64,000 bases of DNA from Asanoa hainanensis (lineage in GTDB: Bacteria; Actinomycetota; Actinomycetes; Mycobacteriales; Micromonosporaceae), in the NCBI RefSeq assembly GCF_900188485.1, contig NZ_FZPH01000008.1:1-64000 (forward strand), given 5' to 3'. Position 1 is the stretch's first letter, and the number at the start of each line of letters is the position of its first letter. The translations under genes and the position numbers were made by a program. The notes under the pieces are model-generated. The model saw only the letters and a list, made by a program, of their open reading frames with translations. It did not search any database and had not been told where the DNA came from. Positions 1-64,000 of the stretch are shown here, piece by piece.

Positions 1-64
1 GATCATCGGTGGCCCAGTCGACACCGACCGTCACCGCTCGCGCCGCGCCGCCGTCATCAGTCAC
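1..64 (-). CDS. IS110-family-like transposase, N-terminal fragment (runs off the window)
   Basis: A GTG at 64-62 opens a frame on the minus strand that reads MTDDGGAARAVTVGVDWATD and continues past base 1. The segment V-G-V-D-W-A resembles the first strand of the RuvC-like DEDD fold that begins IS110 transposases, where this Asp is the first catalytic acid. Only 21 codons are visible, so the family cannot be proved; other RNase H-fold proteins share a similar strand. A purine-rich GGAGGAG (minus strand, about 80-74) lies 9-10 bases upstream as a ribosome binding site, which supports this start. Confidence 0.45.
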   Translation of the reverse strand, partial: MTDDGGAARAVTVGVDWATDD

Positions 65-316
65 ACTCAACCCAAGCTCCTCCGCTGCTCAACCCAGTGG
101 GGAAGCACCTGGTGGTTCGGGACATCACTGCCGGACGCTCATTGACGGGCGCTCAACGGCGCAGTAGCCCTGTTGCCAGTCGGGATGTCCCGGACCGCCA
201 GACCCCGCGGAAACTCCCGCAGGCCCTCAAACCGGGGGCTGCAACGGTTGGCGATGATCTAACGGCCCAGGTGCTACCCGGCCATCCAACAACCAGGCAG
301 CACCAGGATCACCCAA
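65..316 (-). ncRNA. candidate bridge RNA / structured left-end RNA of the IS110-like element
   Basis: This stretch has no supported gene. Read on the minus strand it can fold. GGGACATC (191-184) pairs with GATGTCCC (126-119). Directly inside, ACTGC (165-161) pairs with GCAGT (131-127), leaving an 18-nt one-sided internal loop and a 29-nt terminal loop. A second hairpin is GCGG-N6-CCGC (218-205). Stems with large internal loops between the element end and the transposase start are what IS110 bridge RNAs look like. Transcription and function are inferred; no covariation test was possible. Confidence 0.35.
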
Positions 317-317
317 T

Positions 318-345
318 GAGCAACGGTCGCGCCCACGACGAACCC
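318..345. repeat. truncated copy of an interspersed intergenic repeat at the element junction
   Basis: Bases 318-345 match the inverse of 58134-58161 at 27 of 28 positions and resemble 47211-47238. These are the outer ends of the two complete repeat copies in the window. Here the match stops abruptly at 317/318, exactly where the IS110-like left end begins. The simplest reading is that the element inserted into a copy of this repeat. Confidence 0.5.
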
Positions 346-398
346 GAGTCATCCTGCTCGTGACCTTCGAAGTGCGCTCGAAGGTAGGATCTGCGCCG

Positions 399-1238
399 AT
401 GAGGACGACATTGGCTGCGGCGGTCGAGGCACTTGACGACCGTTATCCGCCCGCATGGGCGGAAGAGTGGGATCGGGTCGGTCTGGTCGTCGGTGATCCG
501 TTGGCGCCGGTGAGCCGCGTGCTGTGCGTCGTCGACGCCGTCCCGGAGACCGTCGCCGAGGCCCGCTCCGCCGGCGCCGACCTGATCGTCGCCCACCATC
601 CCCTGCTGATGCGCGGCGTCTCCTCGGTCGCTACGACCACCTACAAAGGACGGATCGTCCACGATCTCGTCAAGAACGACATGGCGCTGTTCACCGCGCA
701 CACCAACGCCGACGTGGCCTCGCCCGGCGTCTCGGACGCCCTCGCCGCCCGGCTCGGACTGGTCGACCTGCGCCCGCTGGTGCCGTCGAGTGTCTCGCCC
801 GACGTGGGCACCGGCCGGATCGGGCGGCTGCCCGTGCCCCGGCCATTGTCCGCACTCACCGAGCAGGCCGCCGCCGTGCTCCCGCCCACCGCCTGGGGTG
901 TCCGGGCCGCCGGCGACCCCGACCGGGTGATCTCTACCGTGGCGGTCTGCGGCGGCGCCGGCGACTCGTTCCTCGGCGCGGCCGCCGCCGCCGGCGTCGA
1001 CGCCTATCTCACCGCCGACCTCCGCCACCACCCGGCCAGCGAGGCGGTCGCCGGAGGTGGCCCCGCGCTGCTGGACGCGGCACACTGGGCCACCGAGCGC
1101 CCGTGGCTCGACGACCTGGCCGCCTACCTGCGTGCCACGCTGGAGGTCGACGTGCTCGTCTCGGACCTCGACACCGACCCCTGGACGCTGCACGCCACGT
1201 CCGCCCGTTTCACCCCGCCGAAGGAGCCGCTCCCGTGA
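399..1238 (+). CDS. Nif3-like dinuclear metal centre hexameric protein (DUF34/YbgI family)
   Basis: 279-residue member of the Nif3/YbgI family, a cytosolic hexameric protein with a dinuclear metal site; its substrate is not established and a GTP cyclohydrolase-type activity has been proposed for relatives. Visible family motifs are AHHPLL (metal-binding His pair) and AHTNADVASPGVSDALA (second metal region), and the N-terminal EEWDRVGLVVGD signature. The ATG at 399 is preferred over the in-frame GTG near 360, because the family begins with the MRTTLAAAVEALDDRYPP segment and a purine-rich AAGGTAGG lies just upstream. It leads a three-gene operon: its stop overlaps the next start (GTGA). The same trio is conserved in actinobacteria. 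Confidence 0.9.
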   Translation: MRTTLAAAVEALDDRYPPAWAEEWDRVGLVVGDPLAPVSRVLCVVDAVPETVAEARSAGADLIVAHHPLLMRGVSSVATTTYKGRIVHDLVKNDMALFTAHTNADVASPGVSDALAARLGLVDLRPLVPSSVSPDVGTGRIGRLPVPRPLSALTEQAAAVLPPTAWGVRAAGDPDRVISTVAVCGGAGDSFLGAAAAAGVDAYLTADLRHHPASEAVAGGGPALLDAAHWATERPWLDDLAAYLRATLEVDVLVSDLDTDPWTLHATSARFTPPKEPLP

Positions 1239-1975
1239 AGGCCGAACCAAAGGCGCAGCGCCGGCTGCTCGACCTCCAGGCGATCGACACCGCGCTGGCC
1301 CAGATCGCACACCGGCGCCGGACGCTGCCGGAGAACGGGGAGCTGGAAGCCCTGGCCCGGGAGCTGTCGGCGCTCGAGGACGAGCGGGTCCGCGCCCAGG
1401 TGGGTGTCGACGACCTCGACCGCGACATCGCCCGCATGGAGAAGGACGTCGAGCAGGTCCGCGCCCGCAAGGACCGCGACCAGGCCCGGCTGACCATGGG
1501 CGGCGGCCCGGCCCGTGAGCTGGAGGCGATCCAGCACGAGCTGGTCTCCCTGACCCGCCGCCAGTCGGAGCTGGAGGACAGCGAGCTCGAGCTGATGGAG
1601 CAGCGGGAGACCGCGCAGGGCGCGCTCGACGAGGTGCTCGGCCGGCTGGAGTCCACCCGCGGCAAGCGCGGCGACACCGAGGTCCGGCGCGACCAGCTGC
1701 TGGCCGAGATCGACGCGGACGAGCAGTCCCGGATCGCCGCCCGTGGCCCGGTCGCCGGCGACATCCCGGCCGACCTGCTGGCGTTGTACGACAAGGTCCG
1801 CGAGTCGTCGGGCGGCCTCGGCGCGGCCCTGCTCACCCACGGCCGCTGCGGAGGCTGCCGGATCGAGCTGTTCGGCGCCGACCTCGCCCGGATCAAGGCC
1901 GCCCCGGCGGACGACGTGGTCCGCTGCGAGGAATGCCGCCGGATCATGGTCCGGACCCAGGAGTCCGGCCTGTGA
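1235..1975 (+). CDS. coiled-coil C4 zinc-ribbon protein
   Basis: 246-residue protein of the actinobacterial zinc-ribbon family found between nif3 and the RNase H/phosphatase gene. Residues about 15-185 are charged heptad-rich helix (a long antiparallel coiled coil). The C-terminus carries the zinc ribbon with two CxxC pairs, HGRCGGCRIEL and VRCEECRRIMV. Relatives are thought to act as nucleic-acid or protein-binding chaperone-like factors; the exact role is unknown. The GTG start at 1235 overlaps the nif3 stop by 4 nt, and its own TGA overlaps the next GTG by 4 nt, so translational coupling is likely. Confidence 0.9.
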   Translation: MKAEPKAQRRLLDLQAIDTALAQIAHRRRTLPENGELEALARELSALEDERVRAQVGVDDLDRDIARMEKDVEQVRARKDRDQARLTMGGGPARELEAIQHELVSLTRRQSELEDSELELMEQRETAQGALDEVLGRLESTRGKRGDTEVRRDQLLAEIDADEQSRIAARGPVAGDIPADLLALYDKVRESSGGLGAALLTHGRCGGCRIELFGADLARIKAAPADDVVRCEECRRIMVRTQESGL

Positions 1976-3075
1976 GTGCCCCCACCCGCGTCGTCATCGA
2001 GGCCGACGGCGGCGCGCGCGGCAACCCGGGCCCCGCCGGCTATGGTGCGGTTGTCTTCTCGCCGTCCGGTTCGGTGCTGGCCGAACGCTCGGAGGCGCTG
2101 GGCATCGCGACCAACAACGTCGCCGAATATCGGGGCCTGATCGCCGGCCTGCGGGCCGCCGTCGACCTCGGCGCGTCCGAGGCCGACATCCGGATGGACT
2201 CGAAGCTCGTGGTCGAGCAGATGTCCGGCCGCTGGCAGATCAAGAACGCCGGCCTGCGCCCGCTCGCGGCGGAGGCGGCCTCCCTGGTCAGCCGCTTCGA
2301 CAAGGTCACCTTCACCTGGGTGCCGCGCGACCGCAACACCCACGCGGACGCCCTGGCCAACGCCGCCATGGACGCGGCGGCCGGCATCGCCCCGGTGTCG
2401 TCGGCCGAGCCGGCCGCGGCCTCGGCCCCACGATCGTGGGAGCCCCGCCCGATCGAGGGCGCGACCCGGATGCTGCTGGTCCGGCACGGCGAGACCGCGT
2501 TCACGTCGCAGGGCCGCTACTCGGGCCGCGGAGACGTCCCGCTCTCGACGGTCGGCGAGGCCCAGGCGACGGCGGCCGGCGTCCTGGTCGCGGCCCGCGC
2601 CCCGGACGCGGTCGCGGTGGTCACCTCGCCCCTGTCCCGCTGCCGCTCGACGGCGGAGGCGATCGCCCGCGAGCTCGGCGGCGTCCCGATCCGGGTCGAC
2701 GACGACCTGATCGAGTGCGACTTCGGCTCGTGGGAGGGCCTGACGTTCGCGGAGGTACGCGCGGGGTGGGCTTCCGAGCTCGACGCGTGGCTGGCGGACC
2801 CGTCGGTCGCGCCGCCGGGCGGGGAGTCGTTCGCCGCGGTCGCCACCCGAGCCCGCCGAGCGGTCTCGGCACTGCAGGCGACGTACCCGTCGAGCGCGGT
2901 GGTCGTGGTCTCCCACGTCTCACCCATCAAGCTGATCCTGCAGGACGCGCTGGCGGGCGGGCCGGGCTTCCTGCACCGGTTGTATCTGGACCCGGCCGGC
3001 GTGTCCACGGTGGACACCTGGCCGGACGGCGGGGTAGCCGTCCGCACGGTCAACGACACCTCACACCTGCGCTGA
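1972..3075 (+). CDS. bifunctional RNase H / histidine-phosphatase family protein
   Basis: 367-residue fusion. Residues 1-140 form an RNase HI-type domain (VIEADGGARGNPGPAGYGAV, then acidic residues in NNVAEYRGL and MDSKLV, and TWVPRDRNTHAD). They should cleave RNA in RNA/DNA hybrids. Residues about 163-367 form a histidine-phosphatase (CobC/phosphoglycerate mutase-like) domain with the catalytic RHGET motif near residue 170 and a second conserved His in VVSHVSPIK. The mycobacterial counterpart combines RNase H and alpha-ribazole phosphatase activities. A proline/alanine linker at about 135-160 joins the domains. GTG 1972 overlaps the preceding stop. This is the last gene of the nif3 operon. 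Confidence 0.93.
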   Translation: MSAPTRVVIEADGGARGNPGPAGYGAVVFSPSGSVLAERSEALGIATNNVAEYRGLIAGLRAAVDLGASEADIRMDSKLVVEQMSGRWQIKNAGLRPLAAEAASLVSRFDKVTFTWVPRDRNTHADALANAAMDAAAGIAPVSSAEPAAASAPRSWEPRPIEGATRMLLVRHGETAFTSQGRYSGRGDVPLSTVGEAQATAAGVLVAARAPDAVAVVTSPLSRCRSTAEAIARELGGVPIRVDDDLIECDFGSWEGLTFAEVRAGWASELDAWLADPSVAPPGGESFAAVATRARRAVSALQATYPSSAVVVVSHVSPIKLILQDALAGGPGFLHRLYLDPAGVSTVDTWPDGGVAVRTVNDTSHLR

Positions 3076-3116
3076 TCGGAGCCTGGCTCGGGTCCGCGAC
3101 GCCGCTTCCGGCCGAG

Positions 3117-4448
3117 GTGGTGCACCGGGTCGCGCAGTGCCGGGCCCGGTTGGGTGATCTCGACGGTGCGTTCGACGCGTTGCGGTCGGCGCTCGAGCTC
3201 GGGTTCCGTGACCTCGATGTGCTGGTCTCCGACCCACATCTGGCGGCGCTCCGGCAGGACGAGCGCTGGCCCCTCGCGCCGCTCGCTCCCGGCCGGGCCG
3301 GGGATCTGGAGCTCTTCGCCCGTGAGGTGAAGCGGCGGGCCTTCCGGCACACGTCGGTCGACGCCGAGGTCGAGCTGCTGCGCCCCGGCGTGGATCGGTT
3401 GTCCGACGCCGAGTTCCTCGTCGGGCTGTCGCGGATCGTGGCCGCGCTCGGCGACGGGCACGCCCGGGTCGATCCTCCGGCTGACCGGGCCGACCTGCAC
3501 CTGGCGGTGCCGCTGCGGTTCGAGCACTTCACGGACGGCGTGTTCGTCACGGCCGCCGCGCCGGAGCAGGCCGACCTGTTGGGTGCCGAGGTGCTGGCGT
3601 TCGACGGTGTCGAGCTCGACGAGGTGCTCGCCCGGGTCGACCGGATCGTGGGCCGCGACAACGCGTACGGCGCCCTCGCCGGAGTCACGCGCAAGCTGCC
3701 GCGGACCACGCTCCTGCACGCCCTCGGCGTCGCCCGGCACGACGACCGGGTGACCCTGTGGTTGGCCGCCGGCACCGAGGTGACCGTGCCCGCGCGGCCG
3801 GTCAGCAAGGGGGAGTCCGACGCCCGGCCCTGCCCGCCGGGCTGGAGCTTCCTGCTGGCGCCGCCGCTGCCGCTCTATCTGCGCAACGCCGGAGCGCCCT
3901 ACTGGTACACCGACCAGCCCGACGACGACCTGCTGTACGTGCAGATCAACAGCGTCACCGACGACCCGGCGGAGCCCTTCGCGGCGTTCGTGGCCGGGCT
4001 GTTCGCCGATCTCGCCCGCCGGGCGCCCCGCCGGCTCGTCATCGACCTGCGCTGGAACGAGGGCGGCAACACGTTCCTCACCGTGCCATTTCTGCACCGG
4101 CTCGTCGCGTACACCGGGGAGATCTTCGTGGTCATCGGACGGCACACGTTGTCGGCGGCGCAGAACCTGAGCACGATGATCGCCAACCACACGCCCGCGC
4201 TGTTCGTCGGTGAGCCCACCGGGTCGAGCCCCAACTTCGTCGGCGAGACGGCGCCGTTCGAGCTGCCGCACAGCCGGTTCCAGGTCAACGTGTCCGACCT
4301 GTACTGGCAGACGTCGTGGCCGATGGACCACCGGACGTGGCTGCCACCAGACCTCTACACGCCACCGACGTTCGCCGCGTACGCCCGGAAGGAGGATCCG
4401 GCCCTCGACGCCATCCGTGCGCTTTCGCCTGGCATCATCTGCGAATGA
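3117..4448 (+). CDS. S41-family peptidase-like protein with TPR-like N-terminus
   Basis: About 443 residues. The C-terminal half resembles the S41 (tail-specific protease) core: VIDLRWNEGGN, then the region RHTLSAAQNLSTM where the family keeps its nucleophile Ser (usually TxSAAE; here Gln replaces Glu), and VGEPTGSSPN. The N-terminus (QCRARLGDLDGAFDALRSALELGFRDLDVLVSDPHLAALRQDERW) is typical of the last unit of a TPR module. No signal peptide is seen, which is odd for an S41 protease. The open frame extends further upstream through the RNase H/phosphatase gene but without a convincing start. GTG 3117 or 3120 is the first plausible one, so the N-terminus may be truncated. Its stop overlaps the next ATG. 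Confidence 0.65.
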   Translation: MVHRVAQCRARLGDLDGAFDALRSALELGFRDLDVLVSDPHLAALRQDERWPLAPLAPGRAGDLELFAREVKRRAFRHTSVDAEVELLRPGVDRLSDAEFLVGLSRIVAALGDGHARVDPPADRADLHLAVPLRFEHFTDGVFVTAAAPEQADLLGAEVLAFDGVELDEVLARVDRIVGRDNAYGALAGVTRKLPRTTLLHALGVARHDDRVTLWLAAGTEVTVPARPVSKGESDARPCPPGWSFLLAPPLPLYLRNAGAPYWYTDQPDDDLLYVQINSVTDDPAEPFAAFVAGLFADLARRAPRRLVIDLRWNEGGNTFLTVPFLHRLVAYTGEIFVVIGRHTLSAAQNLSTMIANHTPALFVGEPTGSSPNFVGETAPFELPHSRFQVNVSDLYWQTSWPMDHRTWLPPDLYTPPTFAAYARKEDPALDAIRALSPGIICE

Positions 4449-4987
4449 CCATGGGGCCGGAATCATTCACTGCCGGGTGGACCAGGCTGTGGCGGCTGGC
4501 CGAACGGCTCGGGGGAGACCCGGAGACCGTCTTCGCGCCCGTCGGCTTGTTCCTGGGTGACCCGACCCTGGCCCGCGCGTGGGGCTACGACTGTACGCCG
4601 GCGCACGCCACGACGTTCGCGGCCACGGGCGTCAACGGCGTGCACTTCTCGCTGGTCGACTGCGAGGGCGTGGCGCCGGTGGTGATGACCGTGCCGATGG
4701 CGTTCGACCAGCCGAACCACATCCTGGCGGGCGACATCCGCGAGTTCCTCGCGCTGGGCAGGAACGCGGGCTACTTCGGTCTCGAAAGCCTCGCGTACGC
4801 CTGGGACCGGCAGGACATGATCAACCGGTTGGAACGCGGCGGGCCACCCGACGACCCGACCGAGGCCGCGTTGCTCGGGCACCTGGCGGCCGAGTTCGCC
4901 CTGGAGCCCGGCCAGCACATCGCGCGGCGGATGGCGCAGTTGGAGACCATGTACGGGGCGCGCGTGCGGCCGGCCCAGGAAGCCTAG
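4445..4987 (+). CDS. conserved hypothetical protein
   Basis: 180-residue soluble, acidic protein (ends ...MYGARVRPAQEA) that I do not recognise. It starts with ATG 4445, overlapping the TGA of the upstream S41-like gene (ATGA), so the two are probably co-translated. The middle contains HFSLVDCEGVAPVVMTVPM and DIREFLALGRNAGYFGLESLAY, reminiscent in style of small SUKH/immunity-type proteins, but no diagnostic motif is visible. No signal peptide or membrane helix. The HAD-like gene follows 8 nt later. Confidence 0.65.
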   Translation: MTMGPESFTAGWTRLWRLAERLGGDPETVFAPVGLFLGDPTLARAWGYDCTPAHATTFAATGVNGVHFSLVDCEGVAPVVMTVPMAFDQPNHILAGDIREFLALGRNAGYFGLESLAYAWDRQDMINRLERGGPPDDPTEAALLGHLAAEFALEPGQHIARRMAQLETMYGARVRPAQEA

Positions 4988-4995
4988 GTGGTGCT

Positions 4996-5484
4996 TTGAC
5001 TGACGCGCTGGGCGTGGACGTCGGGGGCGTGCTCATCGTGCCGACGGACCGTTCCGAGGACACGGAGCTGTTCCATGCGCGCTACCTGGAACGACCGGAG
5101 ATGCCCGGCGCGATCGACGCGCTGGCCCGGCTGGCGCGCGAACGGTTCGGCCCGCGGATGTTCGTCGTCTCGAAGTGCGGCGAGGCGACGGAGGCGCGTA
5201 CGCGGGAATGGCTTTTCCAGCACCGTTTCTTCGACCGCACCGGCATCACCCTCGACCAGGTCCACTTCTGCCGCACCCGGGAGGGCAAGGCGCCGATCGC
5301 CGAGCGGCTGGGCCTGACCCATTTCGTCGACGACCGCCTCGAAGTGCTCTCGCACCTGACGACGGTGCCGCACCGGTATCTCTTCCAGCCGTCGGAGGCG
5401 GAGATCGCGCGGTTCCGCACGTTCCTGCCCGCGGTGCATCGCGTGGAATCGTGGTCCGAGCTGGCGGAGGCGCTCACCCGCTGA
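4996..5484 (+). CDS. HAD-like hydrolase (nucleotidase/phosphatase type)
   Basis: 162-residue small HAD-superfamily protein. Motif I is the divergent GVDVGGVLI, where the first Asp should be the nucleophile. Motif II is likely VVSKCGEATEARTREW. Motifs III and IV are KAPIAERLGLTHFVDDRLEVL, with the paired aspartates that bind magnesium. Substrate unknown. The start chosen is TTG 4996 because the family signature begins a few residues later and the upstream gene ends at 4987. It is probably in one operon with the two preceding genes. The missing fourth residue Asp of the usual DxD may reduce phosphatase activity. Confidence 0.65.
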   Translation: MTDALGVDVGGVLIVPTDRSEDTELFHARYLERPEMPGAIDALARLARERFGPRMFVVSKCGEATEARTREWLFQHRFFDRTGITLDQVHFCRTREGKAPIAERLGLTHFVDDRLEVLSHLTTVPHRYLFQPSEAEIARFRTFLPAVHRVESWSELAEALTR

Positions 5485-5578
5485 TTTCCTTCCGGAGTCG
5501 TGTCCGATCCGGCGCGGGTCGTTCGTAGGACAGATGGCAGGCGGCCGGAAGCGGTCGCCGCGACAAGGGAGTCAGGCG

Positions 5579-5947
5579 ATGACGCACTACTTGATCTCGT
5601 TCAACGACGGCGCGATGGACCACATCCGCGACCAGGACCTTCCTGAGGTGGGCGAGGCCGCGCACGCGGTGTGCGAGGAAGCCATCAAGGCCGGGGTGTA
5701 CGTCTACGGCGGTGGCCTGCTGCGCCAGCAGGCGAGCATCGTGGCGACGGACGGGATCGTCACCGACGGCCCGTACCCGGAGACCAAGGAGGTCATCGGC
5801 GGGCTGGTGGTCGTCGACGTCCCGACCCGAGCGGAGGCGCTGGAGTGGGCAGCCAAGATCGCGGCGGCCTGCCAGTGCGCCCAGGAGGTCCGGGAGATCA
5901 TGCCCGACGCCGACCTGGACGCGATGGTCCGCGAAGCCGCGCGCTAG
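5579..5947 (+). CDS. YCII-domain (DGPF-type) protein
   Basis: 122-residue single-domain protein of the YCII-related superfamily. It shows the DGPYPETKEVIGGLVVVDVPTRAEALEWA core that gives the DGPF family its name. Members adopt a dimeric ferredoxin-like fold; many sit beside ECF sigma factors, but none is found here. ATG 5579 is preceded by AAGGGA. A strong hairpin after the stop (5957-6000) ends the transcript. Function beyond the fold is unknown. Confidence 0.85.
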   Translation: MTHYLISFNDGAMDHIRDQDLPEVGEAAHAVCEEAIKAGVYVYGGGLLRQQASIVATDGIVTDGPYPETKEVIGGLVVVDVPTRAEALEWAAKIAAACQCAQEVREIMPDADLDAMVREAAR

Positions 5948-5956
5948 CCGCCGCTC

Positions 5957-6000
5957 AGCCAGCGCCGGGCGGGGGGAGCCCTGGGGCCCGGCGCTGGCTA
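5957..6000 (+). terminator. Rho-independent-type hairpin after the YCII gene
   Basis: AGCCAGCGCCGGGC pairs with GCCCGGCGCTGGCT across a G-rich loop, ten bases past the stop codon. There is no T-run, as usual in high-GC actinobacteria. Confidence 0.75.
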
Positions 6001-6041
6001 GGACCAGGTGCGCATGTGCCGCCTCTGACGGGCGGAGCGGG

Positions 6042-6593
6042 ATGCTGAGCGATTCCCAGTACACGGTGGTGTGGGACTTCCTGCTCGGGACCAGGTCCGA
6101 GGCGGACACCGTGGCAGTCCTGGGCGCGGACCCGCGGTCGGACGCGGAGTTCCTGCCGGGGTTTCTGGCCGACACCATGCACCGCCGCGACGCGGACGGA
6201 GTCGAGGCCGGCCTCGGGCTGATGGCTCGCTTCGACCAGCTCGGCCCCGAACGCGTCCCGGTGCTGTGTGAGCTGCTCGTGGCTGAGTGGCACCACAGGC
6301 ACGAAGACGTCGCACGGCTCCTGCAACAACTCGCGGACCCGGCGGCCGTGCCGGCGCTGCACCGCGCCGCCGAACTGGACCTGCCGTATCTCGCGTACGA
6401 CGGGAATCGCGCGTTGTCCCGCAAGTGCATGTGGGCGCTCAGCGATATCCGCACCGGCGATGCGATCGCCGCGCTGGAGTCGCTTGCCCGCTCGCCCGAC
6501 CTCGTCGTTCGAGATCTAGCCGCGTACCACTTGGCGAAGATCCGCAACGGCGAGCCACCCTCACCAGCGAGCCGGCGACACCGCGACCGCTGA
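6042..6593 (+). CDS. HEAT-repeat-like hypothetical protein
   Basis: 183-residue all-helical protein. The second half contains units such as DPAAVPALHRAAELD and TGDAIAALESLARSPDLVVRDLAAYHLAKI, which look like HEAT/PBS-lyase repeats used for protein binding. ATG 6042 has a GGCGGAGCGGG purine tract upstream. No catalytic motif, signal peptide or membrane segment. It is a singleton between two hypothetical genes, and a role in damage or immunity pathways is only a guess. Confidence 0.65.
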   Translation: MLSDSQYTVVWDFLLGTRSEADTVAVLGADPRSDAEFLPGFLADTMHRRDADGVEAGLGLMARFDQLGPERVPVLCELLVAEWHHRHEDVARLLQQLADPAAVPALHRAAELDLPYLAYDGNRALSRKCMWALSDIRTGDAIAALESLARSPDLVVRDLAAYHLAKIRNGEPPSPASRRHRDR

Positions 6594-6704
6594 GAGCCGC
6601 GCCGAGACGCGGATCACCTCGGGGGGACATCGCGAACTGGAAGGTGTGCGGCCAGCCGTACTGATCACCTCGATTGGTGAGGGTTGGTCGGGGACTATGT
6701 GCTC

Positions 6705-7118
6705 GTGAGTTTCGACCTTGTCGTGGTGGCGATCGATCCCAACGCGAGCGACGAGCAGGTGCGTGCCATGGTGCGGCGGTGCGACAGCGGTAGCCACGTC
6801 GAAGGCGAGCTGGACGACCGCATCGTCGGCTTCTACGAGAGCCTGCGGTCGCACTATCCCGACTTCCCGCCGTACGACGAGGACTCGCCCTGGATGTCGA
6901 CGCCGCTTGATGTGGGCATCGATCACGTCAGCATGCAGCTGAGCTATTCGCAGCGCAGTGACCCGGCGCTGAGCCTGATCGATGAACTCGCCCGACGTTA
7001 CGGACTCATGATCTACGACCCGCAGGGAGACGAGGTCACCCGGCCCGACGATGTCAGGATCCCACCAGATCCGGCGCTCGTGGCGACGTGGGAGTCGTTG
7101 AGGGCGCCCGAGAGTTGA
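6705..7118 (+). CDS. conserved actinobacterial hypothetical protein
   Basis: 137-residue protein beginning MSFDLVVVAIDPNASDEQVRAM (GTG start at 6705; GGGGA at about 6690). It contains the conserved-looking block PYDEDSPWMSTPLDVGIDHVSMQLSYS and a C-terminal LARRYGLMIYDPQGDEVTRP. I recall similar stand-alone proteins in streptomycetes, with no assigned function. It is soluble, with no transmembrane or secretion signal. An in-frame TTG at 6684 is less likely because it would place the ribosome binding site inside the gene. Confidence 0.7.
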   Translation: MSFDLVVVAIDPNASDEQVRAMVRRCDSGSHVEGELDDRIVGFYESLRSHYPDFPPYDEDSPWMSTPLDVGIDHVSMQLSYSQRSDPALSLIDELARRYGLMIYDPQGDEVTRPDDVRIPPDPALVATWESLRAPES

Positions 7119-7135
7119 CGTAGCCACCGGCGGTG

Positions 7136-7283
7136 ACCCTTTTGGCCCTGCTCCGGGTGGGTTTACCAAGCCGCTCCGGCCACCCGGCGCGCTGGCGGGC
7201 TCTTACCCCACCGTTTCACCCTTACCGGGCGCGTACGCCCGGCGGTTGGTTTCTGTGGCACTTTCCCGCGGTTCACCCCAGGC
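7136..7283 (-). pseudogene. partial inverted copy of RNase P RNA (specificity domain)
   Basis: On the minus strand this stretch matches the intact rnpB of the window (about 14534-14681) almost base for base over about 145 nt, with roughly 8 differences including two 1-nt gaps. It contains the GAAAGTGCCACAGAAA block, AAGGGTGAAACGGTGGGG, TAAGAGCCC and GGAGC-GGCCAAAAGGG, i.e. essentially the whole S domain (P7-P14). No matching 5' catalytic domain follows in the same orientation. It is probably a non-functional relic, but the high identity and a compensated-looking change (GCCAGCGC for ACCAGCGC) mean a recent duplication or retained use cannot be excluded. Confidence 0.85.
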
Positions 7284-7400
7284 TGCCGACCGGCGGGTAG
7301 GCCCGCGGGCCCTTCGACTCTCGCGATGACCTCCGCCGATCGGTGCTACTCACCCTGCCCGCGGCTCTGGGATGGATGGCAGATCCGGCGCTAACAGGCG
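7281..7400 (+). repeat. scattered matches to the rnpB 3' catalytic domain
   Basis: Next to the inverted S-domain copy, the plus strand carries GGCTGCC...GCGGGTAGGCC (7281-7304) and GATGGATGGC-AG-ATCCGGCG-CTA-ACAGGC (7371-7398). Both resemble conserved pieces of the rnpB 3' half, in the correct order, with the intervening hairpin missing. Together with the S-domain this suggests a scrambled rnpB relic. Short matches in GC-rich DNA can arise by chance, so confidence is low. The rest of 7119-7514 shows no gene. Confidence 0.35.
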
Positions 7401-7514
7401 GTCGCGGACTTCCGTCCATCGGCGTCGGCGACGGCCGCATCGACCGATGCGGGTGTGATGCCGGGCGCGTGATCATGTTCGTTCATGGTTCTTTCGAGAT
7501 CTCGGGAGCTCGCG

Positions 7515-7766
7515 GTGGCGTGGTGGAGAAAGAAGCAGCGCGACGTGTTCGAAAGCGTTCAGGTCATGTACGTCAAGGACAAGGACGAATACCCGCCCTT
7601 CTTCATCGCGAGCTGCGAATGTGGCTGGTCCGGTGAGCAGCGGCCGGACGAACCGGGCGCCGAGGAAGCAGCCTTCGCCGACGCACACGCCCACGCCGAC
7701 GTCCACGCGGAGATCATGCCGATCGAGGTGGTGCCGGAGGTCGCCTATCCGATCGACCACCCCTGA
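7515..7766 (+). CDS. small hypothetical protein with Cys-rich centre
   Basis: 83-residue protein beginning VAWWRKKQRDVFESVQVMYV (GTG 7515, GGGAG 7 bases upstream). A central SCECGWSG motif could bind a metal with the downstream HAHADVHAE histidines. The sequence between is acidic. No homology is recognised beyond similarity to short actinobacterial proteins of unknown role. An ATG further upstream (7485) lacks a ribosome binding site. Confidence 0.6.
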   Translation: MAWWRKKQRDVFESVQVMYVKDKDEYPPFFIASCECGWSGEQRPDEPGAEEAAFADAHAHADVHAEIMPIEVVPEVAYPIDHP

Positions 7767-7807
7767 CGCCAGCTGGTTCTCGGTGATCCGAGGGTTCGGG
7801 GGACGTT

Positions 7808-8167
7808 CTACCGGAGCTCGTAGGTGAACCGCTCGACTGGGTCGTGCCGTTCGTCCCGCTCTACGACGTCATCCAGCACCTTGCGGATCCGGTCGTACAG
7901 CTGCGGGCCAAGCTGCCGTCGACTGACGTCGGCGTCGTGCCAGACGAGGTGAACCGGTCGTTCGATGTCGGCGGAGAGCCGATCCCACAGTGCGTCGAGG
8001 TTGCGACCGTAGTAGGGACCGAAGTCCAGCCGGCTCGCCAACGCCTGGTGGAAGTCAAGCTCCGTTCGCACCTGGCTGCCGGGTATCTCGACGAGCACGT
8101 CGGCTCCCATGACGATCGGGCCGTTCCACCCTGCGGTCACGGCATTCGGCCGCACGGTATCGCTCAT
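7808..8167 (-). CDS. barstar-family ribonuclease-inhibitor-like protein
   Basis: 119-residue protein with the barstar signature: LVEIPGSQVRTELDFHQALASRLDFGPYYGRNLDALWDRLS, followed by VHLVWHDADVSRR. Barstar relatives bind and neutralise barnase-type secreted ribonucleases in the cytoplasm. No barnase-like gene is visible in the neighbourhood, so this is an orphan immunity-type gene. The start is ATG 8167; the more conserved domain begins at about residue 22. Transcribed convergently with the small CDS at 7515. Confidence 0.8.
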   Translation of the reverse strand: MSDTVRPNAVTAGWNGPIVMGADVLVEIPGSQVRTELDFHQALASRLDFGPYYGRNLDALWDRLSADIERPVHLVWHDADVSRRQLGPQLYDRIRKVLDDVVERDERHDPVERFTYELR

Positions 8168-8345
8168 GAGGCAGCGGCGCCCACCAATTGCCTCTGCTCG
8201 GCGCCCGTTTCCGGGGGTCCGGCGCAAATTCGCGGCGTTCGGCGCGTGCGACGAGCGTTGCCGGCGGTTCGTGCGCCCGCCGAAAGCCGACGACCAACCA
8301 TCGCGCTAGCCGACCATCCATGGCGCCGACTGGCCGACCGGACGC

Positions 8346-8375
8346 TTGACGGGCGTCGATTCGACAGCCTACGTT
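8346..8375 (+). promoter_or_regulatory. predicted promoter of the chitinase gene
   Basis: TTGACG (8346-8351) and TACGTT (8370-8375), separated by 18 bp, make a good housekeeping-type promoter. The start codon is 51 bp downstream. The usual streptomycete chitinase operator (direct repeats with TGGTCCAGACC) is not seen. A short inverted repeat AGGAAA...TTTCCT (about 8387-8408) lies in the leader. Confidence 0.5.
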
Positions 8376-8425
8376 CGGCGCGTACAGGAAAGAAGCCTTA
8401 CTGTTTCCTTCCGACAGGAGTCCTG

Positions 8426-9751
8426 ATGCGCAGAATTGCCGCCGTGGCGGCCGTAGCAACGCTCCTCGTGTCCGCTCTCGGTTCGGTGCCGGCCTCGGCG
8501 TCCGAACGCAAGGGCCAGAGCTTCCGCCAGGTCGGCTACTTCACCCAGTGGGGCATCTACGGCCGGGCGTTCCCGGTCAAGAAGCTCGACACCTCCGGCG
8601 CCGCCGCGCGGTTGACGCACCTGAACTACGCGTTCGGCAACGTCAGTCCCGACGGCAAGTGCTACGTGGACGGTGCGGCGCCCGAGGGTGACTCGTGGGC
8701 CGACTACCAGCGGACCGTGCCCGCGGAGGAGAGCGTCGACGGCGTCGGCGACAACTGGGGCGAGCCGCTCAACGGCAACTTCGGCCAACTCCAGAAGCTG
8801 AAGGTCAAGTACCCGAAGCTCAAGGTCATGATCTCGCTCGGCGGGTGGTCGTGGTCGACGCACTTCTCCGACGCCTCGCTCACCGACGCCTCGCGCAAGA
8901 CCTTCGTCTCGTCCTGCATCGACCTCTACCTCAAGGGCAACCTGCCGAACCCCGACGGCAGCGCGGGCGGGCCGGGCACGCTCAAGGGCGTCTTCGACGG
9001 CATCGACCTCGACTGGGAATGGCCGGGCTCGCCCGGTGACGTCGACACGGTCTACCGCCCCGAGGACAAGCAGAACTTCACCAAGCTGGTCGCCGAGTTC
9101 CGCAAGCAGCTCGACGCGTACGGCAAGAGCCAGAAGAAGCACTTCGAGCTGAGCGCGTTCCTCCCGGCGAACCCGACCGCCATCGACGCCGGGTTCGAGG
9201 TTCCCAAGATCATGAAGACCCTGGACTTCGCGACCATCCAGGGGTACGACTTCCACGGCACCTGGGAGGCGACCGCCAACCAGCAGTCGGCGCTGCGCAT
9301 CCCGGCCGGTGCGCCCGGGCCGTCGTTCTCGATCGAGAACACCATCGACGCTTGGCGGGATCGCGGCGCGCCGCGCGACAAGCTGGTCGTCGGCATCCCG
9401 TACTACGGCCGCGGCTGGACCGGCGTGACCGGCGGGCGCAACGGCCTGTTCGGCACGTCGACCGGTGGCGCCGCGCCGGCGACCTTCGAGGCGGGCTCCG
9501 AGGACTACAAGGTGCTCAAGACCAAGATTGGCACCGACGGCTACCGGGTCTACCGCGACCTGCGCGCCGGCACCGCCTGGCTCTACAACGGCACCACCTT
9601 CTGGACGTACGACGACCCGGCGGTGCTGCTCCAGAAGGCACTGTGGATCCGCTCCGAGCGGCTCGGCGGTGCGATGGTCTGGTCGCTCGACGGCGACGAC
9701 GACAACGCGACCTTGACGAAGACCCTGCACCTGGGGCTCTGGACGCCGTAG
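8426..9751 (+). CDS. secreted GH18 chitinase
   Basis: 441-residue glycoside hydrolase family 18 enzyme that should cleave beta-1,4 GlcNAc linkages in chitin. Residues 1-26 are a Sec signal peptide ending PASAS. The GH18 barrel shows the SLGGWSWS strand and the catalytic DGIDLDWEWP motif with the acid/base Glu at about residue 198, then QGYDFHGTWE and MVWSLDGDD near the end. There is no separate chitin-binding or fibronectin domain. ATG 8426 follows ACAGGAG. Preceded by its own promoter and followed by a strong hairpin, so it is monocistronic. Confidence 0.95.
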   Translation: MRRIAAVAAVATLLVSALGSVPASASERKGQSFRQVGYFTQWGIYGRAFPVKKLDTSGAAARLTHLNYAFGNVSPDGKCYVDGAAPEGDSWADYQRTVPAEESVDGVGDNWGEPLNGNFGQLQKLKVKYPKLKVMISLGGWSWSTHFSDASLTDASRKTFVSSCIDLYLKGNLPNPDGSAGGPGTLKGVFDGIDLDWEWPGSPGDVDTVYRPEDKQNFTKLVAEFRKQLDAYGKSQKKHFELSAFLPANPTAIDAGFEVPKIMKTLDFATIQGYDFHGTWEATANQQSALRIPAGAPGPSFSIENTIDAWRDRGAPRDKLVVGIPYYGRGWTGVTGGRNGLFGTSTGGAAPATFEAGSEDYKVLKTKIGTDGYRVYRDLRAGTAWLYNGTTFWTYDDPAVLLQKALWIRSERLGGAMVWSLDGDDDNATLTKTLHLGLWTP

Positions 9752-9828
9752 GCCATTCGGCGCAACTGAAGAGCCGTTCAGCGCGTCGGCTCCGTTGAAC
9801 GGCGAGTTATGTCACACCGGACAGATAA

Positions 9829-9864
9829 CCTCCGGCCGTCAAAACGAACCATGACGGCCGGAGG
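9829..9864 (+). terminator. perfect 13-bp inverted repeat: chitinase terminator that also contains the next gene's ribosome binding site
   Basis: CCTCCGGCCGTCA and TGACGGCCGGAGG flank a 10-nt loop, followed by TTT. The stem ends 6 bases before the ATG of the DUF3311 gene, and its 3' arm ends in GGAGG, the only ribosome-binding sequence for that gene. It can therefore act both as terminator and as a lid on translation. Confidence 0.8.
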
Positions 9865-9870
9865 TTTGTC

Positions 9871-10107
9871 ATGAGTGATCCAGAAACACCCGCACCCGGG
9901 CCGACGGTCGCCCGCGCCAAAGACAAGAGCGCGTGGAACTGGCTGCTGTTCGTGCCGATCGTCGTCCCGCTGATCACGCCGCTGTTCAACAACGACTCGC
10001 CGCGGCTGTTCGGCTTCCCGACGTTCTACTGGCTGCAGCTGCTGTTCATCGTGCTGGGCGTGTCGACGACCACCGTCGTCTACCAGATGACCAAGAAGCG
10101 GCGGTGA
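9871..10107 (+). CDS. DUF3311 small membrane protein (symporter partner)
   Basis: 78-residue protein with two predicted transmembrane helices (WNWLLFVPIVVPLITPLF and FYWLQLLFIVLGVSTTTVVY), the organisation of DUF3311. These proteins are almost always encoded directly before a sodium:solute symporter and probably act as its small subunit. ATG 9871; its ribosome binding site is the 3' arm of the preceding hairpin. The TGA overlaps the GTG of the symporter gene, indicating coupling. Confidence 0.88.
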   Translation: MSDPETPAPGPTVARAKDKSAWNWLLFVPIVVPLITPLFNNDSPRLFGFPTFYWLQLLFIVLGVSTTTVVYQMTKKRR

Positions 10108-11780
10108 GCACGATGGGCGACCACGTAACCGAGATCGTCATCTTCAGCGTCCTGTTCCTGCTGGTCAGCGGCATGGGCTTCGTCGCGGCCCGGTGGCGGG
10201 CACCCAACGACATGGCCCACCTCGACGAGTGGGGCCTGGGCGGGCGCAGCTTCGGCGGCTGGATCACCTGGTTCCTCGTGGGTGGCGACCTCTACACGGC
10301 GTACACCTTCGTGGCGGTGCCGGCCCTGCTCTTCGGTGCCGGTGCGGCCGGCTTCTTCGCCGTCCCGTACACGATCATCATCTATCCGTTGGTCTTCCTG
10401 GTCCTGGTGCGGCTCTGGTCGGTCTCGCACCGGCACGGCTTCGTGACGCCGGCCGACTTCGTGCGGTCCCGCTTCCAGTCGCCGACGCTGGCGCTGCTGA
10501 TCGCGATCACCGGCATCGTGGCGACGATGCCCTACATCGCGCTGCAGCTCGTCGGCATCGAGGCCGTGCTCAAGACCATGGGCGTGACCGGCGACAGCGC
10601 GATCGCCCGGCACCTGCCGATCATCATCGCGTTCGCGATCCTCGCGGCCTACACCTACCAGTCCGGGCTGCGGGCGCCGGCGCTGATCGCGTTCGTCAAG
10701 GACACGCTGATCTACATCGTGATCCTGGTGGCGATCATCTATTTGCCTTACAAGCTGGGCGGCTGGGGCTCGATCTTCGACGCGGCCGACGCCAAGTTCG
10801 ACGCCTCGCCGAATCCCAACGACGGCATCCTGCTGACCGCGGCCAACCAGTGGCAATACATCACGCTGGCGTTGGGCTCGGCGCTCGCGCTGTTCCTCTA
10901 CCCGCACAGCCTCACCGGCGTGCTGGCCAGCAAGAACCGCGACGTGATCAAGCGCAACATGTCCGCGCTGCCGGCCTACAGCCTGTTGCTCGGCCTGATC
11001 GCGCTGCTCGGCTTCATGGCGATCGCGGCCGGGGTCAAGCCGCTGCCCGGCGCCAAGGAGGGCTCGGTCGACAGCAACACGGTGGTGCCGCTGCTCTTCG
11101 ACCAGCAGTTCCCGTCGTGGTTCACGGGCATCGCGTTCGCCGCGATCGGCATCGGCGCCCTGGTGCCGGCCGCGATCATGTCGATCGCCGCGGCCAACCT
11201 GTTCACCCGCAACATCTACAAGGAATACCTGAAGCGCGACGCGTCGCCGGCGCAGGAGGCCAACGTCTCCAAGATCACCTCGCTGGTGGTCAAGGTCGGC
11301 GCGGTCGCCTGCATCGTCTTCCTCGACCCGCAGTTCTCGATCGACCTCCAGCTCATCGGCGGCGTGATCATCCTGCAGACGCTGCCGGCGGTCGCGCTGG
11401 GCATCTACACCCGGTGGTTCCACCGCGGCGGCCTGATCGCCGGCTGGGTGGCGGGCATGGGCCTGGGCACGTGGATGCTCTACCAGGTCCCCAACGCCGC
11501 GACCGGCCGAGCGCACTTCGGCGGCTCGGCGTTCTCACTCGACAAGTTCGGCTTCGACACCAAGACCACCGTGTACGTCGGTCTGGTCGCCGTCGCCGTC
11601 AACCTGGCTGTCGCCGCCCTGGCCACGCTCGCGCTGCGGGCCGGCAAGGTGCCCGACGGCGGCGACGACACCGTGCAGGACGACTACTTCGCCGACGAGG
11701 GCGACCCGCGGGTCTCCGTGCCGGCGCAGCCGACCAGCACCGACCCCGACCTCGACCCGGCACCGTCCCCGAAGGTCTGA
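10104..11780 (+). CDS. sodium:solute symporter (monocarboxylate-permease-like)
   Basis: 558-residue transporter of the SSS family with about 13 transmembrane helices. The pairing with DUF3311 and the sequence (GLGGRSFGGWITWFLVGGDLYTAYTFVAVPALLFG; the SSS-type segment ALALFLYPHSLTGVLASKNRDVIKRN) resemble permeases for monocarboxylates such as lactate, pyruvate or acetate. Substrate is inferred. A hydrophilic acidic tail of about 45 residues (VQDDYFADEGDP...) faces the cytoplasm. GTG 10104 overlaps the DUF3311 stop; ATG 10113 in the same frame is an alternative. A perfect terminator hairpin follows. Confidence 0.88.
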   Translation: MSTMGDHVTEIVIFSVLFLLVSGMGFVAARWRAPNDMAHLDEWGLGGRSFGGWITWFLVGGDLYTAYTFVAVPALLFGAGAAGFFAVPYTIIIYPLVFLVLVRLWSVSHRHGFVTPADFVRSRFQSPTLALLIAITGIVATMPYIALQLVGIEAVLKTMGVTGDSAIARHLPIIIAFAILAAYTYQSGLRAPALIAFVKDTLIYIVILVAIIYLPYKLGGWGSIFDAADAKFDASPNPNDGILLTAANQWQYITLALGSALALFLYPHSLTGVLASKNRDVIKRNMSALPAYSLLLGLIALLGFMAIAAGVKPLPGAKEGSVDSNTVVPLLFDQQFPSWFTGIAFAAIGIGALVPAAIMSIAAANLFTRNIYKEYLKRDASPAQEANVSKITSLVVKVGAVACIVFLDPQFSIDLQLIGGVIILQTLPAVALGIYTRWFHRGGLIAGWVAGMGLGTWMLYQVPNAATGRAHFGGSAFSLDKFGFDTKTTVYVGLVAVAVNLAVAALATLALRAGKVPDGGDDTVQDDYFADEGDPRVSVPAQPTSTDPDLDPAPSPKV

Positions 11781-11786
11781 GCGCTT

Positions 11787-11827
11787 CATGGGCGCCCCCT
11801 GTTGCCTGTCGACAGGGGGCGCCCATG
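11787..11827 (+). terminator. long perfect hairpin after the symporter
   Basis: CATGGGCGCCCCCTGT pairs perfectly with ACAGGGGGCGCCCATG around a 9-nt loop, six bases past the stop. Confidence 0.85.
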
Positions 11828-11934
11828 ATCTCTAGGATCAGCGGCATGTTCCTCCTTCGTGCGTAGGACGACGCCGGCCCGCTTCGCGCGGCCCTCCGGC
11901 GTCCCTACTCCCGCTCTCCCCGAGGAACAAAGCC

Positions 11935-13164
11935 ATGTCCTATCGCGCCGTGCTGCGTACTCCGCATGCCCTGCGAACCTTCGTAGCGGCCCTGGTCGGC
12001 CGCCTCTCCTACGGCGTCGTCTTCGTCTCCCTCACGGTCGCCGTCACCGGCGCGACCGGTTCCTACTCCCTGGCCGGTGTCACGATCGCGCTGTTCGGGC
12101 TCGGCGTCGTCCTGGTCGCGCCGCTGCGCGCGGGCCTGATCGACCGGTACGGACCACGGCGGGTCCTGCCGCCACTGGCGGGTGCCTACGCCGTCCTGCT
12201 GGTCGCACTGGCGGCCGCGACCTGGCGACCGGGCGCGCCGGCCGGGCTCCTGCTGGCGCTGACCGCGTCGGCGGGCGTCTGCTCGCCACCCCTCGGCCCG
12301 ATCATGCGCGCGATGTGGAGCAACCTGCTGCCCGACCCGGCCGCCCGGCAACGCGCGTTCGCCCTCGACACGGTCGCCGAGGAGCTCTTGTTCGTGACCG
12401 GCCCGGTGCTCGCGGGCGTCTTCATCGCGGTGGGCCACCCGGCCCTCGGCGTAGCGGTCAGCGCGCTGCTGGTGATCACCGGCACGCTGGCGATGGTCTC
12501 GTCACCGGCCGCCGCCTCCTGGCCCCGACCCTCGTCCGGTCCGGTGGCGGGCCGCCTGCCCGGCGGTCGGGGGCTGGTCGAACCGGTTCTCGTGGCGGGC
12601 GGGCTCGGGCTGGCGTTGGGCGCGGTCGGACTGCTTGTCGTCGCGTTCGCCGCGGGCCGGGGCCAGACCGCTGCGGTGGCCTGGGTGGAGGCGGCCCTGG
12701 CGGCCGGGAGCGCGTTGGGCGGCCTCGCCTACGGCGCTCGGAACTGGGCGTTGCCGCACCGTCAACGGCTCGCCCTCCTGGCGCTGGCGGTCGCGGTGGT
12801 CCTGGCGATCACCGGGCTGGCACCGGGCATCGTGGCGTTGGCCGCCGGGATGGCGCTGGCGGGGGTGTTCGTGGCACCGGCACTGACGACGGCCTACCTG
12901 CTCGCCGACCAGGAGGCGCCGCCGTCGGCCCGCACCCGGGCGGGCACCTGGGTGAACACGGCCTTCAACGCGGGGTCCTCGGGCGGCACGGCGGCGGTCG
13001 GCCTGCTGATCGGGCGGGTGCCGCTGGCGTGGTGCTTCGCGGTGGCCGCGCTTCCGGTCCTGCTCTCGGTCGGCGCCATCCTGGCGCCGCGGTCACAGCG
13101 CGGGCAGCTGGTCGCGCTCGGTCGTTCGCCGGCCGTTGTCGAGGAAGAACATGTACTCCCGTAG
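11935..13164 (+). CDS. MFS transporter
   Basis: 409-residue major facilitator superfamily protein with 12 predicted helices. The conserved inter-helix 2/3 loop RAGLIDRYGPRRVLPP follows helix 2, and EELLFVTGPVLAG marks helix 5, as in many drug-type exporters. Substrate unknown. ATG 11935 has GAGGA 11 bases upstream. The 3' end overlaps the convergent hypothetical gene by 72 bp (13093-13164), so the last 24 codons are hydrophilic and read opposite the other coding tail. Confidence 0.85.
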   Translation: MSYRAVLRTPHALRTFVAALVGRLSYGVVFVSLTVAVTGATGSYSLAGVTIALFGLGVVLVAPLRAGLIDRYGPRRVLPPLAGAYAVLLVALAAATWRPGAPAGLLLALTASAGVCSPPLGPIMRAMWSNLLPDPAARQRAFALDTVAEELLFVTGPVLAGVFIAVGHPALGVAVSALLVITGTLAMVSSPAAASWPRPSSGPVAGRLPGGRGLVEPVLVAGGLGLALGAVGLLVVAFAAGRGQTAAVAWVEAALAAGSALGGLAYGARNWALPHRQRLALLALAVAVVLAITGLAPGIVALAAGMALAGVFVAPALTTAYLLADQEAPPSARTRAGTWVNTAFNAGSSGGTAAVGLLIGRVPLAWCFAVAALPVLLSVGAILAPRSQRGQLVALGRSPAVVEEEHVLP

Positions 13165-13638
13165 GTGATCGGCTAGCTCGCCGTCGACGTACGCGCGGTA
13201 GTCGAGCAGACCGGTCGCGGCCTCCCGCTCGTCTTCGTTGCCAGCGTGCCATCGCCCGTAGGCGTCACTGATCCATTCCAGGAGTCGGCCCCGGTCCCGC
13301 CACCAGGCGCGGACCAGGTCCGGCGTCCAGTGCGCGTCACCGTCGTACGCCCAGCCGTTGCACGGGTCCTGGTTCATTCCGCGGACGACGTCGGCGAGCT
13401 CGGCCTCCGAGCGGGGCTGGCGGTAGAGGAACTCCGTGTCGTACTGGTTGTCGGCGCCGTAGAGGATGTGCCGGGGTGCGTGGAGCCGGCCCACCCAGCA
13501 GTTGTCGGTCAGCGCGGCGTAGATGGGCCCCGGCACGTTGCGCCAGTTGCGGTCCGCCCAGGTGCCGTACCAGTGCGGGTTCAGGTCGAGGTGTGGCGTC
13601 GGATCCCAGTAGCCGGTCAACGTGGCTCCGTCGGTCAG
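13093..13638 (-). CDS. conserved hypothetical protein
   Basis: 181-residue protein whose core, GYWDPTPHLDLNPHWYGTWADRNWRNVPGPIYAALTDNCWVGRLHAPRHILY, resembles a stand-alone family I recall from streptomycetes. It is rich in Trp and Arg, has no signal or membrane segment, and its function is unknown. The start is uncertain: CTG 13638 overlaps the TGA of the upstream exporter gene (CTGA), and TTG 13620 is in frame. Its 3' end overlaps the MFS gene by 72 bp in the opposite direction. The reading frame continues upstream antisense through the exporter and rnpB, but that part is not coding. Confidence 0.7.
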   Translation of the reverse strand: MTDGATLTGYWDPTPHLDLNPHWYGTWADRNWRNVPGPIYAALTDNCWVGRLHAPRHILYGADNQYDTEFLYRQPRSEAELADVVRGMNQDPCNGWAYDGDAHWTPDLVRAWWRDRGRLLEWISDAYGRWHAGNEDEREAATGLLDYRAYVDGELADHLREYMFFLDNGRRTTERDQLPAL

Positions 13639-14399
13639 GTGAAGGCGTGGACCAGGAGATAGAGGCCGATGCCCGTGCCGAAGACGACGATGATCGCCTT
13701 GAGGACGCCGCTGCGCAGGCGGCGGGCCAGGCGGGCGCCGAAGTAGCCGCCGAGGATCGTGGCCGGCGCCAGGACCGCGACGGTGGCCCAGTTGACCGGG
13801 CCGAAGAGCGCGAACACGACGACCGTGGTCAGGCCGACGGTGGCGGACAACAGGTTCTTCACGGCGGTGACCCGGGCCAGCGACTCGTCGAGCACCAACG
13901 CCAAGCCGGCGACGAACATCACACCGAGCGCGGCGCCGAAGTATCCACCGTAGACACTGCCGATCGCGACCATCCCGTGCAGCATCGCCTGCTGCCGGGC
14001 CGGGCTGATCCGGGCCGGATGCCCGACCACCCGGCGGAGCTGGTCCTGGAAGGCGAGCACTGCGGTCGCGCCGAGCACCAGGAACGGCACCACCTTGTCG
14101 AACGCCGAGTCCGGGGTGATCAGCAGCAGCACGCACCCGGCGATCGCCCCACCGACGGCGGTCGGCAGCAGGAGAACGGTCCGCCGGACCTGCCCGCGCA
14201 GTTCGTGCCGACTCCCGTACACGCTGGCGAAGTAGCCCGGACACACCGCGACGCTGTTGCTGACGTTGGCGGGCACGGACGCGAGCCCGACGCCGAGCAG
14301 GGCGGGGAAGGTGATCAGCGACCCCCCACCGGCGATCGCGTTCATCAGGCCGGCCGCGAGCCCGGCGGCGACCAGCAACACGGCTTGGGAGAGATCCAT
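13635..14399 (-). CDS. TauE/SafE-family sulfite/anion exporter-like membrane protein
   Basis: 254-residue membrane protein with about 8 helices. The TauE/SafE hallmark GLMNAIAGGGSLITFPALL is in the first repeat and SVYGGYFGAALGV in the second half. Family members export sulfite or organosulfonates or related anions; the substrate here is not evident. The start ATG 14399 is 39 bp from the 5' end of the divergent rnpB, so both promoters share that short interval. Its end is coupled to the downstream hypothetical gene. Confidence 0.87.
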   Translation of the reverse strand: MDLSQAVLLVAAGLAAGLMNAIAGGGSLITFPALLGVGLASVPANVSNSVAVCPGYFASVYGSRHELRGQVRRTVLLLPTAVGGAIAGCVLLLITPDSAFDKVVPFLVLGATAVLAFQDQLRRVVGHPARISPARQQAMLHGMVAIGSVYGGYFGAALGVMFVAGLALVLDESLARVTAVKNLLSATVGLTTVVVFALFGPVNWATVAVLAPATILGGYFGARLARRLRSGVLKAIIVVFGTGIGLYLLVHAFT

Positions 14400-14437
14400 C
14401 GGAGGGCAGCCTAGCCGCACCGGTACGATGGGGCATG

Positions 14438-14840
<403 letters not shown>

Positions 14841-14873
14841 CACTCTCCTGAGCTGTTGCCCGAAGGTCTTGCC

Positions 14874-15314
14874 ATGGAACTGCCGGCCGGTGCCACCGGC
14901 TTCGACGCGGCCGTCGCTGACGAGGCCGAGGTGCGCGGCTTCACCACCGCTTGCCACCACGCCGCCCGGGCCACCGGAGGTGCCGTCACCCGCGTCGTTC
15001 CGGCCGGACCGACGCCGAGCTTCCATACCGTCGAGATCAGCCTCGGCCAGCAGCGAATCGCCGTGCTGCGACATAGCACGCTGCCGCTGGTCGCCTTCAC
15101 CGACCCGCGGGGCGATGGTGAGCTGGCGTTGACGTTCGTCGACCACCCCGATCTCGCTGCCGCCATGTCGGGCGTTCCGGTGCTGTCCGCCGGACAGCTG
15201 AACGCTCCGGTGTCGCAGGCCGACCTCGGCGCTCTCGGCCCGGCCGAACACGAACAGATCGGGTACTGGCGGCCGACCAGCGTCGGCGAGCTGCTGTTCA
15301 ACTTCTGGGACTGA
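14874..15314 (+). CDS. hypothetical protein
   Basis: 146-residue soluble protein starting at ATG 14874, 34 bp after rnpB; earlier starts would run into the RNA gene. It contains GQQRIAVLRHSTLPLVAFTDPRGDGELALTFVDHPDLAAAM and ends GYWRPTSVGELLFNFWD. This Trp/Asp-ending layout is reminiscent of small proteins near rnpB in related genomes. No domain is recognised. It converges with the DinB-like gene, leaving 2 bp between the stops. Confidence 0.65.
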   Translation: MELPAGATGFDAAVADEAEVRGFTTACHHAARATGGAVTRVVPAGPTPSFHTVEISLGQQRIAVLRHSTLPLVAFTDPRGDGELALTFVDHPDLAAAMSGVPVLSAGQLNAPVSQADLGALGPAEHEQIGYWRPTSVGELLFNFWD

Positions 15315-15316
15315 CG

Positions 15317-16108
15317 TCAGGCCTGTTCCAGGATGGCCAGGTCTCGGTTGGCGAACTGGGCGTGGGCCCACTCGTCGTTGAAGATGACTCGCAGGCACTG
15401 CGCCGCCGTGCGTTCGGCCGGTGGCGGGCAGCCCGGCGCGGTGTTCGGGCCCCGCACCCGGTCCAGCTCCTCCTGGGTGACGTCGGCCAGATAGGCGCGC
15501 AGATCCGCGATGCGCTCGGCGCGTGCCGCGAGGATCTCGTCGAGGGTCGGCGCAACCGACTCGTCGATGCCGAACTCGGCGCCGTTGGTGATGAACGCCG
15601 CGGGAAGGCCGAGAGGATGGAACGGCCGTGGGCGCAGGGCCGCCGCGTGGCCGTACCACGCGTCTACCACGAAGATCGTGTGGCGCAGGGTCTGGGCCAG
15701 CGACCATTCGTCGTTCACCGACCTGTGTACCGCTTCCGCCGGCAATGCGCTCGCCCGAAGGACGGTCGCGGCCCAGAGCTCCTCGATGACGTCCACCGCG
15801 TCGCGCATCTCCTCGGGCGTGGTCGGCCGCAGCCGTAGTCGCTCGGGGTGCAGGCGATCCAGCTCGGCCTCGATCAACGGCATGACCTCGACGCCGTTGA
15901 CGCGTAGGCCGTCTATCGCCCCGTCGATGTCGGCGTTGACCAGCAGCACGCCATGCATCCGGGTGTCGCTGAGATCCACCTCGCGGAAGGTCGCGCCGGC
16001 CATCGACAGGTCGACGAACTCCGCACCCTCGTAATCCGACTGCCCCTCGAATCGCGTCACCGGCACATCGTAGGAGGACCCACCGACAAGAACCGCGGGA
16101 CTGGTCAA
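15317..16108 (-). CDS. DinB-like / pentapeptide-type protein
   Basis: 263-residue protein. Residues about 15-70 carry pentapeptide-style text (GAEFVDLSMAGATFREVDLSDTRMHGVLLVNADIDG). The rest looks like a DinB-superfamily four-helix bundle: NDEWSLAQTLRHTIFVVDAWYG and FNDEWAHAQFANRDL, with His residues placed for a metal site. Such proteins occur as thiol transferases or unknown damage-related proteins. The start TTG 16108, preceded by AGGACGG, lies 7 nt after the stop of the AlkD-like gene; GTG 16060 is an alternative. It is last in a minus-strand operon. Confidence 0.75.
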   Translation of the reverse strand: MTSPAVLVGGSSYDVPVTRFEGQSDYEGAEFVDLSMAGATFREVDLSDTRMHGVLLVNADIDGAIDGLRVNGVEVMPLIEAELDRLHPERLRLRPTTPEEMRDAVDVIEELWAATVLRASALPAEAVHRSVNDEWSLAQTLRHTIFVVDAWYGHAAALRPRPFHPLGLPAAFITNGAEFGIDESVAPTLDEILAARAERIADLRAYLADVTQEELDRVRGPNTAPGCPPPAERTAAQCLRVIFNDEWAHAQFANRDLAILEQA

Positions 16109-16115
16109 CGCCGTC

Positions 16116-16775
16116 CTATGTGGTGGGTTGGCGTCGGACCATCTCGGCGATCCAGATCGGGGCGTACGGGGACGTGCAGCCCGGTGAGGTCGGATAGTCC
16201 TCGAGCACCCGCAGGCGTTCCCCGATGTCGACAGCGCGGGCACGCAGCGCCGGGTGGTCGATGCCGATCTGGGCCAGGCAGTGGTTCATCGCCCACTGCA
16301 GCCGCTCCGGCGCGTCCTTCAGCTCCGCCTCGATGAGGGACAGCAGCCCGGCCAGGTCTAGGCCCGCCGGCTTCTTCGCTACCCGGTCGACCGTCAATGC
16401 CCACCCGGCGCTGGCGACGACCGGATCCGGATCGGCGAACCAGGTAACGCGCAGCTCTTCCGCGTGCGGGCTCTTCTTGACCACGTAGTTCACGAGCCAG
16501 TCGTGCACCTTGGGCGCCCGCGCCGACCGCAGCATGGCGTCCAGCTCCGCAAAAGAAAACGCCTTGGGGCGGCAGATCAGCAGCGAAAGCAGCCGGGCGG
16601 CGGTGTCGTCCGTCGCCCACAGCTCGACCGCCAGCTCCTGCGAGGTCTTGAGCCGCTTCGCCACCGCGCGCAGCTTGCCGAGGTTCACCCCGTGGTCGTC
16701 GCCGTGCTTCTCGTTGACCGCGCGCACCTTCGGGTCCTCGAGCGAGGCCAGCTCGGCCAGCACCGCCTGAATCAT
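16116..16775 (-). CDS. AlkD-like DNA alkylation repair protein
   Basis: 219-residue HEAT-like helical protein of the DNA-alkylation-repair (AlkC/AlkD) family. It begins LASLEDPKVRAVNEKHGDDHGVNLGKLRAVAKRLKTSQELAVELWATD, with family features such as WLVNYVVKKSP and FADPDPVVASAGWAL. Members excise bulky or positively charged alkylated bases without base flipping. Its start overlaps the stop of the upstream gene (16772-16775), so it is translated in an operon with the broken cytidine deaminase and the CPBP protease. Confidence 0.85.
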   Translation of the reverse strand: MIQAVLAELASLEDPKVRAVNEKHGDDHGVNLGKLRAVAKRLKTSQELAVELWATDDTAARLLSLLICRPKAFSFAELDAMLRSARAPKVHDWLVNYVVKKSPHAEELRVTWFADPDPVVASAGWALTVDRVAKKPAGLDLAGLLSLIEAELKDAPERLQWAMNHCLAQIGIDHPALRARAVDIGERLRVLEDYPTSPGCTSPYAPIWIAEMVRRQPTT

Positions 16776-17020
16776 CGGAACACCTCCGGGTCGAAGGGCT
16801 GCGTGCCCTCGTCCACGGTCCAGACCCCGCCGTACGGCATGAGGTCCGTGATGCGGACGCTTCTGAAGTGATACAGGTTGATGCCGCCGTACATGCCGCC
16901 GTCGGCACCCCGGACCGCCGCGCCCATCGTGTGCACTCCGCCGTCGCCGTCGGTGTTGCCGTCCACGATCTGGCGCGCGTACGCGATGAGCTCGTGGTCC
17001 GAAGCGGTCAGTTCACGCAT
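16772..17020 (-). pseudogene. cytidine-deaminase-like remnant lacking the zinc site
   Basis: The 82-residue frame matches the N-terminus of short actinobacterial cytidine deaminases (ELIAYARQIVDGNTDGDGGVHTMGAAVRGADGGMYGGINLYHF) and their C-terminus (VRITDLMPYGGVW). The middle of about 55-60 residues that should hold the catalytic (H/C)xE and PCxxC zinc ligands is absent, while the frame stays open. It can have no deaminase activity. It sits in an apparent operon, overlapping both neighbours, so it may still be translated. The start is ATG 17020 (or ATG 17032). It is either an in-frame deletion relic or a repurposed domain. Confidence 0.75.
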
Positions 17021-17759
17021 GGCCAGCACCATAGAGGGCCGCGAGAACGAAGGGCGTCAGCAGCAGCCAGTCGTGGGCGATATGGGCGCCGGTGGACACC
17101 CACAGGTTCTTTGTCCGAATGTACGACCAGGTCAGCACCAGCCGGGCCGCCCCGACCACGAGGACGCACATCGGCACGTTCCAGCCGTACGCCGGCAGGT
17201 GGACCAGGCCGAACCACACCGACGACGCGACCCACGCCAGTACGATCGCGCGCGTCCGCGCGCGCCGCGCGGTCAACCAGTGCAGCAGCGCGAGGAACGG
17301 CAGGACGGTCAGCAGTTCCTCGCCGAGCAACTGCAGCGCGGTACGCGGGTAGAACGTGGCCAGCCACAGCGGCGGAGCGTCGGCGATCTGGTCGAAGATC
17401 GGGTTGGGCGGAACCCACCCCACCAACGGGCCGGCGACGTAGCCCGCGACGATCGTGGCCAGGATGGACAGCACGCCGTACCCGACCATGGCCCGCACGT
17501 CGCGCCAGCGGACCCGGGCGAACAGGCCCGAAACCCGGCCACCGGTGGCGTACGCCAGGGCGGCCAGGGGAATGGCCACGAACAGCGCGGTGGGTACGAG
17601 CACGCTGAACGGCCCGTGGAAGTGGTAGCCCACCGCCAGGAACGCGGCCAGCGCGGCCACCACGGAGAGCACGACCACCAGCCAGCGGCGCCCGGTGACG
17701 GTGCCGAAAGGGAAATCGGGTCCGTCGGCCCGCTCGAGAGTCAGCGTCACCTCGCGCAC
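17013..17759 (-). CDS. CPBP-family intramembrane metalloprotease-like protein
   Basis: 248-residue membrane protein with about 7-8 helices. The CPBP (CAAX protease / bacteriocin-processing) motifs are present: LLGEELLTVLPF (motif 1, normally EExxxR; the Arg is not kept), WFGLVHLP (FxxxH) and GAHIAHDW. Relatives cleave membrane proteins or confer bacteriocin immunity; substrate unknown. ATG 17759. The stop overlaps the start of the deaminase remnant by 8 nt. Ten bases separate it from the upstream hypothetical gene, suggesting a five-gene minus-strand operon. Confidence 0.82.
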   Translation of the reverse strand: MREVTLTLERADGPDFPFGTVTGRRWLVVVLSVVAALAAFLAVGYHFHGPFSVLVPTALFVAIPLAALAYATGGRVSGLFARVRWRDVRAMVGYGVLSILATIVAGYVAGPLVGWVPPNPIFDQIADAPPLWLATFYPRTALQLLGEELLTVLPFLALLHWLTARRARTRAIVLAWVASSVWFGLVHLPAYGWNVPMCVLVVGAARLVLTWSYIRTKNLWVSTGAHIAHDWLLLTPFVLAALYGAGHA

Positions 17760-17768
17760 GGCGGGACC

Positions 17769-18083
17769 CTACAGCTTGACCGGTTCCCAGGTGTGGCCCG
17801 CGATCCAGGTCGGGTCCTGGCGGGCGTACGCCTGGAACGCCTCCACCACCTCGTCGACCGTCGTGACCTCGGTGCCCACGTGGGTCTCGTCGCCGCCCGC
17901 GCGGCGTTCCAGGGCGTACGAGTCGGCCTTGACCGCGACCTGGAGGAAGGTGTCGTCGCTGAACTCGAGGATCGCGAACCAGTCGTCGATCGTCAGCGCC
18001 CGCAGCGCGGCCGCGATCTGGGCCGGATCGGGGTCCGGGACCTGTGTGCCGTCCGCGGTGGTGAGGGTGAGGGAGGCAGTCAT
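17769..18083 (-). CDS. small hypothetical protein
   Basis: 104-residue acidic protein (MTASLTLTTADGTQVPDPDP..., ending TWIAGHTWEPVKL). It contains LTIDDWFAILEFSDDTFLQVAVKADSYALERRAGGDETHVGTEV and looks like a small alpha/beta immunity-type protein, but no family is recognised. It is probably the first gene of the operon leading into the CPBP gene 10 nt downstream. ATG 18083. Confidence 0.65.
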   Translation of the reverse strand: MTASLTLTTADGTQVPDPDPAQIAAALRALTIDDWFAILEFSDDTFLQVAVKADSYALERRAGGDETHVGTEVTTVDEVVEAFQAYARQDPTWIAGHTWEPVKL

Positions 18084-18096
18084 GCGTGGCAGTATG

Positions 18097-18125
18097 CCCG
18101 GGCCCGCAACACACCCGGGCCCGGG
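18097..18125 (-). terminator. hairpin between marR-type gene and downstream operon
   Basis: CCCGGGCCC and GGGCCCGGG are separated by 11 nt, placed just after the MarR-type gene's stop on the minus strand. Confidence 0.6.
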
Positions 18126-18135
18126 ACAGGGACCG

Positions 18136-18600
18136 TCACAGGCGGCGGCGCGCCTGACTGCGCAGGGCCAGCGCCTCGTTGAGCCGGGTGAGCAGCGTGG
18201 CCAGGTCGGACCGGTCGGTCTCCGTCCACGCGGCCAGCATCTCGTCGTAGATCTCCGCCCGGGCCGCCCGAACCACGGCCATCCGGCGCAGGCCCGACGG
18301 GGTGGCGGAGACCAGGGTGCCGCGGCCGTCGCTGGGGTCGGCCTCGCGGGCGATCAGGCCTTCCCGCTCCATGGCCCCGACCTGTCGGGTGACGGTCGAG
18401 CCGTCGAGGTTGAGGCGGGCGGCGAGCGCGGAGACGTTCTGGGGGCCGGCCTCGTCGAGGTGGCGCAGGATCACGTAGGCCGCGCGGTCGAGGGACCGGT
18501 GCGCCTCGACCGGGGTGGCCCGCCGGGTCGCCTCGGCGAAGCGCATCAGGAGCGCTACCTCGGTTTCGATCCGGCCGATGACGGAGTCCTCCGCGTTCAT
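18136..18600 (-). CDS. MarR-family transcriptional regulator
   Basis: 154-residue winged-helix protein. The DNA-binding core is NVSALAARLNLDGSTVTRQVGAMEREGLIAREADPSDGRGTLVSATPSG, with the wing ADPSDGRGT typical of MarR. Such dimers bind short palindromes and release them upon ligand binding, often phenolics or oxidants. A palindrome (CTGTA-N3-TACAG) sits 2 bp upstream of the ATG at 18600, consistent with autoregulation. It is separated from the genes downstream by a hairpin, and no obvious target transporter is adjacent. Confidence 0.93.
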   Translation of the reverse strand: MNAEDSVIGRIETEVALLMRFAEATRRATPVEAHRSLDRAAYVILRHLDEAGPQNVSALAARLNLDGSTVTRQVGAMEREGLIAREADPSDGRGTLVSATPSGLRRMAVVRAARAEIYDEMLAAWTETDRSDLATLLTRLNEALALRSQARRRL

Positions 18601-18602
18601 GA

Positions 18603-18615
18603 CTGTATGTTACAG
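18603..18615. promoter_or_regulatory. palindromic operator candidate for the MarR-type regulator
   Basis: CTGTA-TGT-TACAG is a perfect 5-3-5 palindrome immediately upstream of the regulator start and in the divergent interval to the gene at 18771. Confidence 0.45.
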
Positions 18616-18770
18616 ACGGAAAACAGCGTGAATTCTCGGCCCTTCACTCGGTAGGGACACGCCGGGGGCGATTCAGTCCCTTCTCGCCGCAGCCGGTCTA
18701 CAGTGGATGGGACCCCCTCTTTTTGTGTGAAACGGTGGCGCTATGCCGTTTTGCGGTGCACAGTGGTCCC

Positions 18771-18974
18771 ATGAGCGACAGCGGACGTGGGACGGAGTAC
18801 TACTGGTGCACCCGTCACCACAGGGTCGAGACGCAGGCTGACGTTTGCCCTGCGATGTACGTGCTCGGTCCCTACAGGTCCAAGTCCGACGCCGAGAACG
18901 CGCTGCAATCCGTGCAGGAGCGCAACGACGCGTGGGACGAAGAGGACCGCCGCTGGGCAGGGGAGGAGAGGTAA
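18771..18974 (+). CDS. small conserved actinobacterial protein
   Basis: 67-residue protein MSDSGRGTEYYWCTRHHRVETQADVCPAM..., with a Cys-x2-His-His pair and a second Cys (VCPAM) that could bind zinc. It is followed by YVLGPYRSKSDAENALQSVQERNDAWDEEDRRW, which resembles a SPOR-like or helical tail. I recall near-identical short proteins upstream of RNB or histone-like genes in related actinobacteria. Function unknown. ATG 18771. Confidence 0.75.
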   Translation: MSDSGRGTEYYWCTRHHRVETQADVCPAMYVLGPYRSKSDAENALQSVQERNDAWDEEDRRWAGEER

Positions 18975-19062
18975 GCGCCGCGGCACTCGTACACGGCGAG
19001 CAACTCCGCGGTCTCCGCGACGGAGCCGGACCCGACGCACGTCTCGCAAGGAGGAACCCACC

Positions 19063-19821
19063 ATGGCCGAAGCGTTGAAGGCCAAGACACCGAGGGCCGC
19101 GAAACGCGCGGCTCCGAAGAAACCCGCGGCCAAGCGTACGAGCGCGGCGACCCGCGCCTCGGGCACCGCACGGAAGACCGTCTCGGCGCAGACGCCCGCG
19201 CGTAAAACGGTCACCAGCAAGGCCACCGCGAAGAAGGCGCCCGCGAAACGGGCGACGGCCAAGCGGACCACGGCCAAGAAGACCACCGCGCGCAAGGCGA
19301 CCACGACCCGCACGCCCGCCAAGCGCACCGCTGCCAAGCGGACCGTGGCGAAGCGGACCACCGCGGCCAAGCGCACCACCGCTGCCAAGCGGACCACGGC
19401 GGTCAAGCGGACCACCGCCAAGAAGACCACCGCGCGCAAGGCCACCACGGCGCGCAAGACCGCCGCCAAGAAGACCACGACGCGCCCCACGGCGCGTAAG
19501 GCGGCCACGAAGGCACCCGCGAAGCGGGCCACTGCCAAGAAGACCGCGGCGAAGAAGACCACGGCCCGCAAGACCACGGCCAAGAAGACCACCGCCGCGC
19601 GCAAGACGGCCACCAAGCGGGCCACCACCGCCAAGACGGCCGCGAAGCGCGCGCCGGCGAAGCGGGCCACCGCCAAGAAGGCACCCGCCAAGCGGACGGC
19701 GGCCAAGAAGACCACCACCGCCCGCAAGACGGCAACCAAGCGGACCACCACCGCGCGCAAGAGCACGGTGCGCAAGGCGGCCAGCCCGCGTAAGGCGACC
19801 GCCCGCAAGTCCGCCCGATAA
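19063..19821 (+). CDS. Lys/Ala/Thr-rich histone-H1-like repeat protein
   Basis: 252-residue strongly basic protein made almost entirely of K-[RK]-T/A-T/A-A units such as AKRTTAKKTTARKATTA and AAKRTTAAKRTTA. It resembles the C-terminal tail of actinobacterial HU (HupS) or AlgP-like proteins, without a folded HU domain. It should bind DNA non-specifically and help nucleoid compaction. ATG 19063 with the strong site AAGGAGG 8 nt upstream suggests high expression. The coding DNA is itself highly repetitive and may vary in length between strains. An RNB ribonuclease gene follows 53 bp later. Confidence 0.85.
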   Translation: MAEALKAKTPRAAKRAAPKKPAAKRTSAATRASGTARKTVSAQTPARKTVTSKATAKKAPAKRATAKRTTAKKTTARKATTTRTPAKRTAAKRTVAKRTTAAKRTTAAKRTTAVKRTTAKKTTARKATTARKTAAKKTTTRPTARKAATKAPAKRATAKKTAAKKTTARKTTAKKTTAARKTATKRATTAKTAAKRAPAKRATAKKAPAKRTAAKKTTTARKTATKRTTTARKSTVRKAASPRKATARKSAR

Positions 19822-19874
19822 CGGCACGGAGCACGACCCGAGCGGGGCGCTCGGCACGCTGGTATGAAGTACGC

Positions 19875-21317
19875 GTGGTGACCAGACGTGTCCGAGCGCC
19901 CCAGTTCGACTTCGCCGCGCTGCGTCGCGAGCTGGACCTGCCCGACAGGTTCCCGCCCGCGGCGCAGCGCGAGGCGGAGGAAGCCGCGAGCGCGCCGCTG
20001 CCGGACCGGCCGGACCGCACCGACATCCCGTTCGTCACGATCGACCCGATCGGGTCCCGCGACCTCGACCAGGCCATGTGCCTGACCCGCCGCCCGGGCG
20101 GCTATCGCGTGCACTACGCGATCGCCGACGTGGCGGCGTTCGTGCGTCCGGGCGGCGCGCTGGAGGAGGAGACCTGGCGCCGCGGCCAGACCGTCTACCT
20201 GCCCGACGGCAACGTCCCGCTGCACCCGGTGGCGCTCAGCGAGGGCGCGGCCAGCCTCCTGCCGGAGCGCACCCGCGCGGCCGTGCTGTGGACGATCGAC
20301 CTCGACGAGCACGGCGACACCACCGCCGTCGCGCTTGAGCGGGCCCTGGTGCGCAGCCGGGCGCAGCTCGACTACGCGACCGTGCAGGGCCAGTTCGCGG
20401 CCGGCACGGCGGCCGACCCGATCGCGCTGCTGCCGGAGATCGGCACCCGGCTGGTCGAGCGGGGCCTCGAGCGCGGGGCGATCAACCTGCCGCTGCCCGA
20501 ACAGGAGATCGAACGCGACGGCGCCGGCTACCGGCTCGTGCTCCGGCCGCCGCTGCCCGCCGAGGAGCACAACGCGCAGATCTCGCTGCTGACCGGCGTG
20601 GCCGCCGCCGGCATCATGCTGGCGGGCGGGGTCGGCCTGCTGCGGACCATGCCGCCGCCGGACCCGGCCGCGGTCGAGCGGCTGCGGGCCGCCGCGCAGG
20701 CGCTGGGCGTCGAATGGCCGGACGGCGCGCCCGTCGGCCGGGTGATCGCCGCCGTCGACGCCGCCGACCCGCGCGGCGCCGCCTTCCTCGACCAGGCGGC
20801 CGAGCTCATGCGCGGCGCGGGCTACACGGCCTTCGACGGCACCCCGCCGGAGCAGTCCACGCATGGTGGCGTGGCGGCCTCCTACGCCCACGTGACGGCC
20901 CCGTTGCGCCGGCTGGCCGACAGGTATGCCACCGAGGCCTGCCTGGCCCTCACCGGCGGTCTGGCGGTGCCCGAGTGGGCGCGCGAGGCGCTGCCGAGGC
21001 TGCCCAAGGTGATGAGCGGCACCGACCGGGTCACCAGCGCGGCGGCCCGGGGCGCGGTCGACCTGACCGAGGCGGTGCTGCTCCAGCACCGGATCGGCGA
21101 GACGTTCGAGGCCGCCGTGGTCGACGTCGACGGGCCGCGCCGCACCGCCCCGGCCCCGGCCAACCCCGACGGCCGCCAGCCCGGCGGCACGGTCGCCCTC
21201 GACGAGCCGCCGGTCCGCGCGCGGTGCACGGGCGAACTGCCGCTCGGCGAGCGCGTCCGGGTGACCCTGGTCACCGCGGACCCGGTCAAACGGACGGTGC
21301 TGTTCACCCGGAAGTAA
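19875..21317 (+). CDS. RNB-domain exoribonuclease (RNase II/R family)
   Basis: 480-residue cytosolic 3'-5' exoribonuclease of the RNase II superfamily. The active-site signature is FVTIDPIGSRDLDQAM, with Asp residues for two magnesium ions, and YAIADVAAFVRPGGALEEE follows. HGGVAASYAHVTAPLRRLADRYA is the typical late RNB motif. N-terminal cold-shock domains are absent and the C-terminal S1-like region is short, so it is a compact member. Tandem GTG codons at 19875/19878 serve as start. Confidence 0.92.
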   Translation: MVTRRVRAPQFDFAALRRELDLPDRFPPAAQREAEEAASAPLPDRPDRTDIPFVTIDPIGSRDLDQAMCLTRRPGGYRVHYAIADVAAFVRPGGALEEETWRRGQTVYLPDGNVPLHPVALSEGAASLLPERTRAAVLWTIDLDEHGDTTAVALERALVRSRAQLDYATVQGQFAAGTAADPIALLPEIGTRLVERGLERGAINLPLPEQEIERDGAGYRLVLRPPLPAEEHNAQISLLTGVAAAGIMLAGGVGLLRTMPPPDPAAVERLRAAAQALGVEWPDGAPVGRVIAAVDAADPRGAAFLDQAAELMRGAGYTAFDGTPPEQSTHGGVAASYAHVTAPLRRLADRYATEACLALTGGLAVPEWAREALPRLPKVMSGTDRVTSAAARGAVDLTEAVLLQHRIGETFEAAVVDVDGPRRTAPAPANPDGRQPGGTVALDEPPVRARCTGELPLGERVRVTLVTADPVKRTVLFTRK

Positions 21318-21337
21318 GGGTTTGCGACGATGCCCGC

Positions 21338-22030
21338 ATGGCCTACGACCCCAGCGCGCTCCCTGACGTCTCCGGCTTGACCGTCGCCATCATCGGCGGC
21401 ACGGGCGACCAGGGCCGCGGCCTGGCGTACCGGCTCGCCCAGGCGGGCCAGCGGGTGCTGATCGGCTCCCGCCAGGCCGCCCGGGCGACCGCCTCGGCGG
21501 CCGAGATCTCCGCGCTGCCGGGCGTCACCCGGCCGGTCGAGGGCGGCGCCAACGAGGACGTGGCCGCGGCGGCCGACCTGACGATCATCGCGGTGCCGTG
21601 GGCCGGCCACCGGGACACGGTCACCGCGCTGCGCCACGCGCTGGCCGGCAAGCTGGTCGTCGACTGCGTCAACCCGCTCGGCTTCGACAACCATGGGCCG
21701 TACCCCTTGCACGTCGAGGAGGGCAGCGCCGCGCAGCAGGCGGCGGCGCTGTTGCCCGAGTCGACCGTGGCCGCGGCCTTCAACCACGTGAGCGCGCCGC
21801 TGCTGGCCGACCCCGCCGTCGAGTCGATGGACCTCGACGTGCTGATCTGCGCCGAGGACCGGCACCTGGCCGGCGTGGTGGCGGGGCTTTGCGCCCGGAT
21901 CCCGGGCATGCGCGGCATCTACGCGGGTCGGCTCCGCAACGCGCACCAGGTCGAGGCGCTGACCGCCAACCTGATCGCGATCAACCGCCGCTACAAGGCG
22001 CACGCCGGGTTCCGGGTGACGGACGTCTGA
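21338..22030 (+). CDS. NADPH-dependent F420 reductase-like oxidoreductase
   Basis: 230-residue Rossmann protein of the NADP/F420 oxidoreductase family (Fno/NpdG). It opens VSGLTVAIIGGTGDQGRGLAYRLAQAGQRVLIGSR, the dinucleotide-binding GGTGDQG loop followed by SR for the NADPH 2'-phosphate. AAFNHVSAPLLADP is the F420-side motif. It transfers hydride between NADPH and deazaflavin F420. ATG 21338. The stop overlaps the next gene's CTG. Confidence 0.88.
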   Translation: MAYDPSALPDVSGLTVAIIGGTGDQGRGLAYRLAQAGQRVLIGSRQAARATASAAEISALPGVTRPVEGGANEDVAAAADLTIIAVPWAGHRDTVTALRHALAGKLVVDCVNPLGFDNHGPYPLHVEEGSAAQQAAALLPESTVAAAFNHVSAPLLADPAVESMDLDVLICAEDRHLAGVVAGLCARIPGMRGIYAGRLRNAHQVEALTANLIAINRRYKAHAGFRVTDV

Positions 22031-22770
22031 ACGACGATCTCGGCACGCCCGTCCCGCTGGCCGGACCGCCTCGGCGGGTCGTCTCGCTCGTGCCGTCGCT
22101 GACGGAGGCGGTCGCCCGCACGGTCCCGGAGGTGCTGGTCGGCGCCACCGACTGGTGTGTCGAGCCCGCCGGCCTGGACGTGCTCCGGGTGGGCGGCACG
22201 AAGTACCCCGACCTCGACCGGGTCCGGGCCGCCACGCCCGACCTCGTGCTGGCCAACGCCGAGGAGAACCGCCGCGAGGACGTCGAGGCGCTGCGGGCGT
22301 CCGGGATCCCGGTCTGGGTGACCTATCCACGGACGCTCGACGCCGCGCTCACCAGCCTGGAACGGCTGCTGGCCGCGCTGGGAGCGGCGCCGCCGGCCTG
22401 GTTGCTCTCCGCGCGAGAGGCCTGGTCACCACCGTTCACGGGGGTACGCCGGAGCGCGCTGATCCCGGTCTGGCGGCGACCGTGGGTCGTGCTGGGCTCG
22501 GACACCTTCGCCGGCGACCTGCTCGCGCGGCTCGGCGTCGACAACGTCTATGCCACGGCCCCGGAGCGCTATCCGCGCCCACCGCTGGCGGAGTTGCGAG
22601 CGGCGGGCGCGGACCTGCTGGTGCTGCCGGACGAGCCGTACAGGTTCACGGCGGACGACGGCCCGTCCGCCTTCCCCGAGCTGCCGTACGCGCTGGTCAG
22701 CGGCCGGTTTCTCACGTGGTACGGCCCGTCCCTGGCCGTGGCGCGGGCGGAGCTAGAAGCTGTGCTCTGA
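22027..22770 (+). CDS. helical-backbone metal receptor-like protein (BtuF/TroA fold)
   Basis: 247-residue protein with the periplasmic-binding fold of cobalamin/siderophore receptors: [36 protein letters not shown], then [39 protein letters not shown]. Unlike true ABC receptors it has no signal or lipobox, so it is probably cytoplasmic; such proteins are found in actinobacteria without assigned function. The CTG at 22027 overlaps the upstream TGA; the true start may be a little downstream. Its 3' end overlaps panB by 18 bp on the other strand. Confidence 0.75.
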
Positions 22771-23583
22771 GCTGGGGAACTGCCCGCCGCGTACCTCGTC
22801 GCCGAACGCGGTGGCGGCGTCCCGGAGGGCGCCGTGCAGGTCGGCGTAGCGCTTGACGAACCGCGGGAGCTTGCCGGTGCGCAGCCCGGCCATGTCCTGC
22901 CAGACCAGCACCTGGGCGTCGGTCTCGGGCCCGGCGCCGATGCCGACGGTGGGCACCGCGATCTCGTTGGTGATCCGCTTGGCGACGTGGGCAGGCACCA
23001 TCTCCAGCACCACCGCGAACGCGCCGGCGTCGGCCACCGCGTGCGCGTCGGCGATCACCTCGTCGGCGGCGTCGCCGCGCCCCTGCACCCGGTAGCCGCC
23101 GAGCGTGTGCTCACTCTGCGGTGTGAACCCGATGTGCGCCATGACCGGGATGCCGGCCGCGGTGATCGCCTCGATCTGCGGCGCGGTCCGCCGCCCACCC
23201 TCGAGCTTGACGGCGTGGCAGCCGCCCTCCTTCATGAACCGCACGGCGGTGCGCAGGGCCTGGGTCGGCCCCTCCTCGTACGAGCCGAACGGCAGGTCAC
23301 CGACGACCAGCGAGCGCTTGGTGGCGCGCACCACGGCCTTGACCAGCGGCAGCAGCTCGTCGGCGGTGACGGCGAGGGTGGTCTCGTACCCGAACACGTT
23401 GTTGGCGGCCGAGTCCCCGACGAGCAGCACGGGAATCCCGGCCTCGTCGAAGATCGCGGCGGTGTACTGGTCGTACGCGGTCAACATGGGCCACCGCTCA
23501 CCGCGCTCCTTGGCGGCGACCAACTCCCGAGTACGAACGCGGCGGTTGGGGGGCCCGCCGTAGAGGGACGGTTGCTCACTCAT
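22753..23583 (-). CDS. panB: 3-methyl-2-oxobutanoate hydroxymethyltransferase
   Basis: 276-residue ketopantoate hydroxymethyltransferase, the first step of pantothenate/CoA synthesis (5,10-methylene-THF + 2-oxoisovalerate to ketopantoate). The TIM barrel shows [34 protein letters not shown], the metal-binding Asp in [37 protein letters not shown] and the catalytic Glu in VLEMVPA. The length matches the family. ATG 23583. It belongs to the actinobacterial panB ... glnA2 neighbourhood. Confidence 0.96.
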
Positions 23584-23703
23584 CGCAGCTCTCCTCTCGC
23601 CTCAAGGCCGCTCCGGTGCGGTCCCTGGGCACCCTCCGATGGTCCCACCGCAGACCCCGGCGGGAGAGACGAGCGTGGAATCTTTCACACGCCGGGCGGC
23701 CCG

Positions 23704-25044
23704 CTATGCGCCGACGCGGGCGGCGAACTCGCGGATCCCCGGTAGCGCGCCCCGCGTGTCGCCGGACAGCAGGTCGCCGACCAACTGTTGCGCCCAGGGG
23801 CGGAACCGGACCTCCTGGGGCGTGTCGCGTTCCGCGATCTGGAGGGCCTGGAACGCGGCCGAGGGTCGACCCCGCCCGAAGCAGGCCAGGGCCGTGTCCT
23901 CCCAGTAGCGGGCGCGTCGCTCGGGGATCTTGATTCGGGTGGGGTCGACCCGCTTCGCGAAGTCGACCGCGCTGCCGAAGTCGCCCAGCACGCGGGCCAC
24001 GCTGACCCGGTAGACCGCCAAGTCCAGGGCCAACGCCTGGGGCCCGCCGGTCCGCTCGGTTGCCTCGTCCGCCTCACGCAGCAACGCCCATGCCGCGTCG
24101 CGTTTGTCGTGGAGCGCGGCCGTATACGCGGCAGCTGACAGCAGGCGCACATACATGGCGGACTCGCGCTGGTCGCTGAGCCCGGTGTCGCGCTCGAGGC
24201 GTTCCGCGGCCGTGAGGACGAACTGCTGCGCGCCGTCCCGGTGCGGGGTTCGCCGCATCACCGTCGCCGTCAGGCGGCTCGCCTCCGCAAGGGTCACCGG
24301 ATCACCGGAGGCCTGCGCGGCCTGCAGGCCGCGGTCGGCGGACGACCAGGCCAACACGTCGTCGTGCAGTTTGAGCAGCAGCGCGGTGGCGATGCCGTAC
24401 GCCTGCGCGAGCTGCGTCGAGGCCAGCGCCGTGTTGTCGGAACCGGCCCGGTCGCGGTTCGTCCTCGCCTGGGCGATCAAACGCGGCAACCGGGCGGAGA
24501 GCTGCTGGAATCGACATGCGACGAAGTCCGAGCGAGCTGCCGTCAGCGCGGCACGCAGTTCGGCGGGACCAACCGTGGCGCCGTCCAGTGGGGTACCGAG
24601 AAGCAGGTCGTCCGGCCGCAGGACCTGTGGACGGAGCGACGCCGCAGCGCCGTCGGACAAGCCGAATCCGGCAACGCCGACGACTCCACCCAGGAGATCT
24701 CGTCGTCGCACTGCTCCCTCTCCGTCCGCTTGCGCGGTTCTTCCGCGCACCCTATCGATCGGGACGGGTAGCGCAACAGATTCGGCCCGCGTGGCGAGCC
24801 CGAAATGCTCCGGAGGGATGTCGAACACGCCGCACAGCCGACGGAGCAGAGCGACGTCCAACAACGGCTGTCGGCCACGCTCGATCCGGCTGAGGGTGGC
24901 CGCGGAGTATCCGCACCGCCTACCGGCCTCCGCGAGCGTCCAGCTTTTCGCCGTGCGCGCGACACGCAAAAGCGTCCCGAAGTCGCTGGCGGCGATGGCC
25001 CGGCGCGCCTCGGGAAGATCCAGCCAGTTCTTTTCCGTGGTCAT
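23704..25044 (-). CDS. XRE-type DNA-binding regulator with TPR-like C-terminus
   Basis: 446-residue protein. Residues about 22-80 form a Cro/C1-type helix-turn-helix (DFGTLLRVARTAKSWTLAEAGRRCGYSAATLSRIERGRQPL). The remaining roughly 300 residues are helical TPR-like units (LTAAERLERDTGLSDQRESAMYVRL..., READEATERTGGPQAL). A hydrophobic RRDLLGGVVGVAGFGL follows the HTH. This architecture is common in streptomycetes and related genera, where members regulate development or antibiotic genes or act as orphan signal sensors. Target unknown. Monocistronic. Confidence 0.85.
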   Translation of the reverse strand: MTTEKNWLDLPEARRAIAASDFGTLLRVARTAKSWTLAEAGRRCGYSAATLSRIERGRQPLLDVALLRRLCGVFDIPPEHFGLATRAESVALPVPIDRVRGRTAQADGEGAVRRRDLLGGVVGVAGFGLSDGAAASLRPQVLRPDDLLLGTPLDGATVGPAELRAALTAARSDFVACRFQQLSARLPRLIAQARTNRDRAGSDNTALASTQLAQAYGIATALLLKLHDDVLAWSSADRGLQAAQASGDPVTLAEASRLTATVMRRTPHRDGAQQFVLTAAERLERDTGLSDQRESAMYVRLLSAAAYTAALHDKRDAAWALLREADEATERTGGPQALALDLAVYRVSVARVLGDFGSAVDFAKRVDPTRIKIPERRARYWEDTALACFGRGRPSAAFQALQIAERDTPQEVRFRPWAQQLVGDLLSGDTRGALPGIREFAARVGA

Positions 25045-25183
25045 CGGCGTTCCCGGGACAGCTGCGGGAGGACAGGCTCACTGTCGGCGATGAATTGCGA
25101 GTCACGCAAACTTCTTTCATCTGTGTGCCATGCCGTGGATTTCGGCTGGTCGCCCTGCTTCCCTGACCACAGAGGAGGCGGAC

Positions 25184-25375
25184 GTGTGGAATCGAGAGCC
25201 GGAGTGGACCGTAGGGACGGTGGTCGCCGTATTGTCGGCGGTGACCGCGATCATTGTCTTTTTGTTGGTCATGGCCATGGGCGGCGGCTTGCGGAGCGTT
25301 GCCGCGATTGGCGCCATCGGCGCGATCGTGAGCGCCGCCCTGCAATTTCTCGACCGTCGCGTCGGTCGGGACTAA
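25184..25375 (+). CDS. small membrane protein
   Basis: 63-residue protein with two hydrophobic helices (VGTVVAVLSAVTAIIVFLLVMA and VAAIGAIGAIVSAALQFL) and a C-terminal RRVGRD. GTG 25184 has the strong GAGGAGG 6-8 bases upstream, which favours it over ATG 25130. No homology recognised. Its stop overlaps the nadE stop by 4 bp on the opposite strand. Confidence 0.6.
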   Translation: MWNREPEWTVGTVVAVLSAVTAIIVFLLVMAMGGGLRSVAAIGAIGAIVSAALQFLDRRVGRD

Positions 25376-27174
25376 GCGCCGGACTGGTCGACCTCGCGCC
25401 AGCGGCTCGTGATCGGTAGGCGGCGGTCGCGGCCGAAGGCCTTGATGGAGATCTTGGTGCCCGGGGCCGCCTGGCGGCGTTTGTATTCCGCCAGGTCGAC
25501 CAGGCGCAGCACCCGGTCCACCAGGGCCGGGTCGTGGCCCGCGGCGATCAGGTCCGCGCGGCCCTGGTCGCCGTCGACGTAGGACAGCAGGATCGCGTCC
25601 AGCTTGTCGTAGTCCGGCAGCGAGTCCGTGTCGAGCTGGTCCGGGCGCAGTTCCGCGCTCGGCGGCTTGGCGATCGAGTTCTCCGGGATCGGCGGCTCCT
25701 CGCCGACCCGCAGGGCCTCGTCGTTGCGCCAGCGGGCGAGTTTCCAGACCAGGGTCTTCGGCACGTCCTTGAGCGGGTTGAAGCCGCCCACCGAGTCGCC
25801 GTACAGGGTCGAGTAGCCGACCGCGAGCTCGCTCTTGTTGCCCGTGGTCAGGACCAGCGGGCCCTCCTGGTTGGAGATCGACATCAGGACGACGCCGCGG
25901 ACGCGGGCCTGGAGGTTCTCCAGGGCCAGGCCCGACAGGGACATCTTCGACTGGAAGCTGTCGACCATCGCCTGGATCTCGTGGATCCGCAGCTCCAGGC
26001 CGGTGCGCTTGGCCATCTCGGCGGCGTCCTCGCGGGAGTGCGTCGACGAGTGCTGGCTCGGCATCGACACTCCTATCACGTCCGCCGCGCCGATCGCGTC
26101 GACGGCGATCGCGCCGACCACCGCGGAGTCGATGCCGCCCGAGAGGCCCAGGACGACCTTGTGGAATCCGTTCTTGCGGACGTAGTCGCGCAGGCCCAGC
26201 ACCAGCGCGCCCCAGACCTCGGCCTCGTCGTCGAGTCGGGTGGCCTGGCCACCGAGCAGCGGCGGCCCGTCCGGCGCCGGGTGCGGGTCGGAGACGTGCA
26301 CCCGCTCGATGCCCATCTGGTCGCCGCCCACCTCGGCCCTGGTCCGCGGCGCGAACGCGGGGGTCGACGGCGGCGGCGGGAGCAGGCCGAGCGGCAGGTC
26401 GAGGTCGTGGATCAGCAGGTGCTCGGCCATCTGCGGCGCCCGGGTCAGCACCTCGCCGTCCGCCGTGACGATCATGGAGTCGCCGTCGAAGACGAGCTCG
26501 TCCTGGCCGCCGACCATGTTGAGGTACGCCACTGTGGCGTTCGCCTCGGCCGCCCGGCGGCGGACCAGGGCCAGTCGGGTGTCGTCCTTGTTGAGCTCGT
26601 AGGGCGAGCCGTTGACGGTGAGCACCAGGCCCACCCCGGCCCGGCGGGCGGCCGTGAACGGGCCGCCGGCCTGCCACATGTCCTCGCAGATGGTCAGCGC
26701 CACGTCGACGCCGTCGATCCGGACCACGACGAGCGTGTTGCCGGGTACGAAATAGCGGTCCTCGTCGAAAACGCCGTAGTTGGGCAGGTGGTGCTTGAAG
26801 TAGCGGGCCGCCACCCGTCCCCGGTGCAGGACCGCCAGCGCGTTGCGGGGGCCGGCGCTCGGGTCGGTCGCGGAGTTGACGGCCGGCGGGCCGTCCGCGT
26901 CGAGGTAGCCGACCACCACCGGGGTCTCGCCGAGCCCGTCGGCGTCGAGGTCCGCGGCCAGTCGCGTCAGCGTGGAGCACGTCGCGGCCAGGAACGACTG
27001 GCGGAAGACCAGGTCTTCTATCGGGTAGCCGGTCAGCATCATCTCGGGGAAGACGACGAGCCGGGAGCCCGCGTCGACGGCTGCGCGCGTGCTGGACCGC
27101 ACGATGGAGGCGTTTCCGGACAGGTCGCCGACCGTCGGGTTCACCTGCGCGAGCGCGATACGCAACGTGGGCAT
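25372..27174 (-). CDS. nadE: glutamine-dependent NAD+ synthetase
   Basis: 600-residue two-domain enzyme. The N-terminal nitrilase-type glutaminase (residues 1-280) carries the Glu of FPEMMLTGYP, the Lys region KHHLPNYGVFDE and the Cys of TICEDMW. The C-terminal ammonia-dependent synthetase has the PP-loop VLGLSGGIDSAVVGAIAVDAIG and SMPSQHSSTHSREDA. It amidates deamido-NAD+ using glutamine nitrogen. It is divergent from glnA2 across a 142-bp interval that contains a GlnR-type operator, so nitrogen control of nadE is possible. Confidence 0.96.
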   Translation of the reverse strand: MPTLRIALAQVNPTVGDLSGNASIVRSSTRAAVDAGSRLVVFPEMMLTGYPIEDLVFRQSFLAATCSTLTRLAADLDADGLGETPVVVGYLDADGPPAVNSATDPSAGPRNALAVLHRGRVAARYFKHHLPNYGVFDEDRYFVPGNTLVVVRIDGVDVALTICEDMWQAGGPFTAARRAGVGLVLTVNGSPYELNKDDTRLALVRRRAAEANATVAYLNMVGGQDELVFDGDSMIVTADGEVLTRAPQMAEHLLIHDLDLPLGLLPPPPSTPAFAPRTRAEVGGDQMGIERVHVSDPHPAPDGPPLLGGQATRLDDEAEVWGALVLGLRDYVRKNGFHKVVLGLSGGIDSAVVGAIAVDAIGAADVIGVSMPSQHSSTHSREDAAEMAKRTGLELRIHEIQAMVDSFQSKMSLSGLALENLQARVRGVVLMSISNQEGPLVLTTGNKSELAVGYSTLYGDSVGGFNPLKDVPKTLVWKLARWRNDEALRVGEEPPIPENSIAKPPSAELRPDQLDTDSLPDYDKLDAILLSYVDGDQGRADLIAAGHDPALVDRVLRLVDLAEYKRRQAAPGTKISIKAFGRDRRLPITSRWREVDQSGA

Positions 27175-27247
27175 ACGTCAATCCTCCCACCCGGCAGCGG
27201 GCCTGAGATCACCACGAACCCGCCGCATCGGCGGGCATCGTCCTACC

Positions 27248-27263
27248 GTAACGTTGCCGTAAC
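27248..27263 (+). promoter_or_regulatory. GlnR-type operator upstream of glnA2 (and nadE)
   Basis: GTAAC (27248-27252), six bases, GTAAC (27259-27263) fits the actinobacterial GlnR consensus GTNAC-N6-GNAAC. It lies 53 bp before the glnA2 start and 73 bp before the nadE start. Confidence 0.65.
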
Positions 27264-27316
27264 GACACCGAGCAACACTGGTCGGCTAGCACACATGCAG
27301 CTCAGAGGGGTTGGCC

Positions 27317-28669
27317 GTGGATCGTCAGCAGGAGTTCGTGCTCCGTACGCTGGAAGAGCGTGACATCCGGTTTGTCCGGTTGTGGTTCACCGACGTCCTG
27401 GGCACGCTCAAAAGCGTCTCGGTAGCCCCCGCTGAGCTGGAGTCCGCGTTCGACGAGGGCATCGGTTTCGACGGCTCGGCGATCGAGGGCTTCGCCCGGG
27501 TCTTCGAGTCCGACATGATCGCGATGCCCGACCCCACGACGTTCCAGGTCTTCCCGTTCGAGGGCGGGGTCAGCGGCGAGAGCGCCCGGATGTTCTGCGA
27601 CGTGCTGCTGCCCGACCGCACGCCGTCCTGGGCCGACCCCCGCCACGTGCTGCGCCGCATGCTCTCCCGGGCGGCCGAGAAGGGCTTCACCTTCTACACC
27701 CACCCGGAGATCGAGTTCTTCCTGCTGGAGGACCGGCCCAACGACGGGTCGGTGCCGGTGCCGGTCGACGCCGGTGGTTACTTCGATCACACCACCCACG
27801 CCGTGGCCCGGGACTTCCGCCGCCAGGCGGTGCTCGCGCTCGAGCGGATCGGCATCTCGGTCGAGTTCAGCCACCACGAGGTCGCCCCCGGCCAGCAGGA
27901 GATCGACCTGCGCTACGCCGACGCGCTGACCACCGCCGACAACATCATGACCTTCCGGCACGTGGTCAAGGAGGTCGCGCTCAGCCACGGCGTCCAGGCG
28001 ACTTTCATGCCCAAGCCGTTCACCGACCAGCCGGGCAGCGGGATGCACACGCACCTGTCGCTGTTCGAGGGCGAGCGCAACGCGTTCCACGACGCGAGCG
28101 ACCCGATGAAGCTGTCGAAGGTCGCCCGCGCGTTCATCGCCGGTCTGCTCGTGCACGCCCGGGAATACACCGCGGTCACCAACCAGTGGGTCAACTCCTA
28201 CAAGCGGCTGTTCCCCCAGGCCCTGCCGGACCGGATCACCGAGTCTCCGGCGTACGTGTGCTGGGGTCACCTCAACCGCTCGGCGCTGGTCCGCGTGCCC
28301 GCCTACGGCAAGCCGAACTCGGCCCGGGTCGAGGTCCGCTCGATCGACTCGGCCGCCAATCCGTACCTCGCCTTCGCGGTCATGCTAGGTGCGGGCCTGA
28401 AGGGCATCGAAGAGGGCTACGAGCTCCCGCCGGGCGCCGAGGACGACGTGTGGGCACTGTCCAATGCGGAGCGCAAGGCCGCCGGCTACGAGACGCTGCC
28501 GGAGAACCTGTCCGAGGCGATCGACGTGATGGCCGGGTCGGAGCTCGTCGCCGAGGTGCTGGGCGAGCACGTCTTCGACTACTTCCTGCGCAACAAGCGC
28601 GCCGAGTGGGAGCAGTACCGGCGCGAGGTCACGCCCTACGAGCGCGAGCGCTACCTCGGGGCTCTCTAG
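27317..28669 (+). CDS. glnA2: glutamine synthetase, GlnA2-type (no adenylylation Tyr)
   Basis: 450-residue type I glutamine synthetase: ATP-dependent ligation of ammonia to glutamate. Landmarks are GFDGSAIEGFARVFESDM, the metal-binding THPEIEFFL, FSHHEVAPGQQEIDLRYADALTTADN, MPKPFTDQPGSGMHTHLSLF (ATP/metal) and NPYLAFAVML. Where GlnA1 has the modified Tyr (NLYDLPPEE-type loop), this protein has DDVWALSNAERK, so it cannot be adenylylated by GlnE. GTG 27317 follows AGAGGGG by 6 bases. The similarity is to the alternative GlnA2 branch of actinobacteria. A terminator hairpin follows. Confidence 0.93.
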   Translation: MDRQQEFVLRTLEERDIRFVRLWFTDVLGTLKSVSVAPAELESAFDEGIGFDGSAIEGFARVFESDMIAMPDPTTFQVFPFEGGVSGESARMFCDVLLPDRTPSWADPRHVLRRMLSRAAEKGFTFYTHPEIEFFLLEDRPNDGSVPVPVDAGGYFDHTTHAVARDFRRQAVLALERIGISVEFSHHEVAPGQQEIDLRYADALTTADNIMTFRHVVKEVALSHGVQATFMPKPFTDQPGSGMHTHLSLFEGERNAFHDASDPMKLSKVARAFIAGLLVHAREYTAVTNQWVNSYKRLFPQALPDRITESPAYVCWGHLNRSALVRVPAYGKPNSARVEVRSIDSAANPYLAFAVMLGAGLKGIEEGYELPPGAEDDVWALSNAERKAAGYETLPENLSEAIDVMAGSELVAEVLGEHVFDYFLRNKRAEWEQYRREVTPYERERYLGAL

Positions 28670-28706
28670 ATCAACATCCCTGACATTTGTCACGGTCGCC
28701 TCGTGA

Positions 28707-28734
28707 CGCGCGGCCCCAGGTCCGGGGCCGCGCG
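28707..28734 (+). terminator. hairpin after glnA2
   Basis: CGCGCGGCCCC and GGGGCCGCGCG are separated by six bases, 37 nt past the stop. Confidence 0.75.
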
Positions 28735-28751
28735 GCCACGAGAGTGGTCCT

Positions 28752-29702
28752 ATGCGAACGGACACTCTCGCGGCTAGCGAGACCACGGGGACCCGCACGC
28801 CGGCCGTACTCCTGCGGGGTCTGACCAAGAAGTTCGGCGCCGTCACCGCGGTGAACCAGCTCGACCTGCGGATCGAGCCCGGTGAGGTGGTCGCGTTCCT
28901 CGGGCCCAACGGCGCCGGGAAGACCACCACCATCGACATGATGCTCGGCCTGGCCCGCCCCACGCAGGGCTCGGTCGAGGTGTACGGGCTGGCGCCGACC
29001 GAGGCCATCAACCAGGGCCGGATCGCGGCCGTGATGCAGACCGGCGGCCTGCTCAAGGACGTGTCCGTCGCCGAGATCGTGCGGATGACGGCGTCGTTCT
29101 TCGCCAACACGCGGCCGGTGGACGAGGTGCTGGAGCGCGCCGGCATCGCCGACATCGCCGACCGCCGGGTGGCCAAGTGCTCCGGCGGCCAGCAGCAGCG
29201 GCTGCGGTTCGCACTGGCGCTGCTGCCCGACCCGGACCTGATGGTCCTGGACGAGCCGACCACGGGGATGGACGTCGAGGGGCGGCGGGACTTCTGGAAC
29301 GCCATCCGCACCGACGCCCAGGCCGGCCGCACGGTGCTGTTCGCGACCCACTACCTGGAAGAGGCGGACGCGTACGCCGACCGGATCGTGCTGATCCGCA
29401 AGGGCCAGGTGGTCGCGGACGGCACCGCGAGCGAGGTCAAGGCGCTGGCCGCCGGCCGGCAGGTCCGGGCGACGCTGCCCGGCGCCGACGAGGTGCGGCT
29501 GGCCGCGCTGCCGGGTGTCGACCGGGCCGAGGTGCGCGGCGAGACGGTGTTGCTGCACACCAACGACTCCGACGGGGTCGCCCGCTACCTGCTGACCCAG
29601 ACCACCGCCCGCGACCTGGAGATCACCTCGCGGAACCTCGAAGACGCCTTCCTGGCCCTGACCAGCGGCGAGGACACCGACCTGGAAGGGGTCTCCCGAT
29701 GA
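28752..29702 (+). CDS. ABC transporter ATP-binding protein (DrrA-like)
   Basis: 316-residue ATPase of the drug/lantibiotic-export type. Walker A is GPNGAGKTTT (about residue 55), the Q-loop is in VMQTGG, the signature is CSGGQQQRLRFA, Walker B is LMVLDEPTTGMD and the switch His is in FATHYLEEADAYADRIV. A 90-residue C-terminal extension contains the DrrA-type regulatory region. It energises the permease encoded next (overlap ATGA). This and the two regulatory genes downstream form a four-gene operon like bacterial cell-envelope-stress modules. Confidence 0.93.
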   Translation: MRTDTLAASETTGTRTPAVLLRGLTKKFGAVTAVNQLDLRIEPGEVVAFLGPNGAGKTTTIDMMLGLARPTQGSVEVYGLAPTEAINQGRIAAVMQTGGLLKDVSVAEIVRMTASFFANTRPVDEVLERAGIADIADRRVAKCSGGQQQRLRFALALLPDPDLMVLDEPTTGMDVEGRRDFWNAIRTDAQAGRTVLFATHYLEEADAYADRIVLIRKGQVVADGTASEVKALAAGRQVRATLPGADEVRLAALPGVDRAEVRGETVLLHTNDSDGVARYLLTQTTARDLEITSRNLEDAFLALTSGEDTDLEGVSR

Positions 29703-30490
29703 CCGCCGCCGCGCTGCCCCGCACCACCGTCGACCGGCGCCCGCCGCTGGGCGGGTTCTCGCTGACGTACCTCGCCCTGGAGATCCGCCGGGTGCTGCGC
29801 AACCGCCGCAGCCTCTTCTTCATCCTGATCATGCCGGCGGTGTTCTTCCTGCTCTTCGGCCTGCCGCAGAAGGGCCAGAACATCGACCAGGCCAACAGCG
29901 CCGCCGCCATCGCGTACATCATGATCAGTTTGGCCGTGTACGGCGCGATGACCGCGTCGACGGCCACCGGTGGCGCGGTCGCGGTGGAGCGGGCCCAGGG
30001 CTGGAGCCGCCAGCTCCGGCTGACCCCGCTGCGGCCCCCGGCGTACGTGGCGACCAAGGTCCTCTCCGCCCTGTCGCTCAGCCTGCTCTCGGTGCTCGTC
30101 GAGTTCGTGGTCGGCTCGATCGGCGGCGTGCGGATGCCGGCGCACGTCTGGCTGCTCGCGGGCCTCGGCGCGTGGCTCGGCTCGCTGGTCTTCGCCGCGC
30201 TCGGCCTGTTCGTCGGCTACCTGGCGCCGGCGGAGAACGTGATGCAGTTCATGGGCCCGATCCTGGCCCTGCTCGCGCTGTTCGGCGGCCTGTTCGTGCC
30301 GCTGGAGGTGCTGCCGCACGTGATGCGGACGATCGCGAAGTTCACGCCGGTGTACGGGGTCGGCTCCATCGCGCGCAGCCCGCTCACGCACGACTTCAGC
30401 TGGGTGGCCGTGCTCAACGTGGTGGGCTGGACGGCCTTCTTCGGCCTGGGCGCCGCCCTGCTCTTCCGCCGCGACACCGCCCGCGTCTGA
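29699..30490 (+). CDS. ABC-2 type permease
   Basis: 263-residue membrane subunit with six predicted helices (FFILIMPAVFFLLFGL, IAYIMISLAVYGAMT, and later segments) and the ABC-2 loop ERAQGWSRQLRLTPLRPPAYVATK. It partners the upstream ATPase to export an unknown lipophilic or peptide substrate. ATG 29699 overlaps the preceding stop. It is followed by a sensor kinase gene starting 21 nt later. Confidence 0.9.
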   Translation: MTAAALPRTTVDRRPPLGGFSLTYLALEIRRVLRNRRSLFFILIMPAVFFLLFGLPQKGQNIDQANSAAAIAYIMISLAVYGAMTASTATGGAVAVERAQGWSRQLRLTPLRPPAYVATKVLSALSLSLLSVLVEFVVGSIGGVRMPAHVWLLAGLGAWLGSLVFAALGLFVGYLAPAENVMQFMGPILALLALFGGLFVPLEVLPHVMRTIAKFTPVYGVGSIARSPLTHDFSWVAVLNVVGWTAFFGLGAALLFRRDTARV

Positions 30491-30511
30491 AACGGCGCTA
30501 GCGTGTTCGGC

Positions 30512-31687
30512 ATGACGGTCACGTCCCCGACGGCCGGCCCGGTTCCCGCCGGGCCGGCCCCGGCGCGTCCGGGAGAGGCGGGCCTGTCCGCGATGCCGAA
30601 GCCGAGCCCGTTCTTCCAGCGCGGCTTCGGCTGGCTGGTCGGCTCGGTCTGGCTCTTCTACCTCGGCCAGCCGCTCGGCACGATCCTCGACCACCCTGGC
30701 GGCTTCGCGAAGTGGTTCAGCCTCACCGCCCTGGTGCTGTTCGCGCTCTCGTACGTCCTGGTGTTCCTGTGGACCCGGCGCGCCCATATCGAGCAGCGCC
30801 AGCCGCGGATGCGCGACGGGTTCGCCTGGCTCGCCGTCACGCTGGTGCTCGGCCTCGCGATGATCCCCGGTGCGGGCGGCGACTGGATGGTCGGCCTCGT
30901 CTACATCGCGGCGTCAGCGATCATGGTGTTGCCGCCCCGGGTCGCCGTGCCGGTCGTGGTGGTGGTCGCCACGCAACCCCTGCTGCTGCCGGTGTTCGTG
31001 CCGGGCTGGAAGCACGAGAACGGGTTGTTCTTCTCGATCGTGCTGGCCGCGTTCGCGATGTTCGGCGTGACCCGGATGATCGACCACAACATGCGGCTGA
31101 CCGCGGCCAACCGGGAGATCGCCCGGCTCGCGGTCGCCGAGGAGCGCGCCCGCGCGGCCCGCGACCTGCACGACATCCTCGGCCACTCGCTCACCGTGAT
31201 CACCATCAAGGCCGAGCTCGCCGGCCGCCTGCTGCCGGGCGCGCCGGACCGCGCGAAGGCCGAGGTCGACGACATGGAGCGGCTGGCCCGGGAGGCCCTC
31301 GCGGACATCCGGCGCACGGTCGGCGCCTACCGCGAGGTGTGTCTCGACGAGGAGCTGGCCAGCGCGGTGTCCGCATTGTCCGCGGCCGGCATCGAGGCGC
31401 AGGTGCCGCGCTCGGCGGACGTGCCCGAGCCGCGCGGCACGCTGTTCAGCTGGGCCGTCCGCGAGGGCGTGACCAACGTGGTCCGGCACAGCGGCGCGAC
31501 CCGCTGCGTGATCACCGTGCGCCGGGACGAGGTGGAGATCGCCGACAACGGCCGCGGCCCCGGCGACGGCACCGGTGGCTCCGGGCTGCGCGGCCTGCGC
31601 GAGCGGGCCGAGGCGTGCGGGGGACAGCTGTCCGTCGGTCGGGCGCCCGGCTCCGGGTTCGTGCTGCGGGTCAGCGTGCCGGCGTGA
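30512..31687 (+). CDS. DesK/LiaS-like histidine kinase
   Basis: 391-residue sensor kinase. Five or so hydrophobic segments occupy residues 40-190 and form the membrane sensor. HisKA_3 dimerisation: ARAARDLHDILGHSLTVITIKAELA, with the phospho-accepting His near residue 218. The ATPase lobe has EGVTNVVRHSGATRC (N box) and the IADNGRGPGDGTGGSGLRGLRERAEACGG glycine-rich box. It phosphorylates the next-encoded response regulator, to which it is coupled (GTGA overlap). ATG 30512 is chosen over GTG 30503, which lacks a ribosome binding site. Confidence 0.92.
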   Translation: MTVTSPTAGPVPAGPAPARPGEAGLSAMPKPSPFFQRGFGWLVGSVWLFYLGQPLGTILDHPGGFAKWFSLTALVLFALSYVLVFLWTRRAHIEQRQPRMRDGFAWLAVTLVLGLAMIPGAGGDWMVGLVYIAASAIMVLPPRVAVPVVVVVATQPLLLPVFVPGWKHENGLFFSIVLAAFAMFGVTRMIDHNMRLTAANREIARLAVAEERARAARDLHDILGHSLTVITIKAELAGRLLPGAPDRAKAEVDDMERLAREALADIRRTVGAYREVCLDEELASAVSALSAAGIEAQVPRSADVPEPRGTLFSWAVREGVTNVVRHSGATRCVITVRRDEVEIADNGRGPGDGTGGSGLRGLRERAEACGGQLSVGRAPGSGFVLRVSVPA

Positions 31688-32301
31688 GCGACGCGCTGAT
31701 CCGGGTGCTGCTCGCCGACGACCAGGCCCTCGTCCGAGGTGCGCTGGCCGCCCTGCTGTCGCTGGAGCCCGACCTGGAGGTCGTCGCCGAGGTGGGTCGC
31801 GGCGACGAGGTGGTCGACGCGGCCCGGCGGACCGCGCCCGACGTGGCGCTGCTCGACGTCGAGATGCCGGGCGCCGACGGGATCGCCGCGACCGCGGCCC
31901 TGGCCGAGGCCGTGCCCGGCTGCCGGGTCCTGGTGGTCACCACGTTCGGGCGACCCGGCTATCTCCGGCGAGCGATGGAGGCCGGCGCCAGCGGCTTCGT
32001 CGTCAAGGACACCCCGGCCCGGCAGCTCGCCGAGGCCGTCCGCCGCGTGCACGCCGGCCTGCGGGTGGTCGACCCGTCGCTGGCCGCCGAGACGCTGGTC
32101 GCCGGGCGCAGCCCGCTCACCGCGCGGGAGACCGACGTGCTGCGCGCCGCCCGCGACGGCGGCACGGTCGCCGACCTGGCGGCCGTCGTGCACCTCTCGG
32201 AGGGCACCGTCCGCAACCACCTGTCGGCGGCCATCGGCAAGACCGGCGCGCGTACCCGGGCCGAGGCGGTCCGGATCGCGGAACAGAACGGCTGGCTGTG
32301 A
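31684..32301 (+). CDS. NarL/DesR-like LuxR-type response regulator
   Basis: 205-residue response regulator. The receiver has the acidic pair in LLADDQALVRG and the phospho-acceptor Asp58 in DVALLDVEMPG, then KDTP with the conserved Lys. The C-terminal LuxR HTH is LTARETDVLRAARDGGTVADLAAVVHLSEGTVRNHLSAAIGKTGARTRAEAVRIA. It likely activates its own ABC operon upon envelope stress, as in related modules. GTG 31684 overlaps the kinase stop. Confidence 0.93.
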   Translation: MSDALIRVLLADDQALVRGALAALLSLEPDLEVVAEVGRGDEVVDAARRTAPDVALLDVEMPGADGIAATAALAEAVPGCRVLVVTTFGRPGYLRRAMEAGASGFVVKDTPARQLAEAVRRVHAGLRVVDPSLAAETLVAGRSPLTARETDVLRAARDGGTVADLAAVVHLSEGTVRNHLSAAIGKTGARTRAEAVRIAEQNGWL

Positions 32302-32545
32302 GGAGCTGATCCCGCTCCCGGCGGGCGTCGGCGCGTAGGTCGCCGTCGATGGTTACGGACGTTGTCGGCCATGCGTCCGCCATTCGTTTGCGATCTTGAA
32401 AACGGCCTCGAAGCGCAGGTCACCGGCGGTGTGGGCGCGGCATTCGGTGCGGTGGAACGCCATCCGGCCTGCCGCGAACGGGGGCCGGTGGGGTTCCATG
32501 ACCACGCGCGGGCCCGCCGCGCAGCACCACCGCGGGAGACCCACT

Positions 32546-33400
32546 GTGATCGAGTTCCGAATCCTCGGCCCGTTGACCCTCTGGTCAGGGCACGACTACG
32601 AGCCTGTCCGTGGCAAAAGGCATCGCCGGATCCTCGCGGCGATGCTGGCCACCACCAACCATCCGGTGTCCATCGAGCGACTGGTCGACACCGTCTGGGA
32701 CGACTCACCACCGGCAACGGCGGTGCAGCAGGTCCAGAACTGCATCGGCTCGCTCCGGCGGTCGCTGAACCATCTCCAGCACCGCCCGAGGCTGTCCCGG
32801 ATGTCGTCCGGGTACGCGTTGATCGTCAACGCCGACGCGCTCGACGCGGCCGTCTTCCGCTCCCTGTCGCAGGAGGCCGAGTCGCTCGCGAAGGATGGCG
32901 ACCTCGAGGGCGCCTCCGCCGTGCTCCGCCGCGCGATCGACCTGTGGCAGGGTGACCCGTTCGAAGACGTGGGCTCGATGGCACTGTCCGGCGTCGCGGT
33001 GCAGCTCGAAGAGCTGCGGGTGCGGGCGCTCGAGCACTACGCGCGGCTGGAGCTCGCCCTCGGCCGTCACCACAACCTCGTCGCGGACCTGTCGGTGTGG
33101 ACCGCGCAGCGGCCGTACGACGAGGGTCTGCACGGGCATCTGGCGGTCGCGCTGGCGCGGAGCGGACGCACGGCCGAGGCGTTGCGCCTGGTGCACGACC
33201 TGAGGTCGCGCCTGCGGGCGGACCTGGGAATCTCCAGCAGCGCGGCGATCGACGCGGTCCACGCCGGGCTGCTCCGGGTGGAGCCGCCGAACCTGCCGCA
33301 CCCGGGCGGAGTGGTCGTCGAGCGCCGGGTCGTCGAGGCATTGGGGCTGGCGGTCAGCCAGTTGAACGCCGTCCTCGACGTCCTTCGCGTCTCGATGTGA
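32546..33400 (+). CDS. SARP/BTAD-family transcriptional regulator
   Basis: 284-residue regulator. The N-terminal winged helix (VIEFRILGPLTLWSGHDYEPVRGKRHRRILAAMLATTNHPVSIERLVDTVWDDSPPATAVQQVQNCIGSLRR) is an OmpR-type DNA-binding domain of SARP proteins. The BTAD domain follows (LDAAVFRSLSQEAESLAKDGDLEGASAVLRRAIDLWQGDPFEDV...). Short SARPs activate secondary-metabolite or secreted-protein genes by binding heptameric direct repeats. GTG 32546 follows GGGAG. The secreted DUF2690 gene immediately downstream is a likely target. Confidence 0.9.
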   Translation: MIEFRILGPLTLWSGHDYEPVRGKRHRRILAAMLATTNHPVSIERLVDTVWDDSPPATAVQQVQNCIGSLRRSLNHLQHRPRLSRMSSGYALIVNADALDAAVFRSLSQEAESLAKDGDLEGASAVLRRAIDLWQGDPFEDVGSMALSGVAVQLEELRVRALEHYARLELALGRHHNLVADLSVWTAQRPYDEGLHGHLAVALARSGRTAEALRLVHDLRSRLRADLGISSSAAIDAVHAGLLRVEPPNLPHPGGVVVERRVVEALGLAVSQLNAVLDVLRVSM

Positions 33401-33435
33401 ACAGAGCCGTTACCGAGGAGATGGCAGAACGGTGA

Positions 33436-33450
33436 TGACGGTGTGACGGT
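33436..33450 (+). promoter_or_regulatory. direct repeat TGACGGT x2 upstream of the DUF2690 gene
   Basis: TGACGGT at 33436-33442 and 33444-33450 repeats with an 8-bp period in the interval between the SARP gene and its neighbour. SARP sites are direct heptamers, usually 11 bp apart, so the spacing is atypical. Confidence 0.25.
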
Positions 33451-33508
33451 CCATTCCATGCTGTCGATGCGGCAGCCGGCCGTGCTTAGCGACACGCAAG
33501 GAGATGCG

Positions 33509-34051
33509 ATGCGCACCAAACGCTTCATCGGCGCCCTGATCGGCGCTGTCACCCTCGCAACGGGCCTGCTGACCGGGGCCACTCCGGCCGCCGCGAAGCC
33601 AGTGGGACCGTCGCTGTCGGCCGCTGCGCAAGCGGAGATCGCGTCGGGGAACGCCGTCTACATCGATGCCGCGACCTTGGCGGCCACTGGTTGTGGCAGC
33701 GCATGCGACGGAAAGAACCCCTACTCTTTCAAGGTCTACTACTCCGGTTCGTCCTACCGGTACTGCTACGACGACCGGCGGACGGTGGAGTACCAGAACC
33801 CCGCCGCCGGCTTCCCGAAGCTGGAGCTGCTCGCGAGCGCGGCGTGCCGCACCGCCTGGACGCGGCTCACTCCCGCGGGCGCGACGGTGCCGCGCATCGA
33901 GAGCTACACCACCTCGGGCGCGCTCCGCACGTCGTATCACGGCTTCGTGCAGAGCAACTGGACCCAGATGGTGAACGGGGCCGGTTATGGGCAGAAGGCA
34001 TGCATGAGCCAGGGTTCCACCGCCGCCTGCACTTTCAAGTACTTCATGTAA
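33509..34051 (+). CDS. secreted DUF2690-family protein
   Basis: 180-residue secreted protein. Signal peptide residues 1-30 (FIGALIGAVTLATGLLTGATPAAA). The DUF2690 pattern is CGSACDGKNPYSF, with paired Cys residues, then ASAACRTAWTRLTP, and the C-terminus has ACMSQGSTAACTF. Disulfide-bonded, extracellular, role unknown. ATG 33509 has AAGGAG just upstream. It follows the SARP gene by 108 bp and is closed by a perfect hairpin, so it is a discrete unit. Confidence 0.85.
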   Translation: MRTKRFIGALIGAVTLATGLLTGATPAAAKPVGPSLSAAAQAEIASGNAVYIDAATLAATGCGSACDGKNPYSFKVYYSGSSYRYCYDDRRTVEYQNPAAGFPKLELLASAACRTAWTRLTPAGATVPRIESYTTSGALRTSYHGFVQSNWTQMVNGAGYGQKACMSQGSTAACTFKYFM

Positions 34052-34070
34052 TCGGGGCAGCCGCTACGAA

Positions 34071-34102
34071 GGCGACCTCCGGGCATACGCCCGGAGGTCG
34101 CC
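34071..34102 (+). terminator. perfect hairpin after the DUF2690 gene
   Basis: GGCGACCTCCGGGC pairs with GCCCGGAGGTCGCC around a 4-nt loop and is followed by TTT. Confidence 0.9.
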
Positions 34103-34207
34103 TTTCACGTGGGGGCCACCGGGTGAGTTCGTACGACGGTGATAGATCGATGAATGTGTTGCTGACAATCGACTCCCGAATCCGTTGTCCAGGGAGGCAG
34201 AAAGTCC

Positions 34208-37200
34208 GTGAGAAGCAAGCTGTTGAGACCCTTGGTCGCCGGATTGTGCGGCGTCACCCTGGGGCTGACCGGGGTGCCGGTGCCGGACGGCGCGGCGGCG
34301 AAACCGCCCGCCCCGAGTCCCGCCGCGCCGCAGGCGATCGCCCCTGACCGTATCGCCGACCCCGACCGAACGCTCGGCGCCGGATGGCGAACCTCGGACG
34401 ACCGGAGCGTCGTGACGTCCGGCGACGAGACCGGGTTGCACGTTCTGGTCGCCGACCGCAAGGCGGGGTACCGGTGGCGCACCGCCGCGACGCTGGCCGA
34501 GCCGGGCTTCGAGACCGACCAGTGGATCGGCAACGCCTGTGTGACCGGCTCGGGCCGGCGCGCTGTCGTCGTCTACGCCCCGCGGCAGTTCACCAACGAC
34601 ACCACGCTCATGCAGCGCGGTGGCTTCGCCGCGGTGGTCGACCTCAGCACCGGCGCCGTGTCGAAGCTGGCCGAGAACGTCTCGCTGGCGTACCACAACC
34701 CTGGCTGCGGCGCGGGCGAGACCGCGACGTTGAGTCGCCTGGAGCAGCAGAAGATCGACGCGCCCGCCGCGACCTGGGTCGGCGTCCTCGACACCGCGAA
34801 GGCGACCTGGGTCCGTGCGCTCCGCAGCGGCGGTCAGCTCACCTCGATCCTGCCCGTGGGGGCCGACCTGGTCGGTGTCCGGGGCTATTCACTGGTCAAG
34901 CTGCTCGGCGACGGCAAGGTCACCACGTTGGCGGAGCTGTCCGGGAGCCCGCACCGCCTCGTCGCGGACGGGCCGACGGGCGTCGCCTTGCAGGTCAAGG
35001 ACGGCGCCAACGTCTCCTTCCACCGGTACGTCGGCGGACGGGACTCGATCATCGGATCGGCACCGTCCGGAACGGTGCGTCTTCGCGGCGGTGGCGGCGG
35101 GCGGGTCTTCGCCGTCGGCGGCAAGGCGACGCAACGACTGTCCCGCGGCCTGCCGACGACGTGGAAGGCCGTCGACGCGCAGCCGGACAGCGAGGTGTCC
35201 ACCACGGGAGCGTTCGTGGTGACGTACGCGGCGACAGGCAAGGAGGCGGCCGGCAACGTCAAGGCGGACCGCCCGGACGGCCAGGCCGACCCGGTCACCA
35301 TCGCCGGCAGGCTGACCGATGGCAGCAAGCTGCGCTTCTCGACGACGCCGGCCGAGGACGCCGCGGGTCGCCTGCCGTCGCCGACGCTGGGCGGATCGCG
35401 GGCCAAGCAGCCCGCGGGGCGGGTCGGCGCGCTTGCCGACTACTCGACGACCACGTGGGATCCGGACGCCTCCTGCGCGGTCTGGCGCAACGACCCGAAG
35501 ATCCAGGTGTTCCAGCCCAGCCCGAAGCAGGTCGAGTGGGCGGCGGACCTGGCGGTGCGCGGGCAGCTGACGTTCCAGCGGCCGGCGAACTGGCTCAACA
35601 ATGGCATGCCCGCGTACTCGCCGCAGGGCTACTTCCCGCCGTTGGCGCTGTCCGGCGGCGGACAGGTTCCCGCGCAGATCATGCTCGGCATCATGGCGCA
35701 GGAGTCCAACCACATGCAGGCCAGCTTCCACGCCGTCGACGGCGAGGCCGGAAACCCGTTGACCAGCCTGGGCTACTACGGCATCGAGAGCGGCGACCGC
35801 GACGGTGCGATGCGGATCGACTGGTCGAAGACCGACTGCGGTTACGGCGTCGGGCAGGTCACCTCCGGCATGTTCAAGGCCGACACCGGCAGGACCATCG
35901 CCGGAGTCGTCTGGGACGCCAACAAGCAGAAGGCGGTCGCGCTCGACTACGCGACCAACGTCTCGGCAGCGCTGCGGATCCTCCAGGACAAGTGGAACCA
36001 GACCCGGTCCGCCGGACTGATCGCCAACAACGGCGCCGCGAGCTTCCTGGAGAACTGGTGGTTCGCGTTGTGGGCGTACAACACCGGCTTCTACCCCAGG
36101 GACGCCGGGGCGCCCAACGAGCCGTGGGGCGTCGGCTGGGCCAACAACGTGGCCAACCAGGACTATCCGCCGGATCGGCAGATGTTCCTGACCGCGCCGC
36201 TCGACGTACCGGCCGAGGGTGACGAGCCCGCGTACGACGACGAGGGCGGCTACGACAACGCCAAGCACCCCAACCACTGGGCCTACCCGGAGCGGGTCAT
36301 CGGGTTCGCCTACACGTCGCTGCGGCGGTACAACTACGCCGACGAGGAGTGGCAGTCGACGTACGTCCCGGCCGACGGCACCCACGCGATCCAGGCCCAG
36401 CCGGGGCGGTTCACGTTCTGCACCGCCGCCAACTCCTGCGACCCGGCCGCGCAGGAGACTCCTGACGACTATCCGGGCACCAAGCCGGGTCCGTGCCTGC
36501 GCGAAGACCTGCGGTGCTGGTGGGGTGGGCCGGCGAGTTGGGTCGAGTGCGCGACGATCTGCGGCGTCGAGAAGCGCACGTACACCAGCGTCGAACCCCG
36601 CCCGTTGATCGAGAGCATGTATCCGACCCCGACCAACGGCGACGGGTCCTGCAAGGTCGACGGCCTGCCGTCCGGCGCCCGGATCATCGACGACATCTCG
36701 ACGTCGGTGGCGATGGGCTCCGGCGGCTGCGAGCCGACGTTCACGAAAGGTGGATCTTTCGAGTTCACGTTCGGCAGCGCCACCGGCCCACAGGGCTCGA
36801 CGATCTACCCCGCCAAGGTCGATTTCCACCAGATCGGCGCCGGGTTCGGTGGCCATTTCTGGTTTGCCCACACGATGAACAACGAGAGCGTCAACAGGCC
36901 GGTCAAGGTCACCGGAAAATGGACGATCAACCCGACGAACGCCTGGACGCGGGTGTACGTACACGTGCCCGACCATGGCGCGCACACGGGCCAGGCCGAT
37001 TACCAGATCTACCGCCCGGGAGCGACCACGCCGAGCGCGCATCGTGCCATTCCCACCCGGCACGAGGCGAACACGTGGCTGGACATCGGTGTGTTCGACT
37101 TCCGCGGCACCTCGTCGCCGCGGATCGAACTGTCGAACGTGACGCAGAACGGCTCGTTCCTGCACGACATCGCGTGGGACGCGGTCGCGGTCGAACCTCT

Positions 37201-38221
37201 GGCGGCGAAGCCCAGGCACTTCGTGGTGGCGATGGGGGACTCCTACTCGTCCGGTGAGGGCAACTTCGACTACAGTCGGGTCTCCGACCAGTACGGCGAG
37301 GACCCGGCGAACAAGGACGCCTGCCGCCGCAGTCCGCGGGCCTGGAGCCGGAAGGTCGTCATCCCGAACACGCCCGGCGGAGCGACCCTCGGATCGCTGG
37401 CGGACGGCCACAACAGCGCCGTCGACTTCCACCACGTCGCCTGCGCGGGCGCGCAGACGCACAACCTCATGTCGACGACGACGCTGACCGGCGCACCGGC
37501 TCCGGTCAGCCAACGGAACAAGCCGCCGGCGGGCACGCAGGGCGAGCTCACGCAGCTCGATCAGGGGTTCGTCGACGCCAACACCACTTTGGTGCTGCTC
37601 CAGATCGGCGGGAACGACGCGGGCTGGAGCGATGTCGTGAACGCGTGCTTCTTCAACGACTGCCTGGACCCGAGCTTCAGGTTCGACAAGGAAGAGATAC
37701 CCGAGCTGAAGAACCTACCGCTGACGCAGCTCGTCCCGAGAAAGCTGCACGACTGGGTGCAGCCCGACGTGCGGCGCGTCATCCGGGAGATCAAGGAACG
37801 CGCGCCGAACGCGTGGATCATCATGCCCGGCTATCCGAAGATCTTTAACGACGGCTCCAGCGTAGGCGGAGAGATCCTGGGTCAGGAGTTCCTCATCAGC
37901 GGGGACGAGGTCACCTGGCTGAACCAGGCGGCTGGAACGGCGGCGGCGGAGCTCCTCTACTCCGATCTGCCAAACAAGATCAATAGCATCGATGTCCGCG
38001 CCGACTTCGATGGACGTGGGGTCGGCGGGCTCAGCTCGCTCGAGCGGTGGCTGAACCCCATCGTGCCCGGAGAGTTTCCGTGCCTCCTGTTCCCGGACGA
38101 CGACGGGGAGAAGTGCGGAGAGTACGTGGGCGAGGGCACGATGCACCCGAACCCAGCGGGCCACCAGGGATACGCCACGGCGGTGTCCTCGCGCATGGGC
38201 GTGCTTCCCTACACGTGGTAG
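34208..38221 (+). CDS. 1337-residue secreted multidomain protein: lysozyme-like, golvesin-type and SGNH hydrolase domains
   Basis: Large extracellular protein. A Sec signal peptide spans residues 1-35 (ends DGAAA). Residues about 45-420 are a beta-rich propeller-like part. About 480-620 form a transglycosylase/lysozyme-like domain (IMLGIMAQESNHMQASFH, with candidate catalytic Glu near residue 498, and CGYGVGQVTSGMF). About 850-998 form a golvesin-C-terminal-like beta domain (GFGGHFWFAHTMN..., VYVHVPDHGAHTGQADYQI). Residues 1003-1337 form an SGNH/GDSL hydrolase (AMGDSYSSGEGN, QIGGNDAGWSD, HPNPAGHQGYA). It could degrade peptidoglycan and ester substrates. Architecture resembles actinobacterial lipase/lytic proteins. 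GTG 34208 after GGAGG. Confidence 0.85.
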   Translation: MRSKLLRPLVAGLCGVTLGLTGVPVPDGAAAKPPAPSPAAPQAIAPDRIADPDRTLGAGWRTSDDRSVVTSGDETGLHVLVADRKAGYRWRTAATLAEPGFETDQWIGNACVTGSGRRAVVVYAPRQFTNDTTLMQRGGFAAVVDLSTGAVSKLAENVSLAYHNPGCGAGETATLSRLEQQKIDAPAATWVGVLDTAKATWVRALRSGGQLTSILPVGADLVGVRGYSLVKLLGDGKVTTLAELSGSPHRLVADGPTGVALQVKDGANVSFHRYVGGRDSIIGSAPSGTVRLRGGGGGRVFAVGGKATQRLSRGLPTTWKAVDAQPDSEVSTTGAFVVTYAATGKEAAGNVKADRPDGQADPVTIAGRLTDGSKLRFSTTPAEDAAGRLPSPTLGGSRAKQPAGRVGALADYSTTTWDPDASCAVWRNDPKIQVFQPSPKQVEWAADLAVRGQLTFQRPANWLNNGMPAYSPQGYFPPLALSGGGQVPAQIMLGIMAQESNHMQASFHAVDGEAGNPLTSLGYYGIESGDRDGAMRIDWSKTDCGYGVGQVTSGMFKADTGRTIAGVVWDANKQKAVALDYATNVSAALRILQDKWNQTRSAGLIANNGAASFLENWWFALWAYNTGFYPRDAGAPNEPWGVGWANNVANQDYPPDRQMFLTAPLDVPAEGDEPAYDDEGGYDNAKHPNHWAYPERVIGFAYTSLRRYNYADEEWQSTYVPADGTHAIQAQPGRFTFCTAANSCDPAAQETPDDYPGTKPGPCLREDLRCWWGGPASWVECATICGVEKRTYTSVEPRPLIESMYPTPTNGDGSCKVDGLPSGARIIDDISTSVAMGSGGCEPTFTKGGSFEFTFGSATGPQGSTIYPAKVDFHQIGAGFGGHFWFAHTMNNESVNRPVKVTGKWTINPTNAWTRVYVHVPDHGAHTGQADYQIYRPGATTPSAHRAIPTRHEANTWLDIGVFDFRGTSSPRIELSNVTQNGSFLHDIAWDAVAVEPLAAKPRHFVVAMGDSYSSGEGNFDYSRVSDQYGEDPANKDACRRSPRAWSRKVVIPNTPGGATLGSLADGHNSAVDFHHVACAGAQTHNLMSTTTLTGAPAPVSQRNKPPAGTQGELTQLDQGFVDANTTLVLLQIGGNDAGWSDVVNACFFNDCLDPSFRFDKEEIPELKNLPLTQLVPRKLHDWVQPDVRRVIREIKERAPNAWIIMPGYPKIFNDGSSVGGEILGQEFLISGDEVTWLNQAAGTAAAELLYSDLPNKINSIDVRADFDGRGVGGLSSLERWLNPIVPGEFPCLLFPDDDGEKCGEYVGEGTMHPNPAGHQGYATAVSSRMGVLPYTW

Positions 38222-38229
38222 CTACGCCG

Positions 38230-38255
38230 GGGGCCGGCTCGTCCGAGCCGGCCCC
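38230..38255 (+). terminator. hairpin after the 1337-residue secreted protein gene
   Basis: GGGGCCGGCTCG and CGAGCCGGCCCC with a 2-nt loop, 9 bases after the stop. It also forms the leader of the following gene. Confidence 0.7.
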
Positions 38256-38277
38256 TCCCGCGACGGAAGGGGACCAG

Positions 38278-38745
38278 GTGGAGACGTCCCGTCGGGATGC
38301 CGGGACCGCCGGCCGTCGTCTCGTGGTGCCACCGGTCCTCGGTGGCGTCACGGCGTTCGCCGTCGCGGTGTGGTGGAGAGCGCAGAAAGAGCATGCCGAC
38401 ACCAGCGGTTGTACGCCCAGGGAGTGCGTCGGCGACGCGCTGCTCTGGCTGTCGGTCGGTGTTCCCCTGCTCTTCGCCCTGCTCTGGGTGCTGCTGGCGG
38501 TGGTGGCCAGGCAGCCGGTCTGGCTGCCACCCCTCGTCATCGTGGGCGGCGCGTTCGGCACGTTCTACGTGGCAGGACTGGCCACGCTCGCGTTCGGCGT
38601 CGGGACGGGACCCGTCCTGGCGGGGCTGTCGGGGGCGGTGGCGTGGGCTGTCGCGGCCGCCGTGACCTCGCGCACCGTGCCCTGGCCGGTCCGCGCCGGC
38701 CTGGTCGCGCTGGTCCTCCTCGCGTTGGTTTTCGTGGGGGTCTGA
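38278..38745 (+). CDS. hypothetical membrane protein
   Basis: 155-residue protein with about four transmembrane helices (LVVPPVLGGVTAFAVAVWW, ALLWLSVGVPLLFALLWVLLAVVA, PLVIVGGAFGTFYVAGLATLAF, AGLVALVLLALVFVGV). A Cys-containing external loop, DTSGCTPREC, lies between helices 1 and 2. GTG 38278 follows AAGGGGA. No family recognised. Confidence 0.7.
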   Translation: METSRRDAGTAGRRLVVPPVLGGVTAFAVAVWWRAQKEHADTSGCTPRECVGDALLWLSVGVPLLFALLWVLLAVVARQPVWLPPLVIVGGAFGTFYVAGLATLAFGVGTGPVLAGLSGAVAWAVAAAVTSRTVPWPVRAGLVALVLLALVFVGV

Positions 38746-38852
38746 CGGAGGTCGGACCGATCGGGCGACGCTGGGCTTGCATGATCGCGCTATCGTCCCC
38801 TGGACGCCACGTGGGTGGCATTGACGTTCCTGTGTTCGGGAGGATGCGCACC

Positions 38853-39278
38853 ATGTGGGAGGACCTGTTCACCGGCGCGTGGCACAGCATCGTCTACGGC
38901 GTGGTCGGGATCGCCCTGATGGCGGCCGGCTTCATGCTGGTCGACATGCTCACCCCGGGCAAGCTGCGCGAGCTGATCTGGATCCAGCGCAACGGCAACG
39001 CCTCGCTGCTGCTCGCGGCCAACCAGCTCGGCATCGCGGTGATCGTCTTCACGGCGATCATCACCAGCTACGCCGACTTCGGCTACGGCCTGGCCTCGAC
39101 CGTCCTCTTCGGACTGCTCGGCATCGTGCTGATGGGCCTCGCGTTCCTGGTGCTCGACATGCTGACCCCGGGCAAGCTCGGCGAGATCATCTGTGACGAC
39201 CAGCCGCACCCGGCCGCGCGGGTCAGCGCGGCCAGCCACTTCGGCGTCGCCCTGATCGTCGCCGCCTGCATCGCCTAG
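38853..39278 (+). CDS. DUF350-family membrane protein
   Basis: 141-residue integral membrane protein with four helices in an internal two-fold repeat. LMAAGFMLVDMLTPGKLRELI and LMGLAFLVLDMLTPGKLGEII are nearly identical, which is the DUF350 hallmark. Members are small inner-membrane proteins of unknown role, sometimes linked to potassium or envelope functions. ATG 38853 is chosen because GGGAGG is 9 bases upstream; ATG 38844 overlaps that site. It converges with the NIT-domain gene, leaving 3 bp between stops. Confidence 0.9.
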   Translation: MWEDLFTGAWHSIVYGVVGIALMAAGFMLVDMLTPGKLRELIWIQRNGNASLLLAANQLGIAVIVFTAIITSYADFGYGLASTVLFGLLGIVLMGLAFLVLDMLTPGKLGEIICDDQPHPAARVSAASHFGVALIVAACIA

Positions 39279-39281
39279 AAC

Positions 39282-40397
39282 CTAGACGCCGCCGGCCCGG
39301 GTCGCCGCCAACGGACGGTCCGGGTTGGTCGGGACGTTCGAGCCGTCGCCCGGCTCGTGCCGCCGCCGCGTCATCCCCCGGCCGACCAGCCAGGCGACGA
39401 GCAGCGCGAGCAGCAGGACCGCGCCGGGCACGGCGGTCCGGACGATCAGTTCTCGGCGCTCGTCGTCGACCGCGTCGGCCGCGGTGTCGACGACCGCCGA
39501 GTCGAACTGGGCCTCGACGCCGCGGATCAGCCGGCCGTACTCGAGCAGCGCGCCGTCCCAGGTATCCACCTTGAACGGCGCGGTCATCAGCCTCCCGGTG
39601 CTCGGCATGACACCGAGGATCCAACCCTCGTAGCTGGCCACCTTGCGCGGGTCGGGGCCCGCCACGGCCTGGCTCAGCTGGTGTCTCTCCTCTTCCGTCG
39701 CGACCGCCGAGAACTGCTCCAGCGCCTCGCGCCGGCCGGCCTGCGCGGCGACGAACTCGCTGCGGAGGTTCTGGTTCAGCGCGCCCGCGCCGTAACCCTG
39801 GAGCACGACCAGACGTTCCCGCGAGAGGTGTTCCTTCTGGCGCGACACCGTCGCGGCCACCCGCATCCGCTGGGTGAGGGCCGGGTCGGCGGTCAGGTTG
39901 GCGACGCCGTCCCGCAGCTTGAGCAGGCTGTCGACCAGGGCGTTGTAGGCGTTCGCCGCGTCGGTGAAGGCCAGCGTGCTGCCGATGATGGCGCTTCGGT
40001 GCGCGGCCAGGCCGCGCAGCCCGTCGTCGATCTGGGCCAGCGGGCTCGCCACGCTGCTCGGGACGTCGGTCAGCGCGGCGCGCCGCGTCACGTAGGCGCT
40101 CACCGCGCCGTCCACGGCGCCACTGGCGCTTTCGAAGGCGGCCCGGTTTCGCGACGCCTGCGGCATCGAGTAGCTCCCCAACAGTTTGCCAGCCGCCGCC
40201 CGTTCGTCCTGGATGCCCTGGACGAGCCCACCCGCGGCGGCCACGACCGTCGCGAGGTCGCGTGCCTCCTCGGCCTGTCGCGTGGAGTCGCGACCGTCGC
40301 GCAGCCCGGTGCCGACCAGGACCACCGTGGCGAGGATCGGCACGAGCATGACGAGGCCGATCTTCAGCCAGGTCGATTTCTCCGGCCGCTCGCGCAT
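39282..40397 (-). CDS. stand-alone NIT (nitrate/nitrite-sensing) domain membrane protein
   Basis: 371-residue protein with an N-terminal membrane helix (LKIGLVMLVPILATVVLVG), a large all-helical extracytoplasmic domain (LVQGIQDERAAAGKLLGSYSMPQASRNRAAFESASGAVDGAVSAY), a second helix (AVPGAVLLLALLVAWLVGRG) and a short basic tail. The extracytoplasmic part matches the NIT sensing domain usually fused to HAMP plus kinase, yet here no HAMP, kinase or cyclase follows. It may be a decoy or partner sensor. ATG 40397 follows GGAAGG. It lies inside the nitrogen gene block. Confidence 0.8.
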   Translation of the reverse strand: MRERPEKSTWLKIGLVMLVPILATVVLVGTGLRDGRDSTRQAEEARDLATVVAAAGGLVQGIQDERAAAGKLLGSYSMPQASRNRAAFESASGAVDGAVSAYVTRRAALTDVPSSVASPLAQIDDGLRGLAAHRSAIIGSTLAFTDAANAYNALVDSLLKLRDGVANLTADPALTQRMRVAATVSRQKEHLSRERLVVLQGYGAGALNQNLRSEFVAAQAGRREALEQFSAVATEEERHQLSQAVAGPDPRKVASYEGWILGVMPSTGRLMTAPFKVDTWDGALLEYGRLIRGVEAQFDSAVVDTAADAVDDERRELIVRTAVPGAVLLLALLVAWLVGRGMTRRRHEPGDGSNVPTNPDRPLAATRAGGV

Positions 40398-40532
40398 GGC
40401 CGCCGCCTTCCGCGCTCGGGCGCCGGCGACGACCCGGACGCCGCGGTGTGTCCGACCCGGTCGGGCCGGAACCTCGGGCATTCCACCACGTCGATCGACG
40501 CGCGGTGACCCCAGCGGGACATTCCGCGAAAT

Positions 40533-41453
40533 TCAGCCGACCGCGGACTCGACGGTCAGCACGCCGGCGGTGGCGTCCACGGTGGCCAGTGCGCCCACCG
40601 GCACGCTGAGCTGACCCGGGCCGTGCCCGATCGGCAGCCCGCCGAGCACCGGCACGCCGAGGTCGCCGAGCCGGTCCAGCAGCATCGGGGCCAGGCCGGT
40701 GCCCCAGTCGTCCGAGCAGTCCGTGAACTGGCCGAGCGCGACACCGGCGAGCCCGTCGAGCGCTCCCGCCCGGCGCAGGTGGGTGAGCATCCGGTCGATC
40801 TTGTAGAGCGGCTCCTGCACCTCCTCGACCAGCAGGATCGCGCCGGTCAGGTCGGGCATGTCCACGGTCCCGACGGAGGCGGCGATCAGGCAGAGGTTGC
40901 CGCCGAGCAGGGGGCCGGCGGCCAGGCCGGGCACGCGTACGCCCGCCGTGTCTTCGGTCGGCACGCTGGCGATCGTGACCGGGTCCGTGCTCATGAGCGC
41001 GGACCGCAGCGACTCCGCCGAGTCGGCCGGGGTCCGCTCGTCGTTCCAGGCCACACCCGGGCCGTGTACGGAGGCCAGCCGGGCGCCCCGCCAGAGCGCG
41101 AACTGGAGCGCGGTGATGTCGGAGAAGCCGGCCACCACCTTGGGGTCACGGCGGACGGCGGCCATGTCGACGGCGTCGACCATCCGCTGCGCGCCGTAGC
41201 CGCCCCGGGTGCACAACACCCCCCGGATCGAAGGGTCGGCGAACGCCTGGTTGACGTCGGCCGCCCGGTCGGCGTCGGTGCCGGCCAGATAACCCGCCCG
41301 GTCGTACGCGTGTGGCCCGAGCACCGCCCTAAGCCCCCACGACTCGAGCAGCTCGAGCCCGCGCTCCATCCGCTCGGGCCGGGTCGGGCCAGCGGGTGAG
41401 ACCAGCATCACGGCATCGCCGGGGCGCAGAGCAGGGGCCTTGATCGCGTGCAC
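40533..41453 (-). CDS. muramoyl-tetrapeptide LD-carboxypeptidase (peptidase S66)
   Basis: 306-residue cytosolic LD-carboxypeptidase that removes D-alanine from tetrapeptides during murein recycling. Visible: the nucleophile Ser111 in VAGFSDITALQFAL, oxyanion region GGYGAQRM, Glu in LLVEEVQEPLYKIDRML, and His in LPIGHGPGQ. No signal peptide, as is usual. Family length. GTG 41453. It overlaps no neighbour and is divergent from the amidotransferase gene. Confidence 0.93.
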   Translation of the reverse strand: MHAIKAPALRPGDAVMLVSPAGPTRPERMERGLELLESWGLRAVLGPHAYDRAGYLAGTDADRAADVNQAFADPSIRGVLCTRGGYGAQRMVDAVDMAAVRRDPKVVAGFSDITALQFALWRGARLASVHGPGVAWNDERTPADSAESLRSALMSTDPVTIASVPTEDTAGVRVPGLAAGPLLGGNLCLIAASVGTVDMPDLTGAILLVEEVQEPLYKIDRMLTHLRRAGALDGLAGVALGQFTDCSDDWGTGLAPMLLDRLGDLGVPVLGGLPIGHGPGQLSVPVGALATVDATAGVLTVESAVG

Positions 41454-41486
41454 GTCCGAAGACTAGCTCCCGATAAGGTCGACAAC

Positions 41487-42248
41487 GTGGCTACCGCACT
41501 CGTGATCGAGAACGACCCGACCGACGACCTGCGCCGGCTGGGCGAGTGGCTCACGGAGGGCGGCCTGGAGCAGCACGTGCTCCGCCCGTACGAGGACGAC
41601 CAGCTGCCCGACGACCTGAGTGGTTACGACGCGTTCGTGGTGATGGGCGGCGAGCAGAACGCGTACCCGGACGACGACGGGGTCTGGGACGGCTGGTGGC
41701 TGCCGAAGGTCGAGGGCCTGCTGCGCAAGGCGGTCCGCACCAACCTGCCGACGCTGGGCATCTGCCTTGGCGCGCAGCTGCTGGCCACCGCCCACGCCGG
41801 CGCCGTCGAGCGCAGCGCCTCCGGGCCGGAGATCGGCCCGGCTCTGGTCGCCAAGCGCGACGCCGCCGAGCACGACCCGCTGTTCCGCTGGGTGCCGATC
41901 GCGCCCGACGTGCTCCAGTGGCACCAGGACGAGATCACCGAGCTGCCCCGGGGCGCGGTGCTGCTGGCCGCCTCCACGTACTACCCGAACCAGGCGTTCC
42001 GGCTGGGGGAGCGGGCCTGGGGCCTGCAGTTCCACATCGAGTGCGACGCCGAGATGATCGCGTCCTGGGCGGCCGGCTCGACCGAGCTCGCCGAGCTCGG
42101 GCTGTCCGAGGAGGCGGTGGTCGGCGCCTGCGCGTCGGTGCTGCCGGACCTCGAAGACGTCTGGCAACCGTTCGCCATCCGGTTCGCCGCGCTCGCGCAG
42201 GGCGAGCTGGACCTGCCCCGGACCACGCTCCCACTGCTCGGGCGGTGA
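41487..42248 (+). CDS. class I glutamine amidotransferase-like protein
   Basis: 253-residue free-standing GATase1 domain: Cys93 in GICLGAQLLA, His and Glu in LQFHIECDAEM. It resembles GMP-synthase-type glutaminases that act alone. Start GTG 41487 follows AAGG. It is separated from glnE by 3 bp, so it is almost certainly co-transcribed with glnE. Its glutaminase could modulate local glutamine, but the acceptor partner is unknown. Confidence 0.85.
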   Translation: MATALVIENDPTDDLRRLGEWLTEGGLEQHVLRPYEDDQLPDDLSGYDAFVVMGGEQNAYPDDDGVWDGWWLPKVEGLLRKAVRTNLPTLGICLGAQLLATAHAGAVERSASGPEIGPALVAKRDAAEHDPLFRWVPIAPDVLQWHQDEITELPRGAVLLAASTYYPNQAFRLGERAWGLQFHIECDAEMIASWAAGSTELAELGLSEEAVVGACASVLPDLEDVWQPFAIRFAALAQGELDLPRTTLPLLGR

Positions 42249-42251
42249 GCC

Positions 42252-45194
42252 GTGGCCCGGCCGGCGAGTGAGCGGACGAACCGGCTGGCCCGGTTCGGCT
42301 TCGGGGACCGGGCCGCGGAGGTGCTGGGGCCGGACGGTCTGGGGCTGTGGGACCCGACGACCCAGGAGCCGGTGGGCGAGCAGGCCGCCGGGCTGATCGC
42401 GGCGCTGTCCCGCGCCGGCGACCCCGACCTGGCCCTGCGGCAGCTGCACCGGCTGGTCGAGGCCCTGGACCGCAACGGCGGGCGCCGGGAGCTGGTCGAC
42501 GCGCTGCTCGTCGACAACGGCGTGCGGCGCCGGCTGGTCGCGGTGCTGGGCGCGTCGTCGGCGCTCGGCGACCACCTCGTGGCCAACCCGGACCAGTGGA
42601 CCGCGCTGCGCGACCAGAACGGCCGGGCACCCGAGGCGACCGGCCACCTCGAACCGGTCGACGGGCCGAACCCGGTGGCCGCCTTGCGGCTCGCGTACCG
42701 GCTGGCGCTGTTGAAGATCGCCGCCGCCGACCTGACGGGTGGGCGGGGGCTGGAGCAGACGATGGCGGCGCTGTCGGCGCTGGCCGACGGGACGCTGCGG
42801 GCCGCGTACGCGATCGCGGCGGCCGAGGTCGGCAGCGAGCCCCGGCTCGGGGTGGTCGCGCTCGGCAAGTGCGGCGGCAACGAGCTCAACTACGTGTCCG
42901 ACGTGGACGTCATCTTCGTCGCCGCCTCCGACGACGACCTGCCCGCCGCCACCCGCATCGCGACGCGCCTGATCGAGGTCTGCGGCCTGGTCGCCTGGCC
43001 GGTCGACGCGGCGCTGCGCCCCGAGGGCAGCCGCGGCCCGCTGGTCCGCACGCTGGCCAGCCACCAGGCCTACTACCAGCGTTGGGCCCGCACCTGGGAG
43101 TTCCAGGCCCTGCTCAAGGCCCGCCCGGCGGCCGGCGACGTCGCGCTGGCCCAGGAGTGGATCGACGCGCTGGCGCCGCTGGTGTGGCATGCCGCCGAGC
43201 GGCCGGAGGCGGTCGACGACGTGCGGGCGATGCGCCGCAAGATCGTCGACAACGTGCCGGCCCGCGAGATGGAGCGGGAGATCAAGCGGGGTCCGGGTGG
43301 CCTGCGCGACATCGAGTTCGCCGTGCAGCTGCTCCAGCTCGTGCACGGCCGGGCCGACGAGACGCTGCGGGTCACGGGCACGATGCCTGCGCTGCGCGCG
43401 CTGGTCAGCGGTGGCTACGTGGGCCGGGCCGACGGCGAGACGCTGCTGCGCGGCTACCGGTTCCTGCGTACGGTCGAGCACCGGCTCCAGCTCCAGGCGT
43501 TGCGCCGCACGCACACCGTGCCGGCCGACCCGGCCGGGCTGCGCTGGCTCGCGGCCGCGCTCGGCTACACGGCCGAGCCGGGGCGTGACGCGGTCGAGTC
43601 CTTCAAGGCCGACTGGGTCGCGCACGCCAGCGAGGTGCGCCGGCTGCACGTCAAGCTGCTCTACCGGCCGCTGCTGGAGGCGGTCGCCCGGGTGCCGGCC
43701 GAGTCGCTGCGGCTGACCCCCGAGGCCGCGCGCCGCCAGCTCGAGGTGCTCGGCTTCGCCGACCCGACCGGCGCGCTGCGCCACCTGGAGGCGCTCACCG
43801 GCGGCGTCAGCCGCACCGCGGCGATCCAGCGCACGCTGCTGCCGGTGCTGCTCCAGGAGTTCGCCGACGCCGCCGAGCCGGACCGCGGCCTGCTCAGCTA
43901 CCGCCAGGTCTCCGACACGCTCGGCTCGACGCCCTGGTACCTGCGCCTGCTGCGCGACGAGGGCCCGGTCGCCCGGCGGCTGGCCCGGGTGCTCGGCCTG
44001 TCCCGGTACGCCGCCGACCTGCTCGCCCGCGACCCGGAGGCGCTGCGGCTGCTGGCCGACGACGCGGAGCTCGCACCCCGCCCCGGCGACGTGCTCCGCG
44101 ACGGGTTCGGCGCCGCCGCGGACCGGCACGAGGATCCGGTCGGGGCGATCCGCGCGGTACGCGGCCTGCGCCGCCGGGAGCTGTTCCGGATCGCCTGCGC
44201 CGACGCGCTCAGCCACGGTTCGCTCGCGCCATCACCGGTGCTCGACGTCCGCGGCGTCGGCACCGCACTGTCCGATGTGGCCGAAGCGACGCTGGGCGCG
44301 GCGCTGCGGACGGCGGCCCGGGTCTATCCCTTGCCATCGGGGCTGACCTTCGCGGTGATCGGGATGGGGCGGCTGGGCGGTTACGAGCTCAACTTCGCGT
44401 CGGACGCCGACGTGCTGTTCGTCTACGACCCGCCGCCGGGCGTGCCCGACGACGCCGCGTCGGCCGCCGCGCACGCGGTGGCCGAGGAGCTGCGCCGGCT
44501 GCTCGGCATGCCGGCACCCGACCCGCCGCTGGGCGTCGACGCCGACCTGCGGCCCGAGGGCCGGCAGGGCCCGCTGGTGCGCAGCCTGGCCGCGTACGCG
44601 CAGTACTACTCGCGCTGGTCGAAGGTGTGGGAGGCGCAGGCGCTGCTGCGGGCGCGGCCGGTGGCCGGTGATGTCGGGCTGGGCGAGCGGTTCGTGGCGA
44701 TGGCCGACCGCGTGCGGTACCCGGCCGCGGGGTTGACCCGCGAGCAGCACGTGGAGATCCGGCGCATCAAGGCGCGGGTGGAGAACGAGCGGCTGCCGCG
44801 CGGCGCCGACCCGGCCACCCACGTGAAGCTCGGCCGGGGCGGGTTGGCCGACGTCGAGTGGGCCGCCCAGGTGCTCCAGCTCCGGCACGCGGGCGCGCAC
44901 CCGGCGTTGCGTACGACCCGCACGGTCGACGCGATCGCCGCCGCCGAGGAGGCCGGGCTGTTGCCCGACACGGACGCCGCCGCGCTGGCCGCCGGTTGGC
45001 AACAGGCGGCCCGGGTCCGCGACGCGCTGACCCTGACCCGCGGCAAGCCGGGCGACCAGCTGCCCCGGCACGGGGTGGAGCTGGCCGCGGTGGTCCGGAT
45101 GCTCGGGCGCGACGACCCGGGCGAGTTCCTCGACGACTACCTGCGCACCGCGCGTCGGGCGCGGGCGGCCCTGGAGCACGTCTTGGAGGGCTGA
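42252..45194 (+). CDS. glnE: glutamine synthetase adenylyltransferase/deadenylylase
   Basis: 980-residue bifunctional nucleotidyltransferase that adds AMP to, and removes it from, the Tyr of glutamine synthetase in response to PII signals. Two halves repeat the fold: the deadenylylase-type domain with LGKCGGNELNYVSDVDVIFVAA (about residues 202-223) and the adenylylase-type with GMGRLGGYELNFASDADVLFVYD (about 702-724). The length equals family standard. GTG 42252. It lies between the unmodifiable GlnA2 and the modifiable GlnA1. The next gene starts 1 nt inside the stop. Confidence 0.97.
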   Translation: MARPASERTNRLARFGFGDRAAEVLGPDGLGLWDPTTQEPVGEQAAGLIAALSRAGDPDLALRQLHRLVEALDRNGGRRELVDALLVDNGVRRRLVAVLGASSALGDHLVANPDQWTALRDQNGRAPEATGHLEPVDGPNPVAALRLAYRLALLKIAAADLTGGRGLEQTMAALSALADGTLRAAYAIAAAEVGSEPRLGVVALGKCGGNELNYVSDVDVIFVAASDDDLPAATRIATRLIEVCGLVAWPVDAALRPEGSRGPLVRTLASHQAYYQRWARTWEFQALLKARPAAGDVALAQEWIDALAPLVWHAAERPEAVDDVRAMRRKIVDNVPAREMEREIKRGPGGLRDIEFAVQLLQLVHGRADETLRVTGTMPALRALVSGGYVGRADGETLLRGYRFLRTVEHRLQLQALRRTHTVPADPAGLRWLAAALGYTAEPGRDAVESFKADWVAHASEVRRLHVKLLYRPLLEAVARVPAESLRLTPEAARRQLEVLGFADPTGALRHLEALTGGVSRTAAIQRTLLPVLLQEFADAAEPDRGLLSYRQVSDTLGSTPWYLRLLRDEGPVARRLARVLGLSRYAADLLARDPEALRLLADDAELAPRPGDVLRDGFGAAADRHEDPVGAIRAVRGLRRRELFRIACADALSHGSLAPSPVLDVRGVGTALSDVAEATLGAALRTAARVYPLPSGLTFAVIGMGRLGGYELNFASDADVLFVYDPPPGVPDDAASAAAHAVAEELRRLLGMPAPDPPLGVDADLRPEGRQGPLVRSLAAYAQYYSRWSKVWEAQALLRARPVAGDVGLGERFVAMADRVRYPAAGLTREQHVEIRRIKARVENERLPRGADPATHVKLGRGGLADVEWAAQVLQLRHAGAHPALRTTRTVDAIAAAEEAGLLPDTDAAALAAGWQQAARVRDALTLTRGKPGDQLPRHGVELAAVVRMLGRDDPGEFLDDYLRTARRARAALEHVLEG

Positions 45195-46609
45195 TGGACC
45201 CCTTGCACGACGACGGCACGTCCGACGCGCTGCGGGCGGTGTTCGACGCGGCCGGGCCCTATCTCTCCTCGTTGGCGTCCCGGCCCGTGTACGCGGGCTC
45301 CGCGCGCGTGCGGGAGCTCGGCGGCGCGCTGCCCGCCGACGGCGCGGGGGCGTCCTCGGTCGCGTCCCAGCTGCTGTCCGTGGGCCTGGAGTCGGCGACC
45401 CACTCGGCCGGGCCGCGGTTCTTCCACTTCGTGACCGGCGGTGTGACACCGGCCGCGCTGGCCGCCGACTGGACCGTGTCGCTGCTCGACCAGAACGCGT
45501 TCTCCCGGGCGGCGTCGGAGTTCGCGACCGCGATGGAGACCACGGCGCTGGACTGGCTGCGGTCGCTGTTCGGCCTGCCGCCGTCGTTCGGCGGCGCGCT
45601 CGTGGGCAGCGCGACGTTCGCGAACTTCACCGCGTTGGGTGCGGCGACGCACTGGTGGGCCGCCCGGCACGGGGTGGACGTGGCCGCGTCCGGTCTGGCC
45701 GGGCTGCCGCGGATGCCCGTGTTCTCGGGCGGCTACGTGCACGCCAGCGCGCGCAAGGCGCTCCAGCTGCTCGGCCACGGCCGGGATTCGGTGTCGGTGC
45801 ACGGCTCGGGGCGGGTGGATCTGTCCTCGTTGGACCGGGCGCTGGCGTCGTCCGGGCCGGCGGTGGTCATCGCCAACGCGGGCGAGGTGAACGCGGGCGA
45901 CTTCGACCCCCTCGCCTCGCTCGCTTCGGTGGTCGAGCGGCATGACGCGTGGCTGCACGTCGACGGGGCGTTCGGGTTGTTCGCCGCGCTGTCGCCGCGG
46001 ACGGCGCACCTGGTCGCCGGCGTGGAGCGGGCCGACTCGATCGCGTGCGACGGGCACAAGTGGCTCAACGTGCCGTACGAGAGCGGGTTCGCCTTCCTGC
46101 GCGACCCCGCCCGGCTCGGCGCGGCGTTCGGGATGCCGGGCGCGCCGTACCTGCCGGGCGCCGACTCGCCGCGCGGTGGCTACGGGCAGCTCGGGCCGGA
46201 GTCGTCGCGGCGGGCGCGGTCGCTGCCGATCTGGGCGACGCTCGCGGCGTACGGGCGGTCCGGGTACCGCGCGATGGTGGAGCGGCACCTGGACCTGGCG
46301 CAGGAGCTGGCCGGGCTGGTCGACGCGGCGCCGGACCTGGAGCGGCTGGCCGACGTGCCGCTGTGCATCGTCTGCTTCCGGGTGCGTCCGCCCGGGGTGC
46401 CACCGGCGGAGTTGGACGACCTGAACCGGCGGGTGGGCGAGGCGCTGCTGGACGACGGCCGGGTGTTCGCGGGCACGACGGTCTACGACGGCAAGGTTGC
46501 CCTGCGGCCGGCGATCGTCAACTGGCGCACGACGTCGCGGGACCTCGAGCTGTTCGTGTCGGTGGTCCGCGAGTTGGCCGCTAAGGCTTCTCGAGGTCCG
46601 CGGCGGTGA
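45194..46609 (+). CDS. PLP-dependent group II decarboxylase family protein
   Basis: 471-residue PLP enzyme of the aromatic-amino-acid/glutamate decarboxylase fold (type II). PLP-linked Lys289 lies in SIACDGHKWLNVPYESGFAF, and the Asp pairing with the pyridine N is in AWLHVDGAFGLFA. The substrate loop is not diagnostic, so the substrate (for example tyrosine, DOPA, aspartate or other) is unknown. ATG 45194 overlaps the glnE stop (TGATG), suggesting co-translation. A convergent lipoprotein gene overlaps the last 29 bp. Confidence 0.88.
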   Translation: MDPLHDDGTSDALRAVFDAAGPYLSSLASRPVYAGSARVRELGGALPADGAGASSVASQLLSVGLESATHSAGPRFFHFVTGGVTPAALAADWTVSLLDQNAFSRAASEFATAMETTALDWLRSLFGLPPSFGGALVGSATFANFTALGAATHWWAARHGVDVAASGLAGLPRMPVFSGGYVHASARKALQLLGHGRDSVSVHGSGRVDLSSLDRALASSGPAVVIANAGEVNAGDFDPLASLASVVERHDAWLHVDGAFGLFAALSPRTAHLVAGVERADSIACDGHKWLNVPYESGFAFLRDPARLGAAFGMPGAPYLPGADSPRGGYGQLGPESSRRARSLPIWATLAAYGRSGYRAMVERHLDLAQELAGLVDAAPDLERLADVPLCIVCFRVRPPGVPPAELDDLNRRVGEALLDDGRVFAGTTVYDGKVALRPAIVNWRTTSRDLELFVSVVRELAAKASRGPRR

Positions 46610-47108
46610 CGGTCAGGGTGTTGTCGGAGACCGGCTGGTAGCCGCCGGCCGGGTCGATCTCGTACTGGGCCTGGTCGGGGTTGAGCAACGACGCCGGCGA
46701 GTCGGGGTAGGTCTCCAGGAACAGCAGGTACGCGGTGCCCGTGCGGAACGGAACCTCCTCGGCACTCTCGTAGACGACGCCGCCCATCTCGCCACCCATC
46801 TGCTTCACCTGGACCACGTCGCCCGGGCGAGCCGATCCCTTGTGGACTCTCGTCACGGTGGCGTCGTAGACGGTGACGACGACGGCGGTGTCGTCCGTCT
46901 TCGGGCCGTCGGTCGGATAGAGCTTCTCGAACCTCGGGTTGGCCGGGGTCGCCTCGACGACCAGGGTCGCCCGCTCCATTAGCTCCGCGACGCTCTGGTA
47001 GCGCGGGTAGTCGCCCTCGTAGACGACCCGGCCGCCGAAGACCCGCCCGCACCCGGCGACGGCGAGCAGCACCACGACGGCGACGGCGAGCATCCTGCGC
47101 GAGGTCAT
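46581..47108 (-). CDS. hypothetical lipoprotein
   Basis: 175-residue exported protein. Lipobox LAVAGC at about residues 15-20 follows the hydrophobic MLAVAVVVLLAVAG, so the Cys should be lipidated and anchor it to the membrane's outer face. The mature part is a small beta-rich domain (ATLVVEATPANPRFEKLYPTDGPKTDDTAVVVTVYDATVTRVHKG...). No family recognised. ATG 47108. Its 3' end overlaps the convergent decarboxylase gene by 29 bp. Confidence 0.75.
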   Translation of the reverse strand: MTSRRMLAVAVVVLLAVAGCGRVFGGRVVYEGDYPRYQSVAELMERATLVVEATPANPRFEKLYPTDGPKTDDTAVVVTVYDATVTRVHKGSARPGDVVQVKQMGGEMGGVVYESAEEVPFRTGTAYLLFLETYPDSPASLLNPDQAQYEIDPAGGYQPVSDNTLTVTAADLEKP

Positions 47109-47151
47109 GCCAGGTAGACGCCGTCGGGCGGCGTCGCGTTCCTGTTCGTGA

Positions 47152-47227
47152 TCGTGCCGTGACCCAGCGCGGACCTGGCAGCGCAGCGCAGCGGAGCGGT
47201 CCCCGGCCGGGAGCGACGGTCGCGCCC
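47152..47227 (+). repeat. interspersed repeat, complete copy A
   Basis: 76 bp that recur inverted at 58145-58225 with a few differences and a 6-bp indel. It contains GCAGCGCAGCGCAGCGGAGC and hairpin-forming CGGAGCGGTCCCCGG...GGGAGCG parts. Lies in a 146-bp interval between the lipoprotein and MFS genes and is not coding. Resembles REP-like palindromic repeats. Confidence 0.85.
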
Positions 47228-47254
47228 CCGGCGGACCCGGGACCGCCTGGCTCT

Positions 47255-48508
47255 TCAAGCACTTGTCAGTGCTGGCTTTGTGGCCTTTTCGGGTTTCTGT
47301 CGAAAGCCGCGGATGGTCGGCAGCGTCAGGAGAACCAATCCTGAGAGCAGTTGCCAAACAACGCCTGCCGTGAGGACGGTGGTGATGCTGGTGGCGGAGG
47401 CGGCGGGGCCGGCCAGCGCCAGGCCGATCGGGCCGACGGAGAACGAGCCGAAGACCACATAGGAGTTGACCCGGGACATGGCTTCCGCGGGTACGCGCTG
47501 GTGGATCGCGGTCATCCAAAGGGTGCCGAAGATGGCGCTGACGATGCCGGCGAGCAGTGCTCCGGCGCAGACCACGAGCAGTGGGGCGCGGGCGGCCAGG
47601 GCCGCGGACGGTGCCGCCCAGAGGATCGTCGCGGCGGTGGCGACCAGCAGCGGGCGGGCGGGTTTCCAGCCGAGCACGACGAGGCCCCCGAGGATGGCGC
47701 CGGCGCCGTACGTCGCGGTGATCGCGCCCCAGGCGCCGGCGCCGCCGTACCAGCGGTCGGCGGAGACCGGGCCCAGCACCAGATACGGCGCCCAGAGCAG
47801 CAGGTTGAACAGGGTGAACTGCAGGGTGATGGTCCACAGCCAGGGCAGGGAGGCGAAGAGCCGCCAGCCCGCGCGCATCTCGTGCGGCATCGACGTGCGG
47901 GCGACGGGGTCCGGGTCGGCGACGCGGAGCCGGAGCAGGGCCAGGATGCTGGGTACGTAGGTGACCGCGTCGACCAGCAGCACCGTCGCGGGTGAGGTGA
48001 GGACGACCAGCGCCGCCGCGAGCGCGGGGCCGGCCACGCTGGCGGTCGACTGGACGAGGCCGAGGAGCGTGTTGGCCTCGTGGCGACGGTCTTCCGGCAC
48101 GAGTTGCGGCACCAGGCCGTCGAAGGACGGGCGGAAGACCGCCTCGCCGAGGCCGCCGAGCGCCGCCAGGACGAGCAGGACGGTCAGGTTCGGGGTGCCG
48201 GCGAAGAACAGCACCGCGATCGCGGCCTGCGCTCCGGCGCGCAGGACGTCGGCCCAGAGCATCACCAGCCGGCGGGGGAAGCGGTCGCCGAGGACACCGG
48301 CGAACGGCAGGACGGCGACCATCGGGACGATCCGGGCGGCGAGTACGTAGCTGAGGGTCGCGGGGGAGCCGCCGCTGCGCAGGACGGCGAAGGCGAGGGC
48401 CACGCCGGCCATCTGCGTGCCGATCATCGACGTGGCGTAGCCGCCGGCGAAGATGCGGAAGTCGCGCAGTCGCAGCACCGCGAAGCGCGCGCCGAGAGTC
48501 GGTCGCAC
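47255..48508 (-). CDS. MFS transporter (MdfA/Bcr-like drug exporter)
   Basis: 417-residue 12-helix MFS protein. The helix 2/3 loop is GVLGDRFPRRLVMLWADVLR and helix 5 carries STASVAGPALAAALVV. The family of this enterobactin/drug-exporter type ends with the basic tail FRQKPEKATKPALTSA. Substrate unknown. GTG 48508 follows GGGGAGGG. A promoter and overlapping palindrome lie at 48546-48586, hinting at repressor control. Confidence 0.85.
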   Translation of the reverse strand: MRPTLGARFAVLRLRDFRIFAGGYATSMIGTQMAGVALAFAVLRSGGSPATLSYVLAARIVPMVAVLPFAGVLGDRFPRRLVMLWADVLRAGAQAAIAVLFFAGTPNLTVLLVLAALGGLGEAVFRPSFDGLVPQLVPEDRRHEANTLLGLVQSTASVAGPALAAALVVLTSPATVLLVDAVTYVPSILALLRLRVADPDPVARTSMPHEMRAGWRLFASLPWLWTITLQFTLFNLLLWAPYLVLGPVSADRWYGGAGAWGAITATYGAGAILGGLVVLGWKPARPLLVATAATILWAAPSAALAARAPLLVVCAGALLAGIVSAIFGTLWMTAIHQRVPAEAMSRVNSYVVFGSFSVGPIGLALAGPAASATSITTVLTAGVVWQLLSGLVLLTLPTIRGFRQKPEKATKPALTSA

Positions 48509-48545
48509 GTGCCCTCCCCAGGACCCTTGAGCCGTTGCGACTCAG

Positions 48546-48586
48546 ATCCTGGGTCAGGTCGTGATGGTGTGTCAACCGCTGGTTGA
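48546..48586 (-). promoter_or_regulatory. promoter and palindromic operator of the MFS gene
   Basis: On the minus strand, TTGACA (48575-48570) and CAGGAT (48551-48546) with an 18-bp spacer make a promoter. The perfect palindrome TCAACC-N3-GGTTGA (48572-48586) overlaps the -35, a typical repressor site. Confidence 0.55.
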
Positions 48587-48597
48587 GTCTGGTCGGC

Positions 48598-49161
48598 TCA
48601 GGTCAGGGCCTTTTGGAGGTCCTCGGCGGCCTTGGCGATCGGCTGTGGGAGCTCGGTTTCCGTGGCTTGTCGGAGATCGTCGATCACGCTGGTGGCCAGG
48701 GCGTACAGGGCTCCGGGAGTGGCATCCACGGCCATCGTGAGGGTGTCTTTCGCCAGGGCGGCGCGGGTGAATCGGTTGGGCCAGGCTTCGTCGGCCTCGA
48801 CTCTTCTGAGGAGGGTACGGGTGGCGGTGCGGAGTCGGGCAATGGCCGGGCCGTGGTGGGTGTCAACGGTTCGCTGACGATGCCTGGCGGCCCGGGCTGG
48901 GGCCACGTCCCGATTCTGGCCGCCGTTGCCGCCCAGTCGCAGGTGGCGCTGTTCGGCTGCCTGGCGGCTGGTCAGGCCCAGGGCGGTGGCGATGGTCGCC
49001 CAGCTCGCGCCGCTGTTGCGGGCCGACTCGATCAGCGCGCGTTCGGTGGTGTCGAGGCGGTCGCGGATGCCGCGCAGCACTTTGAGCGCCTCGAGTGCGT
49101 CGTCGTCGTTCCGCGCTGCTGTCAGCAGGGTGTGCAGGTCGCGCTCCACGTCGGGCTCCAC
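48598..49161 (-). CDS. hypothetical protein with sigma-like HTH
   Basis: 187-residue acidic/basic protein. An HTH resembling sigma-70 region 4 is seen at about residues 45-75 (LIESARNSGASWATIATALGLTSRQAAEQRHLRL). The C-terminal half is helical without a recognised domain. It is divergent from the small 49350 gene and convergent to none. GTG 49161. The close downstream palindrome (48572-48586) may be its own terminator-proximal element or the MFS operator. Function unknown. Confidence 0.7.
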   Translation of the reverse strand: MEPDVERDLHTLLTAARNDDDALEALKVLRGIRDRLDTTERALIESARNSGASWATIATALGLTSRQAAEQRHLRLGGNGGQNRDVAPARAARHRQRTVDTHHGPAIARLRTATRTLLRRVEADEAWPNRFTRAALAKDTLTMAVDATPGALYALATSVIDDLRQATETELPQPIAKAAEDLQKALT

Positions 49162-49219
49162 GCGGTTGATTTTCGCGCGGCTGGCGGCGTTGTGTCAATG
49201 AATCGTTGACGGCTGAGTA

Positions 49220-49258
49220 CCTTACCTGCCTTACGTGGGGTCTCTCGGTCAGGTAAGG
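49220..49258. terminator. inverted repeat CCTTACCTG ... CAGGTAAGG
   Basis: Nine perfect base pairs around a 21-nt loop, in the divergent interval between the HTH gene and the small 44-codon gene. It is not placed as an ordinary terminator and could be an operator or attenuator. Confidence 0.4.
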
Positions 49259-49349
49259 AGGGCGGGATTAGGGCTGGTGCCGGGTGTGCCGGGGCTACCT
49301 ACGCGCGAATGGTCAACGTCGACACCACTGACTGTTCGAGGAGCTCGCA

Positions 49350-49484
49350 ATGATCAACGACCCGTACCTGACCCTTGAGCTGCACCGCGCCCGCGTCGAG
49401 ACGTTGACGCAGGACGCCCGGACCGGTCGGCTGGCCCGCGCCCTGCGCAGGCGGGCATCCACGCGTCGCCGGCGGCCGTCCTGA
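49350..49484 (+). CDS. short conserved 44-codon protein
   Basis: 44 residues: MINDPYLTLELHRARVETL... ending in an Arg-rich tail (ALRRRASTRRRRPS). ATG 49350 has GAGGAG 6 bases upstream, and the coding bias is normal. I recall short actinobacterial proteins that begin M-x-x-D-PYLTLELHR, of unknown role. It is too short for most automatic annotation. Stop at 49482-49484. Confidence 0.7.
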   Translation: MINDPYLTLELHRARVETLTQDARTGRLARALRRRASTRRRRPS

Positions 49485-49537
49485 CCGCGCGAAATCTCGG
49501 CGGCGACATGTCGTACCCGCATGGCATTCTCGATGCC

Positions 49538-52500
49538 GTGACCACTCGCCCGCGCAGCACCGTGTTCGTCGGCCGTGACGCCGAGATCGCGGCGCTGCGT
49601 GAGGCGCTCAAGCGGGTCCGCACCGACGAGCCGGCCATGGTGCTGGTCGGCGGTGAGGCCGGGGTCGGCAAGACCCGACTGCTCGAAGAGTTCGCCCGGC
49701 ACGCGCCCGGCGCGCGGTTCCTCACCGGGCAGTGCCTCGAGCTCGGCGAGGAGGGCCTGCCCTACGCGCCGTTCGCCGGCATCGTGCGCGAGCTGGTCCG
49801 CACCGAGGGCGTCGCGGTCCTCGACGGCCACGAGGCCGAGTTCGCCCGGCTCCTCCCCGAGCTGGGCGCCGTCTCGCCCGAGCCCGGCCGGGGCGTGCTC
49901 TTCGACCGGGTCTCGGCGCTGCTGGCCCGGCTGGCCGTCGACCAGCCTCTGGTCGTGGTCCTCGAAGACCTGCACTGGGCCGACCGGTCCACCCGCGACC
50001 TGATCGACTTCCTGGTCCGCGCCGCCCGCACCGCGCGGGTCCTGCTGGTCTGCACCTACCGCACCGACGAGCTGCACCGCGGCCATCCGCTGCGCGGCTT
50101 CGTCGCCGAGCTCGACCGCGCCCGAGGGGTCGAGCGCCTCGACGTCGGCCGCCTCGACCGCGAGGGCACGGCCGAGATCCTGGCCAGCGTCTACGGCGCC
50201 GAGCCGGGCCAGCGCGCGATCGACAAGGTGCACCAGCGCGCCCAGGGCAACCCGTTCTTCGTCGAGGAGCTGGCCGCCTCCGGCGACCCGGCGGCCTGCG
50301 CCGACATCCCCGAGAGCCTGCGCGACCTGCTGCTCGCCCGCGTCGACCGGCTGCCCGAGTCGGCCCAGCCGGTCCTGCGGATCGCGGCGGCCGGCGGCAA
50401 CCGGATCGGCCACGAGCTGCTCGCCACCGTCGCCGGCCTGCCCGAGGCCGCACTCGACGCCGCGCTGCGCACGGCGGTCACGGCGCAGTTGCTGGTCGCC
50501 GACGCCGACGGTGGCTACGAGTTCCGCCACGCGCTGGTCCGCGAGGCCGTCCACGACGACCTGCTGCCGGGCGAGCACGCCCGCCTGCACGCCCGCTACG
50601 CGGCGGCGATCGAGGCCGACCCGGCGCTGGTCGCGGCCGGGCGGGCCCCGGCCGAGGTCGCGCACCACTGGTACGCGGCGCACGACACCCCGCGCGCCCT
50701 GGTCACCTCGCACGCGGCGGCGGTCGCGGCCGGCGAGCGCTACGCGCACGCCGAGCAGGCCCGGCTGCTGGAGCGGGTGCTCGAGCTGTGGGAGCAGGTC
50801 CCCGACGCCGCCGACCTGCTCGGCCTCGACCACCTGACGCTGCTCGAGGAGACCCTGGCCGCCACCTACACGGCCGGCGACTTCAAGCGGGCGCTGAGCC
50901 TCAACCGCGCGGCGCTGCACGCCATCGACGAGTCGGCCGAGCCGCTCCGTGCGGCCCGCCTGCACACCCGGCGCGGCAAGCTGCTCGCCTCGCTGGGCAA
51001 GAGCGACGGCGTGGCGCAGCTCCACGAGGCCGTAGCCCTCGCCGAGGCCGCACCCGACGACGCGGCCCGGGCGATGCTGCTGGCCGACATCGCCTACGCG
51101 ATCAGCCGCGCCGACCGCGAGGAGGGCGCGCGGATCGCCGCGCTGGCCCGGTCCGCCGCCGAGTCCCTCGGCCACGAAGGCGCGGCGGTCCACGCGACGC
51201 TGACGATGCAGCGGGCCTGCAACCGCATTGTGTCCGCCGAGCTCGGCCTGGCCGACCTGCGCCAGGCAGAGGCCAGAGCCAAGTCGCTGGGCGATGTCGA
51301 GGGCCTGGTGCACGCCCGCGTCAGCATCTCCGACGCGCTTTTCGAGGTCGGCGACTACGCCGGCTCCGCCGCGTCCGCGGCCCTGGGCACCAAGGACGCG
51401 GGCAAGGTCGGTGTCGACCGCTCCACGGGCGCGTTCGTCCGCTCCAACCACGCCGAGGCACTGGTGGCCCTGGGCCGCTGGGACGAGGCCGACGCGATCT
51501 GCGCGGAGTCCGCCCGCTTCGACCCACCGGGCCATCTGGGCCTGCACTGGCTCCAACTACGGGCGGGCCTGCGGCTGGCCCGTGGCGAGGCTTCGGCGAC
51601 GGAGCTGGTGGGGCGGTCACTCGCGTTCTTGGCGCGGCCTTACGTCAGTCCGCAGCATCGGCTGCCGCTACTCACGCTCAAGATCGAGGCCGCACTGGCG
51701 ATCGGCGACGCCGCCGCTGCGGCGGAGGCCGCACACGCCGCGGTCGGCGGCGGTGCCGCTGGTGGGTTCGCGGTCCCGGCGCCGCGGAGCGGCGATTCGC
51801 ATCTCGGCCGCATCGGCGCCAGGAGGGCTACCGGGCGCTCGGGCGGGGCCGGCGGAGATGGCGACCGGGACCCGGACACGGGGGCCGAGGTCCCGGTCGG
51901 CGTCGCTGACCTGATCGCCAATCCGCGCTACGCCTGGCCGCTGCTGGCGGCCTCGGCCCGGGCCGCTGTGGCGGCCGGCGACGCGGCGCTCGGCGCGGCG
52001 GTCGAGGCTCTGGCCGGGCGGGTGGAGTGCCAGTACCCGGCCGAACGGGCCTACGCGGCCCAGATCGCCGCGTGCCTGGGCGAGGCATTCCCGGCCGGCG
52101 CTTTCGCCGCGGTTGGCGGCCACGCCGCGGTTGGTGGCGGCGCGGCGGCCGGGGGCCACGCGGCGGCTGGTGGTGGCGCGGCGGCCGGGGGCCACGCGGC
52201 GGCTGGTGGTGGCGCGGCGGTTGCTGGCCTAGGGGCGGCTGATGGTCGCGCGGACGCTGAGAGTGCCGGGACGGCTGGTGGGTCCGGGGTGGCTGGGGGT
52301 GGTCCCGCGGGCCGTGGTGCGCTGGAGCGGTGGACGGCGGCGGTGCAGGCGTGGCGCACCGACGGCCAGCCCTACGCGCTTGCCCGGGTGCTGGTCAGCC
52401 AGGCCGAGGCGGCCGCCGCGGCCGGAGACCGGGCTGCGGCCCGGGAGGCTCTCGAAGAGGCCGGAGCGATCGCCGCAGACCTCGATGCCCGACCGCTGCG

Positions 52501-52798
52501 CGACGAGGTCGCCCGGCTGGCCCGGCGGGTCGGCCTCCGCGGCGCCGTGCGGGCCGGGCCCGACATCCTGACCGCCCGCGAGCGCGACGTGCTCCGGCTG
52601 GTCGCGGCCGGTCACAGCAACAGCCGAATCGGCGCGGAGCTCTATCTGTCGCCGAAAACGGTCAGCGTGCACGTATCACGCATCATCGCCAAGTTGGAGG
52701 TCACGAATCGGATCGAAGCGGCAGCAGTTGCCCACCGCCTCGGGCTGCTCGGGCCGGACCTGATTGCCGGCGGACAGACGACGGCATCCGGACACTAG
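49538..52798 (+). CDS. giant LuxR-type ATPase regulator (LAL family)
   Basis: 1086-residue protein. The N-terminal AAA-type ATPase has a P-loop (VGGEAGVGKTRLLEEFA) and Walker B (VVVLEDLHWADRST). A long TPR-like helical region follows. The C-terminal LuxR HTH (LTARERDVLRLVAAGHSNSRIGAELYLSPKTVSVHVSRIIAKLEVTNRIEA) binds DNA. Regions at about residues 735-790 and 855-910 are Gly/Ala/Arg-rich insertions, the latter built from 36-bp DNA repeats. Start GTG 49538 or ATG 49508; neither has a strong ribosome binding site. The effector ligand is unknown. Confidence 0.88.
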   Translation: MTTRPRSTVFVGRDAEIAALREALKRVRTDEPAMVLVGGEAGVGKTRLLEEFARHAPGARFLTGQCLELGEEGLPYAPFAGIVRELVRTEGVAVLDGHEAEFARLLPELGAVSPEPGRGVLFDRVSALLARLAVDQPLVVVLEDLHWADRSTRDLIDFLVRAARTARVLLVCTYRTDELHRGHPLRGFVAELDRARGVERLDVGRLDREGTAEILASVYGAEPGQRAIDKVHQRAQGNPFFVEELAASGDPAACADIPESLRDLLLARVDRLPESAQPVLRIAAAGGNRIGHELLATVAGLPEAALDAALRTAVTAQLLVADADGGYEFRHALVREAVHDDLLPGEHARLHARYAAAIEADPALVAAGRAPAEVAHHWYAAHDTPRALVTSHAAAVAAGERYAHAEQARLLERVLELWEQVPDAADLLGLDHLTLLEETLAATYTAGDFKRALSLNRAALHAIDESAEPLRAARLHTRRGKLLASLGKSDGVAQLHEAVALAEAAPDDAARAMLLADIAYAISRADREEGARIAALARSAAESLGHEGAAVHATLTMQRACNRIVSAELGLADLRQAEARAKSLGDVEGLVHARVSISDALFEVGDYAGSAASAALGTKDAGKVGVDRSTGAFVRSNHAEALVALGRWDEADAICAESARFDPPGHLGLHWLQLRAGLRLARGEASATELVGRSLAFLARPYVSPQHRLPLLTLKIEAALAIGDAAAAAEAAHAAVGGGAAGGFAVPAPRSGDSHLGRIGARRATGRSGGAGGDGDRDPDTGAEVPVGVADLIANPRYAWPLLAASARAAVAAGDAALGAAVEALAGRVECQYPAERAYAAQIAACLGEAFPAGAFAAVGGHAAVGGGAAAGGHAAAGGGAAAGGHAAAGGGAAVAGLGAADGRADAESAGTAGGSGVAGGGPAGRGALERWTAAVQAWRTDGQPYALARVLVSQAEAAAAAGDRAAAREALEEAGAIAADLDARPLRDEVARLARRVGLRGAVRAGPDILTARERDVLRLVAAGHSNSRIGAELYLSPKTVSVHVSRIIAKLEVTNRIEAAAVAHRLGLLGPDLIAGGQTTASGH
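52106..52213 (+). repeat. 36-bp in-frame tandem repeat inside the LuxR ATPase gene
   Basis: Three units of 36 bp (52106-52141, 52142-52177, 52178-52213). The last two are identical and each encodes AAAGGHAAAGGG. They lengthen a Gly/Ala linker. Being coding and without spacers, it is not a CRISPR array. Confidence 0.85.
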
Positions 52799-52808
52799 AC
52801 TGCGTCGC

Positions 52809-53504
52809 ATGGCCAGGGCAGAAGAGAAGGTGTCGTTCGGCGGACGCCTTAAGCAGATCGGGATGGTTTTCTCGTTCACCGCTAAACAGGACAAGATGTT
52901 CCTCCCGTTGGCGGTCGGAGCGGTGCTCATCCCACTGCTGCTCGCCGCGCTCGCGGTGGTGGTGGGCTGGGGCATCATCTTCATCCCGCTGGGCATCCTG
53001 GTCGCCCTGCTCGCGTTGCTCATCGTCCTCAACCTGCGCTCCAACCGCGCCATGATGAACGCGGCCGAGGGCCAGCCCGGCGCCGCCGCGTCAATCATCG
53101 AGAACATGCGCGGCGACTGGCGGGTCCGCGCGGCGGTGAGCTCCACGACCGCGATGGACATGATCCACCTGGTCGTCGGCAAGCCCGGCGTCATCCTCCT
53201 CGCGGAGGGCAACCCGCAGCGCGTCCGCAGCATGCTCGGCCAGGAGAAGCGCCGCCTCGCCAAGGTCATCGGCAACGCGCCGCTGCACGACTACGTGATC
53301 GGCAACGGCGACGACGAGGTCCCGATCCGCAAGCTCCGGATGACCCTGACCCGGCTCCCGCGCGCCCTGAGCGGCAAGGACGTCAACTCCCTCGACAAGC
53401 GCCTCACGGCGCTGTCCGCGGCCCGGCCGCAGATGCCGAAGGGCGCGATCCCCAAGAACATGCGCCCGTCGAAGGGCGCCTTCCGCCAGACCCGCGGCCG
53501 CTGA
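52809..53504 (+). CDS. DUF4191 membrane protein
   Basis: 231-residue protein of the DUF4191 family, with two transmembrane helices (MFLPLAVGAVLIPLLLAALAVVVGWGIIFIPLG and ILVALLALLIVLNL) near the N-terminus and a cytoplasmic C-terminal part. In mycobacteria and streptomycetes it is encoded next to glnA1 and lipA, the arrangement here. Function unknown. ATG 52809. Its last 22 codons form the first unit of the downstream tandem array. Confidence 0.9.
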   Translation: MARAEEKVSFGGRLKQIGMVFSFTAKQDKMFLPLAVGAVLIPLLLAALAVVVGWGIIFIPLGILVALLALLIVLNLRSNRAMMNAAEGQPGAAASIIENMRGDWRVRAAVSSTTAMDMIHLVVGKPGVILLAEGNPQRVRSMLGQEKRRLAKVIGNAPLHDYVIGNGDDEVPIRKLRMTLTRLPRALSGKDVNSLDKRLTALSAARPQMPKGAIPKNMRPSKGAFRQTRGR

Positions 53505-54126
53505 CCTACCCCGGACCCCGCGTCTCCACCGCGAACACGGCGGAGCGCGGGGCTCCGCGTATCCGGGCCAGGGCGTGATCTTGAAGAACACGCGCCCGTC
53601 TGAGGGCGCCTTCCGGGCAGGCCCGCCGCCGCTGACCTACCCGGACCCCGCGTCTCCATCGCGAACACGGCGGAGCGCGGGGTTCCGCGTATCCGGGCCA
53701 GGGCGTGATCTTCGAGAGAAGGCGCCGGTCGAAGGGCGCCTTCCGTCAGACCTGCGGCCGCTGACCTACCCGGACCCCGCGCCTCTACCGCGAACGCGGC
53801 GGAGCGCGGGGTTCCGCGTACCGGGGCCAGGGCGTGATCTTCGAGAGAAGGCGCCGGTCGAAGGGCGGCTTCCGCCAGGCCCGCGGCCGCTGACCCATCC
53901 GGACCCCGCGCCTCTACCGCGAACACGGCGGAGCGCGGGGTTCCGCGTACCCGGCGCCAGGGCGTGATCCCCAAGAGAAGGCGCCCGTCGAAGGGCGCCT
54001 CCGCCAGACCCCACGGCCGCTGGCCAACCTGGAAGCGGCGGCTGCTCCGCGGGCACGCCTGACCCATCCGGACCTCGCGCCGCCACCGCGAACACTGCGG
54101 AGCGTGGGGTTCCGCGTACCCGGCCA
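53441..54126. repeat. five tandem ~130-bp units derived from a gene 3' end plus its terminator
   Basis: Units at 53441-53570, 53571-53700, 53701-53829, 53830-53959 and 53960-54126 (last one with a 37-bp insertion). Each begins GGGCGYGATC, contains the coding tail for RPSKGAFRQTRGR of the DUF4191 gene (decayed in later units), then CCCCGCGYCTC and a hairpin CCGCGAACACGGCGGAGCGCGGGG. Unit 1 holds the real stop codon. The array shows how a segment can be tandemly duplicated. Apparent reading frames on both strands of it are by-products and were not annotated. Confidence 0.93.
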
Positions 54127-54253
54127 GGGCGCGACAATGGGCGGCGTCACACGGTCGGCGAGTCCGCAGGGCGTACGCACTCGTGGGTATATGTTCGGGT
54201 TTGGTCGGTTCTATCGCCGGTCAAACGGGCATTCCTGGCGGCTCGCGGGTGAC

Positions 54254-54269
54254 GTAACACGGCAGAAAC
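54254..54269 (+). promoter_or_regulatory. GlnR-type operator upstream of glnA1
   Basis: GTAAC (54254-54258), six bases, GAAAC (54265-54269) is an exact match to GTNAC-N6-GNAAC, 100 bp before the start. Confidence 0.75.
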
Positions 54270-54368
54270 TTTTGCGACACGCTCGGGCAACGGCCTAGCC
54301 ATACCGTCGCTGCCAGCCTTGCTGAAGAGACCTAAAGAGCCAAGTAAGCGACGTGCCAGGAGGACGTG

Positions 54369-55793
54369 TTGTTCGCCAATCCCGAGGAACTCCTGCGATA
54401 CCTCAAAGACGAGGACGTGAAGTTCGTCGACGTCCGGTTCTGCGACCTGCCCGGCGTGATGCAGCACTTCAACGCCCCGGTCGAGTCGATCGACGACGAC
54501 ATCTTCACCACCGGCCTCGCGTTCGACGGTTCGTCGATCCGTGGTTTCCAGCAGATCCACGAGTCCGACATGCTGCTGCTGCCGGACGTGGCTTCCGCGT
54601 TCATCGACCCGTTCCGGGCGCAGAAGACCCTCGCTCTCAACTTCTTCATCCACGACCCGTTCACCCGCGAGGCGTACTCGCGTGACCCGCGGAACGTGGC
54701 GAAGAAGGCCGAGGCCTACCTGGCGGCGAGCGGCATCGCCGACACCGCCTACTTCGGGCCCGAGGCCGAGTTCTACATCTTCGACTCGATCCGCCACGAG
54801 ACCAGCGCGAACCAGGCCTTCTACTACATCGACTCGATCGAGGGCGCCTGGAACACCGGCCGTGAGGAAGAGGGCGGCAACCGGGGTTACAAGACCCCGT
54901 ACAAGGGTGGCTACTTCCCGGTGCCGCCGGTGGACCACTACGCCGACCTGCGCGACTCGATCGTGCGCAACCTGGTCGACAGCGGCTTCACCGTGGAGCG
55001 CTCGCACCACGAGGTCGGCACCGCCGGCCAGGCCGAGATCAACTACAAGTTCTCGACGCTGCTGCACGCGGGCGACCAGCTCCAGCTCTTCAAGTACATC
55101 GTGAAGAACACCGCCTGGGCCGCAGGCAAGACCGCGACGTTCATGCCCAAGCCGCTGTTCGGTGACAACGGCTCCGGCATGCACACCCACCAGAGCCTCT
55201 GGCTCAACGGCGAGCCGCTGTTCTACGACGAGACCGGCTACGCCGGCCTGTCCGACACGGCCCGCTGGTACATCGGTGGCCTGCTGCACCACGCCCCGTC
55301 GCTGCTGGCGTTCACCAACCCGACGGTCAACTCGTACCGCCGCCTGGTGCCCGGCTTCGAGGCCCCGGTCAACCTGGTCTACTCGCAGCGCAACCGCTCG
55401 GCCTGCACCCGCATCCCGGTGACGGGCAGCAACGCCAAGGCCAAGCGCGTCGAGTTCCGCGTGCCGGACCCGTCGGCCAACGTCTACCTGGCCTTCTCGG
55501 CGATGCTGATGGCCGGCCTCGACGGCATCAAGAGCAAGATCGAGCCGCCGGAGCCGATCGACAAGGACCTCTACGACCTGCCGCCGGAGGAGTACAACTC
55601 CGTCAAGCAGGTCCCGGGCTCCCTGCCGGAGGTCCTGGACTCGCTCGAGCAGGACCACGACTACCTGCTCGAGGGCGGCGTCTTCACGCCGGACCTGATC
55701 TCGACGTGGGTCGACTACAAGCGCGCGAACGAGGTGGACCCGGTCCGCCTGCGCCCGACCCCGCACGAGTTCGCCATGTACTACGACGTCTGA
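54369..55793 (+). CDS. glnA: glutamine synthetase, adenylylatable GlnA1 type
   Basis: 474-residue type I glutamine synthetase of the main actinobacterial branch. It begins [28 protein letters not shown]; the TTG 54369 start leaves AGGAGG at the right spacing. Landmarks are [63 protein letters not shown] and [11 protein letters not shown]-type text. The adenylylation target is Tyr402 in the loop [11 protein letters not shown], so it can be shut off by GlnE. Upstream are a GlnR site and the tandem array. A terminator follows. Confidence 0.97.
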
Positions 55794-55810
55794 TCAAGCC
55801 CGGAACAACC

Positions 55811-55856
55811 GGCGAGCCGTCGACCACCCCGCTCGGGGTCTGGTCGGCGGCTCGCC
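55811..55856 (+). terminator. terminator hairpin after glnA1
   Basis: GGCGAGCCG...CCACCCC pairs with GGGG...CGGCGGCTCGCC in a long, slightly bulged stem. It also serves the convergent hydrolase gene. Confidence 0.8.
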
Positions 55857-55861
55857 GCGTT

Positions 55862-56674
55862 CTAGCTGTTCGTGACCCACGTCAGCATTTCCCGCCAGTC
55901 GGCAGGAGAAGGCGTATGAGCGGTGTCCTCGCCGATGCGGACCTCGGCGTCCGGCATTCGGGCGGCGATCAACGGCGCGTCGGGGACAGCTCTCCCGGCA
56001 TCGTGTCGACCGGCCCAGACGAGGGTGCGGCAGCGCACGTCGCGAAGCCGGAACCCCCACCGCCGAATATCTGTGGCCAGCCAGTCGTTGACCAGGCCGG
56101 CGGCGCCCTGGCGGGCTCCTTCGAGGTTGGACTCGTCGCCTCGCTGGATCCAGGTGTCCTGGCCGCTCGCTAGCAGGGCCCGGTGTTGTTTCAGGGGGTC
56201 CTCCGCGTACCAGGCAGCAGCGCGGGTCACATAACGGCGACCGAGTCCCGGGATCGTGCACACCGCCCACGTCTGAAGTCGCTGCCAGCCGCGTACCGTG
56301 CCCAGTTCCCGGTACGGGCCCGTGAAACCGGCGGTGACGACACCGGTGAGCCGGTGCGGGAACCGGGCGCCACAGGCCACCGCGTACGGTGCGCCGCCGG
56401 AGAACCCCACCACTCCGAAACGCTCGATCCCCAGCGACGTCGTCAGCGCACCGATCGCGTCGGCGACGCCGAGCAGCGTCGGCCGCCGGGCGGGTGTCGA
56501 CCGACCGTAGCCAGGTCGGTCCACAGTGATCAGGCGAATGCCCGCCAACGCCCCGTCGTCCGGGCGGCTGAGCCGGGAACCTGGCGTGCCGTGCAGAAAC
56601 ACCACGGGCGCTCCGGCCGGATCGCCGTACTCGGCCCAACCCAGGACCCGATTGTCCGGTAGCGCGAAATCCAT
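55862..56674 (-). CDS. alpha/beta hydrolase
   Basis: 270-residue alpha/beta hydrolase: oxyanion region VVFLHGTPGSR, nucleophile elbow GFSGGAP, Asp region VWAGRHD and catalytic His in EDTAHTPSP. Typical of esterases, epoxide-type hydrolases and similar; substrate unknown. ATG 56674 is the only well-placed start. Intergenic to a divergent DUF2199 gene, 42 bp. Confidence 0.88.
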   Translation of the reverse strand: MDFALPDNRVLGWAEYGDPAGAPVVFLHGTPGSRLSRPDDGALAGIRLITVDRPGYGRSTPARRPTLLGVADAIGALTTSLGIERFGVVGFSGGAPYAVACGARFPHRLTGVVTAGFTGPYRELGTVRGWQRLQTWAVCTIPGLGRRYVTRAAAWYAEDPLKQHRALLASGQDTWIQRGDESNLEGARQGAAGLVNDWLATDIRRWGFRLRDVRCRTLVWAGRHDAGRAVPDAPLIAARMPDAEVRIGEDTAHTPSPADWREMLTWVTNS

Positions 56675-56716
56675 GTCGCTTCCCTTCGCCGTCGCGGTGC
56701 GCTGTACTGTGCCGCA

Positions 56717-57220
56717 GTGATCGAGATGAGTTTTCGTTGTGGTTCGTGTGCGCAGGAGCACGCCGGGCCGCCGTTCTCGTACGGTTCCGACGCGCCCGCC
56801 GTCTGGAGCGACCAGTTCGCCGCCGATGACGACAGCGAGCTCGACGACGAGCGGTGTGTCATTCGCGGCGAGCACTTCTTCGTGCGCGCCCGCATCCTGA
56901 TCCCCGTCGTCGACGCGGACACCGACTTCGACTGGGGTGTGTGGACGACGCTCAGCGAGCCGAACTTTCGCCGCATGAGCGAGTTGTGGACCACGGAGGG
57001 CCGGGAGCAGGAGCCGCACTACTTCGGTTGGTTGTCGACGGATCTGCCAGGCTACGACCGGTCCACGCTCTGGCTCAAGACCCACGTGGTGACCCAGCCG
57101 GTCGGTGAGCGGCCGATTCTGCGGCTCGAACCCACCGACCACCCGCTGGCCGTCGAGCAGCGGGAGGGAATCACGACCGCCCGGGTACGGGAGTTCGCCG
57201 AGCTGGTTCTGCACGCGTAG
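56717..57220 (+). CDS. DUF2199-family protein
   Basis: 167-residue protein with an N-terminal zinc-ribbon-like MSFRCGSCAQEHAGPPFSYG followed by the DUF2199 core CVIRGEHFFVRARILIPVVDADTDFDWGVWTTLSEPNFRRM and WLSTDLPGY. Unknown role, often seen with other small cytosolic proteins. Start GTG 56717 sits 8 bp after a possible -10 (TACTGT), so a leaderless transcript is likely; ATG 56726 is the alternative. Followed 15 nt later by a Sel1 gene. Confidence 0.88.
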   Translation: MIEMSFRCGSCAQEHAGPPFSYGSDAPAVWSDQFAADDDSELDDERCVIRGEHFFVRARILIPVVDADTDFDWGVWTTLSEPNFRRMSELWTTEGREQEPHYFGWLSTDLPGYDRSTLWLKTHVVTQPVGERPILRLEPTDHPLAVEQREGITTARVREFAELVLHA

Positions 57221-57235
57221 GCGAGGATGTGAACC

Positions 57236-57826
57236 ATGGCGGGTGCGGAGCGGTGGCTGCGGCGGGCCGCCGAGAACGGTGACGCCGACGCGATGGCCGC
57301 CGTCGGGCAGATCATGCAGGACCGGTGGGACCTGGCCGAGGCCGAGGAGTGGTACCAGCGGGCCGCCGACGCCGGGCATGCCGGCGCCATGGTCAACCTC
57401 GGCGTGCTGCTGACGATGCGCGGCGAGCTGGCCGAGGCGGAGCGCTGGTACCGGACGTCCGCCGAGACCGCGGACACCGACGCGATGATCAATCTTGCGG
57501 GGCTCCTGGCGGACCGCGACGACCGGGCCGGTGCCGAGCAGTGGTTGCACCGCGCGGCCGACGCGGGTGAGACCGACGCGTTGGTCAACCTCGGCATCCT
57601 CGCCTCCACCGGCGGTGATCCGGACGAGGCGAGCCGGTGGTTCGGCCTCGCCGCCGACGCCGGCAACGCCGCGGGCATGTTCAACCTCGGCGTCCTGGCC
57701 GAGGAACGCCGGGACCTGACGGCTGCGGAGGAGTGGTACGAGCGCGCCGTCGCGGCCGGCAACCACCACGCGCAGGTCAACCTCGGCAGCCTCCGCGCCG
57801 CCCGGGGTGACTCCGGCGGATTCTGA
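57236..57826 (+). CDS. cytosolic Sel1-like repeat protein
   Basis: 196-residue protein built of about five Sel1/TPR-like units, for example AEEWYQRAADAGHAGAMVNLGVLL and AERWYRTSAETADTDAMINLAGLL. Each is a helix pair for protein interactions. No signal or membrane part. ATG 57236. It is the soluble counterpart of the larger membrane-anchored Sel1 protein encoded 450 bp further on, and the two may descend from one duplication. Confidence 0.88.
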   Translation: MAGAERWLRRAAENGDADAMAAVGQIMQDRWDLAEAEEWYQRAADAGHAGAMVNLGVLLTMRGELAEAERWYRTSAETADTDAMINLAGLLADRDDRAGAEQWLHRAADAGETDALVNLGILASTGGDPDEASRWFGLAADAGNAAGMFNLGVLAEERRDLTAAEEWYERAVAAGNHHAQVNLGSLRAARGDSGGF

Positions 57827-57865
57827 CCCTCGCGCACGCGGCCCGCGGGGGACTAACCTGCGACG

Positions 57866-58123
57866 ATGGCGGACGAGTTCGCGCGGGCCCTGCTTCTGAT
57901 GCGACGCCGTGACCCGCAGCTGGCCGAGGACGGTTTCCAACGGCTGCGCGGCCTCGCCGCCGGGCACGTCGACCGCCTGATCGACGAGTTCCGCCGCGAA
58001 CCCGACCACGAGGTCCGCGGCCGGCTGTTGGAGCTCATCGCCGAGACGCGTACACCCCGCGCCCTCGACCTCGTGGCGACCCAGTCGCGCGAGGGCGAGG
58101 AACGGTCTGGCACCCATACCTAG
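57866..58123 (+). CDS. small HEAT-like protein
   Basis: 85-residue helical protein. FQRLRGLAAGHVDRLIDEFRREPDHEVRGRLLELIAETRTPRALDLVATQ resembles a pair of HEAT repeats. No other feature. ATG 57866, close after the Sel1 gene; between them is 39 bp. Unknown function. Confidence 0.7.
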   Translation: MADEFARALLLMRRRDPQLAEDGFQRLRGLAAGHVDRLIDEFRREPDHEVRGRLLELIAETRTPRALDLVATQSREGEERSGTHT

Positions 58124-58144
58124 ACCAGCTCCCGGGTTCGTCGT

Positions 58145-58225
58145 GGGCGCGACCGTCGCTCCCGCCGGGGAGCGCTCCGCTGCGCTGCGCTGCCAGGTCC
58201 GCGCTGGGGCGCGGTCACGGCACGA
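58145..58225 (-). repeat. interspersed repeat, complete copy B
   Basis: 81 bp, inverted relative to copy A (47152-47227), nearly identical apart from a 6-bp indel and a few changes. Its flank (58134-58145) continues into the sequence seen truncated at 318-345. Intergenic, before the membrane Sel1 gene. Confidence 0.85.
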
Positions 58226-58272
58226 GCGGTCCGGAAATTGAGCCGGACGGTGGCTCGTCCCGACTGGACCTG

Positions 58273-60594
58273 ATGAATGACCATGTGGCCATGCGTCGAC
58301 GAAGGCTGATGTGGCGGGTGGCGGCCCTCGGCCTCGCGGTGGCGCTGGTCTACATGGTCCGTGATCTGAGCGGCGCGAGCGGTTGGGACTGGCTCGGCGC
58401 GGTGGGCGGACTGCTCGCCCTCGGCGGCCTGGCGGGCGCGTTAGCCTGGCCGGACGGCCGCAGCGCCACAGCGAAGTCCACTGCGGACAGTCAGTTGCCG
58501 GCGCGGGCCGAGGCCGGTGACGTCCAAGCCATGGTCACCCTCGGGCGCCAGCTGTGGCAGGAGAGTGCGGATCCGGCCGCTGCGGCGCGGTGGCTCGAGC
58601 GGGCCGCGGAGGCGGGGGACACCGGTGCGATGGCAACCCTCGGCCTCCTGCTCGCCGACCAGGGTGACCGCGCCGGCGCCCTGCGCTGGAGCCGCCAGGG
58701 CGCCGACGCCGGCGACACCGACGCGATGGTGGCGCTGGCCCAGATCCTGCGGGCGGCCGGCGACGGAGCCAAGGCGGAGAAGTGGCTCCGACGCGCGGCG
58801 GACGACCAAGACAGCACAGCCATGTACTACCTCGGTGAACTGGGCGAGGAGCAGGGCGACCTGGCCGAGGCCGAGCGGTGGCATCGGCTCGCGGCGGAGG
58901 CCGGCGACGAGGACTCGATCGTCTGGCTGGGCAGCGCGCTGGAGCAGCGGGGCGAGAAGGCCGAGGCCGAGCGGTGGTACCGGCGCGGCGCGCTGGAGGG
59001 GCAGGCCGAGTCCATGAACTGCCTGGGCCGGGCCCTGCTCGACCGGGGCCAGCGGGACGAGGCCGTGCGGTGGTTTCGGCGCAGCGCCGAGGCCGGCGAC
59101 GCCGACGCCATGGTCCGCCTGGGGATCCTGCTCGACGAGCGCGACGACGCGGCGGGTGCCGAGCGCTGGTTCAGGGCCGGCGCCGAGGCCGGCGACGTGA
59201 TCGGCATGTTCAACCTCGGCACCGTCCTCGATCGTCGCGGTGACCGCGAAGAGGCCGCCAGGTGGTACCGGCGCGCGGCCGACGAGGGCGACCCTGACGC
59301 GATGGTCAACCTGGGCAAGCTGATCGGTGCCGACGACCCGACGAGCGCGGAGCCGGAGCAGTGGTACCGCCGGGCCGCCCGCACCGGCCACACCGGCGCC
59401 ATGGTCAACATCGGCACCACCATGGCCCGGCGGGACAACCCGGCCGCGGCCGAGGTCTGGTACCGGCGGGCAGCCCGGGAGGGCGACGCCGATGCCATGC
59501 TCCAGGTCGGCTTCCTCATGCAGGGTCGGGGCGAGCCGGCCGAGTCGTGGTTCCAGCGGGCCGCCGACGGCGGCAACATCTGGGGGATGTGCGAGCTCGG
59601 CGCACTGCTCCAGGAACGCGGCGAACGCGACGAGGCCGAGCGGCTGTACCGCCGCGCGGCCGAGTCGATGCACCCGACCGCGCTGTTCAACCTCGCGGCG
59701 TTCTACGACCGCCAGGATGAGCGGCCGGACGCCGAGCAATGGTTCCAGAAGGCGGCCGAGCGTGGCGACACCGACGCGATGAACCGCCTGGGGGACTTCT
59801 GCCGGGAACGCGGCGAGACGAAGACGGCCGAGCGCTGGTACCGGCACGGTGCCGACGCCGGGAACGCCACCGCGATGGGCAGCCTGGGCCGACTGCGCTG
59901 GGAGCGCGGCGACGAGGCGGAAGCCAAGCGGTGGTGGCTGCGGGCGATCGAGGCGGGCGACCCGGCCTCGATGTACTACCTCGACGAGCTGACCCCGTAC
60001 ACCATGGACGACGAGGCGGCGGCGCGCTGGTATCGCCCCGGCGCAGAGGCCGGCGAACCGGGGGCGATGCACCTCCTGGGCTGGTCGCTGCGCGAGAAGG
60101 ACCCGGCGGAGGCCGAGCGGTGGTACCGGCGTTCCGCCGAGGCCGGCAGCACGTTCGCGATGCAGAGCCTGGCCATCGTCCACAAGACCCGGGGCGACCG
60201 CGCCGAGGCCCGGCACTGGTTCCACACCGCGGCCGAGGCCGGCTACCACAACGCGATGTTCAGCGTCGGGCTGTTCGACCAGGAAGACGGCGACCTCGCC
60301 AGCGCACGGCTCTGGTACGAGCGGTCCGCCGATGCCGGCAACGTCTTCGCGGGCTACAACCTGGGCCGCCTGCACGAGAAGGCCGACGAGCTGGCGGAGG
60401 CGGAACGCTGGTACCGGCACGGCGCCGACGCCGGTGACCCGCTGGCTATGAACGGCCTCGGCATCCTGGCCGAGCGCAGAGGCGACCAGCGGCGCGCGAA
60501 CCGGTGGTACCGGCGCGCGATCCAGGCCGCCACTCCCGAGCAGTTGGAGGAGCTGCGTATGGACGCCGAGGAGCGGGCGAAGCTGACGGGCTAG
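58273..60594 (+). CDS. membrane-anchored Sel1-repeat protein
   Basis: 773-residue protein. The N-terminus has two membrane helices ([34 protein letters not shown]). The rest is about 20 Sel1-like units of 34-36 residues such as [28 protein letters not shown], differing in detail yet with shared W-Y-R and A-M-x-x-L-G positions. Sel1 scaffolds often assemble signalling or envelope complexes. ATG 58273. The 3' end overlaps lipA by 4 bp. Confidence 0.88.
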
Positions 60595-61523
60595 ACGGCC
60601 GGCGTACGCGCGGCCAATGCCTGCTTGTAGAGCCGGCCGGCCCGGTAGCTGGACCGCACCAGCGGACCGCTCATCACGCCGGCGAAGCCGATCTGCTCGG
60701 CCTCCTGCGCCAGCTCGACGAACTCCTCCGGCTTGACCCAGCGCTCGACCGGGTGGTGCCGGGGCGACGGGCGCAGGTACTGCGTGATCGTCACCAGCTC
60801 GGTGCCGGCCTCGTGCAGGTCGCGCAGCGCCTGCGAGACCTCGGCACGCTCCTCGCCCATGCCCAGGATCAGGTTGGACTTGGTCACCAGCCCGAACGTG
60901 CGAGCCTGGGTGATCACATCCAGCGACCGCTCGTACCGGAAGCCGGGTCGGATCCGCTTGAAGATCCGTGGCACGGTCTCGACGTTGTGGGCGAGCACCT
61001 CGGGCCGCGACTCGAAGACCTCGTTCAGCAGCGCGGGCGTGCCGTTGAAGTCCGGGATGAGCAGCTCGACGCCGCAGCCCTCCTGGAGGGCGTGGATCTG
61101 GCGGACCGTCTCCGCGTAGAGCCAGGCACCGCCGTCCGGCAGGTCGTCGCGGGCCACGCCGGTGACCGTCGCGTAGCGCAGGCCCATCGTGGCGACCGAC
61201 TCGGCGACCCGGCGGGGCTCGTCGGCGTCGAACTCGGCCGGTTTGCCCGTGTCGATCTGGCAGAAGTCGCAGCGGCGGGTGCACTGGTCGCCGCCGATCA
61301 GGAAGGTGGCCTCGCGGTCTTCCCAACACTCGTAGATGTTGGGACAGCCAGCCTCCTGGCACACGGTGTGCAAGCCTTCGCGCTGAACCAGTCCGTGGAG
61401 CGAGGTGAACTCGGGGCCCATCTTGGCCTTGACCTTGATCCACGGTGGCTTGCGCTCGATAGGCGTCTCGGCGTTCCGCGCCTCGATGCGCAGGAGCCGG
61501 CGGCCTTCTGGAGCGATCGTCAC
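60591..61523 (-). CDS. lipA: lipoyl synthase
   Basis: 310-residue radical-SAM lipoyl synthase inserting two sulfurs into octanoyl-protein. The auxiliary cluster motif is [12 protein letters not shown] and the radical-SAM motif is [19 protein letters not shown] follows. Both Cys triads are intact. GTG 61523. The other half of lipoate synthesis, lipB, lies 1.7 kb away beyond an aspartyl-tRNA synthetase gene. Its upstream region holds a CRP-like site. Confidence 0.97.
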
Positions 61524-61593
61524 GAATCCGAGCGTATCCCGGTGTTCATCCTTCCTGCATACGGGGCGACACGGAACACAGGTGCGGAAGGGC

Positions 61594-61609
61594 TGTGACG
61601 GCGATCACG
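61594..61609. promoter_or_regulatory. CRP-type site TGTGA-N6-TCACG
   Basis: Near-perfect match to the actinobacterial CRP-family consensus TGTGA-N6-TCACA in the divergent lipA/aspS interval, 71 bp before lipA. Confidence 0.5.
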
Positions 61610-61611
61610 GG

Positions 61612-61625
61612 GCCAAACGTTTGGC
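61612..61625. promoter_or_regulatory. perfect 14-bp palindrome GCCAAACGTTTGGC
   Basis: Extends imperfectly to 20 bp (GGGGCC...GGCGCC). It lies just upstream of a possible -10 TAATCT at 61635-61640, a place typical of an operator. The regulator is unknown. Confidence 0.45.
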
Positions 61626-61646
61626 GCCATCCGGTAATCTCTGCCG

Positions 61647-61866
61647 CAACGGCGCAGACGGAACCAAGTAGCGATCGACCACGCCGGCAGAGAGAGCCAC
61701 CAGCAGCTGTGACGGTGGCCCGGCGCCGGTCGCGAAGACACTCCCGAGCCGAGCACGACAAATGAGGTCCCCGCGCCACAAACGTGGGGGCGAAGGTGTG
61801 GTGGCACCGCGAGGAACCCGCTCGCCCACACCTCCCGGGGATCGCGTTGCGATTGACGAGGAGGTC
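61647..61866 (+). promoter_or_regulatory. aspartate-specific T-box riboswitch leader
   Basis: Leader between a -10 (TAATCT 61635-61640) and the synthetase start. Seen: AGTA (61668-61671) and GAA (61734-61736) flank a helix, with specifier GAC (61737-61739) followed by A; AGAGAG (61689-61694) and GCUGUGA (61706-61712) are the distal stem I motifs. The T-box TGGCACCGCG (61803-61812) includes TGGC, complementary to GCCA of a tRNA with G73, as in tRNA-Asp. ACCTCC (61830-61835) can mask the ribosome site GGAGGT (61860-61865), suggesting translational control by charging level. Confidence 0.85.
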
Positions 61867-61871
61867 CACCC

Positions 61872-63131
61872 ATGCAACGCATCCTGTCCAGCCAGTTGCC
61901 CGCCTACGCCGGCCGCACCGTCACGGTCGCCGGCTGGGTCCACCGCCGCCGCGTGCTGAAGGCCGTCGCCTTCCTGATCATGCGCGACCGGGCCGGCCTG
62001 GTCCAGATCGTCGTCACCGACCCCGACCTGCGCGACAAGCTCGAAGAGCTGACCGAGGAGACGGTCGTCGAGGTCACCGGCACGGTGACGATCAACAGCG
62101 CCGCGCCGTTGGGCGTGGAGCTCACCCAGCCGGTGGTACGCGCACTGAGCGCGCCAGCCGCGCCGCCCCCGTTCGACCTCTACCGGCCGCTGCTCACGGC
62201 GAACCTGCCGACCCAGCTCGACCACGCCTCCGTGGCGCTGCGGCACGCCACCCGCCGCCGTGCGGTCACGGCCGCCGCGGCCGCCGCCGAGGGGTTCCGC
62301 GCGACCCTCGACGCGCGCGGCTTCACCGAGATCTTCACACCCAAGATCGTCGCCTCGGCCACCGAGAGCGGGGCCAACGTCTTCGGCATCGACTACTTCG
62401 GCAGCCGGGCCTTCCTCGCCCAGAGCCCGCAGTTCTACAAGCAGCTCATGGTCGGGGTCTTCGAGCAGGTCTACGAGGTCGGCCCCGTGTTCCGCGCCGA
62501 GCCGCACGACACGGCCCGCCACCTGGCCCAGTACACGTCGCTCGACGTCGAGCTGGGCTTCATCGAGGACCACCTCGACGTGATGGCGGTGCTGCGCGAC
62601 GTCGTGGCCGGCATGACCGAGGCGGTCGCCGACCGGCTGCCCGGCGTGAAGATGCCGATCGTGCCGGCCGAGATCCCGGCCGTCCACTTCACGACCGCGC
62701 TGGAGATCGCCGGTGCGCCGGCCGACGAGCCCGACCTGGCCCCCGCGCACGAGCGGGCGCTGGGCGAGTGGGCGCTGCGCGAGCACGGCTCGGACTTCCT
62801 CTTCGTGACGGGCTACCCGATGCGCAAGCGGCCGTTCTACACGCACCCCGAGCCGGGCCGCCCGACCCACTCGAACTCGTTCGACCTGCTGTTCCGCGGC
62901 TTGGAGATGGTCACGGGCGGGCAGCGGCTGCACGAGCACGCCGACTACGTGGCCGCGTTGAACGGCGACCTGACCGGGGTCGAGACCTACGTCGAGGCGT
63001 TCCGACACGGCATGCCGCCGCATGGCGGCTTCGCGATCGGCCTGGAGCGCTTCGTGGCCCGCCTGCTGGGCGCGACCAACGTCCGCGAGGTCGCGGTCTT
63101 CCCGCGCGACCTGCACCGCCTCACGCCGTAG
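61872..63131 (+). CDS. aspartyl-tRNA synthetase, archaeal (AspS2/non-discriminating) type
   Basis: 419-residue class IIb aminoacyl-tRNA synthetase of the compact archaeal-like branch that lacks the bacterial GAD insertion. An OB-fold anticodon domain (residues 1-100) includes VAGWVHRRRVLKAVAFLIMRDRAGLVQIVV. Motif 2 is GPVFRAEPHDTARHLAQYTSLDVE and motif 3 is GGFAIGLERFVARLL. It attaches aspartate to tRNA-Asp, perhaps also tRNA-Asn for transamidation. ATG 61872 follows GAGGAGGT. It probably coexists with a bacterial-type AspRS elsewhere. The T-box supports starvation induction. Confidence 0.93.
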   Translation: MQRILSSQLPAYAGRTVTVAGWVHRRRVLKAVAFLIMRDRAGLVQIVVTDPDLRDKLEELTEETVVEVTGTVTINSAAPLGVELTQPVVRALSAPAAPPPFDLYRPLLTANLPTQLDHASVALRHATRRRAVTAAAAAAEGFRATLDARGFTEIFTPKIVASATESGANVFGIDYFGSRAFLAQSPQFYKQLMVGVFEQVYEVGPVFRAEPHDTARHLAQYTSLDVELGFIEDHLDVMAVLRDVVAGMTEAVADRLPGVKMPIVPAEIPAVHFTTALEIAGAPADEPDLAPAHERALGEWALREHGSDFLFVTGYPMRKRPFYTHPEPGRPTHSNSFDLLFRGLEMVTGGQRLHEHADYVAALNGDLTGVETYVEAFRHGMPPHGGFAIGLERFVARLLGATNVREVAVFPRDLHRLTP

Positions 63132-63133
63132 AA

Positions 63134-63167
63134 AAGAAGGGTCCCTTCCTAGGAAGGGACCCTTCTT
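63134..63167 (+). terminator. 34-nt perfect palindromic terminator
   Basis: The whole segment reads the same on both strands (AAGAAGGGTCCCTTCC then its complement). It is bidirectional and serves the synthetase and lipB genes. Confidence 0.95.
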
Positions 63168-63211
63168 GGCAAACCAGCCTCAGCCCAGCGGCGGCGAAAG
63201 TCGCCCCCTGC

Positions 63212-63850
63212 TCAGCCCAGGAGCGTCGGCAGGCGACGCTCCACGATCGGGAGCACGTCGTCGACGGTGATCCGGCGGCCGAGCTCGGCGGTCAGGGACG
63301 TCGTCGTGGCGTCGCGGATGCCGCAGGCCACGATGTGGTCGTACGCGGCGAGGTCGCAGTCGGCGTTGATCGAGAAGCCGTGCTGGGTGACGCCGCGCGA
63401 GACGCGGATGCCGATCGCGGCGACCTTGCGGGCCGGCCCGCGGTCGTCCTCGGCCACCCAGACGCCGCTGCGGCCCTCGATGCGGGTGGTGGCCAGGCCC
63501 AGCTCGGCGCACGTGTCGATGAGCAGCTGCTCGGTGCGCCGCACGTAGGCGACCACGTCGATCGGCGCCGGCAGGCGCAGGATCGGGTAACCGACGAGCT
63601 GCCCCGGCCCATGCCAAGTGATCTTGCCGCCGCGGTCGACGTCGATCACCGGGCTGCCGTCGGTCGGACGGTCCCAGGGCTCGGTGCGCTTGCCGGCGGT
63701 GTAGACGAAGGGGTGTTCCAGGAGCAGCACGGTGTCAGGAGTGACGCCGTCGGCCACCTCGTCGTGGAGGCGGCGCTGCTCGTCCCAGGCGACCTGGTAG
63801 TCGACGGTGCCGAGACGGCGGGCCTGGAGCTTCGGAAGCACGCTGGTCAC
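63212..63850 (-). CDS. lipB: octanoyl-[ACP]:protein octanoyltransferase
   Basis: 212-residue octanoyltransferase that moves octanoate from ACP to lipoyl domains; LipA then adds sulfur. Motifs: [35 protein letters not shown], the acyl-lysine [22 protein letters not shown] and catalytic Cys in VACGIRD. GTG 63850. Converges with the synthetase gene through the shared palindromic terminator. Confidence 0.96.
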
Positions 63851-63904
63851 GCCCCAAAGCGTAGCCCTCGCCCGGCGGCCCGGCCCCCTGACATGATTCG
63901 CGTC

Positions 63905-64000
63905 ATGGTGACCCGGGCGCTGGTCCTGATCCACGCGGGGGTCGCCGCGCTCTGGCTCGGCTCGATGGCCTACAGCCTGTTCGTGGTGCAGCCGAAGCTG
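63905..64000 (+). CDS. CopD/DUF4149-like membrane protein, N-terminal fragment
   Basis: Begins ATG 63905 with [21 protein letters not shown] and [11 protein letters not shown], and runs off the window. The first helix with H...W-G and the following FVVQPKL resemble the TMEM205/DUF4149 or CopD family. Only 32 residues are visible. Confidence 0.6.

What the first reader, a model, noticed from the sequence alone, without database searches (positions are those of the whole stretch)
1..316. Bridge-RNA-like left end of an IS110-type element at the window edge
The minus strand carries GTG-started MTDDGGAARAVTVGVDWATD (first DEDD strand) preceded by about 250 nt without a gene but with a nested fold: an 8-bp helix GGGACATC/GATGTCCC enclosing ACTGC/GCAGT with an 18-nt one-sided loop. 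That is the layout of IS110 bridge RNAs, whose internal loops specify target and donor DNA. If true, this would be an RNA-guided recombination system in this genus.
Basis: partly seen in the sequence, partly recalled or inferred. Interest (0 to 1): 0.85.

Follow-up and report, generated by a model that had tools for sequence, protein, structure and literature searches.

The report
Left end of RNA-guided jumping gene
The window begins inside one of several copies of an IS110-type jumping gene whose upstream non-coding stretch has the marks of a bridge RNA that aims the element at a short repeat scattered through this genus; it looks like a new but ordinary member of a system described in 2024.

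Summary
Window 1-320 is the left end of an IS110-group insertion sequence cut by the contig edge: six left ends and five right ends lie at contig ends of this genome. The minus strand of about 318-71 carries a bridge RNA. Empty target sites fix the boundaries and give a CT core, as in IS621. All four guides can be read: LTG and RTG fit the flanking target 7 of 7, RDG fits the left end 7 of 7, LDG fits the right end with one bulge and one wobble. A covariance model built without the window finds it as its only hit in 64 kb (E 2.5e-17). The outer GGGACATC/GATGTCCC helix has compensatory changes; the inner ACTGC/GCAGT helix is not supported. Across actinobacterial relatives, target guides match their own flanks far better than permuted flanks. 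The target is an interspersed repeat with 48 free sites in this genome; all six insertions are in the GTTG subtype that the guide matches exactly. No RNA or activity was tested, and the middle of the transposase is missing from the assembly. New member of a known kind.

The parts
1..70 (-). First codons of the IS110 transposase (TTG start at 70-68 by comparison with relatives, or GTG at 64-62); runs off the contig
   Evidence: the C13 copy reads 30 aa MSVTDDGGAARAVRVGVDWATDDHAVCVMD and aligns with relatives at VDWA (first Asp of DEDD). Pfam: 22-aa window piece no match, 30-aa C13 piece PF01548 E 0.035, below cut-off
71..318 (-). Non-coding left end; predicted bridge RNA, transcribed 318 towards 71
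   Evidence: Conserved upstream of relatives' transposases; transcript ends not known
102..207 (-). Domain found by covariance model R1 (donor-binding loop and outer helices)
   Evidence: 99.3 bits, E 2.5e-17, only hit at E up to 1 in 64 kb; model built without the window
119..126 (-). 3' strand of the outer helix (RNA GAUGUCCC)
   Evidence: helix 2
184..191 (-). 5' strand of the outer helix (RNA GGGACAUC)
   Evidence: helix 2
149..162 (-). Tip hairpin of the donor-binding loop, GCGC/GCGC
   Evidence: 100% of cells paired, two-sided changes in 2 of 4 pairs
270..304 (-). 5' stem-loop GGTGCTGCC...GGGTAGCACC
   Evidence: Minimum-energy fold; no covariation test made
242..248 (-). Left target guide LTG, ACCGUUG
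   Evidence: Equals left flank ACCGTTG at 327-321; covariation in relatives
214..220 (-). Right target guide RTG, GCGGGAG
   Evidence: Complement of right flank CTCCCGC at the right ends; covariation in relatives
163..173 (-). Left donor guide LDG, ACAGGGC(U)ACU
   Evidence: Fits right end ACAGGACACT with one bulge and one wobble (by eye); C/T covariation in relatives
138..144 (-). Right donor guide RDG, CAAUGAG
   Evidence: Complement of the element's first bases CTCATTG at 320-314
319..320 (-). Core dinucleotide CT at the element/target junction
   Evidence: Left junctions, right junctions and empty sites compared
321..346 (.). Left half of the interspersed repeat that was the insertion target (left target ACCGTTG at 327-321 minus)
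   Evidence: Hits to 318-346 in this genome and in all five sister species searched; empty repeats
58151..58166 (+). Unoccupied copy of the target, GTCG subtype (GACCGTCGCTCCCGCC)

Best explanation
Window 1-320 is the left end of an IS110-group insertion sequence with at least six copies in this genome. Its DEDD recombinase gene runs leftwards. Upstream of it on the same strand, about 250 nt of leader hold a bridge RNA: a 5' stem-loop, a target-binding loop (LTG ACCGUUG, RTG GCGGGAG) and a donor-binding loop (LDG ACAGGGC(U)ACU, RDG CAAUGAG). After excision as a circle, the TTGACA beside the right end would lie upstream of the left end and help to drive the RNA. One loop would pair with the CT junction of the circle, the other with an interspersed host repeat (ACCGTTG-CT-CCCGC), and the recombinase would exchange strands at CT. 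Shown here by sequence comparison: boundaries, core, guide complementarity, covariation of structure and guides, repeated insertion at one base of the repeat. Inferred from the published IS621 and ISEc21 work: transcription, circle formation, RNA binding, catalysis.
For: Left end at 6 contig ends and right end at 5 contig ends of one genome, with identical junctions in 6 of 6 and 5 of 5. A full-length relative matches PF01548 and PF02371 and aligns with the IS621 transposase. Empty repeats in sister species read ..ACCGTTGCTCCCGCC.. or ..ACCGTCGCTCCCGCC... Model R1, built without the window, finds 102-207 minus at E 2.5e-17. Structure: 102 cells with two-sided changes against 40.7 in shuffles, 0 of 500. 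RTG/right flank: 38 of 49 match at all four positions after CTC, permuted mean 7.4, maximum 17 in 20,000; each distinct pair once, 12 of 23, permuted mean 1.1, maximum 6. LTG/left flank: 17 of 65 reach 6 of 7, permuted mean 2.4, maximum 9 in 5,000. RDG/left end: 45 of 49 fit. LDG/right end: 55 of 58 identical over 7 nt. Free target sites: 48 against 1 for the reversed pattern. All six insertions are in GTTG sites, against 16 of 48 free sites, one-sided Fisher p 0.0029.
Against: About residues 31-259 of this genome's own transposase are in no contig, so intactness is unknown; the PF01548 search of the genome found 0 matches at E 0.001. The match to IS621 is weak (whole protein 8.7e-7; the two stretches only 0.32 and 0.034). 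Rfam gave no relevant match. The single fold is unremarkable. The LTG does not match the second core base (CA, not CU), and the LDG needs a bulge. 11 of 49 RTG pairs and 48 of 65 LTG pairs miss the criterion, 4 of 49 RDG pairs do not fit, 5 of 62 relatives examined lack TTGACA near the gene's end, and no -10 box was found by eye. 'Further pair types' in the structure count is not above shuffles (108 of 500). Relatives share ancestry, so permutations overstate independence. No RNA data.
Confidence: 0.94

Rival explanations
1. A real IS110 left end, but the conserved structure is a leader that regulates expression of the transposase, and the protein alone chooses the target.
For: For ISPpu9, an IS inserted in REPs, two small RNAs and the 5'-UTR structure are reported to regulate the transposase (PMC8450116; only the search listing and start of the abstract seen).
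Against: Guide letters follow the flanking host DNA (RTG and LTG) and the element's own ends (RDG, LDG); a mere leader has no reason to do so. Regulation could exist in addition.
Confidence: 0.03
2. A correct IS110 element with a bridge RNA, but dead: the copies in this genome are remnants and the RNA is no longer used.
For: No whole transposase can be read from the assembly.
Against: Left-end copies are 98-99% identical over at least 99 bases, junctions are identical, and the sister species searched lack the element, all pointing to recent spread; the gap is what a collapsed repeat leaves behind.
Confidence: 0.12
3. The conserved left-end DNA is a protein-binding or promoter region, and its hairpins and guide matches are coincidence of high G+C and shared ancestry.
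For: Single-sequence fold only mildly better than shuffles; relatives are not independent.
Against: Two-sided compensatory changes, sliding controls at 20-44% paired against 89%, and guide/flank matches far above permuted pairings even with each distinct pair counted once.
Confidence: 0.01

Closest known systems
IS621 and its bridge RNA (IS110 group; Durrant et al. 2024, PMC11208160: abstract, sections 4-7 and 12, first part of section 43 read)
   Same: DEDD plus Transposase_20 recombinase; long left end with the RNA, very short right end; two internal loops with four guides in the same order and strand sense; CT core; insertion into repeated extragenic sequence
   Different: Distant protein, longer (414 aa in the tested relative against a 328-residue chain); different loop sequences; LDG with a bulge; LTG does not match the second core base
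ISEc21 and its seekRNA (IS110 family; Siddiquee et al. 2024, PMC11187229: abstract, sections 12 and 13 read)
   Same: RNA from the upstream non-coding region; short matches to both target strands, that of the bottom strand 5' to that of the top strand; promoter formed by joined ends; no target duplication
   Different: Another target; the short processed seekRNA form was not testable here
REP-targeting insertion sequences such as ISPa11, ISPpu9, ISPpu10 (Tobes and Pareja 2006, PMC1525189: abstract read)
   Same: Repeated insertion at a fixed base of a dispersed extragenic repeat
   Different: Other hosts and repeats; RNA guidance was unknown then

Membership tests
[quoted passage not shown]
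   Relative L003 matches at 1.5e-35. Own copies hold only the first 22-30 residues: C13 piece E 0.035; genome search 0 matches
IS110 group | C-terminal Transposase_20 domain (PF02371) with conserved Ser | tested here: met
   Own C20 fragment matches at 1.9e-16 and keeps the Ser of PSTRQSG that aligns with the Ser of IS621's ESG; that this Ser is catalytic is recalled
IS110 group | RNA in a left end much longer than the right end | tested here: met
   Left end about 248 nt; right end about 10 nt between stop codon and core; model hit upstream of the gene
IS110 group | Insertion at a short core without target duplication | tested here: met
   Left junctions, right junctions and empty sites share only CT/CTC; right and left ends of one copy could not be paired
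IS110 group | Circular intermediate | not testable with these tools
   Needs PCR or reads across the junction
Bridge RNA | Two loops with conserved secondary structure | tested here: met
   Donor domain. The target-binding loop was placed by its guides; its own helix was not tested for covariation
Bridge RNA | Two guides complementary to the target | tested here: met
   7 of 7 and 7 of 7 in the window; covariation
Bridge RNA | Two guides complementary to the element's ends | tested here: met
   RDG 7 of 7; LDG with one bulge and one wobble; covariation
Bridge RNA | Transcribed, bound by the recombinase, needed for recombination | not testable with these tools
   No RNA or biochemical data
IS1111 group | RNA in the right end | tested here: not met
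   Right end only about 10 nt; RNA domain upstream of the gene
IS1111 group | Sub-terminal inverted repeats of 7-17 bp | not tested
   No search for them was made

The most novel reading that the evidence does not exclude
Actinobacterial IS110 elements form a natural reprogramming series: on one RNA scaffold the target guides have been rewritten again and again to follow host repeats, and in this genome the element spreads only through the GTTG subtype of a genus-wide repeat (6 of 6), so that host drift to GTCG works as resistance to insertion.
Probability: 0.35. Interest if true: 0.5.

Novelty: new member of a known kind. Interest (0 to 1): 0.36.

Why it matters
It gives a bridge-RNA element from high-G+C actinobacteria with boundaries, core, target and four guides worked out, and dozens of relatives whose guides follow their flanks. 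Such natural guide/target pairs show how these recombinases are retargeted in nature and offer candidates for actinomycete genome engineering. The class itself is already known.

Tried and rejected
Rejected: DUF429 (RNase H-like) as the gene behind VGVDWATD: the one DUF429 match in this genome is elsewhere, on C20. Rejected: my first boundary guess, which put the junction several bases into the flank; the empty sites moved the core to CT. Rejected: inner helix ACTGC/GCAGT. Replaced: my first LDG reading without a bulge (note), after comparison with L071, whose guide ACAGGGCACU equals its right end ACAGGGCACT.

Led nowhere or failed: Rfam; a 3-mismatch genome pattern, which gave no more hits than its reversed control (187 against 232) and was replaced by a stricter one; my first scripts for locating guides, which found few loci or took wrong places, and the first register rule for the right flank, which misplaced CTTCTC and CTCTC cases (27 full matches of 48); one search uses a rule that does not look at the guide. 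In one search the RDG extraction was wrong and its table was discarded; redone by alignment columns.

Weak model hits in L021 (sister species G002, 24.4 bits, E 0.0027) and L010 (20.3 bits, E 0.017) were not followed. Literature: searches for actinobacterial bridge RNAs or this target showed no paper on them among the 15, 15 and 10 rows listed; many more papers held the terms and were not seen, so this is no proof of absence.

Full report
What is in the window. Base 1 of the window is base 1 of contig C16 of the host assembly. The first 320 or so bases recur at 98-99% identity at other contig ends: C13 start, both ends of C35, and, for the outer 99-101 bases only, C4 end and C30 start. A search of this genome with a full-length relative of the transposase finds C-terminal pieces at five more contig ends: C20, C22, C34, C41, C24 (C41 and C24 only at E 0.02 and 0.11, but with the same right-end DNA). 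The assembly thus breaks inside a multi-copy element, and about residues 31-259 of its protein are in no contig found.

The protein. The minus strand from 70 reads MSVTDDGGAARAVTVGVDWATDD; the C13 copy reads 30 residues. The 414-aa protein matches PF01548 at 1.5e-35 and PF02371 at 3.3e-16; this genome's own C20 fragment matches PF02371 at 1.9e-16. In the phmmer alignment with IS621 (8wt6, E 8.7e-7 for the whole protein, single stretches weak) the Asp, Glu, Asp, Asp and Ser positions line up; that they are catalytic is recalled. The own pieces keep the first Asp and the Ser. A PF01548 search of the genome gave 0 matches, as expected of so short an N-terminal piece.

Boundaries and core. Repeats without the element, in five sister species and in this genome, read for example CGTGGGCGCGACCGTTGCTCCCGCCGGGGATCGC (L015). 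Left junctions read ACCGTTG-CT-CATTGGG in 6 of 6 and right junctions TTGACACAGGACA-CT-CCCGCC in 5 of 5. What junctions and empty site share is CT (or CTC), so the core is CT, window 320-319. Upstream of the neighbouring gene, a NIF3 homologue (PF01784, 4.3e-70), the repeat stands without the element in the three sister-species loci looked at (L004, L013, L014).

The RNA. Of 80 loci with a related transposase (80 of 99 kept by the tool), 60 gave a left-end match at E 1e-4 lying wholly in the locus, 50 of them distinct. Forty-nine, window excluded, were aligned over the donor domain (L099 left out for a long insertion). Model R1 from that alignment has one hit at E up to 1 in the 64-kb window: 102-207 minus, 99.3 bits, E 2.5e-17. 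In 15 more sources it had strong hits in 11, and none in L124, L125 (which hold only the outer 100 bases), L116 and L118; L098, L103, L104, L107 and L108 among the 11 were not in the model. On A1 the structure has 89.0% of cells paired against 82.5% in shuffles and 20-44% when slid; 102 cells with two-sided changes against 40.7 (0 of 500); pairs with two-sided changes 13 against 8.9 (2 of 500); further pair types 30 against 28.3, not significant. The structure was chosen on the same alignment, which favours it in the sliding control. The outer helix has two-sided changes in 6 of 8 pairs.

Guides. In the window, LTG ACCGUUG equals the left flank (7 of 7); RTG GCGGGAG is the complement of the right flank CTCCCGC (7 of 7, core included); RDG CAAUGAG is the complement of the element's first bases CTCATTG; LDG ACAGGGC(U)ACU fits the right end ACAGGACACT with one bulge and one wobble. 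In relatives, donor loop and left end were located by pattern in 76 of 86 sequences. After setting aside 5 duplicate copies, 23 lacked a right guide or right flank by my patterns, leaving 48; with the hand-entered own pair, 49 were tested. Of these, 38 match at all four positions after CTC (permuted mean 7.4, maximum 17 in 20,000); each distinct pair once, 12 of 23 (mean 1.1, maximum 6). For the LTG, 17 of 65 reach 6 of 7 (mean 2.4, maximum 9 in 5,000; three registers allowed alike in real and permuted pairs). RDG and left end fit in 45 of 49 (5 CAATGAG with CTCATTG, 40 CAGTGAG with CTCACTG; exceptions L048, L075, L078, L088). LDG and right end are identical over 7 nt in 55 of 58 (43 ACAGGGC, 12 ATAGGGC); of the three others, L065 and L097 took a spurious TTGACA inside the gene and L061 differs. 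Near-identical copies were not removed except where distinct pairs are stated, and shared ancestry inflates all these contrasts.

Promoter. TTGACA lies just before the core at the right end, overlapping the transposase stop in this genome. In 62 of the 80 relatives (those I listed by hand) it occurs within -30 to +150 of the gene's end in 57, against 0 of 62 in one shuffle each. In a circle it would stand upstream of the left end, as described for IS621 and ISEc21 (PMC11208160 section 5, PMC11187229 section 12). I saw no good -10 box; this step is inferred.

Target. GACCGNNGCTCCCGCC occurs 48 times in this genome (reversed control 1) and 55, 56, 65, 72 and 97 times in five sister species (controls 1-3). 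In the other 55 genomes searched it is 0-2 except G028 (19), G035 (6) and G030 (4). Model R1 hits 3 of 41 genomes at E 0.001: this one (4 hits, all copies of the element), G011 and G020, and none of the five sister species (stricter filters); a weak hit in one of them (L021, 24.4 bits) was not followed. So the repeat is old in the genus and the element probably a recent arrival. Of the 48 free sites 16 are GTTG, 23 GTCG, 5 GATG, 3 GCCG and 1 GTAG (counted by eye); all six left junctions are GTTG (one-sided Fisher p 0.0029). This fits the LTG, which pairs fully with GTTG and only by wobble with GTCG, but six events are few and may not be independent.

Verdict. An IS110-group element with a bridge RNA: a new member of a known kind. 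Durrant et al. report predicted bridge RNAs in 85.7% of IS110s (section 12), and insertion into REPs has been described since 2006 (abstract of PMC1525189).

Noticed in passing
L080 (Kineococcus xinjiangensis) 2047-2154 and 2298-2405: Two equal-scoring copies of the bridge-RNA domain in tandem upstream of one transposase (92.8 bits each).
   Followed up: partly
L056, L058, L078 upstream of the transposase: The 5' part of the left end looks duplicated compared with other relatives.
   Followed up: no
L002 467-1534: The 355-aa transposase frame lacks part of the DEDD domain compared with L003; PF01548 is matched only from profile position 89 on.
   Followed up: no
L029 (G001:C4 near 1930000): Four hits of the target repeat at 81-bp spacing: the repeat also occurs in tandem.
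   Followed up: no
empty target repeats, e.g. L119, L122, L029: The repeat has conserved outer parts and a variable inner hairpin, like a REP or small non-autonomous element.
   Followed up: no
L071 (Symbioplanes lichenis) against L114 and the window: A close relative in which target guides and flanks have both changed (flanks GATCGCTG-CT-CACGCC, guides AUCGUUG and GCGUGAG): a natural retargeting.
   Followed up: partly
L021 1500-1607 (G002, sister species) and L010: Weak hits of the bridge-RNA model (24.4 and 20.3 bits), possibly remnants or distant relatives.
   Followed up: no
window 58151-58166: An unoccupied GTCG-subtype copy of the target repeat inside the window.
   Followed up: no
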